48,307 nt of DNA from an uncultured Desulfuromonadales bacterium (GTDB lineage Bacteria > Desulfobacterota > Desulfuromonadia > Geobacterales > CAIOGM01). Shown here in pieces: positions 1-48,307 of this stretch. The position numbers were made by a program, and so were the translations under genes. A model generated the notes under the pieces. The model saw only the letters and a list, made by a program, of their open reading frames with translations. It had not been told where the DNA came from and searched no databases. The stretch covers positions 1 to 48,307 of the forward strand of contig CAIYUY010000047.1 in assembly GCA_903929485.1 (NCBI GenBank). The letters are read 5' to 3'. Positions within the stretch are counted from its first letter, which is position 1. Every line of letters starts with the position of its first letter.

Positions 1-1
1 A

Positions 2-145
2 AGGGGGTATCCATCTCGCTCCACCGCGTCAACCGATTGTAGTTGCCCAACCAACATAAAATCCAAAAGTTCAAGCATTTACTGAAGGTTAGCTATTCAT
101 CTCAACGCTACATATAGTATTGGTGGAGCAAACTGGATACCCCCT
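2..145. mobile_element. MITE-like element with imperfect terminal inverted repeats
   Basis: Bases 2-12 (AGGGGGTATCC) are an exact inverted match to 135-145 (GGATACCCCCT). After a 5-base unpaired stretch on each side, 18-25 (GCTCCACC) again matches 122-129 (GGTGGAGC). The arms are therefore 24 bp with one 5-bp mismatch block and enclose about 96 bp with no ORF. This is the architecture of a small non-autonomous transposable element, or of a long hairpin. The left end sits at the window edge, so a target duplication cannot be judged. The family is not recognised. It lies just past the metK stop codon. Confidence 0.45.
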
Positions 146-166
146 AGCAGCAATTTTCAATTGCGG

Positions 167-1345
167 TTAAAAACCTGCTTTTTCCCGCAGGAGTTCTACC
201 TTGTCGGTCCGCTCCCAGGTGAATTCAGGGAGCTCCCGGCCGAAGTGGCCGTAGGCGGCAGTCAACTTGTAGATGGGACGGAGCAGGTCCAGTTGCTCGA
301 TGATCGCTCGGGGGCGCATGTCGAAGACCTCCCGGACGATCTCGGCGATGCGGGCCGAGGGGATCTTCCCCGTGCCGGCGGTGTCCACCAGGATGGAGAC
401 CGGTTGGGCCACGCCGATGGCGTAGGCAACCTGGATCTCACATTTGTCGCAGATCCCGGCCGCCACCAGGTTCTTGGCCACGTAGCGCCCCATGTAGGCG
501 GCGGAACGGTCAACCTTGGAGGGATCCTTGCCGGAAAAAGCGCCGCCGCCGTGGGCGCCATGTCCGCCGTAGCTGTCCACGATGATCTTCCGGCCGGTGA
601 GGCCGCAGTCCCCCATGGGGCCCCCCACGACAAAACGGCCGGTGGGGTTAATGAGGTAGCGGGTCTTGTCGGTGATCATTCCCGCCGGGATGATCTTCTT
701 GACAACCTCTTCGATGATCCCTTCCTCAATCTGCTTATGAGTAACATCGGGAGTATGCTGGGAGGAGATGACCACCGTATCAACATAGGCCGGTTTGCCG
801 TCAATGTACTGGATGGAAACCTGTGATTTCGAGTCGGGGCGGAGAAAACTAAGCAGACCGCTTTTTCGGACATCAGCCAGCCTCTTGACCAGTTGGTGGG
901 AAAAGAGGATCGTCATGGGCATCAGTTCCGCCGTCTCGTTACAGGCGTAGCCGAACATTAGCCCCTGATCGCCGGCCCCCTGCTCCTTGAAGAGCCCTTC
1001 CCCTTCGGTGACCCCTTGGGAGATGTCGGGTGACTGCTTGTCTATGGAGATAAGTACGGCGCAGGTCTCGCCGTCAAAACCCATCTGGGAGTCGTTGTAG
1101 CCGATCTCCAGGATGGTTTCACGGACAATCTTGGGGTAGTCAACAATGGCGTTGGTGGTGATCTCTCCGGCGACGACCGCCATGCCGGTGGTGACGAGGG
1201 TCTCGCAGGCAACTCGAGATCGGGGATCTTGGGTCAGGATGGCGTCAAGGATCGAGTCGGAAATCTGGTCGGCAACCTTGTCGGGGTGCCCTTCGGAAAC
1301 CGATTCCGAAGTAAAAATATAGTTGTCCATTTCCATTGCGCTCAT
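167..1345 (-). CDS. metK: S-adenosylmethionine synthetase (MetK)
   Basis: Makes S-adenosylmethionine from methionine and ATP in the cytoplasm, releasing phosphate and pyrophosphate. The 392-residue product has the usual length. It shows the N-terminal [10 protein letters not shown] segment (residues 14-23) with the ATP-binding His20, signature [12 protein letters not shown], and the Gly-rich second signature [16 protein letters not shown]. The ATG at 1345 is preceded by AAGGAG about 11 bases upstream; a second in-frame ATG three codons on is possible. It is transcribed divergently from the cyclo-ligase operon from a good sigma-70 promoter (1437-1410). No SAM riboswitch was recognised in its roughly 60-base leader. 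The identification is secure. Confidence 0.98.
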
Positions 1346-1409
1346 AGTGCTAAAAACTCCTTGGAGAGATGGGATTTGCCGTTTCTGTGACGATGTGGAG
1401 ACCGGGTAA

Positions 1410-1437
1410 TTTATACGGCTGAGTGCGCTTGTGTCAA
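1410..1437 (-). promoter_or_regulatory. sigma-70 promoter of metK
   Basis: Read on the minus strand: -35 TTGACA (1437-1432), a 16-base spacer, -10 TATAAA (1415-1410). Transcription would start near 1403, about 58 bases before the metK ATG. Promoter function is inferred from the match to consensus and its position. Confidence 0.75.
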
Positions 1438-1524
1438 GAAAAAACCGTGCATACGGGTGGTGGCGTCAGGTTCGAAGAGGAGAGTTCATCAGGTTATTCT
1501 CGCAAGTGATATCCGGGATTACCC

Positions 1525-1553
1525 TTGACATTCAGGGTGATATGACCTAGTAT
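1525..1553 (+). promoter_or_regulatory. sigma-70 promoter of the leader RNA and cyclo-ligase operon
   Basis: -35 TTGACA (1525-1530), a 17-base spacer, -10 TAGTAT (1548-1553). This is close to consensus with ideal spacing, so a strong constitutive promoter is expected with a start near 1560. The first protein gene starts only at 1875, leaving about 315 bases of untranslated RNA. Confidence 0.8.
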
Positions 1554-1559
1554 GCAAAA

Positions 1560-1806
1560 AATTACGTATCAGGGGCGGCAGCGGCCGATAGACAAGCTCG
1601 GCGCTTTTTTCCATGATATTTTTTGATAGGTTTTACCAGGCGTGTGCGGTTTTGACCGCGAGAGGTGGAGGGCGCTTTCGCCCACCTGAAAGTTCCTGCT
1701 GGTTCAGCAGATTGATATATAAGGCCTTTAACAGGGTTCCGAGAGTTCTTCGCCCGCTTGAATCTTTTCGTGCGTTGCAAGTTCCCGCATATCGTCTGCC
1801 CGCCTT
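1560..1806 (+). ncRNA. ssrS: structured RNA candidate, possibly 6S RNA
   Basis: This non-coding stretch lies between a strong promoter and the 5-formyl-THF cyclo-ligase gene. That is the classic place of 6S RNA (ssrS-ygfA) in gammaproteobacteria. A long-range closing helix can be drawn: GGCGG with CCGCC and CAG with CTG (1574-1581 with 1797-1805, one bulged C), then CGATA 1586-1590 with TATCG 1790-1794. Inside are three local hairpins at 1646-1659, 1663-1687 and 1696-1710; the last has a perfect 6-bp stem CTGCTG/CAGCAG. 6S RNA sequesters the sigma-70 RNA polymerase holoenzyme. The structure and position are seen; the 6S identity is inferred and the RNA would be longer than the usual 180-200 bases. 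A plain long 5' UTR is the alternative. Confidence 0.42.
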
Positions 1807-1874
1807 GAACACTCTCTCCGTCTCAATTGCTTCAGTTCCCCTCCTTTTTTTCGTTCGCGGAATGAGTGGTCCGT

Positions 1875-2441
1875 ATGCCTAAAAAAAACCTTCGACGAGT
1901 CATGCTCCAGCGGCGTCGCGCGCTTACTCTTGACCGGTGGATGTTGCTGAGTCGCCTGGTTCAGCAGCGTTTTTTGGCGTCTGATCTTTTTGCACAGGCC
2001 CGACTCCTCGCACTTTATTCTCCGGTGAAACGTGAAGTGGATACCATGGAGGTCGTGTTTGCGGCGCTAGCCGCGGGGAAGAGGGTGATTTTTCCCGCAG
2101 TCGCGCAAGGTGGGCTTCTGTTTCGCGAGATCACGGGGACGCATGACCTGTCGTCAGGGGCATTCGGTATTCTCGAGCCGGCGCCAACATGCCCGTTACG
2201 CCTACCCGAAGAAGCTGACTGTATCGTCGTGCCGGGGGTTGCTTTTGACCGAAGAGGGCAGCGTATCGGTTATGGCAAGGGGTATTACGATCGGACACTG
2301 CATTCCCTGGAGGGGACGGGACGCTTGGTCGGTTTTTGTTTTGAGTTTCAACTGGTGGAAGAGATCGTCGTAGAACTTCACGACGTGGCGCTGGATCTGA
2401 TCATAACCGAACGGCAGACCATGCCGGTTCGGTCACTATAG
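1875..2441 (+). CDS. 5-formyltetrahydrofolate cyclo-ligase
   Basis: Converts 5-formyl-tetrahydrofolate to 5,10-methenyl-tetrahydrofolate using ATP, returning the storage folate to the one-carbon pool. The 188-residue protein has the family length and the diagnostic [11 protein letters not shown] nucleotide/folate-binding motif near the C-terminus, with a basic N-terminus ([17 protein letters not shown]) typical of the family. The ATG at 1875 is preferred over an in-frame GTG at 1866; no strong ribosome-binding site precedes either. It heads the co-directional run to rny, ymdB, tyrS, miaA and hfq and follows the putative 6S RNA, the ssrS-ygfA arrangement of other proteobacteria. Often called ygfA or fau. 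Confidence 0.93.
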
Positions 2442-2457
2442 AAAGGGGGTAGGTGGT

Positions 2458-4026
2458 GTGAAAGTTGATATTATGTTTGTCGTGATCCTCCTGGCGGTTG
2501 CCGGTGGGATCGGCTATTACGTCGGGAACCTGTTGAGAAAGAAGTATTCGGATTCGCTGATGGCGCGGACGGAGGAACTTGCCGGAAAAACCATGGAAGA
2601 TGCCAAGCGTCAGGCGGAAACCATTACCAAAGAGGCGACCCTGCACGCAAAGGACGTGGTCTACCAGGCCAAGGCCGACTTCGAGCGGGAATGCAAGGAG
2701 ATGCGGTCCGATCTCCAGACCCAGGAAAAACGTCTCCAGCAGAAGGACGAGCACCTGGACAACAAGATAAACCTCTTCGATCAGCGGGATGCGGAACTTG
2801 TGAAAAAAGAGCAGTCGCTGATCTCCCGTGATCAAGCGTTGGTGACGAAAGAGCAGAAGACCGGTGAACTGCATGAGCAGGCGCGGCTGAAACTGGAAGA
2901 GGTTTCCGGCATGACCGCCTCGGAGGCCAAGCAAATTCTCATGGACGGCATTATCGATGAGGCCAAGTTTGATGCCGCCAAGAAGATCCGGGTGATAGAA
3001 GAAGAGGCGCGGGAGACCGCGGACAAGAAATCCAAGGAGATTCTTGCCCTGGCCATTCAGCGGTATGCCGGCGAATACGTGGCAGAGCGGACTGTCTCCG
3101 TGGTGGCGCTCCCTTCAGACGAAATGAAAGGGCGAATCATTGGTCGGGAAGGGCGTAATATCCGGGCTCTGGAGGCCGCCACCGGGATCGACCTCATTAT
3201 TGATGACACCCCCGAGGCGGTGATCCTCTCCGGATTCAATCCGGTGCGGCGCGAGGTTGCCAAGCTCTCCCTGGAAAAACTTATCGCCGACGGCCGGATT
3301 CATCCCGGACGAATCGAGGAGGTTGTGGCCAAGGCCACCGAAGAGGTGGAGCAGGCCATCAAGGAGGCCGGAGAGCAAGCGGCTTTCGATCTGGGGGTTC
3401 ATGGCATCCACCCGGAGATTCTCAAACTCATTGGACGGCTTCGTTATCGAACCTCCTACAGCCAGAACGTTTATCAGCACTCGTTGGAAGTGGCCTTCAT
3501 CTGCGGGATCATGGCTGCCGAACTGGGAATTAACGTGAAACAGGCCAAGCGGGCCGGCCTGCTTCACGACCTGGGGAAAGCGGTGGACCACGAAGTTGAA
3601 GGGTCCCATGCCGTCATCGGCGCGGATATAGCCCGTAAGTACGGTGAATCGCCCAAGATTATTCATGCCATCATGGCTCACCACGAGGACGAGAAGCCGG
3701 CCACCGTGTTGGCTGTGCTGGTTCAGGCGGCGGATGCCCTCTCCGGAGCTCGTCCCGGGGCACGGCGCGAAATGATGGAGACCTATGTCAAGCGGTTGGA
3801 GGATTTGGAGCGAATTGCCACCTCCTTTGGCGGCGTCATGAACTCCTTCGCCATTCAGGCAGGGAGGGAGATCCGGGTCATGGTTTCCAGCGAAGATGTG
3901 AGCGACGAGCGGACCCTTATTCTGGCCAAGGATATTGCCAAGAAGATCGAGGCGGAAATGACCTATCCCGGTCAGATAAAGGTGCATGTCATTCGGGAAA
4001 CGCGGGCCGTAGACTATGCCCGTTAA
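2458..4026 (+). CDS. rny: ribonuclease Y
   Basis: Membrane-anchored endoribonuclease that starts mRNA decay. The 522-residue protein has the family order: an N-terminal membrane helix (about residues 6-22, [18 protein letters not shown]), a long charged coiled coil rich in K/E/Q (about 25-200), a KH RNA-binding domain (about 210-275, [19 protein letters not shown]), and an HD phosphohydrolase domain with the metal-binding His370-Asp371 pair ([12 protein letters not shown]). The GTG start at 2458 is chosen because AGGGGGTAGG lies directly upstream; the ATG five codons later has no such site. It overlaps ymdB by 11 bases, so the two are probably translationally coupled. Confidence 0.97.
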
Positions 4027-4804
4027 GGTTCTCTTTATAGGGGATCTGGTGGGGAAGCCGGGACGTCAGGCTGTTTCGCGGGAGCTCCATCGTCTGGTGG
4101 ACCGGCATGCCGTGGATCTGGTGGTCGTCAATGGTGAAAACATGGCCGGCGGCTTCGGCATCACCGAGGAGACCGCCCGGGAACTGTTCGATATGGGTGT
4201 CCATGCCATTACCAGCGGCAACCATATCTGGGACAAGCGGGAATCGTATCCCTATCTCAACCGGGAGGAGCGGATCATCCGCCCGGCAAATTACCCGTCG
4301 GGAGCTCCGGCACGAGGGAGTATCGTGGTGAAGACCTCGGGGGGGGTGAAGATCGGTCTCCTCAATCTGGAGGGAAGGGTTTTCATGAATAATTTGGAGT
4401 GTCCCTTTCTCACGGCGGACCGGGAGGTCGCCCGCCTCCGGGAGGAGACTCCGCTCATTCTCGTTGATTTTCATGCCGAGGCTACGTCGGAAAAGGCGTC
4501 CCTGGGGTGGTATCTGGATGGGCGGGTCAGCGCTGTCATCGGCACTCACACTCATGTTCAGACGGCGGACGAGCGGCTCCTCACGGGGGGGACCGCTTAC
4601 ATTACCGATGCGGGGATGACGGGGAGCTTTGACTCCGTGATAGGTGTCCGTAAGGACGAGCCGATTCAAAAATTCCTCACCCAGCTTCCCGTCAAGTTCG
4701 AGGTGGCCAAGAAGGATCTCAGGCTTAACGGAGTAGTCGTCACCATCGATAACGGAACAGGACGGGCACAGGCTATAGAGCGGGTCAATGTGGCGTGCGG
4801 GTGA
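4016..4804 (+). CDS. ymdB: YmdB-family metallophosphoesterase
   Basis: Calcineurin-like phosphoesterase of the TIGR00282 family. The Bacillus YmdB hydrolyses 2',3'-cyclic nucleotides and affects biofilm and motility decisions. The 262 residues show the metal-binding motifs in order: GDLVGKPGR near the N-terminus, [19 protein letters not shown], and [11 protein letters not shown]. There is no signal peptide, so it is cytoplasmic. It starts inside the end of rny, the same pairing as in Bacillus, which fits a role in handling products of RNA turnover; that role is inferred here. It is followed by a stable hairpin and then tyrS. Confidence 0.93.
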
Positions 4805-4810
4805 ATGAGC

Positions 4811-4845
4811 TTGATCGGACGGATCGGCCCGGTCCGTTCGATCAA
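4811..4845 (+). other. stable hairpin between ymdB and tyrS
   Basis: TTGATCG (4811-4817) pairs with CGATCAA (4839-4845), and GACGGA (4818-4823) pairs with TCCGTT (4833-4838) with one mismatch, around a short GC-rich loop. No T-run follows on the plus strand, so it is not a typical terminator. It lies 15 bases before the tyrS start region and could be an RNA processing or stability element. The 59-base gap is far too short for a T-box leader. Confidence 0.5.
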
Positions 4846-4863
4846 AATTGAGGAGAAGCTTTT

Positions 4864-6072
4864 ATGACTGTCGCCGAGCAGATGGAAATTATCAAACGGG
4901 GAACCGTGGAAATCCTGGTGGAGAAGGAGCTCCTGGAAAAGCTGGAGAAATCACACAAGTGCGGGATTCCCCTGATTGTTAAGGCGGGCTTCGACCCCAC
5001 GGCGCCGGATCTTCATCTGGGGCATACGGTGTTGATCCAGAAACTGCGTCAGTTTCAGCAACTGGGGCACCATGTCCATTTTCTCATCGGCGACTTTACC
5101 GGCATGATCGGTGACCCAACCGGCAAGTCCGAGACCCGCAAGGCGTTGACTCGCGAGGATGTGCTCCGGAATGCCGAGACCTACAAGGAGCAGGTGTTCA
5201 AGATTCTTGACCCGGAGAAGACGAAGGTCGTCTTCAACTCCCAGTGGTTGCTCCCTCTCTCCGCCAGCGACATGATCGGACTCGCCTCCAAGTATACGGT
5301 GGCCCGGATGTTGGAACGGGAGGACTTCAGTAACCGTTTCGCCAACCAGCTCCCCATCAGTATTCATGAGTTCCTCTATCCTCTGATTCAGGGGTACGAC
5401 TCCGTGGCCTTGAAGGCCGATGTGGAACTGGGGGGGACAGATCAGAAATTCAACCTTCTGGTGGGGCGGGAACTCCAGCGGGAGTGGGGGCAGAGTCCTC
5501 AGTCGGTCATCACCATGCCGCTTCTGGAAGGGTTGGACGGCGTCAATAAGATGTCCAAGTCGCTGGGGAATTACATCGGCATTAACGAACTGCCGGAGCA
5601 GATCTTCGGCAAGATCATGTCGGTTTCCGACGACCTGATGCTCCGCTATTATGAACTCCTGAGCGACTTATCGCTGGACGGGCTGGCATCGTTGAAGAAC
5701 AGCTTGAAGCTGCATTCGATTCACCCCATGGACGCCAAGAAGCAATTGGGAAGGGAGATGGTGGCTCGTTTCCACGGCGCGGTCGCGGCAGAGGCAGCGG
5801 AAGAGGCCTTTGTCCGACGCTTCCGGGACAATCAGGCTCCCGATGAGATGCCCGATGTGATGGTGATCGCGGAGGGAGGAAAGATTCTTCTCAGCAGGCT
5901 CCTGGCCCAGGCAGGCTTGGTTGCTTCCAACAGTGAAGGGCGTCGGGCAATCCAGGGGAATGGTGTTAAGATCAATGGAGAAAAGATTTCCGACGACACC
6001 CTTGAGCTCACCGCCGGCACCTTTATCATCCAGTTCGGCAAGCGTCGTTTTGCCCGTATCGTCGTCACCTGA
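4864..6072 (+). CDS. tyrS: tyrosyl-tRNA synthetase
   Basis: Charges tRNA-Tyr with tyrosine; a class I cytoplasmic enzyme. The 402-residue product has the HIGH-type motif [11 protein letters not shown] (about residue 50), the tyrosine-site segment [37 protein letters not shown], the KMSKS motif exactly ([10 protein letters not shown]) and a C-terminal S4 RNA-binding domain (about residues 335-400). GAGGAGA precedes the ATG at 4864. Its place in the rny-ymdB-tyrS-miaA run suggests co-transcription with other RNA-related genes. Confidence 0.98.
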
Positions 6073-6080
6073 CCGGGAGA

Positions 6081-7133
6081 ATGAACCACCCCCACACAAA
6101 CTCAGAGGCGGTGACCGGTCACTCTTCACCAGCCGCTGCCTCCGGATCATCAGTCATTTCTTCTGATTCACCCTTCACCCTTCACCCTTCACCATTCACT
6201 GTTTCCCCCCTTCCCCGTTTGATCATCATCCAGGGCCCCACCGCCACCGGCAAGAGTGAGCTGGCGGTGCGGCTTGCCCGACAGTTCGACGGCGAGATCG
6301 TCGGCGCCGATTCACTGCAGCTCTACCGGGGGATGGAGATCGGCACCGCGGCGCCGGAGCCTGAACTCAGATCGCAGGTACCCCACCATCTCCTGGGAAT
6401 AGTTGACCCGGCCGCATCCTTTACCGCCGCTGATTTTGCCGGGGAGGCGGGTGAGGCGATTGCCGGAATCCATCGTCGTGGCCGCATCCCCTTTGTGGTG
6501 GGGGGAACCGGACTCTATATCAGGGCGCTTTTGGGTGGACTCATCCAGGCTCCGGCGGGAGATGATACGCTTCGTGGTGAGTTGGCGGCGTGGGCCGAAC
6601 GTGACGGCTGGGGAGCCCTTCTGGAGGAACTGGAGCGGATCGATCCCGAAACCGCGGCGCGGCTTCACCCCAACGACCGGGGGCGGATCATCAGGGCGCT
6701 GGAGGTCTGTCGTCTTACCGGCATCCCCTTTTCGCTGATGACCCACGCCCATGGGTTCAGCGATATTCGCTATACCACGCTGAAAATCGGGCTGACTGGA
6801 GAGCGTGCCCAGTTGTACCGGCGCGTGGAAGAGCGGGTAGATCGCATGCTTGCCGGCGGCTTCGTGGATGAAGTCAGGGGGTTGCTTGCTCGGGGATATT
6901 CCCCGGAACTCAAGAGTATGCGCTCCATCGGGTATAAAGAAATTTGTCGCTATCTGTCCGGGGAGATTTCGATTAATGAAGTTGCCGAGCTGATCAAGCG
7001 GGATACCAGGCGTTACCTGAAGCGACAACAGACATGGTTTTTTCGGGACACCGCAACGAAATGGTTTGAATATCCTGAAAATTTTGCTAGTATCCACTGT
7101 GCGGTTGAAAAATTCATTGCCTCATCGCCGTAA
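6081..7133 (+). CDS. miaA: tRNA dimethylallyltransferase (MiaA)
   Basis: Transfers a dimethylallyl group to A37 of tRNAs reading codons that start with U. The conserved protein begins near residue 45 with LPRLIIIQGPTATGKSELA, the P-loop being residues 52-59, and continues with the family's GTGLYIRAL and C-terminal Arg/Lys-rich segment (RDTRRYLKRQQTWF). The first 44 residues are a low-complexity Ser/Thr/Pro/His extension unlike the family. Residues 30-43 of it are encoded by a TTCACCC-type period-7 repeat at 6167-6208. The ATG at 6081 has only GGGAGA immediately before it, which is poor spacing; no later ATG precedes the P-loop, so a GTG (6111) or TTG start is possible. The function is sure, the start is not. 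Confidence 0.93.
   Translation: MNHPHTNSEAVTGHSSPAAASGSSVISSDSPFTLHPSPFTVSPLPRLIIIQGPTATGKSELAVRLARQFDGEIVGADSLQLYRGMEIGTAAPEPELRSQVPHHLLGIVDPAASFTAADFAGEAGEAIAGIHRRGRIPFVVGGTGLYIRALLGGLIQAPAGDDTLRGELAAWAERDGWGALLEELERIDPETAARLHPNDRGRIIRALEVCRLTGIPFSLMTHAHGFSDIRYTTLKIGLTGERAQLYRRVEERVDRMLAGGFVDEVRGLLARGYSPELKSMRSIGYKEICRYLSGEISINEVAELIKRDTRRYLKRQQTWFFRDTATKWFEYPENFASIHCAVEKFIASSP
6167..6208. repeat. period-7 tandem repeat (TTCACCC type)
   Basis: Six consecutive 7-base units: TTCACCC three times, then TTCACCA, TTCACTG and TTTCCCC. It lies inside the 5' end of the miaA reading frame. It belongs with the other period-7 arrays at 15850, 18668 and 37108 in length of unit and in gradual unit drift. 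Confidence 0.8.
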
Positions 7134-7193
7134 ATCGGTGTGGCTCACCATTGAGGCTCCTCATGGGGCCGATCATAATTCAAGGAGAGGGAA

Positions 7194-7418
7194 ATGGCGA
7201 AAGCTCCGTTCAACATCCAGGACCAGTTTCTCAATCAGTCGCGTAAGGAGCACATCAGAGTCGTCATGAAGCTGATGTCCGGGGAGAAGCTGGAGGGGCA
7301 TATCAAGTCCTTCGACAACTTTTCCGTGCTAATGGAGATTAATGGCGACATCCTCATCTATAAACATGCTATCTCCTCTTTAACTTCGGTGGACGGCGCT
7401 TTCAAACTTCATCCGTAA
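7194..7418 (+). CDS. hfq: RNA chaperone Hfq
   Basis: Hexameric Sm-like RNA chaperone that helps small RNAs pair with mRNAs. At 74 residues it is the short form without the long C-terminal tail of E. coli. The N-terminus ([13 protein letters not shown]) and Sm2 motif (YKHAISSL) are typical. AAGGAGAGGG sits just before the ATG. It follows miaA as in many proteobacteria and is the last gene before a terminator-like hairpin. It makes sRNA-based regulation likely in this organism. Confidence 0.97.
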
Positions 7419-7432
7419 CTCTCTCGGTACAG

Positions 7433-7491
7433 ACGGCAGAGGTGAGTCGGGGATGTTCACATTCCTACCCCCTGCCGCCTTTTTGCGTCCC
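7433..7491 (+). terminator. probable terminator after hfq
   Basis: GGCAG pairs with CTGCC at the base, and GGGGATG pairs with CATTCC (with one G-U) near the loop. A TTTTTG run follows. The stem has internal mismatches, so strength is uncertain, but it falls at the end of the operon. Confidence 0.5.
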
Positions 7492-7557
7492 CTCCCAAAC
7501 GAAGTGAACATACCATTATTGAAATCAAGCAGATTCCCTTATTATTGTGGAGTTATT

Positions 7558-8874
7558 ATGAAGCATGGTCTGCTCATCCGTGAGATTCTTCCAGGCGCTC
7601 TTGCCCAGGAGATGGAGCTGGAGCCGGGTGACCGGGTCGTAGCCATTAATGGTCAGCCGCTACGGGATCTTATCGACTATGAATTTTACATCTCCGATGA
7701 CCCGCTCCTGCTGGAGGTGGAGCGCCGCTGTGGTGAATCCTGGGAAATTGAGGTGGAGCGTGATGAAGGGGAGCCGTTGGGGATCGTTTTTGCTCCACCG
7801 AAGCCCAAGCGGTGCGGCAACAACTGCATCTTCTGCTTTGTTCATCAACTTCCCAAGGGGCTGCGCAAACCGCTTTACGTCAAGGACGAGGATTACCGTC
7901 TCTCCTTTCTCTACGGCACGTACATCACCCTCACCAACCTGACCAAAAGCGATCTTCGACGGATCAAGGAACAGCGACTATCTCCCCTCTATGTCTCGGT
8001 TCATGCCACCGATCCCGCAGTTCGGGAGCGGCTTCTGGGGCGCTCCGGACTCCCACCCATCCTTCCTCTACTGAGGGAGCTGACCAGCGCGGGAATCATC
8101 ATTCATACCCAAGTCGTGCTCTGTCCCGGCATCAATGACGGCCAGGTTTTGGAGCAGACCGTTGCCGATCTGTCCGATCTCTTTCCCCGGGTGGCGTCCC
8201 TGGCTGTCGTGCCGCTGGGGTTGACAGCTCACCGCGCGGAGCTCCCGGAACTTCAGCCGGTAACTCCTGAGTATGCCGCGGCCTTTGTCGACCAGTGGCA
8301 GCCGGTTAGTGAAGTGCTGGCCGACCGCTTGGGAGAGCCGTGGCTCTTTCTTGCCGACGAATTTTTCATCAGGTGCGGGGTATCTTTTCCACTTCCGGAA
8401 ACCTATGGTGATTTTCCGCAACTGGAGAACGGCGTTGGGATGGTGCCGCTTTTTCTGGACGAGGCCGAGGATCTTTTGCGTGATGCGGGATCCCTGTCAC
8501 CCCTTGCGATGACGGTGGTCACCGGGATCTCACCCTACCCGTATATAGCTAAGTTTTTGGCGCGCTTGGACAGTCTGACCGGGATAACCACATCTGTTGT
8601 GCCTGTTCCCAACGGACTCTTCGGCCCATCGGTTACCGTGACCGGCCTTGTTGGCGGACTGGATATCAAAATGGCGCTTCAGGGTAAAGGGCTGGGAACC
8701 GTCGTGATGATTCCCGATGTGATGCTGAAGGAAGGGGAGCGTTTCATGGATGACATGACGGTGGCGGAACTCTCCCGCCAACTTGGGTGCGAGCTCCTCG
8801 TTGTCCCGGCGAATCCGTGGGGATATTATGAGGCGCTGAGATTTCGCGTGGGGGAATTATACCGATCCTCGTAG
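7558..8874 (+). CDS. DUF512 radical-SAM family protein
   Basis: The 438-residue protein has an N-terminal PDZ-like segment (about 1-45, PGALAQEMELEPGDRVVAINGQP), then a radical-SAM-type CX3CX2C cluster (Cys86, Cys90, Cys93), and the DUF512 domain towards the C-terminus (SVTVTGLVGG and related). It is predicted to bind a 4Fe-4S cluster and SAM, but the reaction is unknown. The ATG at 7558 is chosen because it opens the PDZ domain and has GGAG upstream; the 35 codons before it read through the hfq terminator region. Its stop codon TAG is formed by the first bases of a GTAGGGGC palindromic repeat, so the repeat probably inserted at the 3' end. Confidence 0.88.
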   Translation: MKHGLLIREILPGALAQEMELEPGDRVVAINGQPLRDLIDYEFYISDDPLLLEVERRCGESWEIEVERDEGEPLGIVFAPPKPKRCGNNCIFCFVHQLPKGLRKPLYVKDEDYRLSFLYGTYITLTNLTKSDLRRIKEQRLSPLYVSVHATDPAVRERLLGRSGLPPILPLLRELTSAGIIIHTQVVLCPGINDGQVLEQTVADLSDLFPRVASLAVVPLGLTAHRAELPELQPVTPEYAAAFVDQWQPVSEVLADRLGEPWLFLADEFFIRCGVSFPLPETYGDFPQLENGVGMVPLFLDEAEDLLRDAGSLSPLAMTVVTGISPYPYIAKFLARLDSLTGITTSVVPVPNGLFGPSVTVTGLVGGLDIKMALQGKGLGTVVMIPDVMLKEGERFMDDMTVAELSRQLGCELLVVPANPWGYYEALRFRVGELYRSS

Positions 8875-8949
8875 GGGCGTATGGCATACGCCCCTGTTTT
8901 AAATTGACAATATCGCCAGGGTATCAGGGCGAACGCCGTTCGCCCCTAC
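8871..8949. repeat. 79-bp GTAGGGGCG element made of two palindromes
   Basis: The outer ends GTAGGGGCG (8871-8879) and CGCCCCTAC (8941-8949) are inverted copies. Inside, 8873-8883 and 8885-8895 form an 11-bp hairpin, and GGGCGAAC 8927-8934 pairs with GTTCGCCC 8938-8945. It resembles a pair of REP-type palindromes. A diverged copy lies at 10101-10177 beyond the next gene. Confidence 0.8.
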
Positions 8950-8996
8950 AATGGATGGTATTTGGGTAAATTTTAGTACCCTCGGAGAGATGTCGA

Positions 8997-10058
8997 ATGA
9001 ACGTCGAACAGATGAAGGTCGTGCTGAAGGAGATTCTGCTGAAGACGGACCTCACCGTCTGCGTGGTGGGGCACCGGGGGGTGGGGAAGAGCGCCGGAGT
9101 CATCCAGGTCTGCCGAGAGATCGGTCGGCGCTATCTCCCCTTACGTCTGGGGCAGATGGAGGTGGGGGACTTGGTGGGAATTCCTTACCGGGAGGGGGAG
9201 GTCATGAACTGGTCTCGTCCCTCCTGGTGGCCCGCGGACGATGACCCCGCCGCCGTCGTCCACTGCGATGAGTTGAACCGGGCGCAGCAGGAGGATACGC
9301 TCCAGGCCATCTTCCAGTTTGTTGAACCCCCCGCCGAAGGGGAACCGCGGGCGCTCCATACACATACGCTTCACCCCAAGCACAAGGTGGTGGTGACCAT
9401 AAACCCCCCCGATGGGACCTATCAGGTGGCGCAGCTGGATCGGGCGCTTATTGACCGGATGATCATCATCTCCGTGGAGACCGATTACGCCTGTTGGGCC
9501 AGCCATGCCCGCAGTCGGGAGTTCGATCGCTCCGTGCAGCAGTTTTTGGCGGGGAACAGTCATCTCCTGGCGCGGCAGGGGAGTCCAGTGGAGATGGATG
9601 TGGAGCCCACCGAGCGGGGGTGGGAGATGGTGAGCACACTCCGGCGCTCCTGCCGGTTCCCCGACAATCTGGAGATGGAGGTCTATGCCGGGATCGTGGG
9701 GCGGGAGGCGGCGGTGATGTTTCTCCGGTGGTGTCACGATCAGAAGGGGAGGCCGGTGACGGCCATGGAGGTGCTGGAGTCGTGGCCTCATGTGGCGCAG
9801 AAGGCGGCGGCCCAGCGGGACGATCTCCAGGCGGCAACCATGAACGAACTCCTGACGGTTCTCCCCCTACGCCGGGATCTGGTGGAAGACGAGGAGGATA
9901 ATCTTGTCGCTTATCTGGGGATTCTTCCCCGGGATCTCCGGTTCGGCATGGTGAAGGCGTTGTTGCGGACGCCGCACCTGGCGGAGGTCATCAGCCGGGA
10001 CAAGTACGATGCCATAGTCCTGGACGCCATTGGAGCGATCTGCGAAGAGGTTCGGTAG
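8997..10058 (+). CDS. MoxR-type AAA+ ATPase
   Basis: AAA+ ATPase of the MoxR group, which usually acts as a chaperone with a von Willebrand factor A (VWA) protein to insert cofactors or assemble complexes. The 353 residues contain Walker A GHRGVGKS (25-32), Walker B VVHCDELNRA, and the sensor region TINPPDGTYQVAQLDRALIDRM. GGAGAG precedes the ATG. The expected VWA partner gene is not downstream; a strong ribosome-binding site and ATG follow at 10183-10197, but the reading frame runs into a terminator. The gene is bracketed by related repeat elements, and its TAG stop is part of the downstream palindrome. The substrate is unknown. Confidence 0.87.
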   Translation: MNVEQMKVVLKEILLKTDLTVCVVGHRGVGKSAGVIQVCREIGRRYLPLRLGQMEVGDLVGIPYREGEVMNWSRPSWWPADDDPAAVVHCDELNRAQQEDTLQAIFQFVEPPAEGEPRALHTHTLHPKHKVVVTINPPDGTYQVAQLDRALIDRMIIISVETDYACWASHARSREFDRSVQQFLAGNSHLLARQGSPVEMDVEPTERGWEMVSTLRRSCRFPDNLEMEVYAGIVGREAAVMFLRWCHDQKGRPVTAMEVLESWPHVAQKAAAQRDDLQAATMNELLTVLPLRRDLVEDEEDNLVAYLGILPRDLRFGMVKALLRTPHLAEVISRDKYDAIVLDAIGAICEEVR

Positions 10059-10082
10059 GGGCACGGCATGCCGTGCCCCCAC
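10055..10082. repeat. GTAGGGGC palindrome at the MoxR-type gene stop
   Basis: A perfect 22-bp palindrome at 10058-10079 is flanked by GTA and CAC. The TAG stop codon of the upstream gene (10056-10058) lies in it. It has the same GTAGGGGC start as the elements at 8871, 10101 and 27787, with a different core. Confidence 0.8.
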
Positions 10083-10100
10083 GTGGGTTTGTCCCGATTT

Positions 10101-10177
10101 GTAGGGGTGTATGGCGTACGCTCCTGCCGATGTTCCAATTAACGCCAATGTGTCAGGGCGAACGCCGTTCGCCCCTA
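10101..10177. repeat. second copy of the two-palindrome element
   Basis: Matches 8871-8949 in layout: GTAGGGG start, a hairpin around TATGGCGTA, a spacer of similar length, then a right palindrome (10155-10174) nearly identical to 8926-8947. The two copies flank the MoxR-type gene. Confidence 0.75.
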
Positions 10178-10273
10178 AATGAGGGAGGAGCGATATGGCC
10201 GGCACGGTGCGAGCAGGTTCACACGATCCGACCCCTTACTGCCCCTGCTTTCCCGAATCAACGTCAAACTACG

Positions 10274-10311
10274 ACCGGCGCCACGGATCATTTCCGTGCG
10301 CCGGTTTTTTT
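10274..10311 (+). terminator. rho-independent terminator of the DUF512/MoxR region
   Basis: CCGGCGC then CACGGA pair with TCCGTG then CGCCGG (one bulged C) around a TCATT loop, followed by seven Ts. This is a strong intrinsic terminator. Confidence 0.88.
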
Positions 10312-10333
10312 AAAATTGAAAGACCGTCGGAAT

Positions 10334-10482
10334 CGGGATTTTCAGGATTATGGGATTTACTTGATTGTGAGTCAAAATCCCGAAAATACCATATGTAGGT
10401 TGGGGTGAGGTACGAACCCCAACATTTGAATGTTGGGGTTCAGTCAAATCACCAGCGGATCCTTCACTCCGTTCAGGATGAC
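10334..10482. repeat. cluster of three short palindromic repeats
   Basis: CGGGATTTT (10334-10342) and AAAATCCCG (10374-10382) form an inverted pair. AACCCCAACATT (10415-10426) and AATGTTGGGGTT (10429-10440) form a perfect 12-bp hairpin preceded by GTAGGTTGGGGT. The segment 10457-10482 is the widespread palindrome that reads CHPERSEGS when translated on the minus strand. No gene is seen here; it looks like a landing zone for repeats. Confidence 0.65.
10350..10367 (+). repeat. 18-bp direct repeat, copy 1
   Basis: The 18 bases at 10350-10367 (ATGGGATTTACTTGATTG) recur exactly at 10741-10758. Copy 2 is where the broken DUF1566 gene stops. The pair may mark a deletion or insertion endpoint. Confidence 0.7.
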
Positions 10483-10526
10483 AAGCAAGGAACGTAGAAC
10501 AGTTTTGGTTTTTACGGAGATTTACC

Positions 10527-10758
10527 ATGAAACACCTGATCTTGATTGTTGTGTTTATCGTTGTCCATTGTCCCTTGTCAATTCGGAAGCCTTCCGGCTT
10601 CCGGACAGCGGCCAGACCAAGTGTTATCAGGCAGTCTCGCCCTATGCCGAGATTCCCTGCGCCGGGACCGGGCAGGACGGTATGTACAGTATCAACCACC
10701 TTTCCTACACCGACAACGGCAACGGCACGGTGACGGATATATGGGATTTACTTGATTG
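10527..10758 (+). pseudogene. broken DUF1566-type secreted protein gene
   Basis: An ATG at 10527 with GGAG upstream opens a signal-peptide-like stretch (MKHLILIVVFIVVHCPLS). A frameshift near the GGAAGCC/GGCTTCC palindrome (about 10584-10603) moves to another frame that reads LPDSGQTKCYQ, IPCAGTGQDG and YTDNGNGTVTD. These are hallmarks of the N-terminal part of secreted DUF1566 (Lcl C-terminal-like) proteins. The reading stops at a TGA inside the second copy of the 18-bp repeat, where the usual GLMWQK continuation is missing. The gene is thus both frameshifted and truncated. The family call rests on recognised motifs, not a search. Confidence 0.65.
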
Positions 10759-10811
10759 AAAAACAAAAACTTGTAAACCATTTAATTCTGAAAGTCGTGG
10801 TTTAGACAGTC

Positions 10812-10845
10812 TTGCTAATTTTTCCTTCGTACGCTATTGTACAAT
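10812..10845 (+). promoter_or_regulatory. promoter and operator of yefM-yoeB
   Basis: -35 TTGCTA (10812-10817), a 17-base spacer, -10 TATTGT (10835-10840). A perfect palindrome ATTGTACAAT (10836-10845) overlaps the -10 box and carries the TGTACA core known for YefM-YoeB operators in E. coli. Autorepression by the encoded pair is inferred. Confidence 0.7.
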
Positions 10846-10869
10846 ATCTTGTCATTTTGGAGGTTGTAT

Positions 10870-11124
10870 ATGCAGGCCGTTACCTACAGCGAAGCACGTC
10901 ACAGCCTTAAAAACTTCATGGATGATGCGTGCGGCAATCACGAACCTATTCTTATTACGCGGCGTAAGAGCAAAAGTGTGGTTCTCTTGAGCCTGGAAGA
11001 TTACGAGTCTCTTCTGGAGAGTGAATATCTCCTTTCAAGTCCCGCCAATGCCGCGCGACTCATGCAATCTCTACAAGAAGCCGCAGTCGGTAAACGATCA
11101 TCCCTGGATGCTCTCGAACTGTGA
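10870..11124 (+). CDS. yefM: YefM-family antitoxin
   Basis: Phd/YefM-type antitoxin of 84 residues. It has the N-terminal DNA-binding fold (MQAVTYSEARHSLKNFMDDA, then VVLLSLEDYESLLE) and a variable C-terminal part that would wrap the toxin. GGAGG lies seven bases before the ATG at 10870; an earlier ATG at 10837 lies within the promoter and is rejected. Its TGA overlaps the GTG start of the toxin gene, so the two are coupled. With YoeB it should repress its own promoter through the TGTACA palindrome just upstream. Confidence 0.92.
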   Translation: MQAVTYSEARHSLKNFMDDACGNHEPILITRRKSKSVVLLSLEDYESLLESEYLLSSPANAARLMQSLQEAAVGKRSSLDALEL

Positions 11125-11375
11125 ATGTCACTCTTACACCGACGGCCCTGGACGATTTGCGCTATTGGCTGAAAAGTGATAAACGTCAAGTCGAGCGGAT
11201 CTTTGCGCTTTTTGAAGAAATGAGGCGAACTCCTTTCGAGGGAACGGGAAAGCCGGAACCGCTCCGCTTTCAACTCGCCGGTTGCTGGTCCCGCAGGATT
11301 GACCGTGAACACCGTCTTGTCTACCAAGTGGAAGAATCGGAGATTATCGTTCTCGCTTGTCGTTATCACTATTGA
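11121..11375 (+). CDS. yoeB: YoeB-family mRNA interferase toxin
   Basis: Ribosome-dependent RNase of the RelE/YoeB family that cleaves mRNA at the A site. The protein is 84 residues, the same length as E. coli YoeB, with conserved RRTPFEGTGKPEPL and SRRIDREHRLVY. The catalytic residues fall at the same numbers: Glu46, Arg65, His83 and the terminal Tyr84. It starts with GTG inside the yefM stop region (GTGA overlap). Nothing looks disabled, so it is probably an active toxin. A bidirectional terminator follows directly. Confidence 0.95.
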   Translation: MNVTLTPTALDDLRYWLKSDKRQVERIFALFEEMRRTPFEGTGKPEPLRFQLAGCWSRRIDREHRLVYQVEESEIIVLACRYHY

Positions 11376-11380
11376 TCATG

Positions 11381-11416
11381 AAAAAAGGCCGGAATCCCTG
11401 AGGGAGACCGGCCTTT
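11381..11416. terminator. bidirectional terminator between yoeB and uxs
   Basis: AAAGGCCGG (11384-11392) pairs with CCGGCCTTT (11408-11416), with an inner CCC/GGG stem. The A-run on the left gives a T-run for minus-strand transcripts. It separates the convergent yoeB and sugar-nucleotide operons. Confidence 0.85.
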
Positions 11417-11442
11417 GTGCGTAATGAATATGATCGTGACGG

Positions 11443-12378
11443 TTATTTCCCCCTCACAACTCCCGTAAAATATTCGATGGTCTTTTTGAGCCCTGTCTCC
11501 AGGTCCACCGACGGTTCCCACCCCAGCTTCTCCTTGGCCAGGGAGATGTCCGGCTGCCGCTGACGGGGATCGTCGGCGGGGAGCGGCTTGAAAATAACCT
11601 TGGATGACGAGCCGGTGAGCGTGATGATCCTCTGAGCGAATTCCAGGATACTCGTCTCCACCGGATTTCCCAGGTTCACCGGCCCGGTGAAGTTATCTCT
11701 GTTCATGAGGCGGATCAACCCCTCCACCAGGTCGGAGACGTAGCAGAAGGAGCGGGTCTGGGAACCGTCGCCGTAGACGGTGATATCCTCTCCCCGCAGA
11801 GCCTGGACGGTGAAGTTGGAGACTACCCTTCCGTCATGCTCCGCCATCCGGGGGCCGTAGGTGTTGAAGATCCGGGCGATCCTGATATCCACGTTGTTTT
11901 GACGATGATAGTCCATCATGAGTGTCTCGGCTACCCGTTTCCCCTCGTCATAGCAGCTTCGGATGCCGATGGGGTTCACGTTTCCCCAGTAACTCTCGGT
12001 CTGGGGGTGAACTTCCGGGTCGCCGTAGACTTCGGAGGTGGAAGCCTGGAGGATTCTTGCCCTGACCCGCTTGGCCAGTCCCAGCATGTTGATGGTCCCC
12101 ATGACGCTGGTCTTGGTGGTTTTTACCGGGTTGTACTGGTAGTGGAGAGGGGAGGCGGGGCAGGCCATGTTATAGACCTGATCCACCTCCAGGAGGATCG
12201 GCTCGATGATGTCGTGCCTGATCAGCTCGAAGCGGTGATTGCCCAGGAGGTGCCTGATATTCTCCTTGCTCCCGGTAAAAAAGTTGTCGAGGCAGATAAC
12301 GTCGTGTCCCTCGCCGAGGAGCCGTTCGCAGAGGTGAGAGCCGATGAATCCCCCGCCGCCGGTGATCAAGATGCGCAT
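11443..12378 (-). CDS. UDP-glucuronate decarboxylase (UDP-xylose synthase)
   Basis: Extended SDR enzyme converting UDP-glucuronate to UDP-xylose with bound NAD. The 311-residue product has the Rossmann motif [12 protein letters not shown] (residues 5-16), the STSEVYGDP segment and the catalytic Tyr143-x-x-x-Lys147 (YDEGK). The start at 12378 is set by [10 protein letters not shown] and an AAAGGA site; the 69 codons before it are out-of-frame ugd sequence. It sits 10 bases after ugd, which makes its substrate, so the two form a UDP-glucose to UDP-glucuronate to UDP-xylose path. It is the last gene of a four-gene minus-strand operon for surface polysaccharide precursors. Confidence 0.94.
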
Positions 12379-12388
12379 GGTTTTTCCT

Positions 12389-13717
12389 TTACCGTCCGAT
12401 GGAATAGTAGGTGAAGCCGAGATGGGCCATCTTTTTGGGCTCGAAGAGGTTCCTGCCGTCGAAGATGACCGGCGCCGCCAGTTTCTCCCGGAGGAGGTCG
12501 AAGTCGGGGTTGCGGTACTCGTTCCATTCGGTGATGATGATGAGGGCGTCGACCCCTGCCAGGACTTCATGACGATGGCTTCCATAGGTGATCCGGTCGC
12601 CGAAGACTTTTTTTGCTTCCCTCATCGCCTCGGGGTCATGGGCCTTCACTGTTGCTCCCAGTTCCAGGAGTCGGTTGATGGTGGCCACCGAGGGAGCCTC
12701 GCGCATGTCGTCGGTGCGTGGCTTGAAGGAGAGTCCCCAGACCGCGAAGCTCTTCCCCGCCAGCGGCTTGCCTTCGGATACTTTCTCGTAATGGGTAAGG
12801 ACCTTGTCCACCAGAACTTGCTTCTGCCGCTCGTTGGCCTCTTCCACCGCCTTGAGGATGACGAAGTCGTAATCGTTGGCGGCAGCTGTTTTCATGAGCG
12901 CCTGGACGTCCTTGGGGAAGCAGGAGCCGCCATAACCGACGCCGGGGAAGAGGAAGTCGAAGCCTATGCGGGAATCGGAACCGATCCCCTCGCGCACTGA
13001 CGCCACATCCGCCCCCATTCGTTCGCAGAGGTTGGCGATCTGATTCATGAAGGAGATGCGGGTGGCCAGCATGGCGTTGGCCGCGTATTTGGTCATCTCG
13101 GCGCTGCGGATATCCATGATGATGAGTCGATTGGTTCGCCGCATGAAGGGGGCGTAGAGCTCTTTCATGATCTCGGCGGTTCTGACGTTGTCAGTGCCGA
13201 TGACAACCCGGTCCGGCTTCATGAAGTCATCAATGGCGGCCCCTTCCTTGAGGAATTCCGGATTGGAGACCACGTCGAACTCCAGGTTCTCCTTTCGGAG
13301 ATCCAATTCCTCCTGAATGGCGGCCCGCACCAGGTCGGCTGTCCCCACCGGCACGGTGGATTTGTCCACGACGATCTTGAACCCTTCCATATGTTCACCA
13401 ATGCTTCGCGCCACCCCCAGGACATATTTCAGGTCGGCGGAACCATCCTCACCCGGCGGAGTCCCCACGGCAATGAAGCAGATCAGGGCGTTCTTCACCG
13501 TCGCCGCCAGGTCGGTGGTAAAGGAGAGGCGCCCCTCCTCCATGTTCCGGAGCACCATCTCCTTGAGCCCCGGTTCGTAGATGGGGATGACGCCGTTTTT
13601 TAACCCCTCAATTTTGACCTCATCGATGTCGACGCAGATGACATGGTTGCCACTCTCGGCAAAGCAGGTGCCGGCCACGAGGCCTACATAACCGCTTCCA
13701 ATGACGCATATTTTCAT
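12389..13717 (-). CDS. ugd: UDP-glucose 6-dehydrogenase
   Basis: Oxidises UDP-glucose to UDP-glucuronate with two NAD+. The 442 residues hold the N-terminal NAD-binding motif ([12 protein letters not shown], 5-16), the central helix region, and the catalytic Cys266 in [10 protein letters not shown], followed by the C-terminal UDP-binding domain ([15 protein letters not shown]). Length and motifs are complete. AAAGGTGA precedes the start. It lies six bases after fcl and feeds the downstream decarboxylase. Its presence suggests glucuronate or xylose units in the capsule, O-antigen or exopolysaccharide. Confidence 0.97.
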
Positions 13718-13723
13718 GATAAG

Positions 13724-14695
13724 TCACCTTTCACTTGTAACGTTTTCAACATACCAGTCGTAGGTGCGTCTGATCCCCTCTTTCAGGGGAACCGTAGCCT
13801 CCCACCCCAGGTCCTTCATCCGGGAGACGTCCTGAAGCTTGCGGGGGGTGCCGTCCGGTTTGGTGGGATCGAAGAGGAGCGCCCCCTGGAATCCGGTTAC
13901 CTCTTTGACGGTCTCGGCCAGCTCGCGGATGGTGACATCCACCCCGGTTCCCAGGTTGACGAAACAGGGGCGGGGAAAGCTCAGCAGTTCCGAAATGATG
14001 GCCTCGTCGGGTTGCTCCAGCAGGTAGATGGAGCCTGCGGCCATGTCGTCCACGTAGAGGAGTTCCCGCTGGGGGGTTCCGGTTCCCCAGATTACCACCT
14101 GGGGTAAACCTTGAACCTTTGCTTCATGAAACCGCCGGATGAGAGCCGGCAGGACATGGGAGTTTTCCGGGTGAAAGTTGTCTCCGGGGCCGTAGAGATT
14201 GGTGGGCATGACCGCTATGAATTTCGTGTCATACTGCCGGTTGTAAGATTCGCACATCTTGATTCCGGCTATCTTCGCCAGGGCGTATGGTTCGTTGGTC
14301 GGTTCCAGGAGTCCGGTGAGGAGGTACTCTTCCTTCATTGGCTGGGGAGAGAGCTTGGGGTAAATGCAGGAGGAGCCAAGAAAGAGGAGCCGTTTGACGT
14401 CGTGGCGCCACGCCTGGTGGATCACGTTGTTCTGGATCATCAGGTTCAGGTAGATGAACTCCGCCGGATAGCTGTTGTTGGCGTGAATACCCCCCACCTT
14501 GGCGGCGGCGAGGATGACGTATTCAGGCTGTTCTCGTTGAAAGAAATCTTGAACGGCTTGTTGGTTGGTAAGGTCAAGCTCATTAATCTCGGGGAGCAGC
14601 AGATTGTCATAACCGCGAGAACGGAGTTGTCGCACCAGAGCCGAACCGACCAAGCCGTTGGAACCGGCAACAAATATCTTCGAGTTACACTCCAT
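13724..14695 (-). CDS. fcl: GDP-L-fucose synthase
   Basis: Epimerase-reductase that turns GDP-4-keto-6-deoxymannose into GDP-L-fucose with NADPH. The 323-residue protein has the NADP motif [13 protein letters not shown] near the N-terminus and the SDR pair in YALAK (Tyr-x-x-x-Lys). The ATG at 14695 is chosen over an upstream ATG at 14737, because GGGAG precedes it and it gives a normal N-terminus. It then overlaps the end of gmd by 11 bases, which argues for translational coupling with the enzyme that makes its substrate. Also known as wcaG. Confidence 0.96.
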
Positions 14696-15737
14696 CTGCT
14701 CGTTTCTCCCGCTCGGCCATGGCCAGATCCTCATCAACCATCATCTCCACCAGACGTTCAAAACTGGTTGCCGGCTCCCAGTTGAGCGCCTGTTTTGCCT
14801 TGGCCGGGTTTCCCAGCAGCAGTTCCACCTCGGCCGGACGGAAGTACTTGGAGTCGATCTCGATGACGATCTTGCCGCTGGCGGTGTCGATCCCCTTCTC
14901 GTGGATCCCTTCTCCCTGCCAGGTCAGCGGCATTCCCAGTCTGGTAAAGACCATCTCCGCGAATTTCCGGACGCTATGGGTCTCGCCGGTGGCTACTACG
15001 TAATCGTCCGGTTCGCTGTGCTGGAGCATGAGCCACATGGCTTCCACGTAGTCACCGGCAAATCCCCAGTCCCGCTTGGCGTCGATGTTCCCCAGATAGA
15101 GACATTTCTGCAACCCCAGCTTGATCCGGGCCGCGGCGCGGGTGATCTTTCGGGTGACGAATGTTTCTCCCCGGCGTGGTGATTCATGGTTGAAGAGGAT
15201 GCCGTTGCAGGCGAAGAGGTTGTAGCTTTCGCGATAGTTGACCGTTATGTAGTAGGCGTAAGCCTTGGCGCATGCATACGGGGAACGGGGGTAGAAGGGG
15301 GTGGTTTCCGTCTGGGGAGTCTCCATGACCTTGCCGTAGAGTTCCGAGGAGGATGCCTGGTAAAACTTCGTGTTCAGCCCCGTCTCACGGATTCCTTCCA
15401 GGATTCGAACCACGCCCAGGGCGTCCACTTCACCGGTATATTCGGGGATGTCAAAAGATACTCGCACATGGCTCTGGGCGCCCAGGTTATAGATCTCGTC
15501 GGGGCGGATATCCCGGAGCAATTTGTTTATGGAACTGGCATCGTTGAGGTCGCCATGGTGGAGGAAGAGTTTAACCCCGGTTTCATGGGGATCGCGGTAA
15601 AGGTGGTCGATTCTGCCGGAGTTGAAGGAGGAAGAGCGGCGGATGACGCCGTGAACTTCGTACCCTTTGGCAAGAAGCAGCTCCGCCAAGTATGAGCCAT
15701 CCTGACCGGTAATTCCCGTAATGAGGGCTTTTTTCAT
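14685..15737 (-). CDS. gmd: GDP-mannose 4,6-dehydratase
   Basis: First step of GDP-fucose synthesis, GDP-mannose to GDP-4-keto-6-deoxymannose. The 350 residues begin with the dinucleotide motif [17 protein letters not shown] and contain the family's SSSELYGK segment and [10 protein letters not shown] with the catalytic Tyr-x-x-x-Lys. GAGGAGAG lies before the ATG. It is the first gene of the gmd-fcl-ugd-uxs operon. The 181 bases between it and tgt hold a period-7 repeat and a long hairpin, so a separate promoter close to gmd is likely, though none was clear. Confidence 0.97.
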
Positions 15738-15849
15738 GATAGTAACTCTCCTCTAATATGATCGATGACCGATGTCATCCGCTGATTAGGATAAGGCGCA
15801 AAAGATAGTTTTTTATCATCAAGAGCCCAAAAGCGCAAGAGGAAAGGCC

Positions 15850-15976
15850 GGGACCGGGGACCGGGGACCAGTAAAACCGGTTTTCCCGGTCCCCGGTCCC
15901 CGGTCCCCGGTCCCAGTTTTACCCGTTTTTCCCGGTCCCCGGTCCCCAGTCCCCAGTCCCGGATTTCCCCGTCCCC
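15850..15976. repeat. period-7 repeat with a 20-bp perfect inverted repeat
   Basis: Units of the GGGACCG/CGGTCCC type with period 7 run through this segment. The units at 15850-15869 are an exact reverse complement of 15888-15907, with an 18-base loop, so a very stable hairpin can form directly behind the tgt stop. The right part of the array (15919-15976) encodes the last residues of Tgt. It may also stop tgt transcription. Confidence 0.85.
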
Positions 15977-17073
15977 GCTTTATACTCTCCCAGGAAATCC
16001 CGCTTGAAGGCGGAGAAGCTTTTTTGCTCGATGGCGGTGCGGCAACGCTCCATGAGTTCCAGGTAAAAGTGGACGTTATGGATACTGGCGAGGATTGCGG
16101 AGAGAACCTCGTTGGCGTTGAAGAGATGGTGCAGGTAGGCCCGGGTGAAATTCCGGCAGGTATAGCAGGCACAGTTGGGCTCCACCGGGAAAAAATCCCG
16201 GCGGTAGTTTTTGTTGGTGAGACGGATCCGACCCCGGTTGGTGAAGAGGGTTGCACTCCGGGCATAGCGGGTGGGGATGACGCAGTCGAACATGTCCATT
16301 CCCCGTTCCACGCTCTCCAGGATATCCTCGGGGAGGCCGACCCCCATGAGGTAGCGGGGCTTGTCCTCGGGAAGGAATGGCGCGGTCATGGCGACCACCT
16401 TTTTTAGCAGTTCCAGCCCTTCTCCCACGGAGACTCCGCCGATGGCGTAACCGGGAAAATCCATGTCGACCATCTCCTGGGCGCAGATCTTCCGGAGGTC
16501 CTGGAAGACGCTCCCCTGGACGATGGCGAAGAGGGCCTGGTCCTTCCGGGTGTGGGCCTTCTTGCACTGCTCGGCCCAGCGGAGGGTCTTCCTCGTGGAG
16601 GTGGCTGCATACTCCCGGTCACAGGGGTAAGGGATGCACTCGTCAAAGGCCATGATGATGTCGGCTCCCAGCGCCTCCTGGATGGCCATGGCCCGGGCCG
16701 GGTCAAGATAGACCTCTTCCCCGGTGATCTCGTGGCGGAAATATGCCCCGTCTTCGGTGATCCGTTTGTTGGGAAGGGAAAAGACCTGGAAACCGCCGGA
16801 GTCGGTGAGGATCGGGCCGTCCCATCCCATGAATTTATGCAGCCCGCCCGCTTTGGCCACAAGCCCTTCGCCGGGGCGGAGGTGGAGATGGTAGGTGTTA
16901 CTGAGAAGAATCTGGGCGCCGGTCTCCTTCACCTGGGCAGGGGTCATCGCCTTCATGGCGGCATGGGTCCCTACCGGCATGAAGATGGGGGTTTCGATGA
17001 CGCCGTGGGGAGTTTCCAGGCGGCCTCGTCGGGCGGATGTTTCTTGGTCTTGGGAGATCAGGGTGAATTTCAT
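15919..17073 (-). CDS. tgt: tRNA-guanine transglycosylase (Tgt)
   Basis: Exchanges the wobble guanine of GUN-anticodon tRNAs for preQ1 on the way to queuosine. The 384-residue product has the typical N-terminus (GRLETPHGVIETPIFMPVGT), the active-site loop ILTDSGGFQVFSL, the nucleophile region FDCVIPTR, and the zinc site CACYTCRNFTRAYLHH. The family sequence ends near FLGEYK. The final ~19 residues (a Gly/Thr/Lys-rich tail with GTGKSGTGDWGPGTGKNG) come from the period-7 repeat. The tail probably does not affect function but shows that the repeat grew into the gene. A TTGACA/AATACT promoter lies upstream. Confidence 0.97.
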   Translation of the reverse strand: MKFTLISQDQETSARRGRLETPHGVIETPIFMPVGTHAAMKAMTPAQVKETGAQILLSNTYHLHLRPGEGLVAKAGGLHKFMGWDGPILTDSGGFQVFSLPNKRITEDGAYFRHEITGEEVYLDPARAMAIQEALGADIIMAFDECIPYPCDREYAATSTRKTLRWAEQCKKAHTRKDQALFAIVQGSVFQDLRKICAQEMVDMDFPGYAIGGVSVGEGLELLKKVVAMTAPFLPEDKPRYLMGVGLPEDILESVERGMDMFDCVIPTRYARSATLFTNRGRIRLTNKNYRRDFFPVEPNCACYTCRNFTRAYLHHLFNANEVLSAILASIHNVHFYLELMERCRTAIEQKSFSAFKRDFLGEYKAGTGKSGTGDWGPGTGKNG

Positions 17074-17108
17074 TGGGGTGTCCTGCCGGATGTGGTGAAT
17101 GACAGGGG

Positions 17109-17137
17109 AGTATTCCCCATGAAGCCCCCACTGTCAA
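17109..17137 (-). promoter_or_regulatory. sigma-70 promoter of tgt
   Basis: On the minus strand: -35 TTGACA (17137-17132), a 17-base spacer, -10 AATACT (17114-17109). The whole promoter fits into the 68-base gap between the DUF192 gene and tgt, giving a short leader. Confidence 0.7.
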
Positions 17138-17141
17138 GATT

Positions 17142-17693
17142 TCAGTTTCCGGCTGCGCGGTACGCGCCGTTATTTGTGAGGGAGGTGAGCGTTTTATCGG
17201 CCTCCCGGATGAAATGGGGATGACGTATCTGATCCCCCGTTTCCAGCCGGAGACGCGCCGCCGTCCCCCCGGGGAGTTCCATGAATCCGGTGACCATCTC
17301 GTCCGACCGAAGCGCCCAAAGCGAGTCGGGGGTTACGTTGCGCGCCACGGTGAGGATCTTCCCCTGGGGAGAGATGAAGAGGAGGTCAACGGGGATCTCC
17401 ATGTTTTTCATCCAGACGCCGGGGCGTGTGGGATGGTCGAAGAGGAAGAGCATGCCGCGATCGGCATCCAGTTGGCTCACCTGCATGAGCCCCTGGGAGC
17501 GTCGGGCTGCGGTGTCGGCGACCCAGACGGTGAACGGATAGCTCCTGTCGTGAGCCCTGATGATAACCGAATCCTGGGGGAACCGATCCAGAGATTCGAT
17601 GCCGTAGGAGGGGGCGACGAGGGATACGCCGCAGGAGGTCAGGTGAAGCGCCAGCAGGAGCAGGATGCAGAGCCGAACCGGCGTCGATTTCAT
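17142..17693 (-). CDS. DUF192-family lipoprotein
   Basis: A 183-residue protein starting with a lipoprotein signal (LCILLLLALHLTSCG, lipobox Cys at about residue 21). The rest is a DUF192 domain (about 45-150), recognisable from the ADTAARRSQGLMQVSQL and GMLFLFDHPTRPGVWMKNMEIPVDLLFI stretches. It is predicted to sit in the periplasm, anchored to a membrane. The function of DUF192 is not established. Its ATG shares one base with the stop of the upstream DUF4338 gene (TAATG), so both are made from one transcript. The pairing with a DruA-like protein is unusual and may be accidental. Confidence 0.87.
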   Translation of the reverse strand: MKSTPVRLCILLLLALHLTSCGVSLVAPSYGIESLDRFPQDSVIIRAHDRSYPFTVWVADTAARRSQGLMQVSQLDADRGMLFLFDHPTRPGVWMKNMEIPVDLLFISPQGKILTVARNVTPDSLWALRSDEMVTGFMELPGGTAARLRLETGDQIRHPHFIREADKTLTSLTNNGAYRAAGN

Positions 17694-18589
17694 TACCCTA
17701 CCTCCCGCAGTCGTGCGGCCGCATCCTTGACCAGGGGGAAGAGAAAGAGTGTTTTGGGGTTGGCTCCGTGAAGTTGATGATCCCGGTCGTTGCGACCTCG
17801 CCCTGTCGTGGACCCAACTTCGATCCAGTTGGCGGCCTTATAGCAGGTTCCGGAGAAACGGGCCGTATCCACCAGCGTTTCCAAAAGCAGCGGCCGGACG
17901 GCAAAGTTTTGCTCCCAATCGGTGGCGAGCCGGTGGCCGGCCATGGCCAGAACCTTGCTGGCCAGATTTTTAATCCGCACCGTGGGGAGAAGGAGGAATC
18001 TGCTGTTGGTGACAATTCGCTGCAGATTCATCTTTCGGGCTGCTTCGTCCCATCCCAGATACCGGTCACGCGCCGCCATGCGCCACGCCGGGCTGGAAAA
18101 TTGCAGACATCCCACCACCACCGGTTCCGGGTGATGGACCCGGATGAAATAGCGAAGATGTGCTCCGAAGGGGACCCGGTGCCCAAGATAGTGGTAGTGC
18201 TCAACCAGGGTGCGCCAGACCCCATGCTCTTCCTTGGTGAGTACGGGAACCAGTTCCACGGGGGCGAAATCCCTTGCCGTCCCGGTCAGTGCCGGCATCT
18301 CCATGGACGGGGCGCTGATAGCGGTTTTTGACCCTCGCGGTCTGCCGGGGCGACCAGGGGGGAGTTTGAGTACTCCTTTCTCAGCCAGTTCCTCGATAAA
18401 ATCACGACATTCGACACTCTTGAGCTTCCCCGTGGGGCGTTGCCACCGGAGAATTTCGCAGAGTGTGTTGGCCAGTTCCGTCCGGGATAATCCTTGGCAG
18501 TCGCTTATCACGGAAGAGATGAGAGCCATCTCTTCCTCGCTGACCGGTTGCCCGCAAAATGAAACGTTCTTGGCGCAGGGGATAGTCAT
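17693..18589 (-). CDS. DruA-like DUF4338 protein
   Basis: A 298-residue protein whose C-terminal two thirds match DUF4338, the domain of DruA in the Druantia anti-phage system and of transposon-linked relatives. Seen are YHYLGHRVPFGAHLRYFI, SSPAWRMAARDRYLGW, the NLQRIVTNSRFLLLP stretch, and FSGTCYKAANWIEVGSTTGRGR near the end. The N-terminal part (about 15-90) holds a small helical region and a basic GRPGRPRGSK tract that could touch DNA. The ATG at 18589 (AAGGAG upstream) is preferred over a GTG two codons earlier. No DruBCDE genes or transposase are nearby, so a defence role is not shown. It is coupled to the DUF192 lipoprotein gene. Confidence 0.82.
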   Translation of the reverse strand: MTIPCAKNVSFCGQPVSEEEMALISSVISDCQGLSRTELANTLCEILRWQRPTGKLKSVECRDFIEELAEKGVLKLPPGRPGRPRGSKTAISAPSMEMPALTGTARDFAPVELVPVLTKEEHGVWRTLVEHYHYLGHRVPFGAHLRYFIRVHHPEPVVVGCLQFSSPAWRMAARDRYLGWDEAARKMNLQRIVTNSRFLLLPTVRIKNLASKVLAMAGHRLATDWEQNFAVRPLLLETLVDTARFSGTCYKAANWIEVGSTTGRGRNDRDHQLHGANPKTLFLFPLVKDAAARLREVG

Positions 18590-18667
18590 TGCCACTCCTT
18601 CTCTCAGGTTTTAATGCTACCCTAGGGGAACGGCGGCGAAATGTCCAGCTCTTTTTTTAGAGGTGAA

Positions 18668-18786
18668 ACCGGGGACCGGTAAACGGTGACTGGGGACTGG
18701 GGAATGGTGACGTGAAACCTGGGAATGGGAACCTGAACGTAGAACGTAGAACCTTGAACCTCGAACCTGGAATCTAGAACCTGGAA
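18668..18786. repeat. 17-unit period-7 repeat
   Basis: Seventeen consecutive 7-base units whose sequence drifts from ACTGGGG-like at the left to CCTGGAA/CGTAGAA-like at the right. It fills most of the 184-base gap between the YcgN-like and DruA-like genes. Its right end encodes the last residues and the TAG stop of the YcgN-like protein. Confidence 0.85.
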
Positions 18787-19070
18787 CCCTTCTTCATTTT
18801 TTTCCTTGTTGTTACGAGCCCCAGCGCCTGCCGGTAGCCGCATGTATCGTGGAGCCAGCGCAACCGGCGGACCAGTTCTTCCGTCAGTTTGATGCAGTCG
18901 GGATTGATCTCGAAGCGGCGCTCATAGATGTTGCATTCACGGCTCACCACGTCCAGGTAGCGGCAGGGGATGGATGTATGGAAAATGGTCCCGTCTTGAT
19001 CCTCGATTTTTTCGAAACAACAGAGGCCACACTGTTTGCAGATGGTTTCCCACTTGTCGGTATTATTCAT
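18774..19070 (-). CDS. YcgN/YkgJ-type cysteine-cluster protein
   Basis: A 98-residue protein with the metal-binding CKQCGLCC cluster near the N-terminus, then a third group (IPCRYLD, ECNIYERR) and WLHDTCGYR. This matches the YcgN/UPF0260 type of putative zinc- or iron-chelating proteins; no biochemical role is known. The ATG at 19070 opens MNNTDKWE; an upstream in-frame start would add 12 residues. No clear ribosome-binding site is seen. The last codons (GSRF and the TAG) lie in the adjacent period-7 repeat, so the natural C-terminus has probably been altered. Confidence 0.83.
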   Translation of the reverse strand: MNNTDKWETICKQCGLCCFEKIEDQDGTIFHTSIPCRYLDVVSRECNIYERRFEINPDCIKLTEELVRRLRWLHDTCGYRQALGLVTTRKKMKKGSRF

Positions 19071-19131
19071 GCCGCGGAGCATACGACATGCGGAGTCGAC
19101 TGTCAACGACGGCGGTTTGTTCTTTTCCCTG

Positions 19132-19160
19132 TTGAATGAACCGGCTGGTCAGGGTATAAG
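19132..19160 (+). promoter_or_regulatory. sigma-70 promoter of the chemoreceptor gene
   Basis: -35 TTGAAT (19132-19137), a 17-base spacer, -10 TATAAG (19155-19160). The start would be about 27 bases before the ATG at 19194. Confidence 0.6.
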
Positions 19161-19193
19161 GGACGGTACTCTTTTTTACTAAGGAGATTTACC

Positions 19194-20864
19194 ATGCAAA
19201 AGATGAGAATGGGAGTGAAGCTGGTAGGCGGGTTCCTGATGGTGGCGTTCTTTGCCGTCATTGTTGGGGGGGTCGGGATTCTCAACATCAGGACCATCAG
19301 CAGGGCGGATACAAAGCTCTATGATAAAACCGTCATCCCCCTTGACCAGATTGGAGATCTCAACACCACCTTTCATCGGATGCGGAGCAATAATGCCGAG
19401 ATCCTCTTCACCGAATCCCAGGCGGAACGGAATGAGCTGAAGAAAAAAGGTGATGATTTTGATCGGCAGATGGATGAGCTCATCGTCAACATCGAAAAAA
19501 CTCTCCAAAACGATGAGGAGCGTAAGCTTTTCAAGGAGATGCAGGAGAGTTACGGTCGGTACGACCCCGTGGAACTCAAATTTGTCGCCCTGGCTGCCGC
19601 GGGGAAGCGTGAAGAGGCTGTGGCGGTCTGGAAAGGGCCGCTTGAAGTCGCCTTTAAAGCGGTGCATAAGGATATCAACGATATTGCCGACGCCAAGCTC
19701 AAGCTGGCGAAGAGCACCGCGGAGGCCAACGCCTCCCTGGCCGGTGGCTCAACGATAATAATGTCTCTCTTCACCCTGGCGGCCCTCCTCCTGAGTGTGG
19801 GGATCGGCTGGGTCATCGCCTGGGGACTTTTGAAAGATCTGGGGGGAGAGCCGAATTACGTGCGGGAGATCGCCCAGGCTGTTTCCCGGGGGGATCTTGC
19901 CGTGCGGGTGAAGTTGGATGAGCGCTTTCAGGGGAGTGTCCTTTGGGAGATGAAGGTGATGGTGGCCAATCTCAGCGCCATGTTTCGGGATATGACCGAG
20001 GGCGTTCAGGCGCTGTCGTCTTCAGCCACCGAGCTGACGGCCATCTCCCGCCGGATGTCCTCCAGCGCCGAACACTCCTCGGCTCGGGCTCATTCCGTGG
20101 CCACGGCGGCAGAGGAGATGAGCGCCAGCATGATGTCCGTTTCCATGGCCATGGATCACGCCACCGCCAATGTGGGGAGCGTGGCCGCCGCCACCGAGGA
20201 GATGACCGTCACCATCGGCAAGGTTACCAGGAGTTCTGACAAGGCGCGGGCCATCACCGGTCAGGCCGTGGCTCAGGCCACCGAGATTACCCGTCAGGTG
20301 GTGGAGCTGGGGAAGGCCGCCCGGGAAATCGGCAAGGTCACCGAGACCATCACCGCCATCTCGGCTCAGACCAACCTGCTTGCTCTGAACGCCACCATCG
20401 AGGCGGCACGGGCCGGCGCGGCGGGAAAAGGGTTCACGGTGGTGGCCAGCGAGATCAAGGAGTTGGCCCAGCAGACCGCCGCCGCCACCGAAGGGATCCG
20501 TGAAAAGATCGACAACATCCAAACCTCCACCAGGCAGACGGTGGAAGACATCGGGAAGATCACCGGGGTGATTCAGGAGGTGAGTGAGATGATCAGTCTC
20601 ACCGCTGAGGCCATAGAGCAGCAGTCGGTGGTGACCAGTGAAATCGCCACGAATATCGCTCAGACAGCCTCCGGCATCAACGAGGTTAACGGCAATGTCT
20701 CCCATACTTCACGGGTATCCGAGTCCATCGCCCATGACGTCTCCGAGGCCAACCAATCCGCCGGAGAGATCTCGGCCAGCAGCGCCCAGGTACTGATGAG
20801 CTCCGAAGAGCTGGCCCGATTGGCGGAGCAGCTCAACTCCATGACCCAGCGGTACCGGTTGTAG
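19194..20864 (+). CDS. methyl-accepting chemotaxis protein
   Basis: Chemoreceptor of 556 residues. Order of parts: a first membrane helix (about 8-30), a periplasmic four-helix-bundle sensor (about 31-182), a second membrane helix (about 185-208), HAMP (about 210-265, [14 protein letters not shown]), and a long cytoplasmic coiled coil. The kinase-contact tip is the conserved [26 protein letters not shown] stretch. No C-terminal CheR-binding pentapeptide is seen (it ends MTQRYRL). AAGGAG precedes the ATG. It stands alone, so the ligand cannot be inferred from neighbours. It fits with the flagellin gene at the end of the window. Confidence 0.95.
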
Positions 20865-20910
20865 CCGCGGATTATTGCCGGTGATTACCCCGTCCTATTC
20901 ATCCTGATAC

Positions 20911-21825
20911 TTACGGCGCGGTGACCGTCATCACCGCGCTCTCTTCGCCGTTGGGATTAACTACCTGAATTTTCAGACTCTTGTTGCTCCGGTCATAGGG
21001 AAATCGCTCATAGATAATTCGGGAGCAGCTGATGAATCTGCTTCGATCCCGATCCGCGCCGTTGAAAATTTGTCTGCCGTCGATGATCACCGCCGAACTC
21101 TGCTGGAAATTGTGCCCCTCCAAAATCAAGTCGTAACTGTTCACCCGCTCTTCTCCCTGATGGACGGTGTGGATTACCGGCTTCATGTCGATGTAAAAAG
21201 CCGTGGTTCCCGAGACGATGTCATTGGGGTTTTTGACCTGTATGTTGTGCTGTCCCCCTAAGACGTTGTGGGGGACGGTGAAGGAGAGAGCTTCCGACGA
21301 GGTGAAAGCGCTCCTGATTGTCCCGCCGTCAAAGAGGATGGCGGAACTTTCCTGGAAATTTCTGCCGGAGAGATTGACGATCCGTTCCTGATCCGGGGCG
21401 CAGCCAAAGACCGTGTCGGGGGTAAGGGTGTCGATGACCGGTTTCGGCGCCAGGATGGGGAAATTATAGATCTTGCTGGTGGCGCCGTCCGGACGTTTGA
21501 GGTAGAGGGCATAAAGGCCAGGCTCAATGCGCGGAATCTCAAATTCGATCTGTTTGTCGTTGATGACCGATGTGCTGATTACCGTGGCGCCAAGCCATGC
21601 CTGGGTGTCGGCGGAAAATCCCGAGCCCATGAGGTTCACGCGTCTCCCCGGTTCTCCCTGGGAAGGGATGATGCTCAGGATGGTATAGGGGGTGACGGGT
21701 TCCTCCTTGGTCGCCGCCGGAGCGCTCTTTTTTTGGCCCTTCTTGAGGGGAGCGGCTCCTGCCGGGGGAGAGGTGAAGGCGATAAGGGTTGCCAGGAGCA
21801 GAGCTGTCACGACTGACGTTTTCAT
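20911..21825 (-). CDS. secreted protein with IPT/TIG repeats
   Basis: A 304-residue exported protein. A signal peptide (residues 1-24, ending PAGA-AP) is followed by a Lys-rich linker and about three IPT/TIG-type Ig folds (roughly 45-130, 135-215 and 225-304). The repeated signatures are SIIPSQGEPGRRVNLMGSGF, LTPDTVFGCAPDQERIVNLSGRNF and YDLILEGHNFQQSSAVIIDG. Such domains serve in adhesion or envelope binding. CGGAGAAA precedes the ATG. It follows lptG by 52 bases on the same strand and might be co-transcribed, but a role in lipopolysaccharide export is not supported. Confidence 0.8.
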   Translation of the reverse strand: MKTSVVTALLLATLIAFTSPPAGAAPLKKGQKKSAPAATKEEPVTPYTILSIIPSQGEPGRRVNLMGSGFSADTQAWLGATVISTSVINDKQIEFEIPRIEPGLYALYLKRPDGATSKIYNFPILAPKPVIDTLTPDTVFGCAPDQERIVNLSGRNFQESSAILFDGGTIRSAFTSSEALSFTVPHNVLGGQHNIQVKNPNDIVSGTTAFYIDMKPVIHTVHQGEERVNSYDLILEGHNFQQSSAVIIDGRQIFNGADRDRSRFISCSRIIYERFPYDRSNKSLKIQVVNPNGEESAVMTVTAP

Positions 21826-21877
21826 GGCGATTTCTCCGTTGTTAGTTCGTCCGATATTGGTTGCGGGGGGCGCTTGG

Positions 21878-22954
21878 CTACTGCTCCATGGTCAGCATCA
21901 GCCAGATGCCGACCATGGCAAAGATGCTGTTGGCGGCCCAGGCCGCTACTACCGGCGGCAGGAGTCCGTTATGTCCCAGTGAGATCAGCAGGGCGTTGAT
22001 TACGAAATAGGCAAAACCGATCCCCAGCCCCTGGCCGATCCCCAGAGTGGCTGAGACTGACCGTCCGCTCCGGACGGCGAAAGGCATCCCCAAAAGGACC
22101 ATGACACAAGCCGAGAAGGGGAGCGCGGCCCGGGCATGCATGTCCGCCAGGTAGCGGGTGACATCGTAACCCCCTTTTTTGAGGTCACGGGCGTAGCGGC
22201 GGAGTTCAAAAAACCCCATGCTGGAGGTGTAGTCCGAGACCTTCTTGAGATCTTCCAGTGTCAGACGAAGCGGAATCACCAGGGTCGTGGTGGGGGCGAT
22301 TTCCACCTGGGAGCCGTCGCGGAACGTCCAGACGCGAGCCCGGCTGAACTGCCATCCTCCCGGGGTCAGAACCCCTTCTTCCGCTTCAATCCTCCGGCGA
22401 GGCATATAGCCGTTTTTGTCCCAGAGAGTAACTCCTTTCAAGATTCTCTTCCCCGGATCGAAAAGCTCTGCTCGCATGGCCAGGGAGCCATCCCGGTACC
22501 AGATGTTATGCTGCCGGAAAACGGCTCCGTACTCGTTTCTTTTCAGTACCGACTCTTCAATATCCCTGATGTTCTGAGCGGTGACGGGGAGGATCAGCTC
22601 GTTGGAGACGAAGGTCAACACGCTCAACAGGAGCGCGGCCGCCAGGAGCGGACGGCCGATGGCGTGGAGGCTGATGCCGCTGCTCCTCAGAGCCGTCAGT
22701 TCGTTATTTCTTACGAGCATTCCCAGCGTCAGGATGGTCGCCAGCAGCACGCCGAAGGGGATGACCTGGGAGATTATCTCGGGAAGTTTGTTGAGAAAAT
22801 AGAAGCCGATGGTTGCCGCGTCGGCGTTGACCCTGCTGAATCGGCGCATCTTGTCCAAAAATTCGATGACCAGGAAGATGAGGCTGAAGGAGCCCAGGCA
22901 GAGTCCCAGGAGCCGGAAAAAGAGGGCGAGGATGGCGCGGTAGATGATTTTCAT
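21878..22954 (-). CDS. lptG: lipopolysaccharide export permease LptG
   Basis: Inner-membrane permease of the LptB2FG transporter that extracts lipopolysaccharide and passes it to LptC and LptA. The 358 residues have the YjgP/YjgQ layout: membrane helices near the N-terminus (about 10-30, 55-80, 100-120), a periplasmic beta domain in the middle, and three C-terminal helices (about 270-358). The first charged motifs (MLVRNNELTALRSSGIS) are diagnostic of the coupling helix that contacts LptB. It overlaps lptF by four bases (ATGA). The assignment as LptG rather than LptF follows gene order and is slightly less certain than the family. Confidence 0.92.
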   Translation of the reverse strand: MKIIYRAILALFFRLLGLCLGSFSLIFLVIEFLDKMRRFSRVNADAATIGFYFLNKLPEIISQVIPFGVLLATILTLGMLVRNNELTALRSSGISLHAIGRPLLAAALLLSVLTFVSNELILPVTAQNIRDIEESVLKRNEYGAVFRQHNIWYRDGSLAMRAELFDPGKRILKGVTLWDKNGYMPRRRIEAEEGVLTPGGWQFSRARVWTFRDGSQVEIAPTTTLVIPLRLTLEDLKKVSDYTSSMGFFELRRYARDLKKGGYDVTRYLADMHARAALPFSACVMVLLGMPFAVRSGRSVSATLGIGQGLGIGFAYFVINALLISLGHNGLLPPVVAAWAANSIFAMVGIWLMLTMEQ

Positions 22955-24120
22955 GGGTTATTCCCGCCGGAGGAGAACCTGCTCCTGATCTCCTGCAGCA
23001 AACGCTTCCCCTGTTCCAAAAAGGTGAACTGTCGCTCCTGAGCCGACATCCAGAACAGCCAGAGACCGAGAGCGGTGAAGAGCATGTTGGGAAACCAGAT
23101 GGCCAGCCAGGCCGGTACGGTCTGGCGGGAACTGAGGTTCGTCCCCAGGGAGAGGAGGATGTAATAGACGAGAATTATGGAGATGCTGAAGGCGAAACCT
23201 CCGGAACGGCCGGTTCGGCGATTCTGGATACCCAGAGCCACCCCCAGTAGGGCGAAACCGAAGGGGGCGAAGGGGAGGGCGACTCGTCGGTAATACTCGT
23301 TGAGCACATCCTGCCGGATTTTTTTCGCCAGGGGGCGATGGAGGGATGCCCGCAGTTCGCCAAAGTTAAGATATCGTTCATCAAAGACTGTCGGCGCCAC
23401 CGGTTTTGTGAAATTGATAACAATATCGTAGCCGGTGAAGGAGATGAGGCGATACCCCAGAGGGGGAGAGAGGTGGTGAATGCTGCCGTCGGAAAGGTGC
23501 AGGCGAACCGAGCGTTGTTCCGGGTCCCGACGGATGGTCCCCTCGCGAGCAAAGATGGTGGACTGATCGTCTCCGTTACGGCTGTCATGGATGATGACTC
23601 CGGTCATGGCCGATTCCCGCGGGTTGAACTGTTCCGTATAGATGATGAGGCCGGGAAACTGGTCATTGAATACCCCCTCCTTGATGTTGAGCACCTGGGT
23701 GGTATCCAGGAAGTCAAACATCAGTTTTCGAAAGGAGCTCTGCCCCCAGGGGAGAGCATAGGCGGTGACGAAGGCCGTCAGCGCGTAGGCGATGCAGGCC
23801 GTCCCCAAAACCGGCGGGAGGAGACCATAGAGACTCACGCCGCTGGATTTTATTGCGGTAATCTCGTTGTCGGCGGAGAGTCGGGCAAAGGTCAGCAGCA
23901 CTGCCAGGAGAAACGCCATGGGGATCGTTACCAGGCAGAAGGAGGGGGTCAGATAAAGGAACAGTTTGAGGATGTTTTTCAGGGAGATGCCGTTGGAGAA
24001 GACCAGTTCCGCCAGTTGCAGAATCTTCCCCATGAAGATCACCAGGGTAACCACTGCCAGGGAAAAGAGGAAGGTCGTGGCGATTTCACGAAAAAGGTAG
24101 CGGTACAGGATTGTTTTCAT
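22951..24120 (-). CDS. lptF: lipopolysaccharide export permease LptF
   Basis: Partner permease to LptG. The 389-residue protein begins MKTILYRYLFREI, followed by membrane helices, the coupling motif RLSADNEITAIKSSGVSLYG, a central periplasmic domain and C-terminal helices. The start at 24120 is chosen by homology to the family's N-terminus; a second ATG three codons upstream is possible. Neither has a purine-rich ribosome-binding site: the upstream mRNA is C-rich because of a G8 tract on the plus strand (24141-24148). The much longer frame back to 24774 runs antisense through scpB and is rejected. Confidence 0.92.
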   Translation of the reverse strand: MKTILYRYLFREIATTFLFSLAVVTLVIFMGKILQLAELVFSNGISLKNILKLFLYLTPSFCLVTIPMAFLLAVLLTFARLSADNEITAIKSSGVSLYGLLPPVLGTACIAYALTAFVTAYALPWGQSSFRKLMFDFLDTTQVLNIKEGVFNDQFPGLIIYTEQFNPRESAMTGVIIHDSRNGDDQSTIFAREGTIRRDPEQRSVRLHLSDGSIHHLSPPLGYRLISFTGYDIVINFTKPVAPTVFDERYLNFGELRASLHRPLAKKIRQDVLNEYYRRVALPFAPFGFALLGVALGIQNRRTGRSGGFAFSISIILVYYILLSLGTNLSSRQTVPAWLAIWFPNMLFTALGLWLFWMSAQERQFTFLEQGKRLLQEIRSRFSSGGNNP

Positions 24121-24255
24121 CGGTCGCATGATACATGAGAGGGGGGGGAGTGTAAATAAATTCGGCACTTTTTCAGACACATTTGCTTCGGGTTGCGGTA
24201 TGGTAGAGCTGCTGGGCGCCATGCCCGGACTACTAAAACGGCAAAGGATGCACTT

Positions 24256-25035
24256 GTGACATATCTTACCATCGAATTCAGTAACCTCATCGGCACCATC
24301 ACCCTCAACAATCCGCGGAAAAGAAACAGCCTCTGTACGCAGCTCCTGGACGAAATGGTTGAGGCGCTGAACCAGCTCCAGGAGCAGAAGGCGCGGGTCG
24401 TCATCATTCGCGCCCAGAAGGGAGCCAAGGTCTGGTCGTCGGGGTTCAACATTAATGAGCTTCCCGACCAGGGGCGTGACCCCCTCTCCTACAACGATCC
24501 CCTGGCAAAGGCGCTGCAAGCCATCCAGCGTTTCCCCGCGCCGGTTATCGCCATGATCGAGGGGAGTGTCTGGGGGGGAGCCTGCGACCTGGCCTTCTCC
24601 TGCGACCTTGCTTTCGGCGCCCACTCCGCCACCTTCGCCATTACCCCGGCGAAGATCGGCGTTCCCTACAACTCGGCGGGAATACTCCATTTTTTGAATA
24701 TCCTCGGGATGCGGATCACCAAGGAGATGTTCTTCACTGCTCAGCCGCTCAGCGCCGAGCGGGCTCACATGCACGGCATCCTGAACCAGCTCGTGCCGGA
24801 GGAGGCGCTGGAGACGTTTACCTACTCCGTGGCGGAAACCATCACGCGCAACTCTCCCCTGAGCATCACGGTGATGAAAGAGCAGTTACGGATTCTGGGG
24901 GGATCGGCGGTCATCAGCCCCGAGACCTTCGAGCGGATACAGGGGCTGCGGCGGATTGTTTACGACAGCAAGGATTATCTGGAGGGGAAACAGGCTTTTC
25001 TGGAGAAACGGACGCCGCTCTTCACCGGGGAATAG
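24256..25035 (+). CDS. scpB: methylmalonyl-CoA decarboxylase (crotonase fold)
   Basis: Enoyl-CoA hydratase/isomerase-fold protein of 259 residues that resembles E. coli ScpB (YgfG) closely: GRDPLSYNDPL, IEGSVWGGACDLA for the oxyanion hole, ITPAKIGVPYNSAGI, and the C-terminal FERIQGLRRIVYDSKDYLEGKQAFLEKR. ScpB decarboxylates methylmalonyl-CoA to propionyl-CoA. The GTG at 24256 has AAAGGA seven bases upstream; longer in-frame starts are unlikely. No methylmalonyl-CoA mutase or CoA transferase gene is next to it, so it must work with enzymes coded elsewhere. Another crotonase activity cannot be excluded. Confidence 0.87.
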   Translation: MTYLTIEFSNLIGTITLNNPRKRNSLCTQLLDEMVEALNQLQEQKARVVIIRAQKGAKVWSSGFNINELPDQGRDPLSYNDPLAKALQAIQRFPAPVIAMIEGSVWGGACDLAFSCDLAFGAHSATFAITPAKIGVPYNSAGILHFLNILGMRITKEMFFTAQPLSAERAHMHGILNQLVPEEALETFTYSVAETITRNSPLSITVMKEQLRILGGSAVISPETFERIQGLRRIVYDSKDYLEGKQAFLEKRTPLFTGE

Positions 25036-25050
25036 TGTTCAAAGGCCTTT

Positions 25051-25133
25051 ACCACAGAGGTCACAGAGAGCACAGAGAAACCTGAAATCAATGGTTCTGA
25101 TTTTCTCGAGCTTTTCTCTGTGTCCTCTGTGGT
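25051..25133. repeat. inverted CACAGAG repeat (hairpin) after scpB
   Basis: Bases 25051-25069 and 25115-25133 are inverted copies with one mismatch (ACCACAGAGG... and ...CCTCTGTGGT). This kind of repeat is common between genes in many bacteria. It lies between the convergent scpB and ferritin-like genes and may act as a terminator. Confidence 0.7.
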
Positions 25134-25152
25134 GAGAGTTTTTCAAGGTTGA

Positions 25153-25650
25153 CTATTCCCGGACGAAGGTGTCCTGATCCGATTCGTGGACCATCCCCAT
25201 GACCCGGGCGTATTCGGATTCGATGAGTTCGTAGTGGTTGCGGGTTTCCCGGGCGTTCAGGTCGAAAACGGCCTTGATGTCGGGGGCGGTGATCTTTTCG
25301 GCGGTCTCTCGGAGGGTCTTCTCCAGTCCCAGCTCCTTTTCCATGGCCAGTTCCAGCGCCTTCTTCTCGTTGAATTCGGAGTCAATGGCCTTGGTCAGGG
25401 CCGTAACCCAGGACGATTCGTAGTCAGCCGGCGATCCCATGAAGAGGTCGAAGGAAGGAATATCTTCACCCTGGTAGATCTCGAAGAACTGTCCGGCATG
25501 CCCGCGCTCTTCCCCCGCCAGGAGTTCGAACACCCGTCTGGCGTCGGGATTCGTCATCCGCTGAGCGCCCAGTTCGTAAAAATTCATGGCGTTTTTTTCC
25601 GTCTGCAGCGCCCGCTTGACGGCCCCTTGCACATCGATGTTGTCAAACAT
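25153..25650 (-). CDS. ferritin-like diiron protein (rubrerythrin-type)
   Basis: A 165-residue four-helix protein with two carboxylate/histidine motifs spaced as in the ferritin-like superfamily: TEKNAMNFYELGAQ with EERGHAGQFF, and EKELGLEKTL with ETRNHYELIESE. It probably binds a diiron centre and protects against peroxide or stores iron. It has no C-terminal rubredoxin domain. The ATG at 25650 has a perfect GGGAGG upstream; a longer frame to 25725 is rejected. A sigma-70 promoter lies close upstream. The exact activity is inferred from the fold only. Confidence 0.85.
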   Translation of the reverse strand: MFDNIDVQGAVKRALQTEKNAMNFYELGAQRMTNPDARRVFELLAGEERGHAGQFFEIYQGEDIPSFDLFMGSPADYESSWVTALTKAIDSEFNEKKALELAMEKELGLEKTLRETAEKITAPDIKAVFDLNARETRNHYELIESEYARVMGMVHESDQDTFVRE

Positions 25651-25696
25651 TCGTTTCCTCCCTTTGGCCTGAAATAGTTGACCCTGTTGGTTCAGT

Positions 25697-25725
25697 GCAA
25701 TAAACCATCCGGTGGGTAAAGTCAA
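25697..25725 (-). promoter_or_regulatory. sigma-70 promoter of the ferritin-like gene
   Basis: On the minus strand: -35 TTGACT (25725-25720), a 17-base spacer, -10 TATTGC (25702-25697). Confidence 0.55.
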
Positions 25726-25793
25726 GAAATCCGGGAAACAGATTCCCGTACCCTTGCTTCATGGGGTGAAATTAACGATACCTGGAGTTTTGA

Positions 25794-26708
25794 ATGGCGC
25801 GCTTTGCATCAATTGATCTTGGCACCAATACGGTTCGTCTGCTCATTGCTTCCCTGGAGAAGGGGGAGATTGAGCCTCTTCTTGTTTCGCGGCGAATCAC
25901 CCGGATGGGAGGCGGTTTTACCTGTGAGGAGGGTCTGTCGCCGGAAGCCTGCCGGCGGACTATTGCTGCTCTGGGGGAGTTTGCCGCGGATCTGGCGCGC
26001 CACCAGGTAACGTCCCTTCGAGCGGTGGCCACCAGCGCGGTGCGGGACGCCGTCAACGGGACGGAGTTTTGCGCCCAGGTGCTGGCGCGGACCGGTATCA
26101 CCCTTGAGGTCATCGGCGGCGAAGAGGAGGGGCTTCTGACCCTGACCGGAATCCGAGCCGGGCTTGGCGATCCGGACGGAACCATTCTTGCCTTCGATCT
26201 GGGGGGAGGGAGCACCGAGTACACTCTGGCGGACGGAGGAACCCCCCGTTTTACCCGGAGCCTGCCGCTGGGGGTGGTCCGTCTCACCGAGGGAAAACAG
26301 GAGCCGGCAGCCATGAGCGAGAAGATTGACCGGGAATTGACGCTTCTGGTTGACGGGATGACCGGCGCCGGCGTCATCGTCGATCCGTTTGGCGCCCTTC
26401 TGGTTGGGACCGCGGGAACGGCCACGACCTTGGCGGCCATGGATCTGGGGATGACCGACTATGATTATCGCCGGGTCAACGGTCACTGGTTGGCCCGATC
26501 AAGGGTAGCCGCCATGCTGGAGCAGCTGCTCCCTCTGACCCCCCGGGAGCGGTTGGCTCTCCCCGGGATGGAGCAGGGGCGCGAGGACCTCATTATTGCC
26601 GGCGCTCTGGTTACCCTCAAATCCATGGATCGTTTCGGTTTTCCCGGGATGAAGGTGAGTGATTACGGGCTTCTGGAGGGGGTTCTGCTGACTCTGGCGT
26701 TCCCTTGA
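25794..26708 (+). CDS. Ppx/GppA-type phosphatase
   Basis: Actin-fold (ASKHA) phosphatase of the exopolyphosphatase/guanosine pentaphosphatase family. The 304 residues have the phosphate-1 motif ASIDLGTNTVRLLIA at the N-terminus and phosphate-2 motif FDLGGGSTEYTL (about residues 138-149), and lack the long C-terminal HD-like extension of E. coli Ppx. Substrate could be polyphosphate or pppGpp. GGAG lies six bases before the ATG. It is a single-gene unit next to the promoter of the iorA cluster, in a different functional context. Confidence 0.9.
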   Translation: MARFASIDLGTNTVRLLIASLEKGEIEPLLVSRRITRMGGGFTCEEGLSPEACRRTIAALGEFAADLARHQVTSLRAVATSAVRDAVNGTEFCAQVLARTGITLEVIGGEEEGLLTLTGIRAGLGDPDGTILAFDLGGGSTEYTLADGGTPRFTRSLPLGVVRLTEGKQEPAAMSEKIDRELTLLVDGMTGAGVIVDPFGALLVGTAGTATTLAAMDLGMTDYDYRRVNGHWLARSRVAAMLEQLLPLTPRERLALPGMEQGREDLIIAGALVTLKSMDRFGFPGMKVSDYGLLEGVLLTLAFP

Positions 26709-26733
26709 AATCTAAACCAACGTTATAAAGAAG

Positions 26734-26762
26734 TTGACATGGTAGCAGCTTTTTCGTATAGT
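26734..26762 (+). promoter_or_regulatory. sigma-70 promoter of the iorA cluster
   Basis: -35 TTGACA (26734-26739), a 17-base spacer, -10 TATAGT (26757-26762): almost consensus. It stands about 50 bases before iorA and could drive the whole run to the second paaK. Confidence 0.8.
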
Positions 26763-26817
26763 TCGCCCTTCCCCGTGGTCGGGGTAATCCCTTATTTTTT
26801 TTCAGGAAACGGTACAC

Positions 26818-28599
26818 ATGAAGGAAATACTTTCCGGTAACGAGGCCATTGCCCGCGGCGCCTTTGAAGCGGGGGTGAAGGTCGCCACTGCCTACCCCGG
26901 CACCCCTTCCACCGAGATACTTGAAAATATCATCACCTATCCCGGCATCGATGCTTCCTGGGCGCCCAATGAAAAGGTGGCGCTGGAGGTGGGGATCGGC
27001 GCCTCCTTCGGTGGGGCGCGGGCATTGGTGGCCATGAAGCATGTGGGGGTGAACGTGGCGGCGGATCCGCTCTTCACTCTTTCCTATACCGGCGTCAACG
27101 GCGGTCTGGTGCTGATCACCGCCGACGACCCGGAGATGCACTCGTCCCAGAACGAGCAGGATAACCGCAACTATGCAAAGTTTGCCAAGATCCCACTGCT
27201 GGAGCCGGCGGATTCCCGGGAGTGCAAGGAGTTCACCAAGCTTGCCTTCGAGCTTTCCGAGCAGTTCGACACTCCGGTCATGCTCCGGACCACCACCCGC
27301 ACCTCCCATGGCAAGTCCATCGTGGAGTTGGCCGAACCGGTAACCGGTCTGCCTGAACCGAAACTGGTGAGAAACGCCGCCAAGCTGGTGATGCTGCCGG
27401 GGAATGCCAGGGTGCGGCATCCTCTCGTGGAGGAACGGAGTCGGAAGCTGGCCGAATACGGTGACAGCGCCGCCATCAACCGTATGGAACTGCGCGACCA
27501 AGGCGTTGGAATCATCACCTCCGGGGCTCCCTACCAGTATGTCCGCGAGGCGCTGCCTGATGCTTCAACTCTCAAGCTGGGGATGGTTCATCCGCTTCCC
27601 GCCGCTCTCATCCGGGAGTTTGCCGCCAAGGTGGAGAAGCTGTACGTGGTGGAAGAGTTGGACCCGTTCATTGAAGAGCAGGTACGAGCCATGGGGCTCG
27701 TCGTGATGGGGAAGGAGATTCTTTCCCTTTGCGGTGAACTATCCCCCGGCATCGTTGCCAAGGCCTTTGCCGGGATCGGTATTCCCGTAGGGGCGATTCA
27801 TGAATCGCCCCTACCAACCGCACCCCCGGATCTCCCCGGTCGCCCTCCCAGCATGTGTCCCGGCTGCCCTCACCGTGGAGTTTTCTTCGCCCTGAAAGAG
27901 TTGGGCGCTTACGTCGTCGGCGATATCGGCTGCTATACCCTGGGTTTTCTGCCGCCGCTCTCCGCCATGGATACCTGTATCTGCATGGGAGCCTCCGTGG
28001 GGATGGCCACCGGCATGGTCAAAGCCGTCCCGGATGATGAGAAAAAGAAGGTTGTCGGTGTTATCGGCGACTCCACCTTCCTTCACACCGGGATCAATGG
28101 CCTCATGGACATGGTCTACAACCAGGCTCCGGCCACGCTCATCATCCTGGACAACCGGATAACCGCCATGACCGGTCGCCAGGACAATCCGGCTTCGGGT
28201 TTCACCCTCATGGATACTCCCACCAACCGGGTCGATCTGCCCCTTCTCTGCAAAGCGCTTGGGGTCAGGCAGGTCAGGATGGTCAATCCCTTTGACCTGG
28301 CCGAAACCGGAAGCGCCATCCTGGAAGAGATGAATCGTCCCGAACCTTCGGTGATTATCACCGACAAGCCGTGTGTCCTCATCAAGCGGGAAGGGGTCTT
28401 CCAGCGGGAGTCGCTTCTTCAGGTGGACGAAGACGCCTGCACCGGTTGCCGCGCCTGCCTCAAGATCGGCTGCCCGGCCATGGAGTGGCTTCCCGCCGAC
28501 GGTAAGAGGGGGAAATCCCACATCGACCCGCTCCTCTGCACCGGTTGCGACGTCTGCCGGCAGTTATGCAAGTTTGGCGCCATCGGGAGGAAAAAATGA
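26818..28599 (+). CDS. iorA: indolepyruvate:ferredoxin oxidoreductase, alpha subunit
   Basis: Decarboxylates aryl 2-oxo acids (indolepyruvate, phenylpyruvate) to aryl-acetyl-CoA, reducing ferredoxin; it uses thiamine diphosphate. The 593 residues contain the pyrimidine-binding N-terminal domain (GNEAIARGAFEAGVKVATAYPGTPSTE), the CPGCPH motif and thiamine-diphosphate segment (VIGDSTF near residue 415), and two C-terminal 4Fe-4S clusters (CTGCRACLKIGC and CTGCDVCRQLC). A 28-bp palindrome adds about ten residues (324-333, VGAIHESPLP) in the linker before CPGCPH. It starts an operon with iorB (ATGA overlap). Confidence 0.97.
   Translation: MKEILSGNEAIARGAFEAGVKVATAYPGTPSTEILENIITYPGIDASWAPNEKVALEVGIGASFGGARALVAMKHVGVNVAADPLFTLSYTGVNGGLVLITADDPEMHSSQNEQDNRNYAKFAKIPLLEPADSRECKEFTKLAFELSEQFDTPVMLRTTTRTSHGKSIVELAEPVTGLPEPKLVRNAAKLVMLPGNARVRHPLVEERSRKLAEYGDSAAINRMELRDQGVGIITSGAPYQYVREALPDASTLKLGMVHPLPAALIREFAAKVEKLYVVEELDPFIEEQVRAMGLVVMGKEILSLCGELSPGIVAKAFAGIGIPVGAIHESPLPTAPPDLPGRPPSMCPGCPHRGVFFALKELGAYVVGDIGCYTLGFLPPLSAMDTCICMGASVGMATGMVKAVPDDEKKKVVGVIGDSTFLHTGINGLMDMVYNQAPATLIILDNRITAMTGRQDNPASGFTLMDTPTNRVDLPLLCKALGVRQVRMVNPFDLAETGSAILEEMNRPEPSVIITDKPCVLIKREGVFQRESLLQVDEDACTGCRACLKIGCPAMEWLPADGKRGKSHIDPLLCTGCDVCRQLCKFGAIGRKK
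27787..27814. repeat. GTAGGGGC palindrome inside iorA
   Basis: A perfect 28-bp palindrome starting GTAGGGGC and ending GCCCCTAC. It keeps the reading frame and encodes VGAIHESPL (from residue 324). It is the same family as the elements at 8871, 10055 and 10101. Confidence 0.85.
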
Positions 28600-29171
28600 A
28601 CAGCGTAACCAACATCCTCCTGGTGGGGGTCGGCGGTCAGGGGATACTCCTGGCATCGGAGATCCTGGCCGAGAGTGTCATGCTGGCGGGATTCGACGTG
28701 AAAAAGAGCGAGATCCATGGCATGTCCCAGCGGGGGGGGAGCGTGGTCTCTCATGTCCGTTACGGCAGGGAGGTCTTCTCGCCCACGGTGCCTGAAGGGG
28801 AGGGGGATATCCTTTTCGGCTTCGAACTGCTGGAAACCGCCCGCTACCTGCCGCTCATGAAACCGGAAGGGAAGGTCATTGCCAATGACCTGAAAATCCA
28901 GCCTTCGGCGGTGCTGAGCGGTCAGCTCTCCTATCCCGACAACTTGCCGGAACTCATCCGCTCGCGGGTTCCCGATTTCCTTCTGGTGGATGGTCAGAAA
29001 CTGGCCCTCCAGGCGGGGAATCCACGGGCGGCCAACACTGTCCTTCTGGGTGCTGTTTCCAAGGGACTGGATATTCCCCAGGAGTGCTGGTTTGCGGCGC
29101 TGGAGAAGATGGTGCCGGCCAAGGCCCTGGAAATAAACCGAAAAGCCTTCCGAATGGGGCGGGAACTGTAA
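28596..29171 (+). CDS. iorB: indolepyruvate:ferredoxin oxidoreductase, beta subunit
   Basis: The gamma-type catalytic partner of IorA, 191 residues. It starts NSVTNILLVGVGGQGILLASEILAE, the typical glycine-rich segment of 2-oxoacid oxidoreductase gamma domains, followed by KSEIHGMSQRGGSVVSHVRYG. GGGAGG precedes the ATG at 28596, which overlaps the iorA stop (ATGA), so the subunits are made in step. A longer frame from 28545 is rejected for this reason. The phenylacetate-CoA ligase next door would act on its product. Confidence 0.97.
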   Translation: MNSVTNILLVGVGGQGILLASEILAESVMLAGFDVKKSEIHGMSQRGGSVVSHVRYGREVFSPTVPEGEGDILFGFELLETARYLPLMKPEGKVIANDLKIQPSAVLSGQLSYPDNLPELIRSRVPDFLLVDGQKLALQAGNPRAANTVLLGAVSKGLDIPQECWFAALEKMVPAKALEINRKAFRMGREL

Positions 29172-29192
29172 CGAACGGAGAGGGAGTTCTTC

Positions 29193-30500
29193 ATGGCTAT
29201 CTTCTACAACGAGGAATTTGAAACCCTTCCCCGCCCGGCGCTGGAGGCTCTGCAACTGACGCGGCTCAAGAATACCCTTGAGCGTGTTTATGCCACGGTC
29301 CCTTTTTACCGGGCCTCTTTCCGGAGGAGCGGGGTTGTACCCGGTGATCTGAAAACATTGGAAGAGCTGCAACGATTTCCCTTTACCACCAAAAAGGATA
29401 TGCGGGATTCCTATCCCTATGGACTCTTTGCCGTCCCACTGCGGGAGATCGTCCGGATTCACGCCTCATCGGGCACCACCGGCAAACCCACCGTGGTGGG
29501 GTATACCGGTGAGGATATCCATGTCTGGTCCGAGCTGATGGCCCGCTCCTTTGTCGCCGCCGGTGCGCATAAGGGGGATATCATCCACAACGCCTACGGT
29601 TACGGACTCTTTACCGGCGGTCTTGGCGCCCACTACGGGGCCGAACGGTTGGGGGCGTCGGTCATCCCCATCTCCGGCGGCAATACCAAGCGCCAGATCA
29701 TGATCATGCAGGATTTCGGCTCCACGGTCCTCACCTGTACCCCCTCCTATTCTCTCTACATGGCCGAGGAGGCCAGGTCCGAGGGGGTGGATTTTCGTAA
29801 GTTAAGGCTTCGGGTGGGGATTTTCGGGGCCGAACCCTGGTCCGAGGCGATGCGGGGGGAGATCGAAAGCAAGTTGAACCTGGACGCCATTGATATTTAC
29901 GGACTTTCCGAGATCATGGGGCCGGGGGTGGCCATTGAGTGCATTCAGGCGAAGCACGGGCTGCATCTCTGGGAGGACCACTTTATCCCCGAGATCATCA
30001 ACCCGGAAACGGGTGAACTCCTTCCGGCTGGAGCGACGGGCGAACTGGTCATCACCACTATCACCAAACAGGGGATTCCCCTCATTCGCTACCGGACCCG
30101 GGATGTGACGAGTCTCAACTATGAACCGTGCATCTGCGGCCGAACTCATGTGCGGATCGCCAGAATGAGCGGTCGCAGCGACGACATGATCATCATCCGG
30201 GGAGTCAATGTCTTTCCGTCCCAGATCGAGTCGGTTCTGGTGGGGATCGAGGGGGTCGAGCCACACTACCTTCTCATCGTGGATCGTCACGACAACCTGG
30301 ATACCCTGGAAGTTCAGGTGGAGGTGGACGAGCAAATCTTCTCCGATGAGATAAAGGTTCTCCAGTCCCTGGCGCGACGGATCGAGAAGGAGATCAAGGA
30401 GATGCTGGGGGTCACCTGCAAGGCCAAGCTCGTGGAGCCCCGCACCATCCAGCGGAGCGAAGGGAAGGCCACGCGGGTTGTTGACAAGCGGAAGCTGTAG
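29193..30500 (+). CDS. paaK: phenylacetate-CoA ligase 1
   Basis: AMP-forming ligase that joins CoA to phenylacetate or a related aryl acid. The 435 residues show the P-loop-like ATP motif SSGTTGKP (92-99), the AMP-binding [12 protein letters not shown] and the C-terminal hinge and lysine-bearing region ([22 protein letters not shown], ending [11 protein letters not shown]). It follows iorB by 21 bases. Together they link aryl 2-oxo acids to aryl-acetyl-CoA and free acids. A paralogue of the same length ends the cluster (37962-39269). Which acid each prefers is not visible. Confidence 0.95.
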
Positions 30501-30552
30501 GAGGGAGTTCCTCGGCAATCAGGTGACGTTCATGCTATATTTGGAGTAATAA

Positions 30553-31131
30553 ATGCCGGCCAGGTACAAGGAAATAGGTCGTGTGGCAAATGACTTGACG
30601 AAGCTTGTTCGGCAAGATAGGTTAAATTTGGAGCCTTGCCATAGGATGCTTAGTTGGCGACAAGCTCGACCTAATAATACCAATAGAAAATTCTACATTG
30701 AGGGAAATTTCAGCTGGAGCATTACCGTTGATGTTGCTCTTGATTTGATGAGTCGGGCAAGCAATGCAGGTTATCTTTGCGCAGAGTCTCACGATCCTGG
30801 TGAAATAGCCCAATCGATAATAATTGAGCCCGGTAATGCTGCATATCACGATTTGATCCGTATGGTGCTTGTCGCTGATGTTTTAGATGAAACATGGATA
30901 AATTCTTCAGTTGTTTTATGTGTTCAGCGAAATCCATCTTGGCGTAAAGCCATGTTGATATCACCTGGCAACAATGTAACGTTTAGATCTTTCACCAATG
31001 ATATTAATTACAAGGCAGCTTATAGAAAATATGTTTCCGGTGACGGATGGTGGCTTGACCAATCCATGCTGGATGCCCATCCGACAGCTTTCAATCTCTG
31101 GTTAAGTTATCTTGAACAGAGAGGCTCCTGA
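30553..31131 (+). CDS. hypothetical protein (192 aa)
   Basis: Not recognised. The sequence is 192 residues with no signal peptide or membrane helix, and with a Trp-rich C-terminal part (DGWWLDQSMLDAHPTAFNLWLSYLEQRG). GGAG precedes the ATG. It is clearly more AT-rich than its neighbours, and it sits with a toxin-antitoxin pair between the first paaK and the ACT-domain gene. This suggests recent acquisition, or that it belongs to the same inserted piece. It might be a third part of the toxin-antitoxin locus, but nothing in the sequence shows it. Confidence 0.6.
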   Translation: MPARYKEIGRVANDLTKLVRQDRLNLEPCHRMLSWRQARPNNTNRKFYIEGNFSWSITVDVALDLMSRASNAGYLCAESHDPGEIAQSIIIEPGNAAYHDLIRMVLVADVLDETWINSSVVLCVQRNPSWRKAMLISPGNNVTFRSFTNDINYKAAYRKYVSGDGWWLDQSMLDAHPTAFNLWLSYLEQRGS

Positions 31132-31141
31132 GAGGTTTATC

Positions 31142-31360
31142 ATGCCAAGCACACTTGAACTGGTTCATGAAATTGAAAAGCTTCCGGTGACTGAAAGAGT
31201 CATGCTTATTGATAGGGTTATTCGGGACATTATTCCCCCCGATGAGACTATCGACAACATCTGGGCAGCTGAGGCGAAACTGCGCTGGAATGCATATAAG
31301 CGGGGAGAAGTCGACGCCGTTCCCTACGAGACCGTTATGGCGAAATATCGTAATTCATGA
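31142..31360 (+). CDS. addiction-module antitoxin (unstable antitoxin type)
   Basis: A 72-residue protein of the stabilisation (TIGR02574-like) antitoxin family: STLELVHEIEKLPVTERVMLIDRVI, then LRWNAYKRGEVDAVPYETVMAKYR. The start at 31142 follows GAGG eight bases upstream. Its TGA overlaps the toxin ATG (31357-31360). It is 10 bases after the hypothetical gene, on the same strand. It should neutralise the RelE/ParE toxin that follows. Confidence 0.87.
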   Translation: MPSTLELVHEIEKLPVTERVMLIDRVIRDIIPPDETIDNIWAAEAKLRWNAYKRGEVDAVPYETVMAKYRNS

Positions 31361-31653
31361 AAATTTCACTTCTTCCACTGGCGCAGCTTGAACTTGATGA
31401 AGCTTTCGCTTGGTATGAAAAGCAGGTAGTAGGGCTTGGATATGAATTTTTAGATGAGTTTGATCAAACTGTTCGGCTCATCGTTTCCTTCCCGAAAATG
31501 GCAGAGAAGATAGAAGTTGATGCGAGAAGACGCCTTTTAAACCGATTTCCATACGGGGTAATCTATGGAATCGACGGCAACACTGTCGTTGTAATTGCGG
31601 TTGCGCATCTGAAACGCAAGCCGGGATACTGGATGTCCAGGTTTTTAGCATGA
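31357..31653 (+). CDS. RelE/ParE-superfamily toxin
   Basis: A 98-residue toxin-type protein: ISLLPLAQLELDEAFAWYEKQ at the N-terminus (the helix typical of ParE/RelE), and RRRLLNRFPYGVIYGIDGNTVVVIAVAHLKRKPGYWMSRF at the end. It is translationally coupled to the antitoxin gene. Whether it acts on mRNA (RelE) or gyrase (ParE) cannot be told. The pair is separate from yefM-yoeB at 10870-11375 and of a different family. Confidence 0.88.
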   Translation: MKISLLPLAQLELDEAFAWYEKQVVGLGYEFLDEFDQTVRLIVSFPKMAEKIEVDARRRLLNRFPYGVIYGIDGNTVVVIAVAHLKRKPGYWMSRFLA

Positions 31654-31675
31654 TTCTATTATCAACCAATCCGGT

Positions 31676-31717
31676 TTTCTCCGTGTCTCCGTGTCTCAGT
31701 GTCTTCGTGGTGAAAGG
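31676..31717. repeat. CCGTGTCT short repeat before the ACT gene
   Basis: A run of CCGTGTCT, CCGTGTCT, CAGTGTCT and TCGTGG like the right arm of the CACAGAG repeat at 25115-25133, here without its partner. It marks the right boundary of the inserted AT-rich segment. Confidence 0.55.
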
Positions 31718-31725
31718 GGTCAATT

Positions 31726-32157
31726 ATGAAAGTCGAACAGATATCCATCTTCATCGAAAACAAGTCGGGCCGACTGGCGGAGGTAACCCGGATACTTGGT
31801 GAAGCCGGGGTTAATATCCGGGCGCTCTCCCTGGCTGATACCTCGGATTTCGGCATTTTGCGGCTTATCGTCAATGACTGCGAAATCGCCAATGGGGTGC
31901 TCAAGGAACAGGGGTTCACGGTGAGCAAGACCGAGGTGGTGGCCGTGGAGATCCCGGATCAGCCGGGGGGGTTGACCCGAATCCTCCAGGTGCTGGACGG
32001 CGAAGAGATTAATGTGGAATATATGTATGCCTTTGTTGAACAGTGCGGCGGCAATGCGGTGATCATCTTCCGTTTCGATGACTCCGACCGGGCTATCCGG
32101 GCGCTGCTGGCCAAGGGGTTCAACCTTCTGGACGGAGAGCGACTCTACACCATGTAG
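31726..32157 (+). CDS. tandem ACT-domain protein
   Basis: A 143-residue protein made of two ACT domains (about 1-70 and 71-143). The first starts [27 protein letters not shown], and the second starts [33 protein letters not shown] pairs bind amino acids and regulate enzymes or transporters. AAAGGGG precedes the ATG. It lies between the aryl-acid genes and the amino-acid ABC transporter, so it may sense the same amino acid. No DNA-binding or catalytic part is attached. Confidence 0.9.
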
Positions 32158-32186
32158 AGATAAACCCAAAAGTTAAGGAGCGGACG

Positions 32187-33326
32187 ATGAAACGGTGTGT
32201 ATCCGTAGTGGTGTTAGGGGCGGTATTGTTGTTCTCATTGGAGGCTCTGGCCGCTGGAACCATCCGTATCGGTGCGCTCTTCTCCGTGACCGGTCCGGCG
32301 TCGTTTCTGGGGGAGCCGGAAAAGAAAAGTCTGGAGATGCTGGTCAAGGATCTCAACGCCAAGGGGGGGGTCAAGGGGAACAAGATCGAGCTCTTCATTG
32401 AGGATACCCAGGGAGACGCCACCAAGGCAATGCAGCTTGCCACCAAGCTGATCAAGAACGATAAAGTTGTCGCCATCATTGGTCCCAGCATCACCGGGGA
32501 TACCATGGCTATTATCCCTCTGGTGGAGAAAGAGCAGATCCCGTTGGTCTCCTGCGCCGCCGGTGTCAAGATCACCGATCCGGTGAAGAAATGGGTCTTC
32601 AAAACTCCGGCCAACGATCATGTGGCGGGAGAAAAGCTCCTGGAGTACCTGGCGGCCAAGAAACAGAAGAATCTGGCTCTCCTCACCGTTTCCGACGCTT
32701 ATGGTCAGTCGGGTCGCGAACAGCTCAAGGCTTTGGCGGCCAAAAAAGGGTTCACCGTGGTGGCCGATGAGCTCTACTCTCCCAAGGACACCGACATGAC
32801 CGCCCAGCTCACCAAGATCAAGGGGACCAAGGCCGATGCCCTGATCTGCTGGGGAACCAACCCCGGGCCGGCGGTGGTCACGCGCAACGTCAAACAGCTG
32901 GGGATGAAGATCCCCCTGTACCAGAGTCATGGGGTCGCCTCCAAGAAGTACATCGAACTGGCCGGCGTGGAGGCCTCCGAGGGGGTGACTCTCCCCGCCG
33001 GGAAGCTGACGGTCTATGACAAACTGAAGAAGGGGGATCCCCAGTACAAGGTGCTCAGCGAGTATGACCAGGCTTATCGGAGAAGCTACGGGGTTGAAGC
33101 GTCAACCTTCGGCGGTTATGCTCATGACGCCTTTGCACTCATCGTCGAGGCCATCAAAAAGTCCGGGAGCACGCCGGAGCAGATCCGCAACGGCATCGAG
33201 CAGGTCAGAAAACTCGTGGGCGTTTCGGGGCTCTTTACCATGTCACCCACGGATCATAACGGGCTGGACCTGTCGGCGTTCGAGATGGTGAAGGTCGTCA
33301 AGGGCGACTGGGAACCGGCCAAGTAA
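32187..33326 (+). CDS. LivK-type periplasmic binding protein 1
   Basis: Substrate-binding protein for a branched-chain or aromatic amino acid ABC transporter, 379 residues. A signal peptide (1-22, ending LEALA-AG) is followed by the mature start TIRIGALFSVTGPASFLGEPE and the Leu/Ile/Val-binding fold. It is about 60 % alike to the next gene by eye and of the same length. AAGGAG precedes the ATG. Two binding proteins may widen the range of ligands for one permease set. Confidence 0.93.
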   Translation: MKRCVSVVVLGAVLLFSLEALAAGTIRIGALFSVTGPASFLGEPEKKSLEMLVKDLNAKGGVKGNKIELFIEDTQGDATKAMQLATKLIKNDKVVAIIGPSITGDTMAIIPLVEKEQIPLVSCAAGVKITDPVKKWVFKTPANDHVAGEKLLEYLAAKKQKNLALLTVSDAYGQSGREQLKALAAKKGFTVVADELYSPKDTDMTAQLTKIKGTKADALICWGTNPGPAVVTRNVKQLGMKIPLYQSHGVASKKYIELAGVEASEGVTLPAGKLTVYDKLKKGDPQYKVLSEYDQAYRRSYGVEASTFGGYAHDAFALIVEAIKKSGSTPEQIRNGIEQVRKLVGVSGLFTMSPTDHNGLDLSAFEMVKVVKGDWEPAK

Positions 33327-33340
33327 CGGAGGTACTATTT

Positions 33341-34480
33341 ATGAAACGTTTTGTCTTCAGCTGCTCCCTGTTCGTACTCATCCTTACCTGTTCCGCTCTT
33401 TGCGGCGCAAGCCAGCCCATCAAGATCGGCGCTCTCTTCTCCGTTACCGGTCCTCCCTCGTTCCTGGGAGAGCCGGAGCGAAACGCCGCCCAGATGGTGG
33501 CTGATAGCATTAACAAATCGGGCGGTATCAAGGGGCGGCAAGTTCAGCTCATTTCCTATGATACGGGAGGTGACGCCACCAAGGCGGTGCAACTTGCCAA
33601 CAGGCTGATAAAGGACGACAAGGTAGTGGCCATCATCGGACCCAGCACCACCGGGGAAACCATGGCGGTCATGCCGGTGGTGGAAAAAGCCGGAGTTCCC
33701 CTCATCTCCTGCGCCGCCGGGCGTAAGATCACCGAACCGGTGAACAGGTGGGTCTTCAAGACCGCCCAGAACGACAACCTGGCCGTGGCGAAAATCTATG
33801 AATATCTTCAGAAGAAAAAACTGAACAGGGTGGCGCTTCTCACCGTTTCCGACGGGTTCGGATCATCCGGGCGGGAACAGTTGAAGGCCCAGGCGGCCAC
33901 TCATGGTATTTCGGTTCTTTATGATGAGACCTACGGTCCCAAGGATACCGACATGACCGCCCAACTTACCAAGATACGAGGCACCCAGGCTCAGGCGCTA
34001 ATCTGCTGGGGGACCAATCCCGGACCGGCAGTGGTAGCCCGCAACGCGAAACAGTTGGGACTGAAGATGCCGCTTTTCATGAGCCATGGCGTCTCCTCAA
34101 AAAAATTCATCGAGTTGGCGGGGGATGCGGCCGAGGGGGTCATGCTCCCTTCCGGTAAGGTTATCGTGGCTGACGTGCTTCCTGATTCGGATCCCCAGAA
34201 AAAATGGCTCATGGCGTTCGTGAAGGAGTATCAGAAACTCCATAAGGTTGAAGGGGATCATTTCGGCGGTCACGCCTGGGACGCCATGATGCTCCTCAAG
34301 GGAGCACTGGAGAAGGGTGACGACCTGCCGGCGACCATTGCCGCCAACCTGGAGAAGAGCAGGGCTTTCCATGGTATCGGCGGCTCTTTCACCTATACGC
34401 CCGTTGATCATGCCGGTCTCGCCAAGGACGCCTTCGTGTTGGTGGAGGTGAAAAACAGGGACTGGGTGCTGGTGAAATAA
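33341..34480 (+). CDS. LivK-type periplasmic binding protein 2
   Basis: Paralogue of the preceding gene, also 379 residues. A signal peptide (about 1-22, ending LCGA-SQ) precedes PIKIGALFSVTGPPSFLGEPERNAAQ. The blocks VVAIIGPSTTGETMAV and LICWGTNPGPAVVARNAKQLGLKMP are nearly shared. The divergence is stronger in the C-terminal lobe (YQKLHKVEGDHFGGHAWDAM), which may set ligand specificity. Tandem duplication is the likely origin. It lies 14 bases from its twin and 4 bases before livH. Confidence 0.93.
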   Translation: MKRFVFSCSLFVLILTCSALCGASQPIKIGALFSVTGPPSFLGEPERNAAQMVADSINKSGGIKGRQVQLISYDTGGDATKAVQLANRLIKDDKVVAIIGPSTTGETMAVMPVVEKAGVPLISCAAGRKITEPVNRWVFKTAQNDNLAVAKIYEYLQKKKLNRVALLTVSDGFGSSGREQLKAQAATHGISVLYDETYGPKDTDMTAQLTKIRGTQAQALICWGTNPGPAVVARNAKQLGLKMPLFMSHGVSSKKFIELAGDAAEGVMLPSGKVIVADVLPDSDPQKKWLMAFVKEYQKLHKVEGDHFGGHAWDAMMLLKGALEKGDDLPATIAANLEKSRAFHGIGGSFTYTPVDHAGLAKDAFVLVEVKNRDWVLVK

Positions 34481-34484
34481 AGAC

Positions 34485-35369
34485 ATGGATCTTTTGCCGC
34501 AGTTGACACAATACGCGTTTTCCGGTCTCTCCACGGGGGCTATTTATGCGCTCATCGGCCTGGGCTTCGCCATCATCTATAACTCCACGGGGATCATCAA
34601 TTTCGCTCAGGGTGAATTTGTCATGCTGGGAGGGGTGTTGACTCACTTCTTTCTCATGGTCCTGAAATTTCCCCTTGTTGTCTCCATGGCTGTGGCGATC
34701 CTGGTTGCCACCGCCATCGGAGTGGCCTTTGAACGACTGACGATCCGCCCCCTGAAGCGGCCGACCCCCTTGAGTATGGTTATCATCACCATCGGCGGCA
34801 GTATCTTCATTCGAGGAGTCGCCATGCTGATCTGGGGTAAGGATACCCATTCGCTCCCCCCCTTCTCGGGAAACGAGCCGCTGGTTATTGCCGGCGCCAC
34901 GGTCATGCCCCAACACCTCTGGATCTTCGGCCTCACGCTCCTGGTTATCGCCGCCAACAAGTATTTTTTCTATTACACCATCAGCGGGAAGGCCATGCGC
35001 GCCTGTTCCTACAACCGGACAGCGGCCAGTCTCGTGGGGATCGATGTCCGGAGGATGGTGTTTCTCTCCTTTGCCATCAGTTCAGCCATGGGGGCCATGG
35101 CCGGGATCATCATCGCGCCGCTGACCATGACGGCTTATGACGTGGGGGTCATGCTGGGGCTCAAAGGTTTTTGCGCAGCCATCATCGGGGGGATGAGCAG
35201 CGGTTTCGGCACCGTCCTTGGCGGGCTGCTGCTGGGGCTTCTGGAGTCTCTGGGGGCCGGGCTCATCTCTTCCGGGTACAAGGACGCCATTGCCTTTATC
35301 ATCCTGCTCCTTATCCTCTTCATCCGCCCCCAGGGGCTTTTTTCCAAAGCCCAGACGGAGAGAGTATAA
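34485..35369 (+). CDS. livH: branched-chain amino acid ABC permease LivH
   Basis: Inner-membrane permease, 294 residues, with about eight hydrophobic helices. It has the family's N-terminal motif (SGLSTGAIYALIGLGFAIIYNSTGIINFAQGEFVMLGG) and the coupling segment KAMRACSYNRTAASLVGIDVRRM. It starts four bases after the second binding protein. It should form the channel with LivM, powered by LivG and LivF. Confidence 0.95.
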   Translation: MDLLPQLTQYAFSGLSTGAIYALIGLGFAIIYNSTGIINFAQGEFVMLGGVLTHFFLMVLKFPLVVSMAVAILVATAIGVAFERLTIRPLKRPTPLSMVIITIGGSIFIRGVAMLIWGKDTHSLPPFSGNEPLVIAGATVMPQHLWIFGLTLLVIAANKYFFYYTISGKAMRACSYNRTAASLVGIDVRRMVFLSFAISSAMGAMAGIIIAPLTMTAYDVGVMLGLKGFCAAIIGGMSSGFGTVLGGLLLGLLESLGAGLISSGYKDAIAFIILLLILFIRPQGLFSKAQTERV

Positions 35370-35373
35370 GCCG

Positions 35374-36342
35374 GTGAAACGTGACTATCTCCTCTTCATT
35401 CTCTTCGCCCTCCTGGTCTACGCGGTTCCGACCTTCTTCAAGGGGGGGTACCTGCTCAACGTCCTGGTCTTCATGGGGATTAATACCATGCTGGCCGTGG
35501 CGTTAAACCTGCTGCTGGGGTTTGCCGGTCAGATCTCCCTGGGACATGCCTCCTTTTTCGGACTTGGCGCGTACTGCTCCGGAATCCTCACCGCTACCTA
35601 CGGTTTCAACCCCTGGCTCACCATGGTAATCGCTGCCGCGGGGGTGGGTCTTCTTGCTTTCGGGCTCGGTTTTCCCATCCTCAAGCTGAAGGGGCACTAT
35701 CTTGCCATGGCGACGCTGGGTTTCGGGATCATCGTCTATATCGTCCTCAACGAGACCGTGGCGCTGACCGGCGGCCCGTCCGGCCTTTCCGGTATCCCCA
35801 ATCTGAAAATCGGAACTCTGTTGTTTGATGGAGACCTGAAAAACTATTACCTCATCTGGACCTTCGCCCTGGTGACCATGCTGCTCAGCATCAACCTGGC
35901 CCACTCCCGCATTGGTCGGGCGCTCAGGGCGATCCATGATTCCGAGGTGGCCTCGCGGGTCATGGGGGTGAACGCCCGTCTCCTCAAGGTGCAGATCTTC
36001 TCCCTCTCCGCCGTCATCTCCGCCGTGGCGGGGGGGCTGTACGCCCACACCATGTCGTTCATCTCCCCCGCGTCTTTTGGTTTCAACTTCTCGGTGGAGT
36101 TGGTGACCATGGTGGTTATCGGCGGTCTGGGGAGTATTTTCGGTTCATTTCTGGGGGCGGCTCTCCTGACAATCCTCCCCGAACTGCTCCGTGTGGTTCA
36201 AGATTACGATATTGTGGTTTACGGATTACTCCTCATCGTCATGACCATGTATATGCCAAAGGGACTTGCCGGCGGCGTCGCTGCTTGTTGGCGTCTGCTT
36301 CGCTCCAAAAAGGTCAAAGCGGTGGAAAATGCTCAGGGTTGA
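35374..36342 (+). CDS. livM: branched-chain amino acid ABC permease LivM
   Basis: Second permease, 322 residues, opening VKRDYLLFILFALLVYAVPTFF. It has the LLLGFAGQISLGHASFFGLGAYCSG signature and the coupling loop RALRAIHDSEVASRVMGVN. The GTG at 35374, with GGAGAGAG upstream, is chosen because the 52 codons before it are out-of-frame livH sequence. Its 3' end overlaps livG by 14 bases. Confidence 0.95.
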   Translation: MKRDYLLFILFALLVYAVPTFFKGGYLLNVLVFMGINTMLAVALNLLLGFAGQISLGHASFFGLGAYCSGILTATYGFNPWLTMVIAAAGVGLLAFGLGFPILKLKGHYLAMATLGFGIIVYIVLNETVALTGGPSGLSGIPNLKIGTLLFDGDLKNYYLIWTFALVTMLLSINLAHSRIGRALRAIHDSEVASRVMGVNARLLKVQIFSLSAVISAVAGGLYAHTMSFISPASFGFNFSVELVTMVVIGGLGSIFGSFLGAALLTILPELLRVVQDYDIVVYGLLLIVMTMYMPKGLAGGVAACWRLLRSKKVKAVENAQG

Positions 36343-37081
36343 GGGGGTCACCCAGATTTTCGGCGGGCTCACGGCTCTGGAGGATGTCTCCTTCAGGGTG
36401 GGGAAGGGGGCCATTACCGGCGTCATTGGACCCAACGGCGCCGGTAAGACGACCCTGTTCAATATCATCACCGGGCTCTACACCCAGACGGGGGGGAAGG
36501 TTTTTCTGGAAGAAGCGGATATTTCCGGCTTCCCTCCCGAAAGGTTGGCGCCCCGGGGTTTGGTCCGGACTTTTCAGAATATCGAGATGTTCCATCAGAT
36601 GACGGTCCTGGAAAATGTCCTCGTGGGGCTGCACAGCCGGAGCCGGAGCGGGATACTTTCCTGCCTCCTCAAGCTCCCCCGGCAGTTGGCCGAGGAGCGA
36701 CGGATGCGGGAAGAAGCCCATACCTGGCTGGAGTTCTGCGGCATCGCCGACCTGGGCGGGGTGGAGGCCGGAGCACTCCCCTTCGGCAAGTGTCGCCTTG
36801 TTGAAATCGCCCGAGCCATGGCGGTAAACCCGCGGATTCTTCTCATGGACGAGCCGGCCGCCGGTCTCAACAGCCGGGAGACCGCCGATCTTGAACTGTT
36901 AATCCGGAAAATTCGGGACATGGGGGTCACCGTGGTCCTGGTGGAGCACGACATGGAATTGGTCATGGATATCTGTGACGCCATCGTGGTGCTCAATCTG
37001 GGGAAAAAGCTGGCTGAAGGGACTCCGCGTCAGATTCAGGAAAACCCCGACGTCATAAAGGCTTACCTTGGGGAAGGATAA
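36329..37081 (+). CDS. livG: branched-chain amino acid ABC ATPase LivG
   Basis: ATP-binding subunit, 250 residues. Walker A is GPNGAGKTT, Walker B is LLMDEPAAGLN, and the signature-like segment is FGKCRLVEIARAMAV, followed by the switch VLVEHDMELVMDICD. The ABC signature LSGGQ is replaced by LPFGKCR, as is frequent in LivG. The ATG at 36329 lies in the livM end. A period-7 repeat array separates it from livF, which in most liv operons follows closely. Confidence 0.95.
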   Translation: MLRVEGVTQIFGGLTALEDVSFRVGKGAITGVIGPNGAGKTTLFNIITGLYTQTGGKVFLEEADISGFPPERLAPRGLVRTFQNIEMFHQMTVLENVLVGLHSRSRSGILSCLLKLPRQLAEERRMREEAHTWLEFCGIADLGGVEAGALPFGKCRLVEIARAMAVNPRILLMDEPAAGLNSRETADLELLIRKIRDMGVTVVLVEHDMELVMDICDAIVVLNLGKKLAEGTPRQIQENPDVIKAYLGEG

Positions 37082-37107
37082 AGGCGGCCAAAGGCCGTTA
37101 AAGGCTG

Positions 37108-37205
37108 TTCTATGTTCTACGTTCTATGTTGCAAGTCAAAAACCTAGAACGTAGAACCTAGAACCCAGAACCTGGAACCCGGAACCTGGAACCCAGAACC
37201 TAGAA
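37108..37205. repeat. period-7 repeat between livG and livF
   Basis: TTCTATG, TTCTACG, TTCTATG and TTGCAAG (37108-37135), then nine units CCTAGAA, CGTAGAA, CCTAGAA, CCCAGAA, CCTGGAA, CCCGGAA, CCTGGAA, CCCAGAA, CCTAGAA (37143-37205). The left units are inverted relative to the right ones (TTCTA against TAGAA), so an mRNA hairpin can form. It takes up most of the 132-base gap and reaches to 8 bases before the livF ATG, leaving no clear ribosome-binding site. Confidence 0.85.
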
Positions 37206-37213
37206 CGGACCTT

Positions 37214-37954
37214 ATGTTACGCTTGAAAAACATCAACACCTATTACGGGCAGGTCCATGCCCTCAGGAACGTTTCCCTGCACCTGGCGAAGGGGGAGATC
37301 GTCACCCTCATCGGCGCCAACGGCGCGGGGAAGACGTCCCTGCTCAATACCCTCTCCGCCATTACCCCCGCCCGCTCCGGCGAGATTCACTTTCAGGGGG
37401 AAGGAATCGGCACACTTCCTCCCGACAGGATCGTGGAGCTGGGGATCTCCCACGTGCCGGAAGGGAGGCAGGTCTTCAAGCCGCTCTCCGTGGAGGATAA
37501 CCTGGAGTTGGGAGCTTACTTACGGTACCGGAAGAAGGAAAAGATCGCCATTCGGCAGGATCTGGAGATGATCTATGAACTTTTCCCCCGTCTCCGGGAG
37601 CGTCGGAAGCAGATGGCCGGAACTCTTTCCGGCGGCGAACAGCAGATGCTGGCCATTGGACGAGCCCTCATGGCTCGCCCCAAGCTCCTCCTGCTGGATG
37701 AGCCGTCCATGGGGCTGGCCCCTTTGGTCGTTCAGGAGATTTTTCGCGTCATAGAGAATCTGCGAAGGGAGAAGGGAACCACTGTCCTTCTGGTGGAGCA
37801 GAACGCCAAGGCCGCTCTGGCTCTGGCTGACCGTGGGTATGTACTGGAAACCGGCAAGATGATTCTGGAAGGGGTCGCGTCGGAATTGCTGGAAAACCGG
37901 GAAGTCCAACGGGCGTATCTGGGTAAGGAAAAGAAAGAGATCTGGGAGAGGTGA
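37214..37954 (+). CDS. livF: branched-chain amino acid ABC ATPase LivF
   Basis: Second ATP-binding subunit, 246 residues. Walker [13 protein letters not shown] signature [17 protein letters not shown], Walker [14 protein letters not shown] and [12 protein letters not shown] are all intact. The leader is made of the period-7 repeat, so its ribosome-binding site is weak or absent, and translation may depend on structure. It ends eight bases before the second paaK. Confidence 0.95.
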
Positions 37955-37961
37955 AGGTGAA

Positions 37962-39269
37962 ATGAGCCGGATATGGGATGTGGAACACGAATGCATGCCG
38001 CGGGAGGAGCTGGAACAGCTCCAACTGGAGCGGCTCCAGGCGACGCTCAATCGCGCCTATAAGAACGTCACCTGTTACCGGAACAAGTTCAAGGAGTTGG
38101 GGATACTTCCCGAGGATATTCACTCCCTGGCGGAGTTGACCAAGCTCCCCTTCACCACCAAGGATGATCTGCGTCTCAATTACCCCTACGGGATGTTCGC
38201 CGTCCCTCTGCGCGAAGTGGTCAGAATTCATGCGTCGTCGGGGACTACCGGCAAGGCGACGGTAGTGGGGTACACGAAGAACGATATCAAAACCTGGTCC
38301 AATCTGGTGGCGCGCTTCATGACCGCCGCCGGGGTGACCCATGACGATGTGGTGCAGATCACCTTCGGTTACGGCCTCTTTACCGGCGCCTTCGGCCTTC
38401 ATTACGGGGCCGAGACCATTGGCGCGTCGGTCATTCCCACCAGTTCCGGCAACACCGACAAGCAGATCGCCATCATGCAGGATTACCGTTCCACCGTGCT
38501 GGTGGGGACTCCCAGCTACGCTCTGACCATCGCCGACCGGATGGAGCAGGTGGGGATCGATCCCAAGACCCTGGCGCTCCGGGTGGGGTTGTTCGGCGGC
38601 GAGCCCTGGTCCGAGGCCATGCGTCGCGAGATCGAGAGCCGGCTTTTCATCAGCGCCACCGACAATTATGGTCTCTCCGAGATCATCGGTCCCGGCGTGG
38701 CGGGAGACTGCTCGTATAAGGATGGGATGCACCTGGCCGAAGACACCTTCCTTGCCGAGATCATTGATCCCGAGAGCTGTCGCGTCCTCCCGCCGGGGAG
38801 CGTGGGTGAATTGGTTCTGACCACCCTCACCAAGGAGGCGCTTCCCCTGATCCGTTACCGGACCCGGGATATCACCAGCCTGGACTATTCCCCTTGTCCC
38901 TGCGGCAGAACCACGGTCAGGATGAAAAAGACCATGGGACGTTCCGATGACATGCTTATCATCAAAGGGGTCAACGTCTTCCCGTCCCAGATCGAGGAGG
39001 TCCTCTTCGCCATCGAAGGGTGCCGGCCCCATTACCAGATCGTGGTGGACAAGAAGGGGGCGATGGATCTTCTGGAGGTGGATATCGAGGTCACCGAAAA
39101 CATCTTCTTCGACGAGATGAAGAGACAGCGGCGGTTTCTGGAAATGGTGGAGAAAAAGTTAACCTCCACCCTTGGCGTGGGGGCCACGGTGCGTCTCGTG
39201 GAACCGGGGCGTATCCCGCGCCACGAAGGAAAAGCGGTTCGGGTTGTGGACAAGAGACAAAAGGGATAG
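37962..39269 (+). CDS. paaK: phenylacetate-CoA ligase 2
   Basis: Paralogue of the ligase at 29193, of identical length (435 residues) and with the same motif positions: SSGTTGKA (92-99), [14 protein letters not shown] and a hinge [31 protein letters not shown] precedes the ATG. Being at the end of the liv operon, it may activate the aryl acid that the transporter brings in or that forms from it. The different specificity is an inference from keeping two copies. Confidence 0.94.
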
Positions 39270-39429
39270 CCCGACGTGACACTCCGCTCTGTTAAATTTC
39301 TTATGGATATTTCTATTAAATAATGGTAAAAAAGCGCTCATTCGGTTTCGGCTTTCCTGAAGGAATAGTCCGGTAAGAAAACGAGACAGTTGAGCAGCGG
39401 AAGTCACATTCTGTTAAAACGGAGAATTT

Positions 39430-41259
39430 ATGAACTTTTCAAGATTGATTCCGGCGCTGATCATGTCGCTCTGCTTGCTCTCTCTGGGTGGGTGCGGTGG
39501 AAGCTCCGGTTCTTCCTCCGGCAGCCCCTTTGGTGGAGGAACCACCGTCCCAACTACTATTTCCACGGGCTTGGTTCTTGTTCCCAATCTGCCGACAGTC
39601 GGCCCCAATGGGGGGCAGGTGGTGATCACGGCCACCGTTGTTAATAATGGTGTCGTCGTGTCGGGTGTGCCGGTCACCTTCAAGATAGTTGCGCCGGCCA
39701 CCGGTGTTGCCTTGCTCAACCAGAACGTCGTCAGTACCGATTCCAAGGGACTCGCGGTTACGACGATCACCACCCTTAACTCCTTATCCACCACAAACGT
39801 GATTGTCTCCGGTCAGGTCATGGTGGGGGCTCAGTCGTATACGGCCAATACTACGTTCCAAATTGTCAGGGGAACAACCGGAACCATCACCTTTACTACC
39901 CTTGCCTCCACCAACAGTGCGACGGTTGATCCGAACAGCCAGAGTATTCAGGTGTTTCGTCAACAGATCAGTTTCAAGTTGATTGACGCCAGCGGGAACC
40001 CACGAGCCGGCGTCCCGGTTATTCTCTCTTATACTCTTTCCGGCACTGCCACGGTGTCGATTCCGGCGTCGGTCACCACCGATTCCGTCGGGATAGGCAT
40101 CTTTACCGCCGAAGTGACCATGGATGCCGCGGCGGCTGATTGTTTCGTTATTTTCAAGGCTACCACCAATGATGATCCTCCTGTTGATGCGTATGCCTCG
40201 GCAACCTATTCCGTTGCGACCAGCAGCAGTACGAATGCCGCAACTATCGGATTGACAACCGCGCAAGCGTCTGCAAATTCGGGGTCGGTGCTGGCAACGG
40301 CGAAAATTTCCCGGAACAATCAAGGTCTCTCCGGCGTTCCGGTAACCTTCGGTATTGTTGCCCAGACAAACGGACCGGCGACCATCTATCCGGGGTTGGC
40401 TACCGTTCTCACCGATTCCAATGGTGAGGCGATAACCCTCATCTCAACGGCCAACATGTCCGCCACGACAACCGTGATCCTCCAGGCGTCGGCCGCGACG
40501 GGAATCAAGGCCACCGCCACGTTTCAGATCGTTCCCATACTGAATACGGTACAGGCGGGGATAGCCTTTCTTACCGGCGCCGGGACCTCTGATCCCAACG
40601 GCACATTGACGACCTTGACCCATACGGAACCGTATAACACGACCATTAAAAACATTACCTTTGATCAGCTCATCCCGTTCAAGCTCACTGATGCGGTCGG
40701 CAACCCGCGAGCTAACGTACCGGTAATACTTGATGTCTACAGTCAGGCTGCATCTTCCCTGGTTATTATCGACTACCTCAGGAACGGCGTCGTTGAGCCC
40801 ACCGCCAATACCGTCACGACCGACAGCACCGGCATGGGTATCTTCAATGTCACCGTTACCGTTCCGGTACCTTCGCCGGGAAGTACATTCACTGATGGTA
40901 TTGTTTATAAAGCCATGACGAATGATGTCGTTCCCGACGTAAAATATGGCGGATTCACCGTCTCTTCCACGACAAATCCGGCTCCTGTTGCTACTTATCT
41001 TACGGTTGCACCGTCGACCGCAAATTTCAGCGGCAGTGATGTGGTGGGAGCTATCCTTCAATTCTCTGTATCAGGCGGGCAGCAGCCATATTCCGTAGTC
41101 GCCTCGAATCCGTCATTGGTAGCGGTAGCGGTAAGCGGATCCACCGTGACTGCAACACTCGTTGATTCCTCTTTATGGACTGGTTTTGTGTCGTTCTCCG
41201 TAACCGACCGCAACGGTATTGCTGCAATTGGATCACCAACGATTACTCGAAGGTACTGA
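39430..41259 (+). CDS. lipoprotein with internally duplicated Ig-like domains
   Basis: A 609-residue surface lipoprotein. Signal and lipobox SLGGCGGSSG (Cys at about 22) precede a Ser/Gly linker. Then come four Ig-like (Big_1-type) domains in the pattern A-B-A-B: about 45-150, 150-265, 270-370 and 375-510, with a C-terminal Ig-like cap (about 515-609). The B domains share NPRAGVPVIL/NPRANVPVIL and TTDSVGIGIF/TTDSTGMGIF. Such proteins act in adhesion or as surface display. The codon pattern is somewhat less GC-rich than its neighbours. It lies 27 bases before the outer-membrane barrel gene and may be exported with it. Confidence 0.85.
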   Translation: MNFSRLIPALIMSLCLLSLGGCGGSSGSSSGSPFGGGTTVPTTISTGLVLVPNLPTVGPNGGQVVITATVVNNGVVVSGVPVTFKIVAPATGVALLNQNVVSTDSKGLAVTTITTLNSLSTTNVIVSGQVMVGAQSYTANTTFQIVRGTTGTITFTTLASTNSATVDPNSQSIQVFRQQISFKLIDASGNPRAGVPVILSYTLSGTATVSIPASVTTDSVGIGIFTAEVTMDAAAADCFVIFKATTNDDPPVDAYASATYSVATSSSTNAATIGLTTAQASANSGSVLATAKISRNNQGLSGVPVTFGIVAQTNGPATIYPGLATVLTDSNGEAITLISTANMSATTTVILQASAATGIKATATFQIVPILNTVQAGIAFLTGAGTSDPNGTLTTLTHTEPYNTTIKNITFDQLIPFKLTDAVGNPRANVPVILDVYSQAASSLVIIDYLRNGVVEPTANTVTTDSTGMGIFNVTVTVPVPSPGSTFTDGIVYKAMTNDVVPDVKYGGFTVSSTTNPAPVATYLTVAPSTANFSGSDVVGAILQFSVSGGQQPYSVVASNPSLVAVAVSGSTVTATLVDSSLWTGFVSFSVTDRNGIAAIGSPTITRRY

Positions 41260-41286
41260 TAAATTTTACGGGACAGGAGGTTATGT

Positions 41287-41886
41287 ATGTTCAGATTATT
41301 CGTGTTGGTGATGGTGTCGACGCTTCTTTCCGCCACGGCCATGGCCGAAAGCATCAACGGCAGATTGGGGCTTACGGGCAAGGTCGGGTTCATTGCACCG
41401 CTGCAGGATCTGACCGTCAATGGTGGAGCCAATGCCACGGTTGATACCGGCTTTGTGGGCGGCGGAGGGCTCATCTACGGTCTGAACGACAAGTTGGCGG
41501 TGGAGTTTGATGTGACGCATTCGCCCTCTTCCAGTGTCACCTCCGCCTCGAACCTGGGTGATCTGCAAACCACCGACATCTCCTTGGGGTGCCAGTATCG
41601 CTTCATGACGGAACTGTACCTGGTCCCCTATCTGGGAGCGGGTTTGGATTTCATCAAGGGTGATATTCAGAGTTCCACGGTTAATTGGTCCTACGGCGGG
41701 CATCTCAACGCCGGAGTTGATTATTTTATCAACAAGAGCATAGCCGTGACGGCAGAGATCAAATATGTTGTCGGCACCGAGAGTGACATTGTCAGTAACG
41801 GCGTAACTCGTGGAACATACAACCCCATGAGTTTCATCGGCACTGTCGGTGTCAGGCTGTTCCTTCCCGAGAACGTCTTCAACTGA
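41287..41886 (+). CDS. outer-membrane beta-barrel protein
   Basis: A 199-residue protein with a signal peptide (1-20, ending ATAMA-ES) and alternating hydrophobic strands rich in Gly and aromatics (VGFIAPLQDL, GGLIYGLNDKLAVEFDVTHS, YLVPYLGAGLDFIKG, YGGHLNAGVDYFINK). The C-terminus is GVRLFLPENVFN. It looks like a small OmpW/OmpA-type barrel with eight strands. AGGAGG lies before the ATG. It is the last gene before a strong terminator and is co-directional with the Ig-like lipoprotein. Confidence 0.8.
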   Translation: MFRLFVLVMVSTLLSATAMAESINGRLGLTGKVGFIAPLQDLTVNGGANATVDTGFVGGGGLIYGLNDKLAVEFDVTHSPSSSVTSASNLGDLQTTDISLGCQYRFMTELYLVPYLGAGLDFIKGDIQSSTVNWSYGGHLNAGVDYFINKSIAVTAEIKYVVGTESDIVSNGVTRGTYNPMSFIGTVGVRLFLPENVFN

Positions 41887-41956
41887 CTCCTGATCCGAAA
41901 CGTATGAAACGACGACGGCGGGAGCAATCCCGCCGTAGCCACGGTCTGACAATAGA

Positions 41957-41996
41957 AACGGCCCCGACATAGTGAAACTGTCGGGGCCGTTTTTTA
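41957..41996. terminator. strong terminator
   Basis: Perfect 13-bp stem (41957-41969 with 41979-41991), loop of nine bases, then a T-run to 41996. It ends the barrel gene on the plus strand. A weaker GGCGGGA/TCCCGCC hairpin lies just before it (about 41917-41935). Confidence 0.93.
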
Positions 41997-42022
41997 TTGT
42001 TGTGAAAAAATATTCCCGGCGG

Positions 42023-42211
42023 TCAGGCTGCCAGCTTTTCGGTAACCTTTGCCGCAGTGACCATGGTGAAATGGCCGGAATGGTTATTCAGGCATTTGGG
42101 ACATTCCAGTGCGCTGAAGTCGGCGCTGACGGTGATGGGGGTAAAATGTTTCGCCTTTGACTGGTAAAAGCAGATGCCGCATTCAACTGTCTTTGTTGCC
42201 GTCGGTTTCAT
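42023..42211 (-). CDS. small zinc-ribbon-like protein (62 aa)
   Basis: Not recognised as a named family. A 62-residue protein MKPTATKTVECGICFYQSKAKHFTPITVSADFSALECPKCLNN... has two CxxC pairs (CGIC, CPKC) about 26 residues apart. That is the spacing of a small zinc ribbon or rubredoxin-like knuckle, with three His near the second pair. AAAGGAGG is an ideal ribosome-binding site. It has its own promoter (TATAAT box) with a palindrome CAAACGTTTG after it. Its function is unknown; a nucleic-acid-binding or metal-sensing role is a guess. Confidence 0.8.
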   Translation of the reverse strand: MKPTATKTVECGICFYQSKAKHFTPITVSADFSALECPKCLNNHSGHFTMVTAAKVTEKLAA

Positions 42212-42271
42212 GGTAACTTCCTCCTTTGTCGTCGTGGCTATGATGTGGCGATACGGATAGTTAGGGTGGAT

Positions 42272-42314
42272 CAAACGTTTGTTTGTATTATATCAAGGCA
42301 TATGAAAAAAGCAA
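42272..42314 (-). promoter_or_regulatory. promoter and palindrome of the small zinc-ribbon gene
   Basis: On the minus strand: -35 TTGCTT (42314-42309), a 16-base spacer, -10 TATAAT (42292-42287). The palindrome CAAACGTTTG (42281-42272) covers the likely start site and may be an operator. Confidence 0.65.
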
Positions 42315-42351
42315 GAGGGTGAGGGAAAAAATATGGCGGCTCTCTCGACTT

Positions 42352-44268
42352 TTATCCTCTGCTCTTGCGATATACCGTATTCCTGCTGACCCCCAGCCGT
42401 CGGGCGGCTGCGGAGACATTTCCTTCGCACTCCTCCAGCGCCGTCCGGATGGCGACGCTCTCCAGTTCCTCCAGGCGGCCGGGCGCCGCTGATTGTCTCC
42501 CTCTCCCGGAATCCATCCGTTCCCCGACCGCTTCGTCATGCTGTTCCAGGAAGTCCTCCGGGAGCTGCTCCTGGGTGATCTCCTCCTCGCTTCCCAGAAG
42601 GGCCAGGGCCGTCCTGAGTACGTTGTGCATCTGCCGCAGGTTGCCCGGCCAGGGGTGGTTCTTGAAGAGTTCCACGACCTGGGGACTCAGACGTGGGACC
42701 CTTCCGGCCCCTGCCAGTTGCGCCACCATGTTCTTGGCCAGGGTCAGAAGGTCTTCCCGCTGGCAAAGAGGGGGGAGGGTGAGGAGCAGACCGTTAAGCC
42801 GGTAGTAGAGATCTTCCCGGAAACGACCGGCGGTTATCTCGGCCCGCAGTTTCCGGTTTGTGGCGCAGACGATGGCGATCTCCACGGGGAAGTTGGTTGT
42901 CCCCCCCAGGGGTGTGACGACCCGTTCCTGCAGTACCCGCAAGAGACGGGCCTGGAGGGGAAGAGGCATGTCGCCGATTTCGTCCAGAAAGAGGGTCCCG
43001 CCGTCGGCTTCCCTGATCTTTCCCTTTGCCCCTTTTTTTCGGGCGCCGGTGAAAGCCCCCTCCTGATAGCCGAAGAGTTCCGATTCGATCAATCCTTCAG
43101 GAATTGCCGCGCAGTTCAGCGCGATGAATGGCCCTTTTCGCCGCGGACCGCTGTTGTGCAGGGCCTTGGCGAAGAGTTCCTTGCCGGTTCCCGATTCCCC
43201 CTGAATGAGTACGGAGATGTCATGCCCCATGATCCTTCGAGCCTTGGCGATGGCTTTCTGAACTTTTGAATCGCCGAACTCCAGGCTCTCCAGGGATGTG
43301 ACCGGACGTTCCTGACAATGATCAGGTTCGAGCTCCGTCTTGGAGACGATGGAGGTGTGCCTGGATGCTCCCTGGTTCACCCCTTTCACCCGGGCGAACA
43401 CCGGTGTCCCAACCCTGGTATGGAGGGTCAAAACCGGTTTTGACGCCAGGCATGCCTGGGAGATGAGCAGGTCGAAGGTCATCCGGAAAAAACCGGCAAA
43501 CTCCATTTTCTCAGCCTGGTACCTGTCTATCCCCAGATGGAGCAGGGCGCTCCTGTTGGCGGCGAGGAATCGACCGTTACGGCCAAAAACAATGATCGCT
43601 TCGTACAGGGTTCCCAGGAACTCCGGCCGGTGGTGAAACCGGAGGGTGATTTCCGCCTCGAATTCATCCGTAAACATCTGGTTTTCGATCTGCTGGGCCG
43701 AGATCCTGACCAGGGCCATGGTGTGCTGCTGATTGGCCCGATAATCCCCGGAGACGTCCAGTACACCCAGCAAGGCGCCGTGGGGGTCGAAGATGGGGGA
43801 GGCGGAACAGGCAAGAAAATGGTTGTCCGGGGTAAAGTGTTCCGCCGAGCGAACCAGCACCGCGCTCTGCTCCACCAGGGCGGTCCCGATGGCATTGGTC
43901 CCTCTGAGCTGCTCCGACCAGACCCCCCCCGGTTGCAGGGAAACCGTCCGGGCCCGGTCCACGAAGTCGGAATCCCCCAGGGAGTGGAGGATGACGCCGG
44001 TGGTGTCGGCCAAAAGAACCAGGCTGGATGAACTGGCGATCTGCTCGTAAAGATTTTCCATGACGGGGCGTGAGCGGTTGAGGAGTATCCGGTTCTTCTC
44101 TCCAAGATGGCGCAGCTCTCCCGCGGTGAGCACCGGGATGTCGCGATTGGGCCGGTCGGCATCCAGTCCGTGCTCCTTGGAGCGTTGCCATGAACGGAGG
44201 ATCGTCTCCGAAACCGGGACAGAGGAGATGACTCCCTGGGAAAAATATTCCGAACGGGCCCTGTTCAT
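42352..44268 (-). CDS. AcoR-like sigma-54-dependent activator
   Basis: Bacterial enhancer-binding protein, 638 residues, like AcoR, the activator of acetoin catabolism. Order: a helical N-terminus, a GAF-type domain (about 60-200, SASPIFDPHGALLGVLDVSGDY), a PAS-like part (about 215-290), the AAA+ sigma-54-interaction domain with Walker A GESGTGKE (357-364), the GAFTGA loop that contacts sigma-54, Walker B GGTLFLDEIGDMP, and a C-terminal Fis-type helix-turn-helix (AARRLGVSRNTVYRK). It is divergent from the acetaldehyde dehydrogenase gene, and a palindrome between them is a likely binding site. The ligand may be a C2-C4 carbonyl compound or alcohol. Confidence 0.93.
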   Translation of the reverse strand: MNRARSEYFSQGVISSVPVSETILRSWQRSKEHGLDADRPNRDIPVLTAGELRHLGEKNRILLNRSRPVMENLYEQIASSSSLVLLADTTGVILHSLGDSDFVDRARTVSLQPGGVWSEQLRGTNAIGTALVEQSAVLVRSAEHFTPDNHFLACSASPIFDPHGALLGVLDVSGDYRANQQHTMALVRISAQQIENQMFTDEFEAEITLRFHHRPEFLGTLYEAIIVFGRNGRFLAANRSALLHLGIDRYQAEKMEFAGFFRMTFDLLISQACLASKPVLTLHTRVGTPVFARVKGVNQGASRHTSIVSKTELEPDHCQERPVTSLESLEFGDSKVQKAIAKARRIMGHDISVLIQGESGTGKELFAKALHNSGPRRKGPFIALNCAAIPEGLIESELFGYQEGAFTGARKKGAKGKIREADGGTLFLDEIGDMPLPLQARLLRVLQERVVTPLGGTTNFPVEIAIVCATNRKLRAEITAGRFREDLYYRLNGLLLTLPPLCQREDLLTLAKNMVAQLAGAGRVPRLSPQVVELFKNHPWPGNLRQMHNVLRTALALLGSEEEITQEQLPEDFLEQHDEAVGERMDSGRGRQSAAPGRLEELESVAIRTALEECEGNVSAAARRLGVSRNTVYRKSRG

Positions 44269-44296
44269 GATTCACTTCCTTTTCATTGTCCCAGAG

Positions 44297-44324
44297 CCAT
44301 AATGTAACAACTGTTCCATTATGG
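44297..44324. promoter_or_regulatory. 28-bp palindrome, likely activator binding site
   Basis: CCATAATG (44297-44304) and CATTATGG (44317-44324) are inverted, with inner AACA/TGTT also matching: 12 of 14 half-site positions agree. It lies 28 bases upstream of the AcoR-like gene and about 170 bases upstream of the -24/-12 promoter, the right range for an enhancer. Confidence 0.65.
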
Positions 44325-44488
44325 AGCAGTCATTCTTTACGCCCCATCATGTTTGCGGCTGTTGTCGGTCGCCTCGGCAAAACAACGATACGAAAAATGA
44401 TTCTACAACAATACGGAATATAAAGGCAAAAGTATATTTCAATTTTATCAGGCAGATTCTTTCAAAAAATAATAACACTGTTTATTTT

Positions 44489-44505
44489 ATGGCATGAAGT
44501 CTGCT
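44489..44505 (+). promoter_or_regulatory. sigma-54 promoter of the acetaldehyde dehydrogenase gene
   Basis: TGGCATGAAGTCTGCT: GG at 44491-44492 and GC at 44503-44504 with exactly ten bases between, close to the consensus TGGCAC-N5-TTGCA. The start would be near 44516, about 46 bases before the ATG. It fits the sigma-54 activator encoded divergently. Confidence 0.78.
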
Positions 44506-44561
44506 CTATCCTCCCGTGAAAGGTCTCGGCCTCCATCACGCAAACCATAAAGGGGAACAGC

Positions 44562-45911
44562 ATGCACACGTCAATCGTCGAGCTTGAAGTTGTAAAGATG
44601 ATCAAAAGGGCGCAGAAGGCTGCCGAGGCCTTCAAGGAGTTCACTCAGGAGCAGGTGGATGCAATCTCCCTGGCCATGACCAAGGCAGGGGTTGCCAATG
44701 CGCGGAAACTGGCGGAGCTTGCCGTAGCGGAAACCGGTATCGGTAATGTGGAAGACAAGGTCATCAAAAACACTTTCGGCACCCAGGTGGTCTACGATTA
44801 CATGAAAGAAAAGAAGTCGGTGGGGATCATCAACGAGGATGAAAGCATCATGGAGATCGCCGAACCGTTCGGCATCATCGCGGCGGTAACGCCGGTGACC
44901 AATCCTTCCGCCACCACCCTCTTCAAGGCTCTCATCGCCCTCAAGGGGCGTAACGTAATCTGTTTCGCCTTTCACCCCAAGGCCCAGCAGTGCAGCGCCG
45001 CCGCGGCTCAGATCATGTTGGACGCCGCCCTGGAGGCCGGCGCCCCGGCGGACTGTATCCAGTGGATAGCTCACCCCTCCATCGTGGCTACTGATACCCT
45101 TATGAAGCATCCCGACGTGGCGATGATCATCGCCACCGGCGGAGGCGCCATGGTCAAGGCCGCCTATAGTTCCGGCCATCCGGCGCTGGGTGTGGGACCG
45201 GGGAACGTCCCGGTCTTCATCGAAAAGACAGCGGATCTGGAGATGGCCATCCCCGATGTCATCTCTTCCAAGACCTTCGACAACGGCACGATCTGCTCAT
45301 CGGACCAGTCGGTGATCTTCGATGACCGGGACGTGGCGGAAAAGGCGTTGCTGCTCTTTGAAAAGAAAGGGGCCTATCTCTGCACCGAAGGGGAAAAGGC
45401 TCAACTGGAGGCGGTCATGTTCGATAAGGAGCGGGGGGTTCCCTCCATGGCCATCATCGGCAAAAGCCCCCAGTACATCGCCGCTCTTGCCGGCTTCAGC
45501 GTGCCGGCCGGGATCAGGATGCTCATGGTGCCGTTGACCACCACCGGCCCGGAAGATTGGATGAGCCACGAGAAACTTTCTCCGGTCCTGGGGTGGTTCA
45601 TCGTGGAGAGTCGGGAAGAGGCGATCCTTGCCGCCATCAGCCAGCTGGAATTCGGCGGAGCCGGGCATTCGGCGGTGGTCTTTACCGAGGATGAAGAAGT
45701 AGCCAAGGAGTTCGCCCATCGGGTGCCGGCCAACCGGGTGGTCTGGAATCAGCCCTCGGTGCATGGCACCATCGGCGCCCTTTACAATGACCTGGTTCCT
45801 TCACTTACCTTGGGGTGTGGCGCCATGGGGGGAAATATAACTACCGAAAATGTCGGCTATAAGAATCTGCTCAACATCAAGCGGATCGCCCGGCGGCGGC
45901 TGGCGGCATAG
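44562..45911 (+). CDS. CoA-acylating acetaldehyde dehydrogenase
   Basis: Interconverts acetaldehyde + CoA + NAD+ and acetyl-CoA + NADH. The 449 residues correspond to the aldehyde dehydrogenase half of AdhE, without an alcohol dehydrogenase domain. Seen are AVTPVTNPSATTLFKALIALKGRN, the nucleotide region ATGGGAMVKAAYSSGHPALGVGPGN, and the catalytic Cys in FDNGTICSSDQS. It would work with a separate alcohol dehydrogenase, in ethanol oxidation or production, or with other short aldehydes. The sigma-54 promoter and divergent AcoR-like activator indicate induction by the alcohol or aldehyde. Propionaldehyde or a microcompartment aldehyde are alternative substrates; no shell genes are near. Confidence 0.9.
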   Translation: MHTSIVELEVVKMIKRAQKAAEAFKEFTQEQVDAISLAMTKAGVANARKLAELAVAETGIGNVEDKVIKNTFGTQVVYDYMKEKKSVGIINEDESIMEIAEPFGIIAAVTPVTNPSATTLFKALIALKGRNVICFAFHPKAQQCSAAAAQIMLDAALEAGAPADCIQWIAHPSIVATDTLMKHPDVAMIIATGGGAMVKAAYSSGHPALGVGPGNVPVFIEKTADLEMAIPDVISSKTFDNGTICSSDQSVIFDDRDVAEKALLLFEKKGAYLCTEGEKAQLEAVMFDKERGVPSMAIIGKSPQYIAALAGFSVPAGIRMLMVPLTTTGPEDWMSHEKLSPVLGWFIVESREEAILAAISQLEFGGAGHSAVVFTEDEEVAKEFAHRVPANRVVWNQPSVHGTIGALYNDLVPSLTLGCGAMGGNITTENVGYKNLLNIKRIARRRLAA

Positions 45912-45943
45912 TTCCTGACCCGCATGCGGCGGTTCAAACAGAC

Positions 45944-45971
45944 GGGACGGCGGGATTACTCTCGCCGTCCC
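45944..45971 (+). terminator. hairpin after the aldehyde dehydrogenase gene
   Basis: GGGACGGCG (45944-45952) pairs perfectly with CGCCGTCCC (45963-45971). The following bases are ATCATCATTTG without a real T-run, so the termination efficiency is uncertain. Confidence 0.5.
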
Positions 45972-46004
45972 ATCATCATTTGAGGGTGCTGTCCCTGAAA
46001 AGTA

Positions 46005-46412
46005 CTATTTAAGCCCCTGCTGGCGGAGGAAGGGGGCGTATTCCAGGTCGCTCCCCTTGATATGCTCGTTGAGCCAGTCGCCAAGAAACTTCATGAGATC
46101 CATTGAAAGGCCGAGCCTGTTTTTCTCGAAACCGGTTCGGAACTCCAGGACCTTATTGACGAATTCCTGATGTTTTTGCTTGTGTGCCTTGGTGTTGGGA
46201 TAGTTGTAGCGGTCAAAATAACTCTCTTCATGCTTGAAGTGCTCGGCGACGTAGTTAATCAGCCCGTCAATGATCTTGCCCACAAGATCCTTCCCTTTCC
46301 CCTGGCGTTGCGCCGCATCCAGTTCGTTGACCATGGTGAAGAGCTTTTGATGCTGCTTGTCGATGTCGGCGATCTTCACACTGAAACTTTCATCCCATTG
46401 AATTACTGCCAT
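46005..46412 (-). CDS. bacteriohemerythrin 1
   Basis: A 135-residue non-haem diiron O2-binding protein. Hemerythrin ligands are in place: HQKLFTMVNEL, HFKHEESYFDRY, KHQEFVNKV and the C-terminal NEHIKGSD. GGAGG lies before the ATG. It is a near-copy of the next gene (ten substitutions and one missing Gly), so a recent tandem duplication is likely. Such proteins bind oxygen for sensing, storage or delivery in microaerobic or anaerobic cells. It lies downstream of hemerythrin 2 on the same strand, and the 125-base gap has no clear promoter, so it may be co-transcribed. Confidence 0.95.
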   Translation of the reverse strand: MAVIQWDESFSVKIADIDKQHQKLFTMVNELDAAQRQGKGKDLVGKIIDGLINYVAEHFKHEESYFDRYNYPNTKAHKQKHQEFVNKVLEFRTGFEKNRLGLSMDLMKFLGDWLNEHIKGSDLEYAPFLRQQGLK

Positions 46413-46537
46413 GTTCTGCCTCCATATAAATAAAAGATGCGCTGCTCAATAATCCCGAAACGTTAAGCCGGACAGGGCGCCGGATGATAATGATCATACG
46501 GCGCTTTTGGGCGACCCGGCAATGCCGCGGAAAACTG

Positions 46538-46948
46538 CTATTTCAGCCCCTGCTGGCGGAGGAAGGGGGCGTAACCTTCCACGTCACTCACCTTGATATG
46601 CTCGTTGAGCCAGTCGCAGAGAAATTTCATGAGGTCCATTGAGAGGCCGAGTCTGTTTTTCTCGAAACCGGTTCGAAACTCCATGACTTTATTGAAAAAT
46701 TCCTGATGTTTCTGCTTGTGGGCCTTGGTGTCGGGATAGTTGTAGCGGTCAAAGTAAGTCTCCTCATGCTTGAAGTGCTCGGCGACGTAGTTAATCAGCC
46801 CGTCAATGATCTTGCCCACAAGATCCTTCCCTTTCCCCTGGCGTTGCGCCGCATCCAGTTCGTTGACCATGGCGAAGAGCTTTTTATGCTGCTGGTCGAT
46901 GTCGGCGATCTTCACACTGAAACTTTCATCCCATTGAATAACTGCCAT
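46538..46948 (-). CDS. bacteriohemerythrin 2
   Basis: A 136-residue hemerythrin, about 92 % identical to its neighbour. The diiron ligands (HKKLFAMVNEL, HFKHEETYFDRY, KHQEFFNKV, NEHIKVSD) are the same, and differences such as V to F and G to C are near the helices. The start at 46948 follows AGGAGG; the 64-codon longer frame is rejected. A sigma-54 promoter lies about 35 bases upstream, so its expression is probably linked to an enhancer-binding activator. The two copies may be made in different amounts. Confidence 0.95.
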   Translation of the reverse strand: MAVIQWDESFSVKIADIDQQHKKLFAMVNELDAAQRQGKGKDLVGKIIDGLINYVAEHFKHEETYFDRYNYPDTKAHKQKHQEFFNKVMEFRTGFEKNRLGLSMDLMKFLCDWLNEHIKVSDVEGYAPFLRQQGLK

Positions 46949-46990
46949 CTGTCTGCCTCCTGAATAAATGAAATAACTACATGCCTCTTT

Positions 46991-47006
46991 AGCAACGTGA
47001 ATGCCA
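46991..47006 (-). promoter_or_regulatory. sigma-54 promoter of the hemerythrin genes
   Basis: On the minus strand TGGCATTCACGTTGCT: GG and GC with ten bases between, matching TGGCAC-N5-TTGCA at nearly every position. The start would be near 46980, about 30 bases before the hemerythrin 2 ATG. Confidence 0.78.
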
Positions 47007-47352
47007 ATAATCGGCCCCGCGGAATCGTGCGCAAAAAAAAATGATACGAAAGAGATGGGGATACGGTAACCGCTTGATATGTCGTTAAAAATAATACCTG
47101 TAAAAATTAAATCCAACGGAAAAGCTGTGGATATTTTCATTGGCTTGCGTGTTGAAACGACTCACGGAGAAGCGGCGTGGGGAGCGGTTCGGCCAAATGG
47201 CGGGTGGTGGTCGTCATTTCACCATGGTAACGGAAAAGACGCAGTCCCGATCATTTAAGTGGTTTTTTGCCTGATGGAACCTACCATTTTTTTGTTCAAC
47301 GGAGTAGAGTGAGTTGTAAGGCGGATTGGGAGTGCGGTCGGGAGGAATGACA
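47007..47352. other. intergenic region without recognised gene
   Basis: Between the hemerythrin promoter and the msrB start. It contains AT-rich stretches, a T7 run at about 47287-47293, and GGGAGGA just before the msrB start. No ORF or clear RNA structure is supported. Enhancer sites for the sigma-54 promoter would be expected here, but none is obvious. Confidence 0.5.
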
Positions 47353-47913
47353 ATGTCATGGCGCGGATTTTTTATTGTTGGAATATTATGCAGTAGTATG
47401 ATAGCATGCCGTGGCAAGGGAGCTGACCTGGAATCTTCAGCCGGATCCACGAATCACCCCCAAGTAAGCCTGTCAAAGATCAGGTTGTATTCCGCAGCCG
47501 TGAGAGGACGCTTCATGAGTAATAAGGTCGTGAAGAGTGACGCTGAATGGCGCGGTTTGTTGAGCCCGGAACAGTACCATGTCGCCCGAGAACAGGGAAC
47601 GGAACAGCCCTACACCGGCGTAACCTGGAACAATCATGAGCAGGGGATTTATCACTGCATCTGCTGCGGGAACGACTTGTACCGCTCCGAAGATAAATAC
47701 GATTCCGGCACCGGTTGGCCCAGTTTCCGGCGGCCCGTTGACCCGGAAAATATCACGGCTCGCGAAGATGACAGCTTCTTTTCCCGGCGGACGGAAGTTC
47801 GTTGCGCCCGCTGTGACGCCCACCTGGGTCATCTGTTTGATGATGGCCCCAAACCGACCGGTCTGCGTTACTGCATGAATTCGGCGGCGTTAAAGTTCGA
47901 GAAGAGTCCCTGA
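47353..47913 (+). CDS. msrB: peptide-methionine (R)-S-oxide reductase, lipoprotein form
   Basis: Repairs methionine-R-sulfoxide in proteins. The 186-residue product starts with a lipoprotein-type signal (MSWRGFFIVGILCSSMIACRG, lipobox Cys at about residue 19), which would place it in the periplasm. The MsrB domain (from about residue 60) has both zinc CxxC pairs (CICCGND and CARCDA), the GTGWPSF motif and the catalytic Cys in GLRYCMNSAAL. The start at 47353 is chosen because GGGAGGA lies 6-7 bases upstream; an ATG at 47347 is too close to it. An envelope MsrB fits oxidant exposure, as do the adjacent hemerythrins. Confidence 0.92.
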   Translation: MSWRGFFIVGILCSSMIACRGKGADLESSAGSTNHPQVSLSKIRLYSAAVRGRFMSNKVVKSDAEWRGLLSPEQYHVAREQGTEQPYTGVTWNNHEQGIYHCICCGNDLYRSEDKYDSGTGWPSFRRPVDPENITAREDDSFFSRRTEVRCARCDAHLGHLFDDGPKPTGLRYCMNSAALKFEKSP

Positions 47914-47976
47914 TCTTGTTATCCACCCCGCACAGTCGCGCATTTTGAAAAAAAATTGCCGGAGAGTTCGATTCAC

Positions 47977-48003
47977 TAAAGTTTTTCGGCGGGAGGGCGA
48001 TAA
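47977..48003 (+). promoter_or_regulatory. sigma-28 (FliA) promoter of the flagellin gene
   Basis: -35 TAAAGTTT (47977-47984), 11-base spacer, -10 GGCGATAA (47996-48003). The -35 matches the sigma-28 consensus exactly, and the -10 differs by one base from GCCGATAA. The start is expected near 48010. Confidence 0.87.
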
Positions 48004-48009
48004 ATGAAT

Positions 48010-48162
48010 TAAAGGGTAGGAAAAAGGAGGTCCACAAAAATGTAACCCCGCGGAAGTACAAGATGTACTCCGTGTCTAGCTGATGATTTTCCCGAAAGAT
48101 ACCGGATCGGTAGTAACACAAAGGGTAAGGATACCCGCTCACATTCAAGGAGGAATTACACC
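48010..48162 (+). other. structured flagellin mRNA leader
   Basis: About 150 bases. It has a full Shine-Dalgarno site AAGGAGGT (48024-48031) nine bases before an ATG-TAA start-stop pair (48040-48045), a hairpin at about 48051-48072, and a hairpin GGGTA/TACCC with AGGA in the loop (48123-48136). The true ribosome-binding site AAGGAGGA is at 48147-48154. The loop GGA and the site GGA resemble a CsrA double binding site. Confidence 0.6.
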
Positions 48163-48307
48163 ATGTCACTCTCAATCGCCACCAACATTGCATCCCTCAA
48201 CGCCCAGCGTAATCTTTCTACTTCCCAACTCAACCTCAGCAAATCCATGCAGCGCCTGTCATCCGGCCTGCGCATTAATACCGCGGCTGATGATTGCGCC
48301 GGTCTTG
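48163..48307 (+). CDS. fliC: flagellin, N-terminal part (runs off the window)
   Basis: The first 48 codons of a flagellin, the filament subunit exported by the flagellar type III system. The start is typical: [18 protein letters not shown], then [22 protein letters not shown], which forms the D0/D1 coiled region. A Cys occurs at residue 46 (DDCAGL), where most flagellins have Ala. AAGGAGGA is nine bases before the ATG, and a sigma-28 promoter is upstream. The rest of the gene lies beyond the window. Confidence 0.96.

Follow-up and report, generated by a model that had tools for sequence, protein, structure and literature searches.

The window, a 48,307-nt stretch of DNA from an uncultured Desulfuromonadales bacterium (contig CAIYUY010000047.1), opens with metK, which is encoded on the minus strand (167-1345) and divergent from a promoter-like site at 1525-1553. 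Downstream of this site on the plus strand lie fthC (ygfA), whose product, 5-formyltetrahydrofolate cyclo-ligase (5-FCL), matches Pfam PF01812 with an E-value of 3e-42, and rny (RNase Y), probably the second gene of an operon with fthC. Two further plus-strand ORFs follow, at 4016-4804 and 4864-6072; from reading of their translations, we take the first to be a phosphoesterase-like, ymdB-like gene and the second to be tyrS-like. We prefer ATG 1875 to the alternative GTG 1866 as the fthC start because it is conserved among relatives. At the contig edge, inverted ends GGGGGTATCC ... GGATACCCCC enclose ~125 nt between the first base and the 3′ end of metK (1-146), possibly a small mobile element. 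The features from the promoter-like site onward are as follows.

1525-1553, plus strand: putative sigma-70-type promoter, TTGACA-17-TAGTAT; the genus keeps the -35 box and a portion of the spacer (GATATGNCCTA)
1566-1619, plus strand: arm H0, GUAUCA.GGG...CCC.UGAUAU; a similar arm appears in four separate MFE folds despite differing sequence
1619-1630, plus strand: U-run adjoining the end of H0 and continued by GAUAGG; looks like a terminator, with five invariant U columns
1646-1659, plus strand: hairpin H1, GCGGU-UUUG-ACCGC, with a UNCG-type loop
1660-1671, plus strand: purine-rich block GAG(A/G)GGUGGAGG, nearly invariant; the 5′ arm of H2 plus AGG
1663-1687, plus strand: hairpin H2, AGGUGG...CCACCU, variable in its apical part
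1696-1710, plus strand: hairpin H3, CUGCUG-GUU-CAGCAG, the perfect hairpin
1711-1721, plus strand: AUUGAUAUAUA directly after H3, resembling the hairpin + UUGAUAUAUA of an RNA found across the order (described below)
1775-1852, plus strand: C-rich, G-poor, weakly structured stretch; candidate rut-like (Rho-loading) site
1875-2441, plus strand: fthC, with a conserved ATG at 1875
2458-4026, plus strand: rny

The promoter-like site consists of TTGACA (1525-1530), a 17-nt spacer and TAGTAT (1548-1553). It has 10 of 12 consensus matches, in keeping with the "near-consensus" promoter of the first-pass annotation, and is kept in each of the genus's four genomes. Its TTGACATTC is identical in the four aligned genomes, and the -10 box reads TAGTAT, TAATAT, TAGGAT and TATTAT in the four species. 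The spacer itself (1531-1547, GATATGNCCTA) is kept in 4/4 species, which is unusual for a spacer; it is possible that it forms a regulator site or belongs to a special promoter class.

The ~315 bases between the promoter-like site and fthC had been described as free of genes, and we agree that they hold no plausible one. The only longer plus-strand ORF there (1613-1882) was rejected as coding: Pfam gave no match, and in relatives its frame is broken where the distances between conserved blocks differ by 1 nt. Single-base differences in the spacers among the four species break any frame that would span the core, and no conserved ORF was found across it; a very short ORF could lie elsewhere.

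We then compared the four genomes of the genus (G000-G003), the only sequences that exist for the core, using as a baseline the fourfold sites of fthC, 35% of which are invariant across the four species (pairwise identity 0.51-0.65). Two blocks exceeded this baseline: 1644-1672, with 76% invariant positions (binomial P about 8e-6), and 1695-1721, with 81% (P about 1e-6). The sequence upstream of the core is poorly conserved (19% invariant). When 141 Geobacterales genomes were searched with a model of the core (R1), the four genomes of the genus were recovered at E below 1e-25, and among the other 137 only chance-level matches (E 0.13 or worse) were obtained, in three genomes.

The consensus folding energy of the core was -21.9, compared with -13.7 ± 2.6 in column shuffles (0/200 as low), and its structure conservation index of 0.84 was equalled by one of 200 shuffles. 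Single-sequence folding energy is not exceptional (z = 0.08 and 0.46 versus shuffles) and, with z near 0, is uninformative as evidence of structure. Three hairpins, one of them perfect, had been drawn, and these stand as H1, H2 and the perfect H3; the core that they form ends in AUUGAUAUAUA. The H1 loop is UUUG, UUCG, UUCG and UACG in the four species, each of UNCG type, and variation in its stem is one-sided, from G-C to G-U and from U-A to U-G only. The long-range closing helix that had been drawn with them was not supported: RNAalifold over the whole leader gave a weak 4-bp helix, three of whose four pairs are broken or absent in one sequence, and in four separate folds the 5′ end mostly closed on itself as the local arm H0. 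The H0 region had a mean MFE z of -3.35 relative to column shuffles, and a misregistered alignment of it yields no consensus structure. Because the H0 duplex was clearly better than shuffles in G002 only, we consider H0 supported but not proven. Its base is A/U-rich, which is weak for an intrinsic terminator. Within 1565-1630, UAUCA has two possible UGAUA partners, one on each side of the U-run (1614-1618 and 1624-1628), so that alternative structures are possible.

Strict and permissive scans of the window's RNA found no Rfam family match. The RNA is conserved, structured and non-coding, and the conservation and consensus-fold tests in the four genomes favor the new leader RNA that the first-pass annotation had offered as one of its two options.

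A different RNA lies before fthC in most other Geobacterales. When this order-wide RNA was searched for with model R3, which comprises its first hairpin and P2 helix, 114 of 141 Geobacterales genomes had a single copy each, and the 136 genomes searched from other orders of the class had none. The matches lay 141-284 nt upstream of fthC and on the same strand in 45 of the 45 comparable cases. The RNA is single-copy and occupies zapA-fthC intergenic regions (L147-L152, L202-L211 and others; G004-G140); in two relatives that we read, the gene order was ftsY, a ZapB-like ORF, a ZapA-like ORF, the intergenic RNA and fthC, with rny beyond (gene names read from translations). Its layout is a hairpin, GGUCUCUUCAGGGAGACUUGAUAUAUA, followed by a helix P2 (UCAGUUYC ... 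UUUNCUGAUA) that encloses a variable hairpin; what comes after P2 is family-specific. On MAFFT alignments, pairing in the order-wide helices was kept in 96.7% and 85.8% of cells; changes were mostly one-sided and covariation was not above that of shuffles, and compensatory changes in the inner part of P2 were seen by eye only. The zapA-fthC intergenic stretch of the relatives had no match in Rfam 15, and both RNAs are new relative to that release. About 80% of the Geobacterales genomes searched carry a single copy of the order-wide RNA, which we regard as a candidate RNA family. Neither RNA is described in the literature that we searched; an earlier listing is possible in subscription papers, preprints or supplements, for example those of PMC11109978, a study that included a Geobacter genome.

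We also asked how the two RNAs are related. Neither R3 nor R2, a model of the family f2 core, matched at the element in the window's genus, and the first-hairpin pattern (up to three mismatches) occurred in 17 of 277 genomes, one copy each, with none in this genus. Neither model shows that the window's RNA derives from the order-wide one, and what is left is the resemblance of a hairpin plus AUAUAUA: upstream of fthC, at 1696-1721, (U)UGAUAUAUA comes immediately after a hairpin, as in the order-wide RNA. The other shared feature is the C-rich, G-poor stretch before fthC. Homology of the two RNAs is possible, and the window's RNA could be either a remodelled descendant of the order-wide RNA or its replacement.

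The C-rich stretch of the window (1775-1852) has an excess of 19 C over G in 78 nt and lies in the spacer of about 150 nt between the core and fthC. A stretch of this kind precedes fthC in 29/29 relatives' loci measured, where it usually ranks in the top 0.01-3% of 78-nt windows of its locus for C over G, and its sequence as such is unconserved. The 3′ part of the leader is not more stable than shuffled columns, which fits a rut site because such a site requires a lack of structure. On its plus strand the window has 13 stretches with a C excess at this level, on its minus strand even more, and rut sites are not defined by a strict consensus. An anti-rut switch in which GGUGGAGG pairs with the C-rich stretch was considered and discarded, the pairing being no better than in shuffles.

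From the conserved structure and its surroundings we infer, with about an even chance of being right, that this RNA is the 5′ leader of the fthC-rny operon and that transcription is terminated before fthC, probably in a Rho-dependent manner. Several observations lead to this reading: the promoter and the core are conserved in four species and the core has a consensus fold beyond that of column shuffles; the H0 fold recurs despite sequence divergence; the leader has no coding frame or Pfam match and is followed by fthC and rny; the C-rich stretch is present in 29/29 loci; and the R3 RNA occupies the same place in relatives. For the involvement of Rho there is a precedent in E. coli, where Rho-dependent termination between ssrS and ygfA has been reported (Chae et al, 2011, as cited in PMC10670590). 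RNA polymerase would often stop before fthC, most likely through loading of Rho on the C-rich stretch, with H0 and its U-run perhaps acting as a second, earlier stop. The core RNA, or something bound to it, would set how much transcription passes into fthC and rny, and the stopped transcripts would remain as RNA of about 160-290 nt.

We think it somewhat unlikely that the RNA is free-standing and acts in trans as a small RNA from a promoter of its own, with fthC read by leakage or from an unrecognised promoter. Such an RNA would account for the dedicated promoter-like site, and proteins commonly bind RNAs laid out as a hairpin followed by an AU-rich single strand. The end of the core and the start of fthC are 144-180 nt apart, separated by a spacer that is unconserved, C-rich, G-poor and variable in length, which is not the arrangement of a riboswitch coupled to the ribosome site; because of this distance and spacer a free small RNA stays a serious rival. 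Against it, the position before fthC is kept in 4/4 species, other families too have their RNA, a different one, before fthC, and a simple scan for a second promoter near fthC yielded just a weak 9/12 site at 1589 and none of good quality.

It is more doubtful still that the locus is conserved as DNA, as operator sites bound by protein in a long promoter region. The perfect inverted repeat of H3 and the conserved promoter spacer GATATGNCCTA would suit such sites, whereas the UNCG-type loops, the G-U pairs and a consensus fold that exceeds column shuffles are signs of RNA, and the distance from the promoter to the conserved blocks downstream is about 90-170 nt.

The arrangement zapA-ssrS-fthC is a well-known neighbourhood in Proteobacteria, and it had made a divergent 6S RNA the leading idea for this locus. 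The downstream half of that neighbourhood holds, since fthC/ygfA follows as at ssrS of E. coli. The upstream half does not: metK lies there, divergently, in place of zapA, and a search for ZapA in the genus's four genomes gave no match. In nearby families, unlike in the window's genus, a ZapA-like gene is found before fthC. The Rfam 6S model (RF00013) gave no match to the window's RNA even at E = 10 with permissive filters, placing it below the gathering threshold of 46.4 bits, and the same genome carries a canonical 6S RNA on another contig (C316:14192-14374, 72.3 bits). This copy is flanked by what we presume, from translations, to be a TauE-like gene and by a minus-strand ORF, with a presumed recA ~2.5 kb further. 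Each of the other three species of the genus likewise has one strong 6S match, on a contig other than that of fthC. The closing stem of 6S, in which the 5′ and 3′ ends pair around a central bubble, was sought here, and only the weak 4-bp helix was obtained, with the 5′ end mostly folded locally as H0. In favor of a 6S reading, RF00013 matches number two to four in many genomes of the Geobacterales (for example four in G032 and three each in G004, G007, G021 and G036), but none of the extra matches whose coordinates were compared lies at fthC. A divergent 6S RNA binding RNA polymerase is therefore very improbable at this site.

Position alone is thus a poor ground for calling 6S. Because the neighbourhood is kept while the RNA differs, control of fthC (and here also of RNase Y) by an upstream RNA and termination may be what is selected; this suggests that selection may keep such control rather than 6S itself. 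A bolder reading, which we think unlikely, is that 6S moved away from fthC in Geobacterales and that a fast-evolving RNA with two forms, one order-wide and one in the window's genus, controls fthC and rny there or is processed by RNase Y as a feedback.

Systems in which a leader RNA controls termination are already known, and the window's RNA can be set beside four examples of RNAs near folate genes or in the same position. Like 6S RNA (ssrS, RF00013), it is a non-coding RNA before fthC/ygfA, and in E. coli a Rho-dependent terminator is reported between that RNA and fthC; it differs in having no sequence or covariance match to 6S, no long closing stem and no zapA, with the real 6S located elsewhere. 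With the tetrahydrofolate riboswitches of Rfam it shares the property of being a leader RNA of a folate gene, whereas the window's RNA has no Rfam match. The order-wide RNA resembles it in its place before fthC, in the hairpin + (U)UGAUAUAUA and in the C-rich stretch, and differs in the order of its elements and in the zapA-like gene upstream, where divergent metK is found here. The candidate motif uORFC-39-1 of Streptococcus is likewise a structured leader of fthC with three hairpins (PMC11109978); attenuation is suspected there, the third hairpin being terminator-like and a short ORF central, and the account of the motif in that source places it in Streptococcus only. The core described here differs from uORFC-39-1 in that no conserved ORF spans it, and the two share the plan of a three-hairpin RNA placed ahead of fthC.
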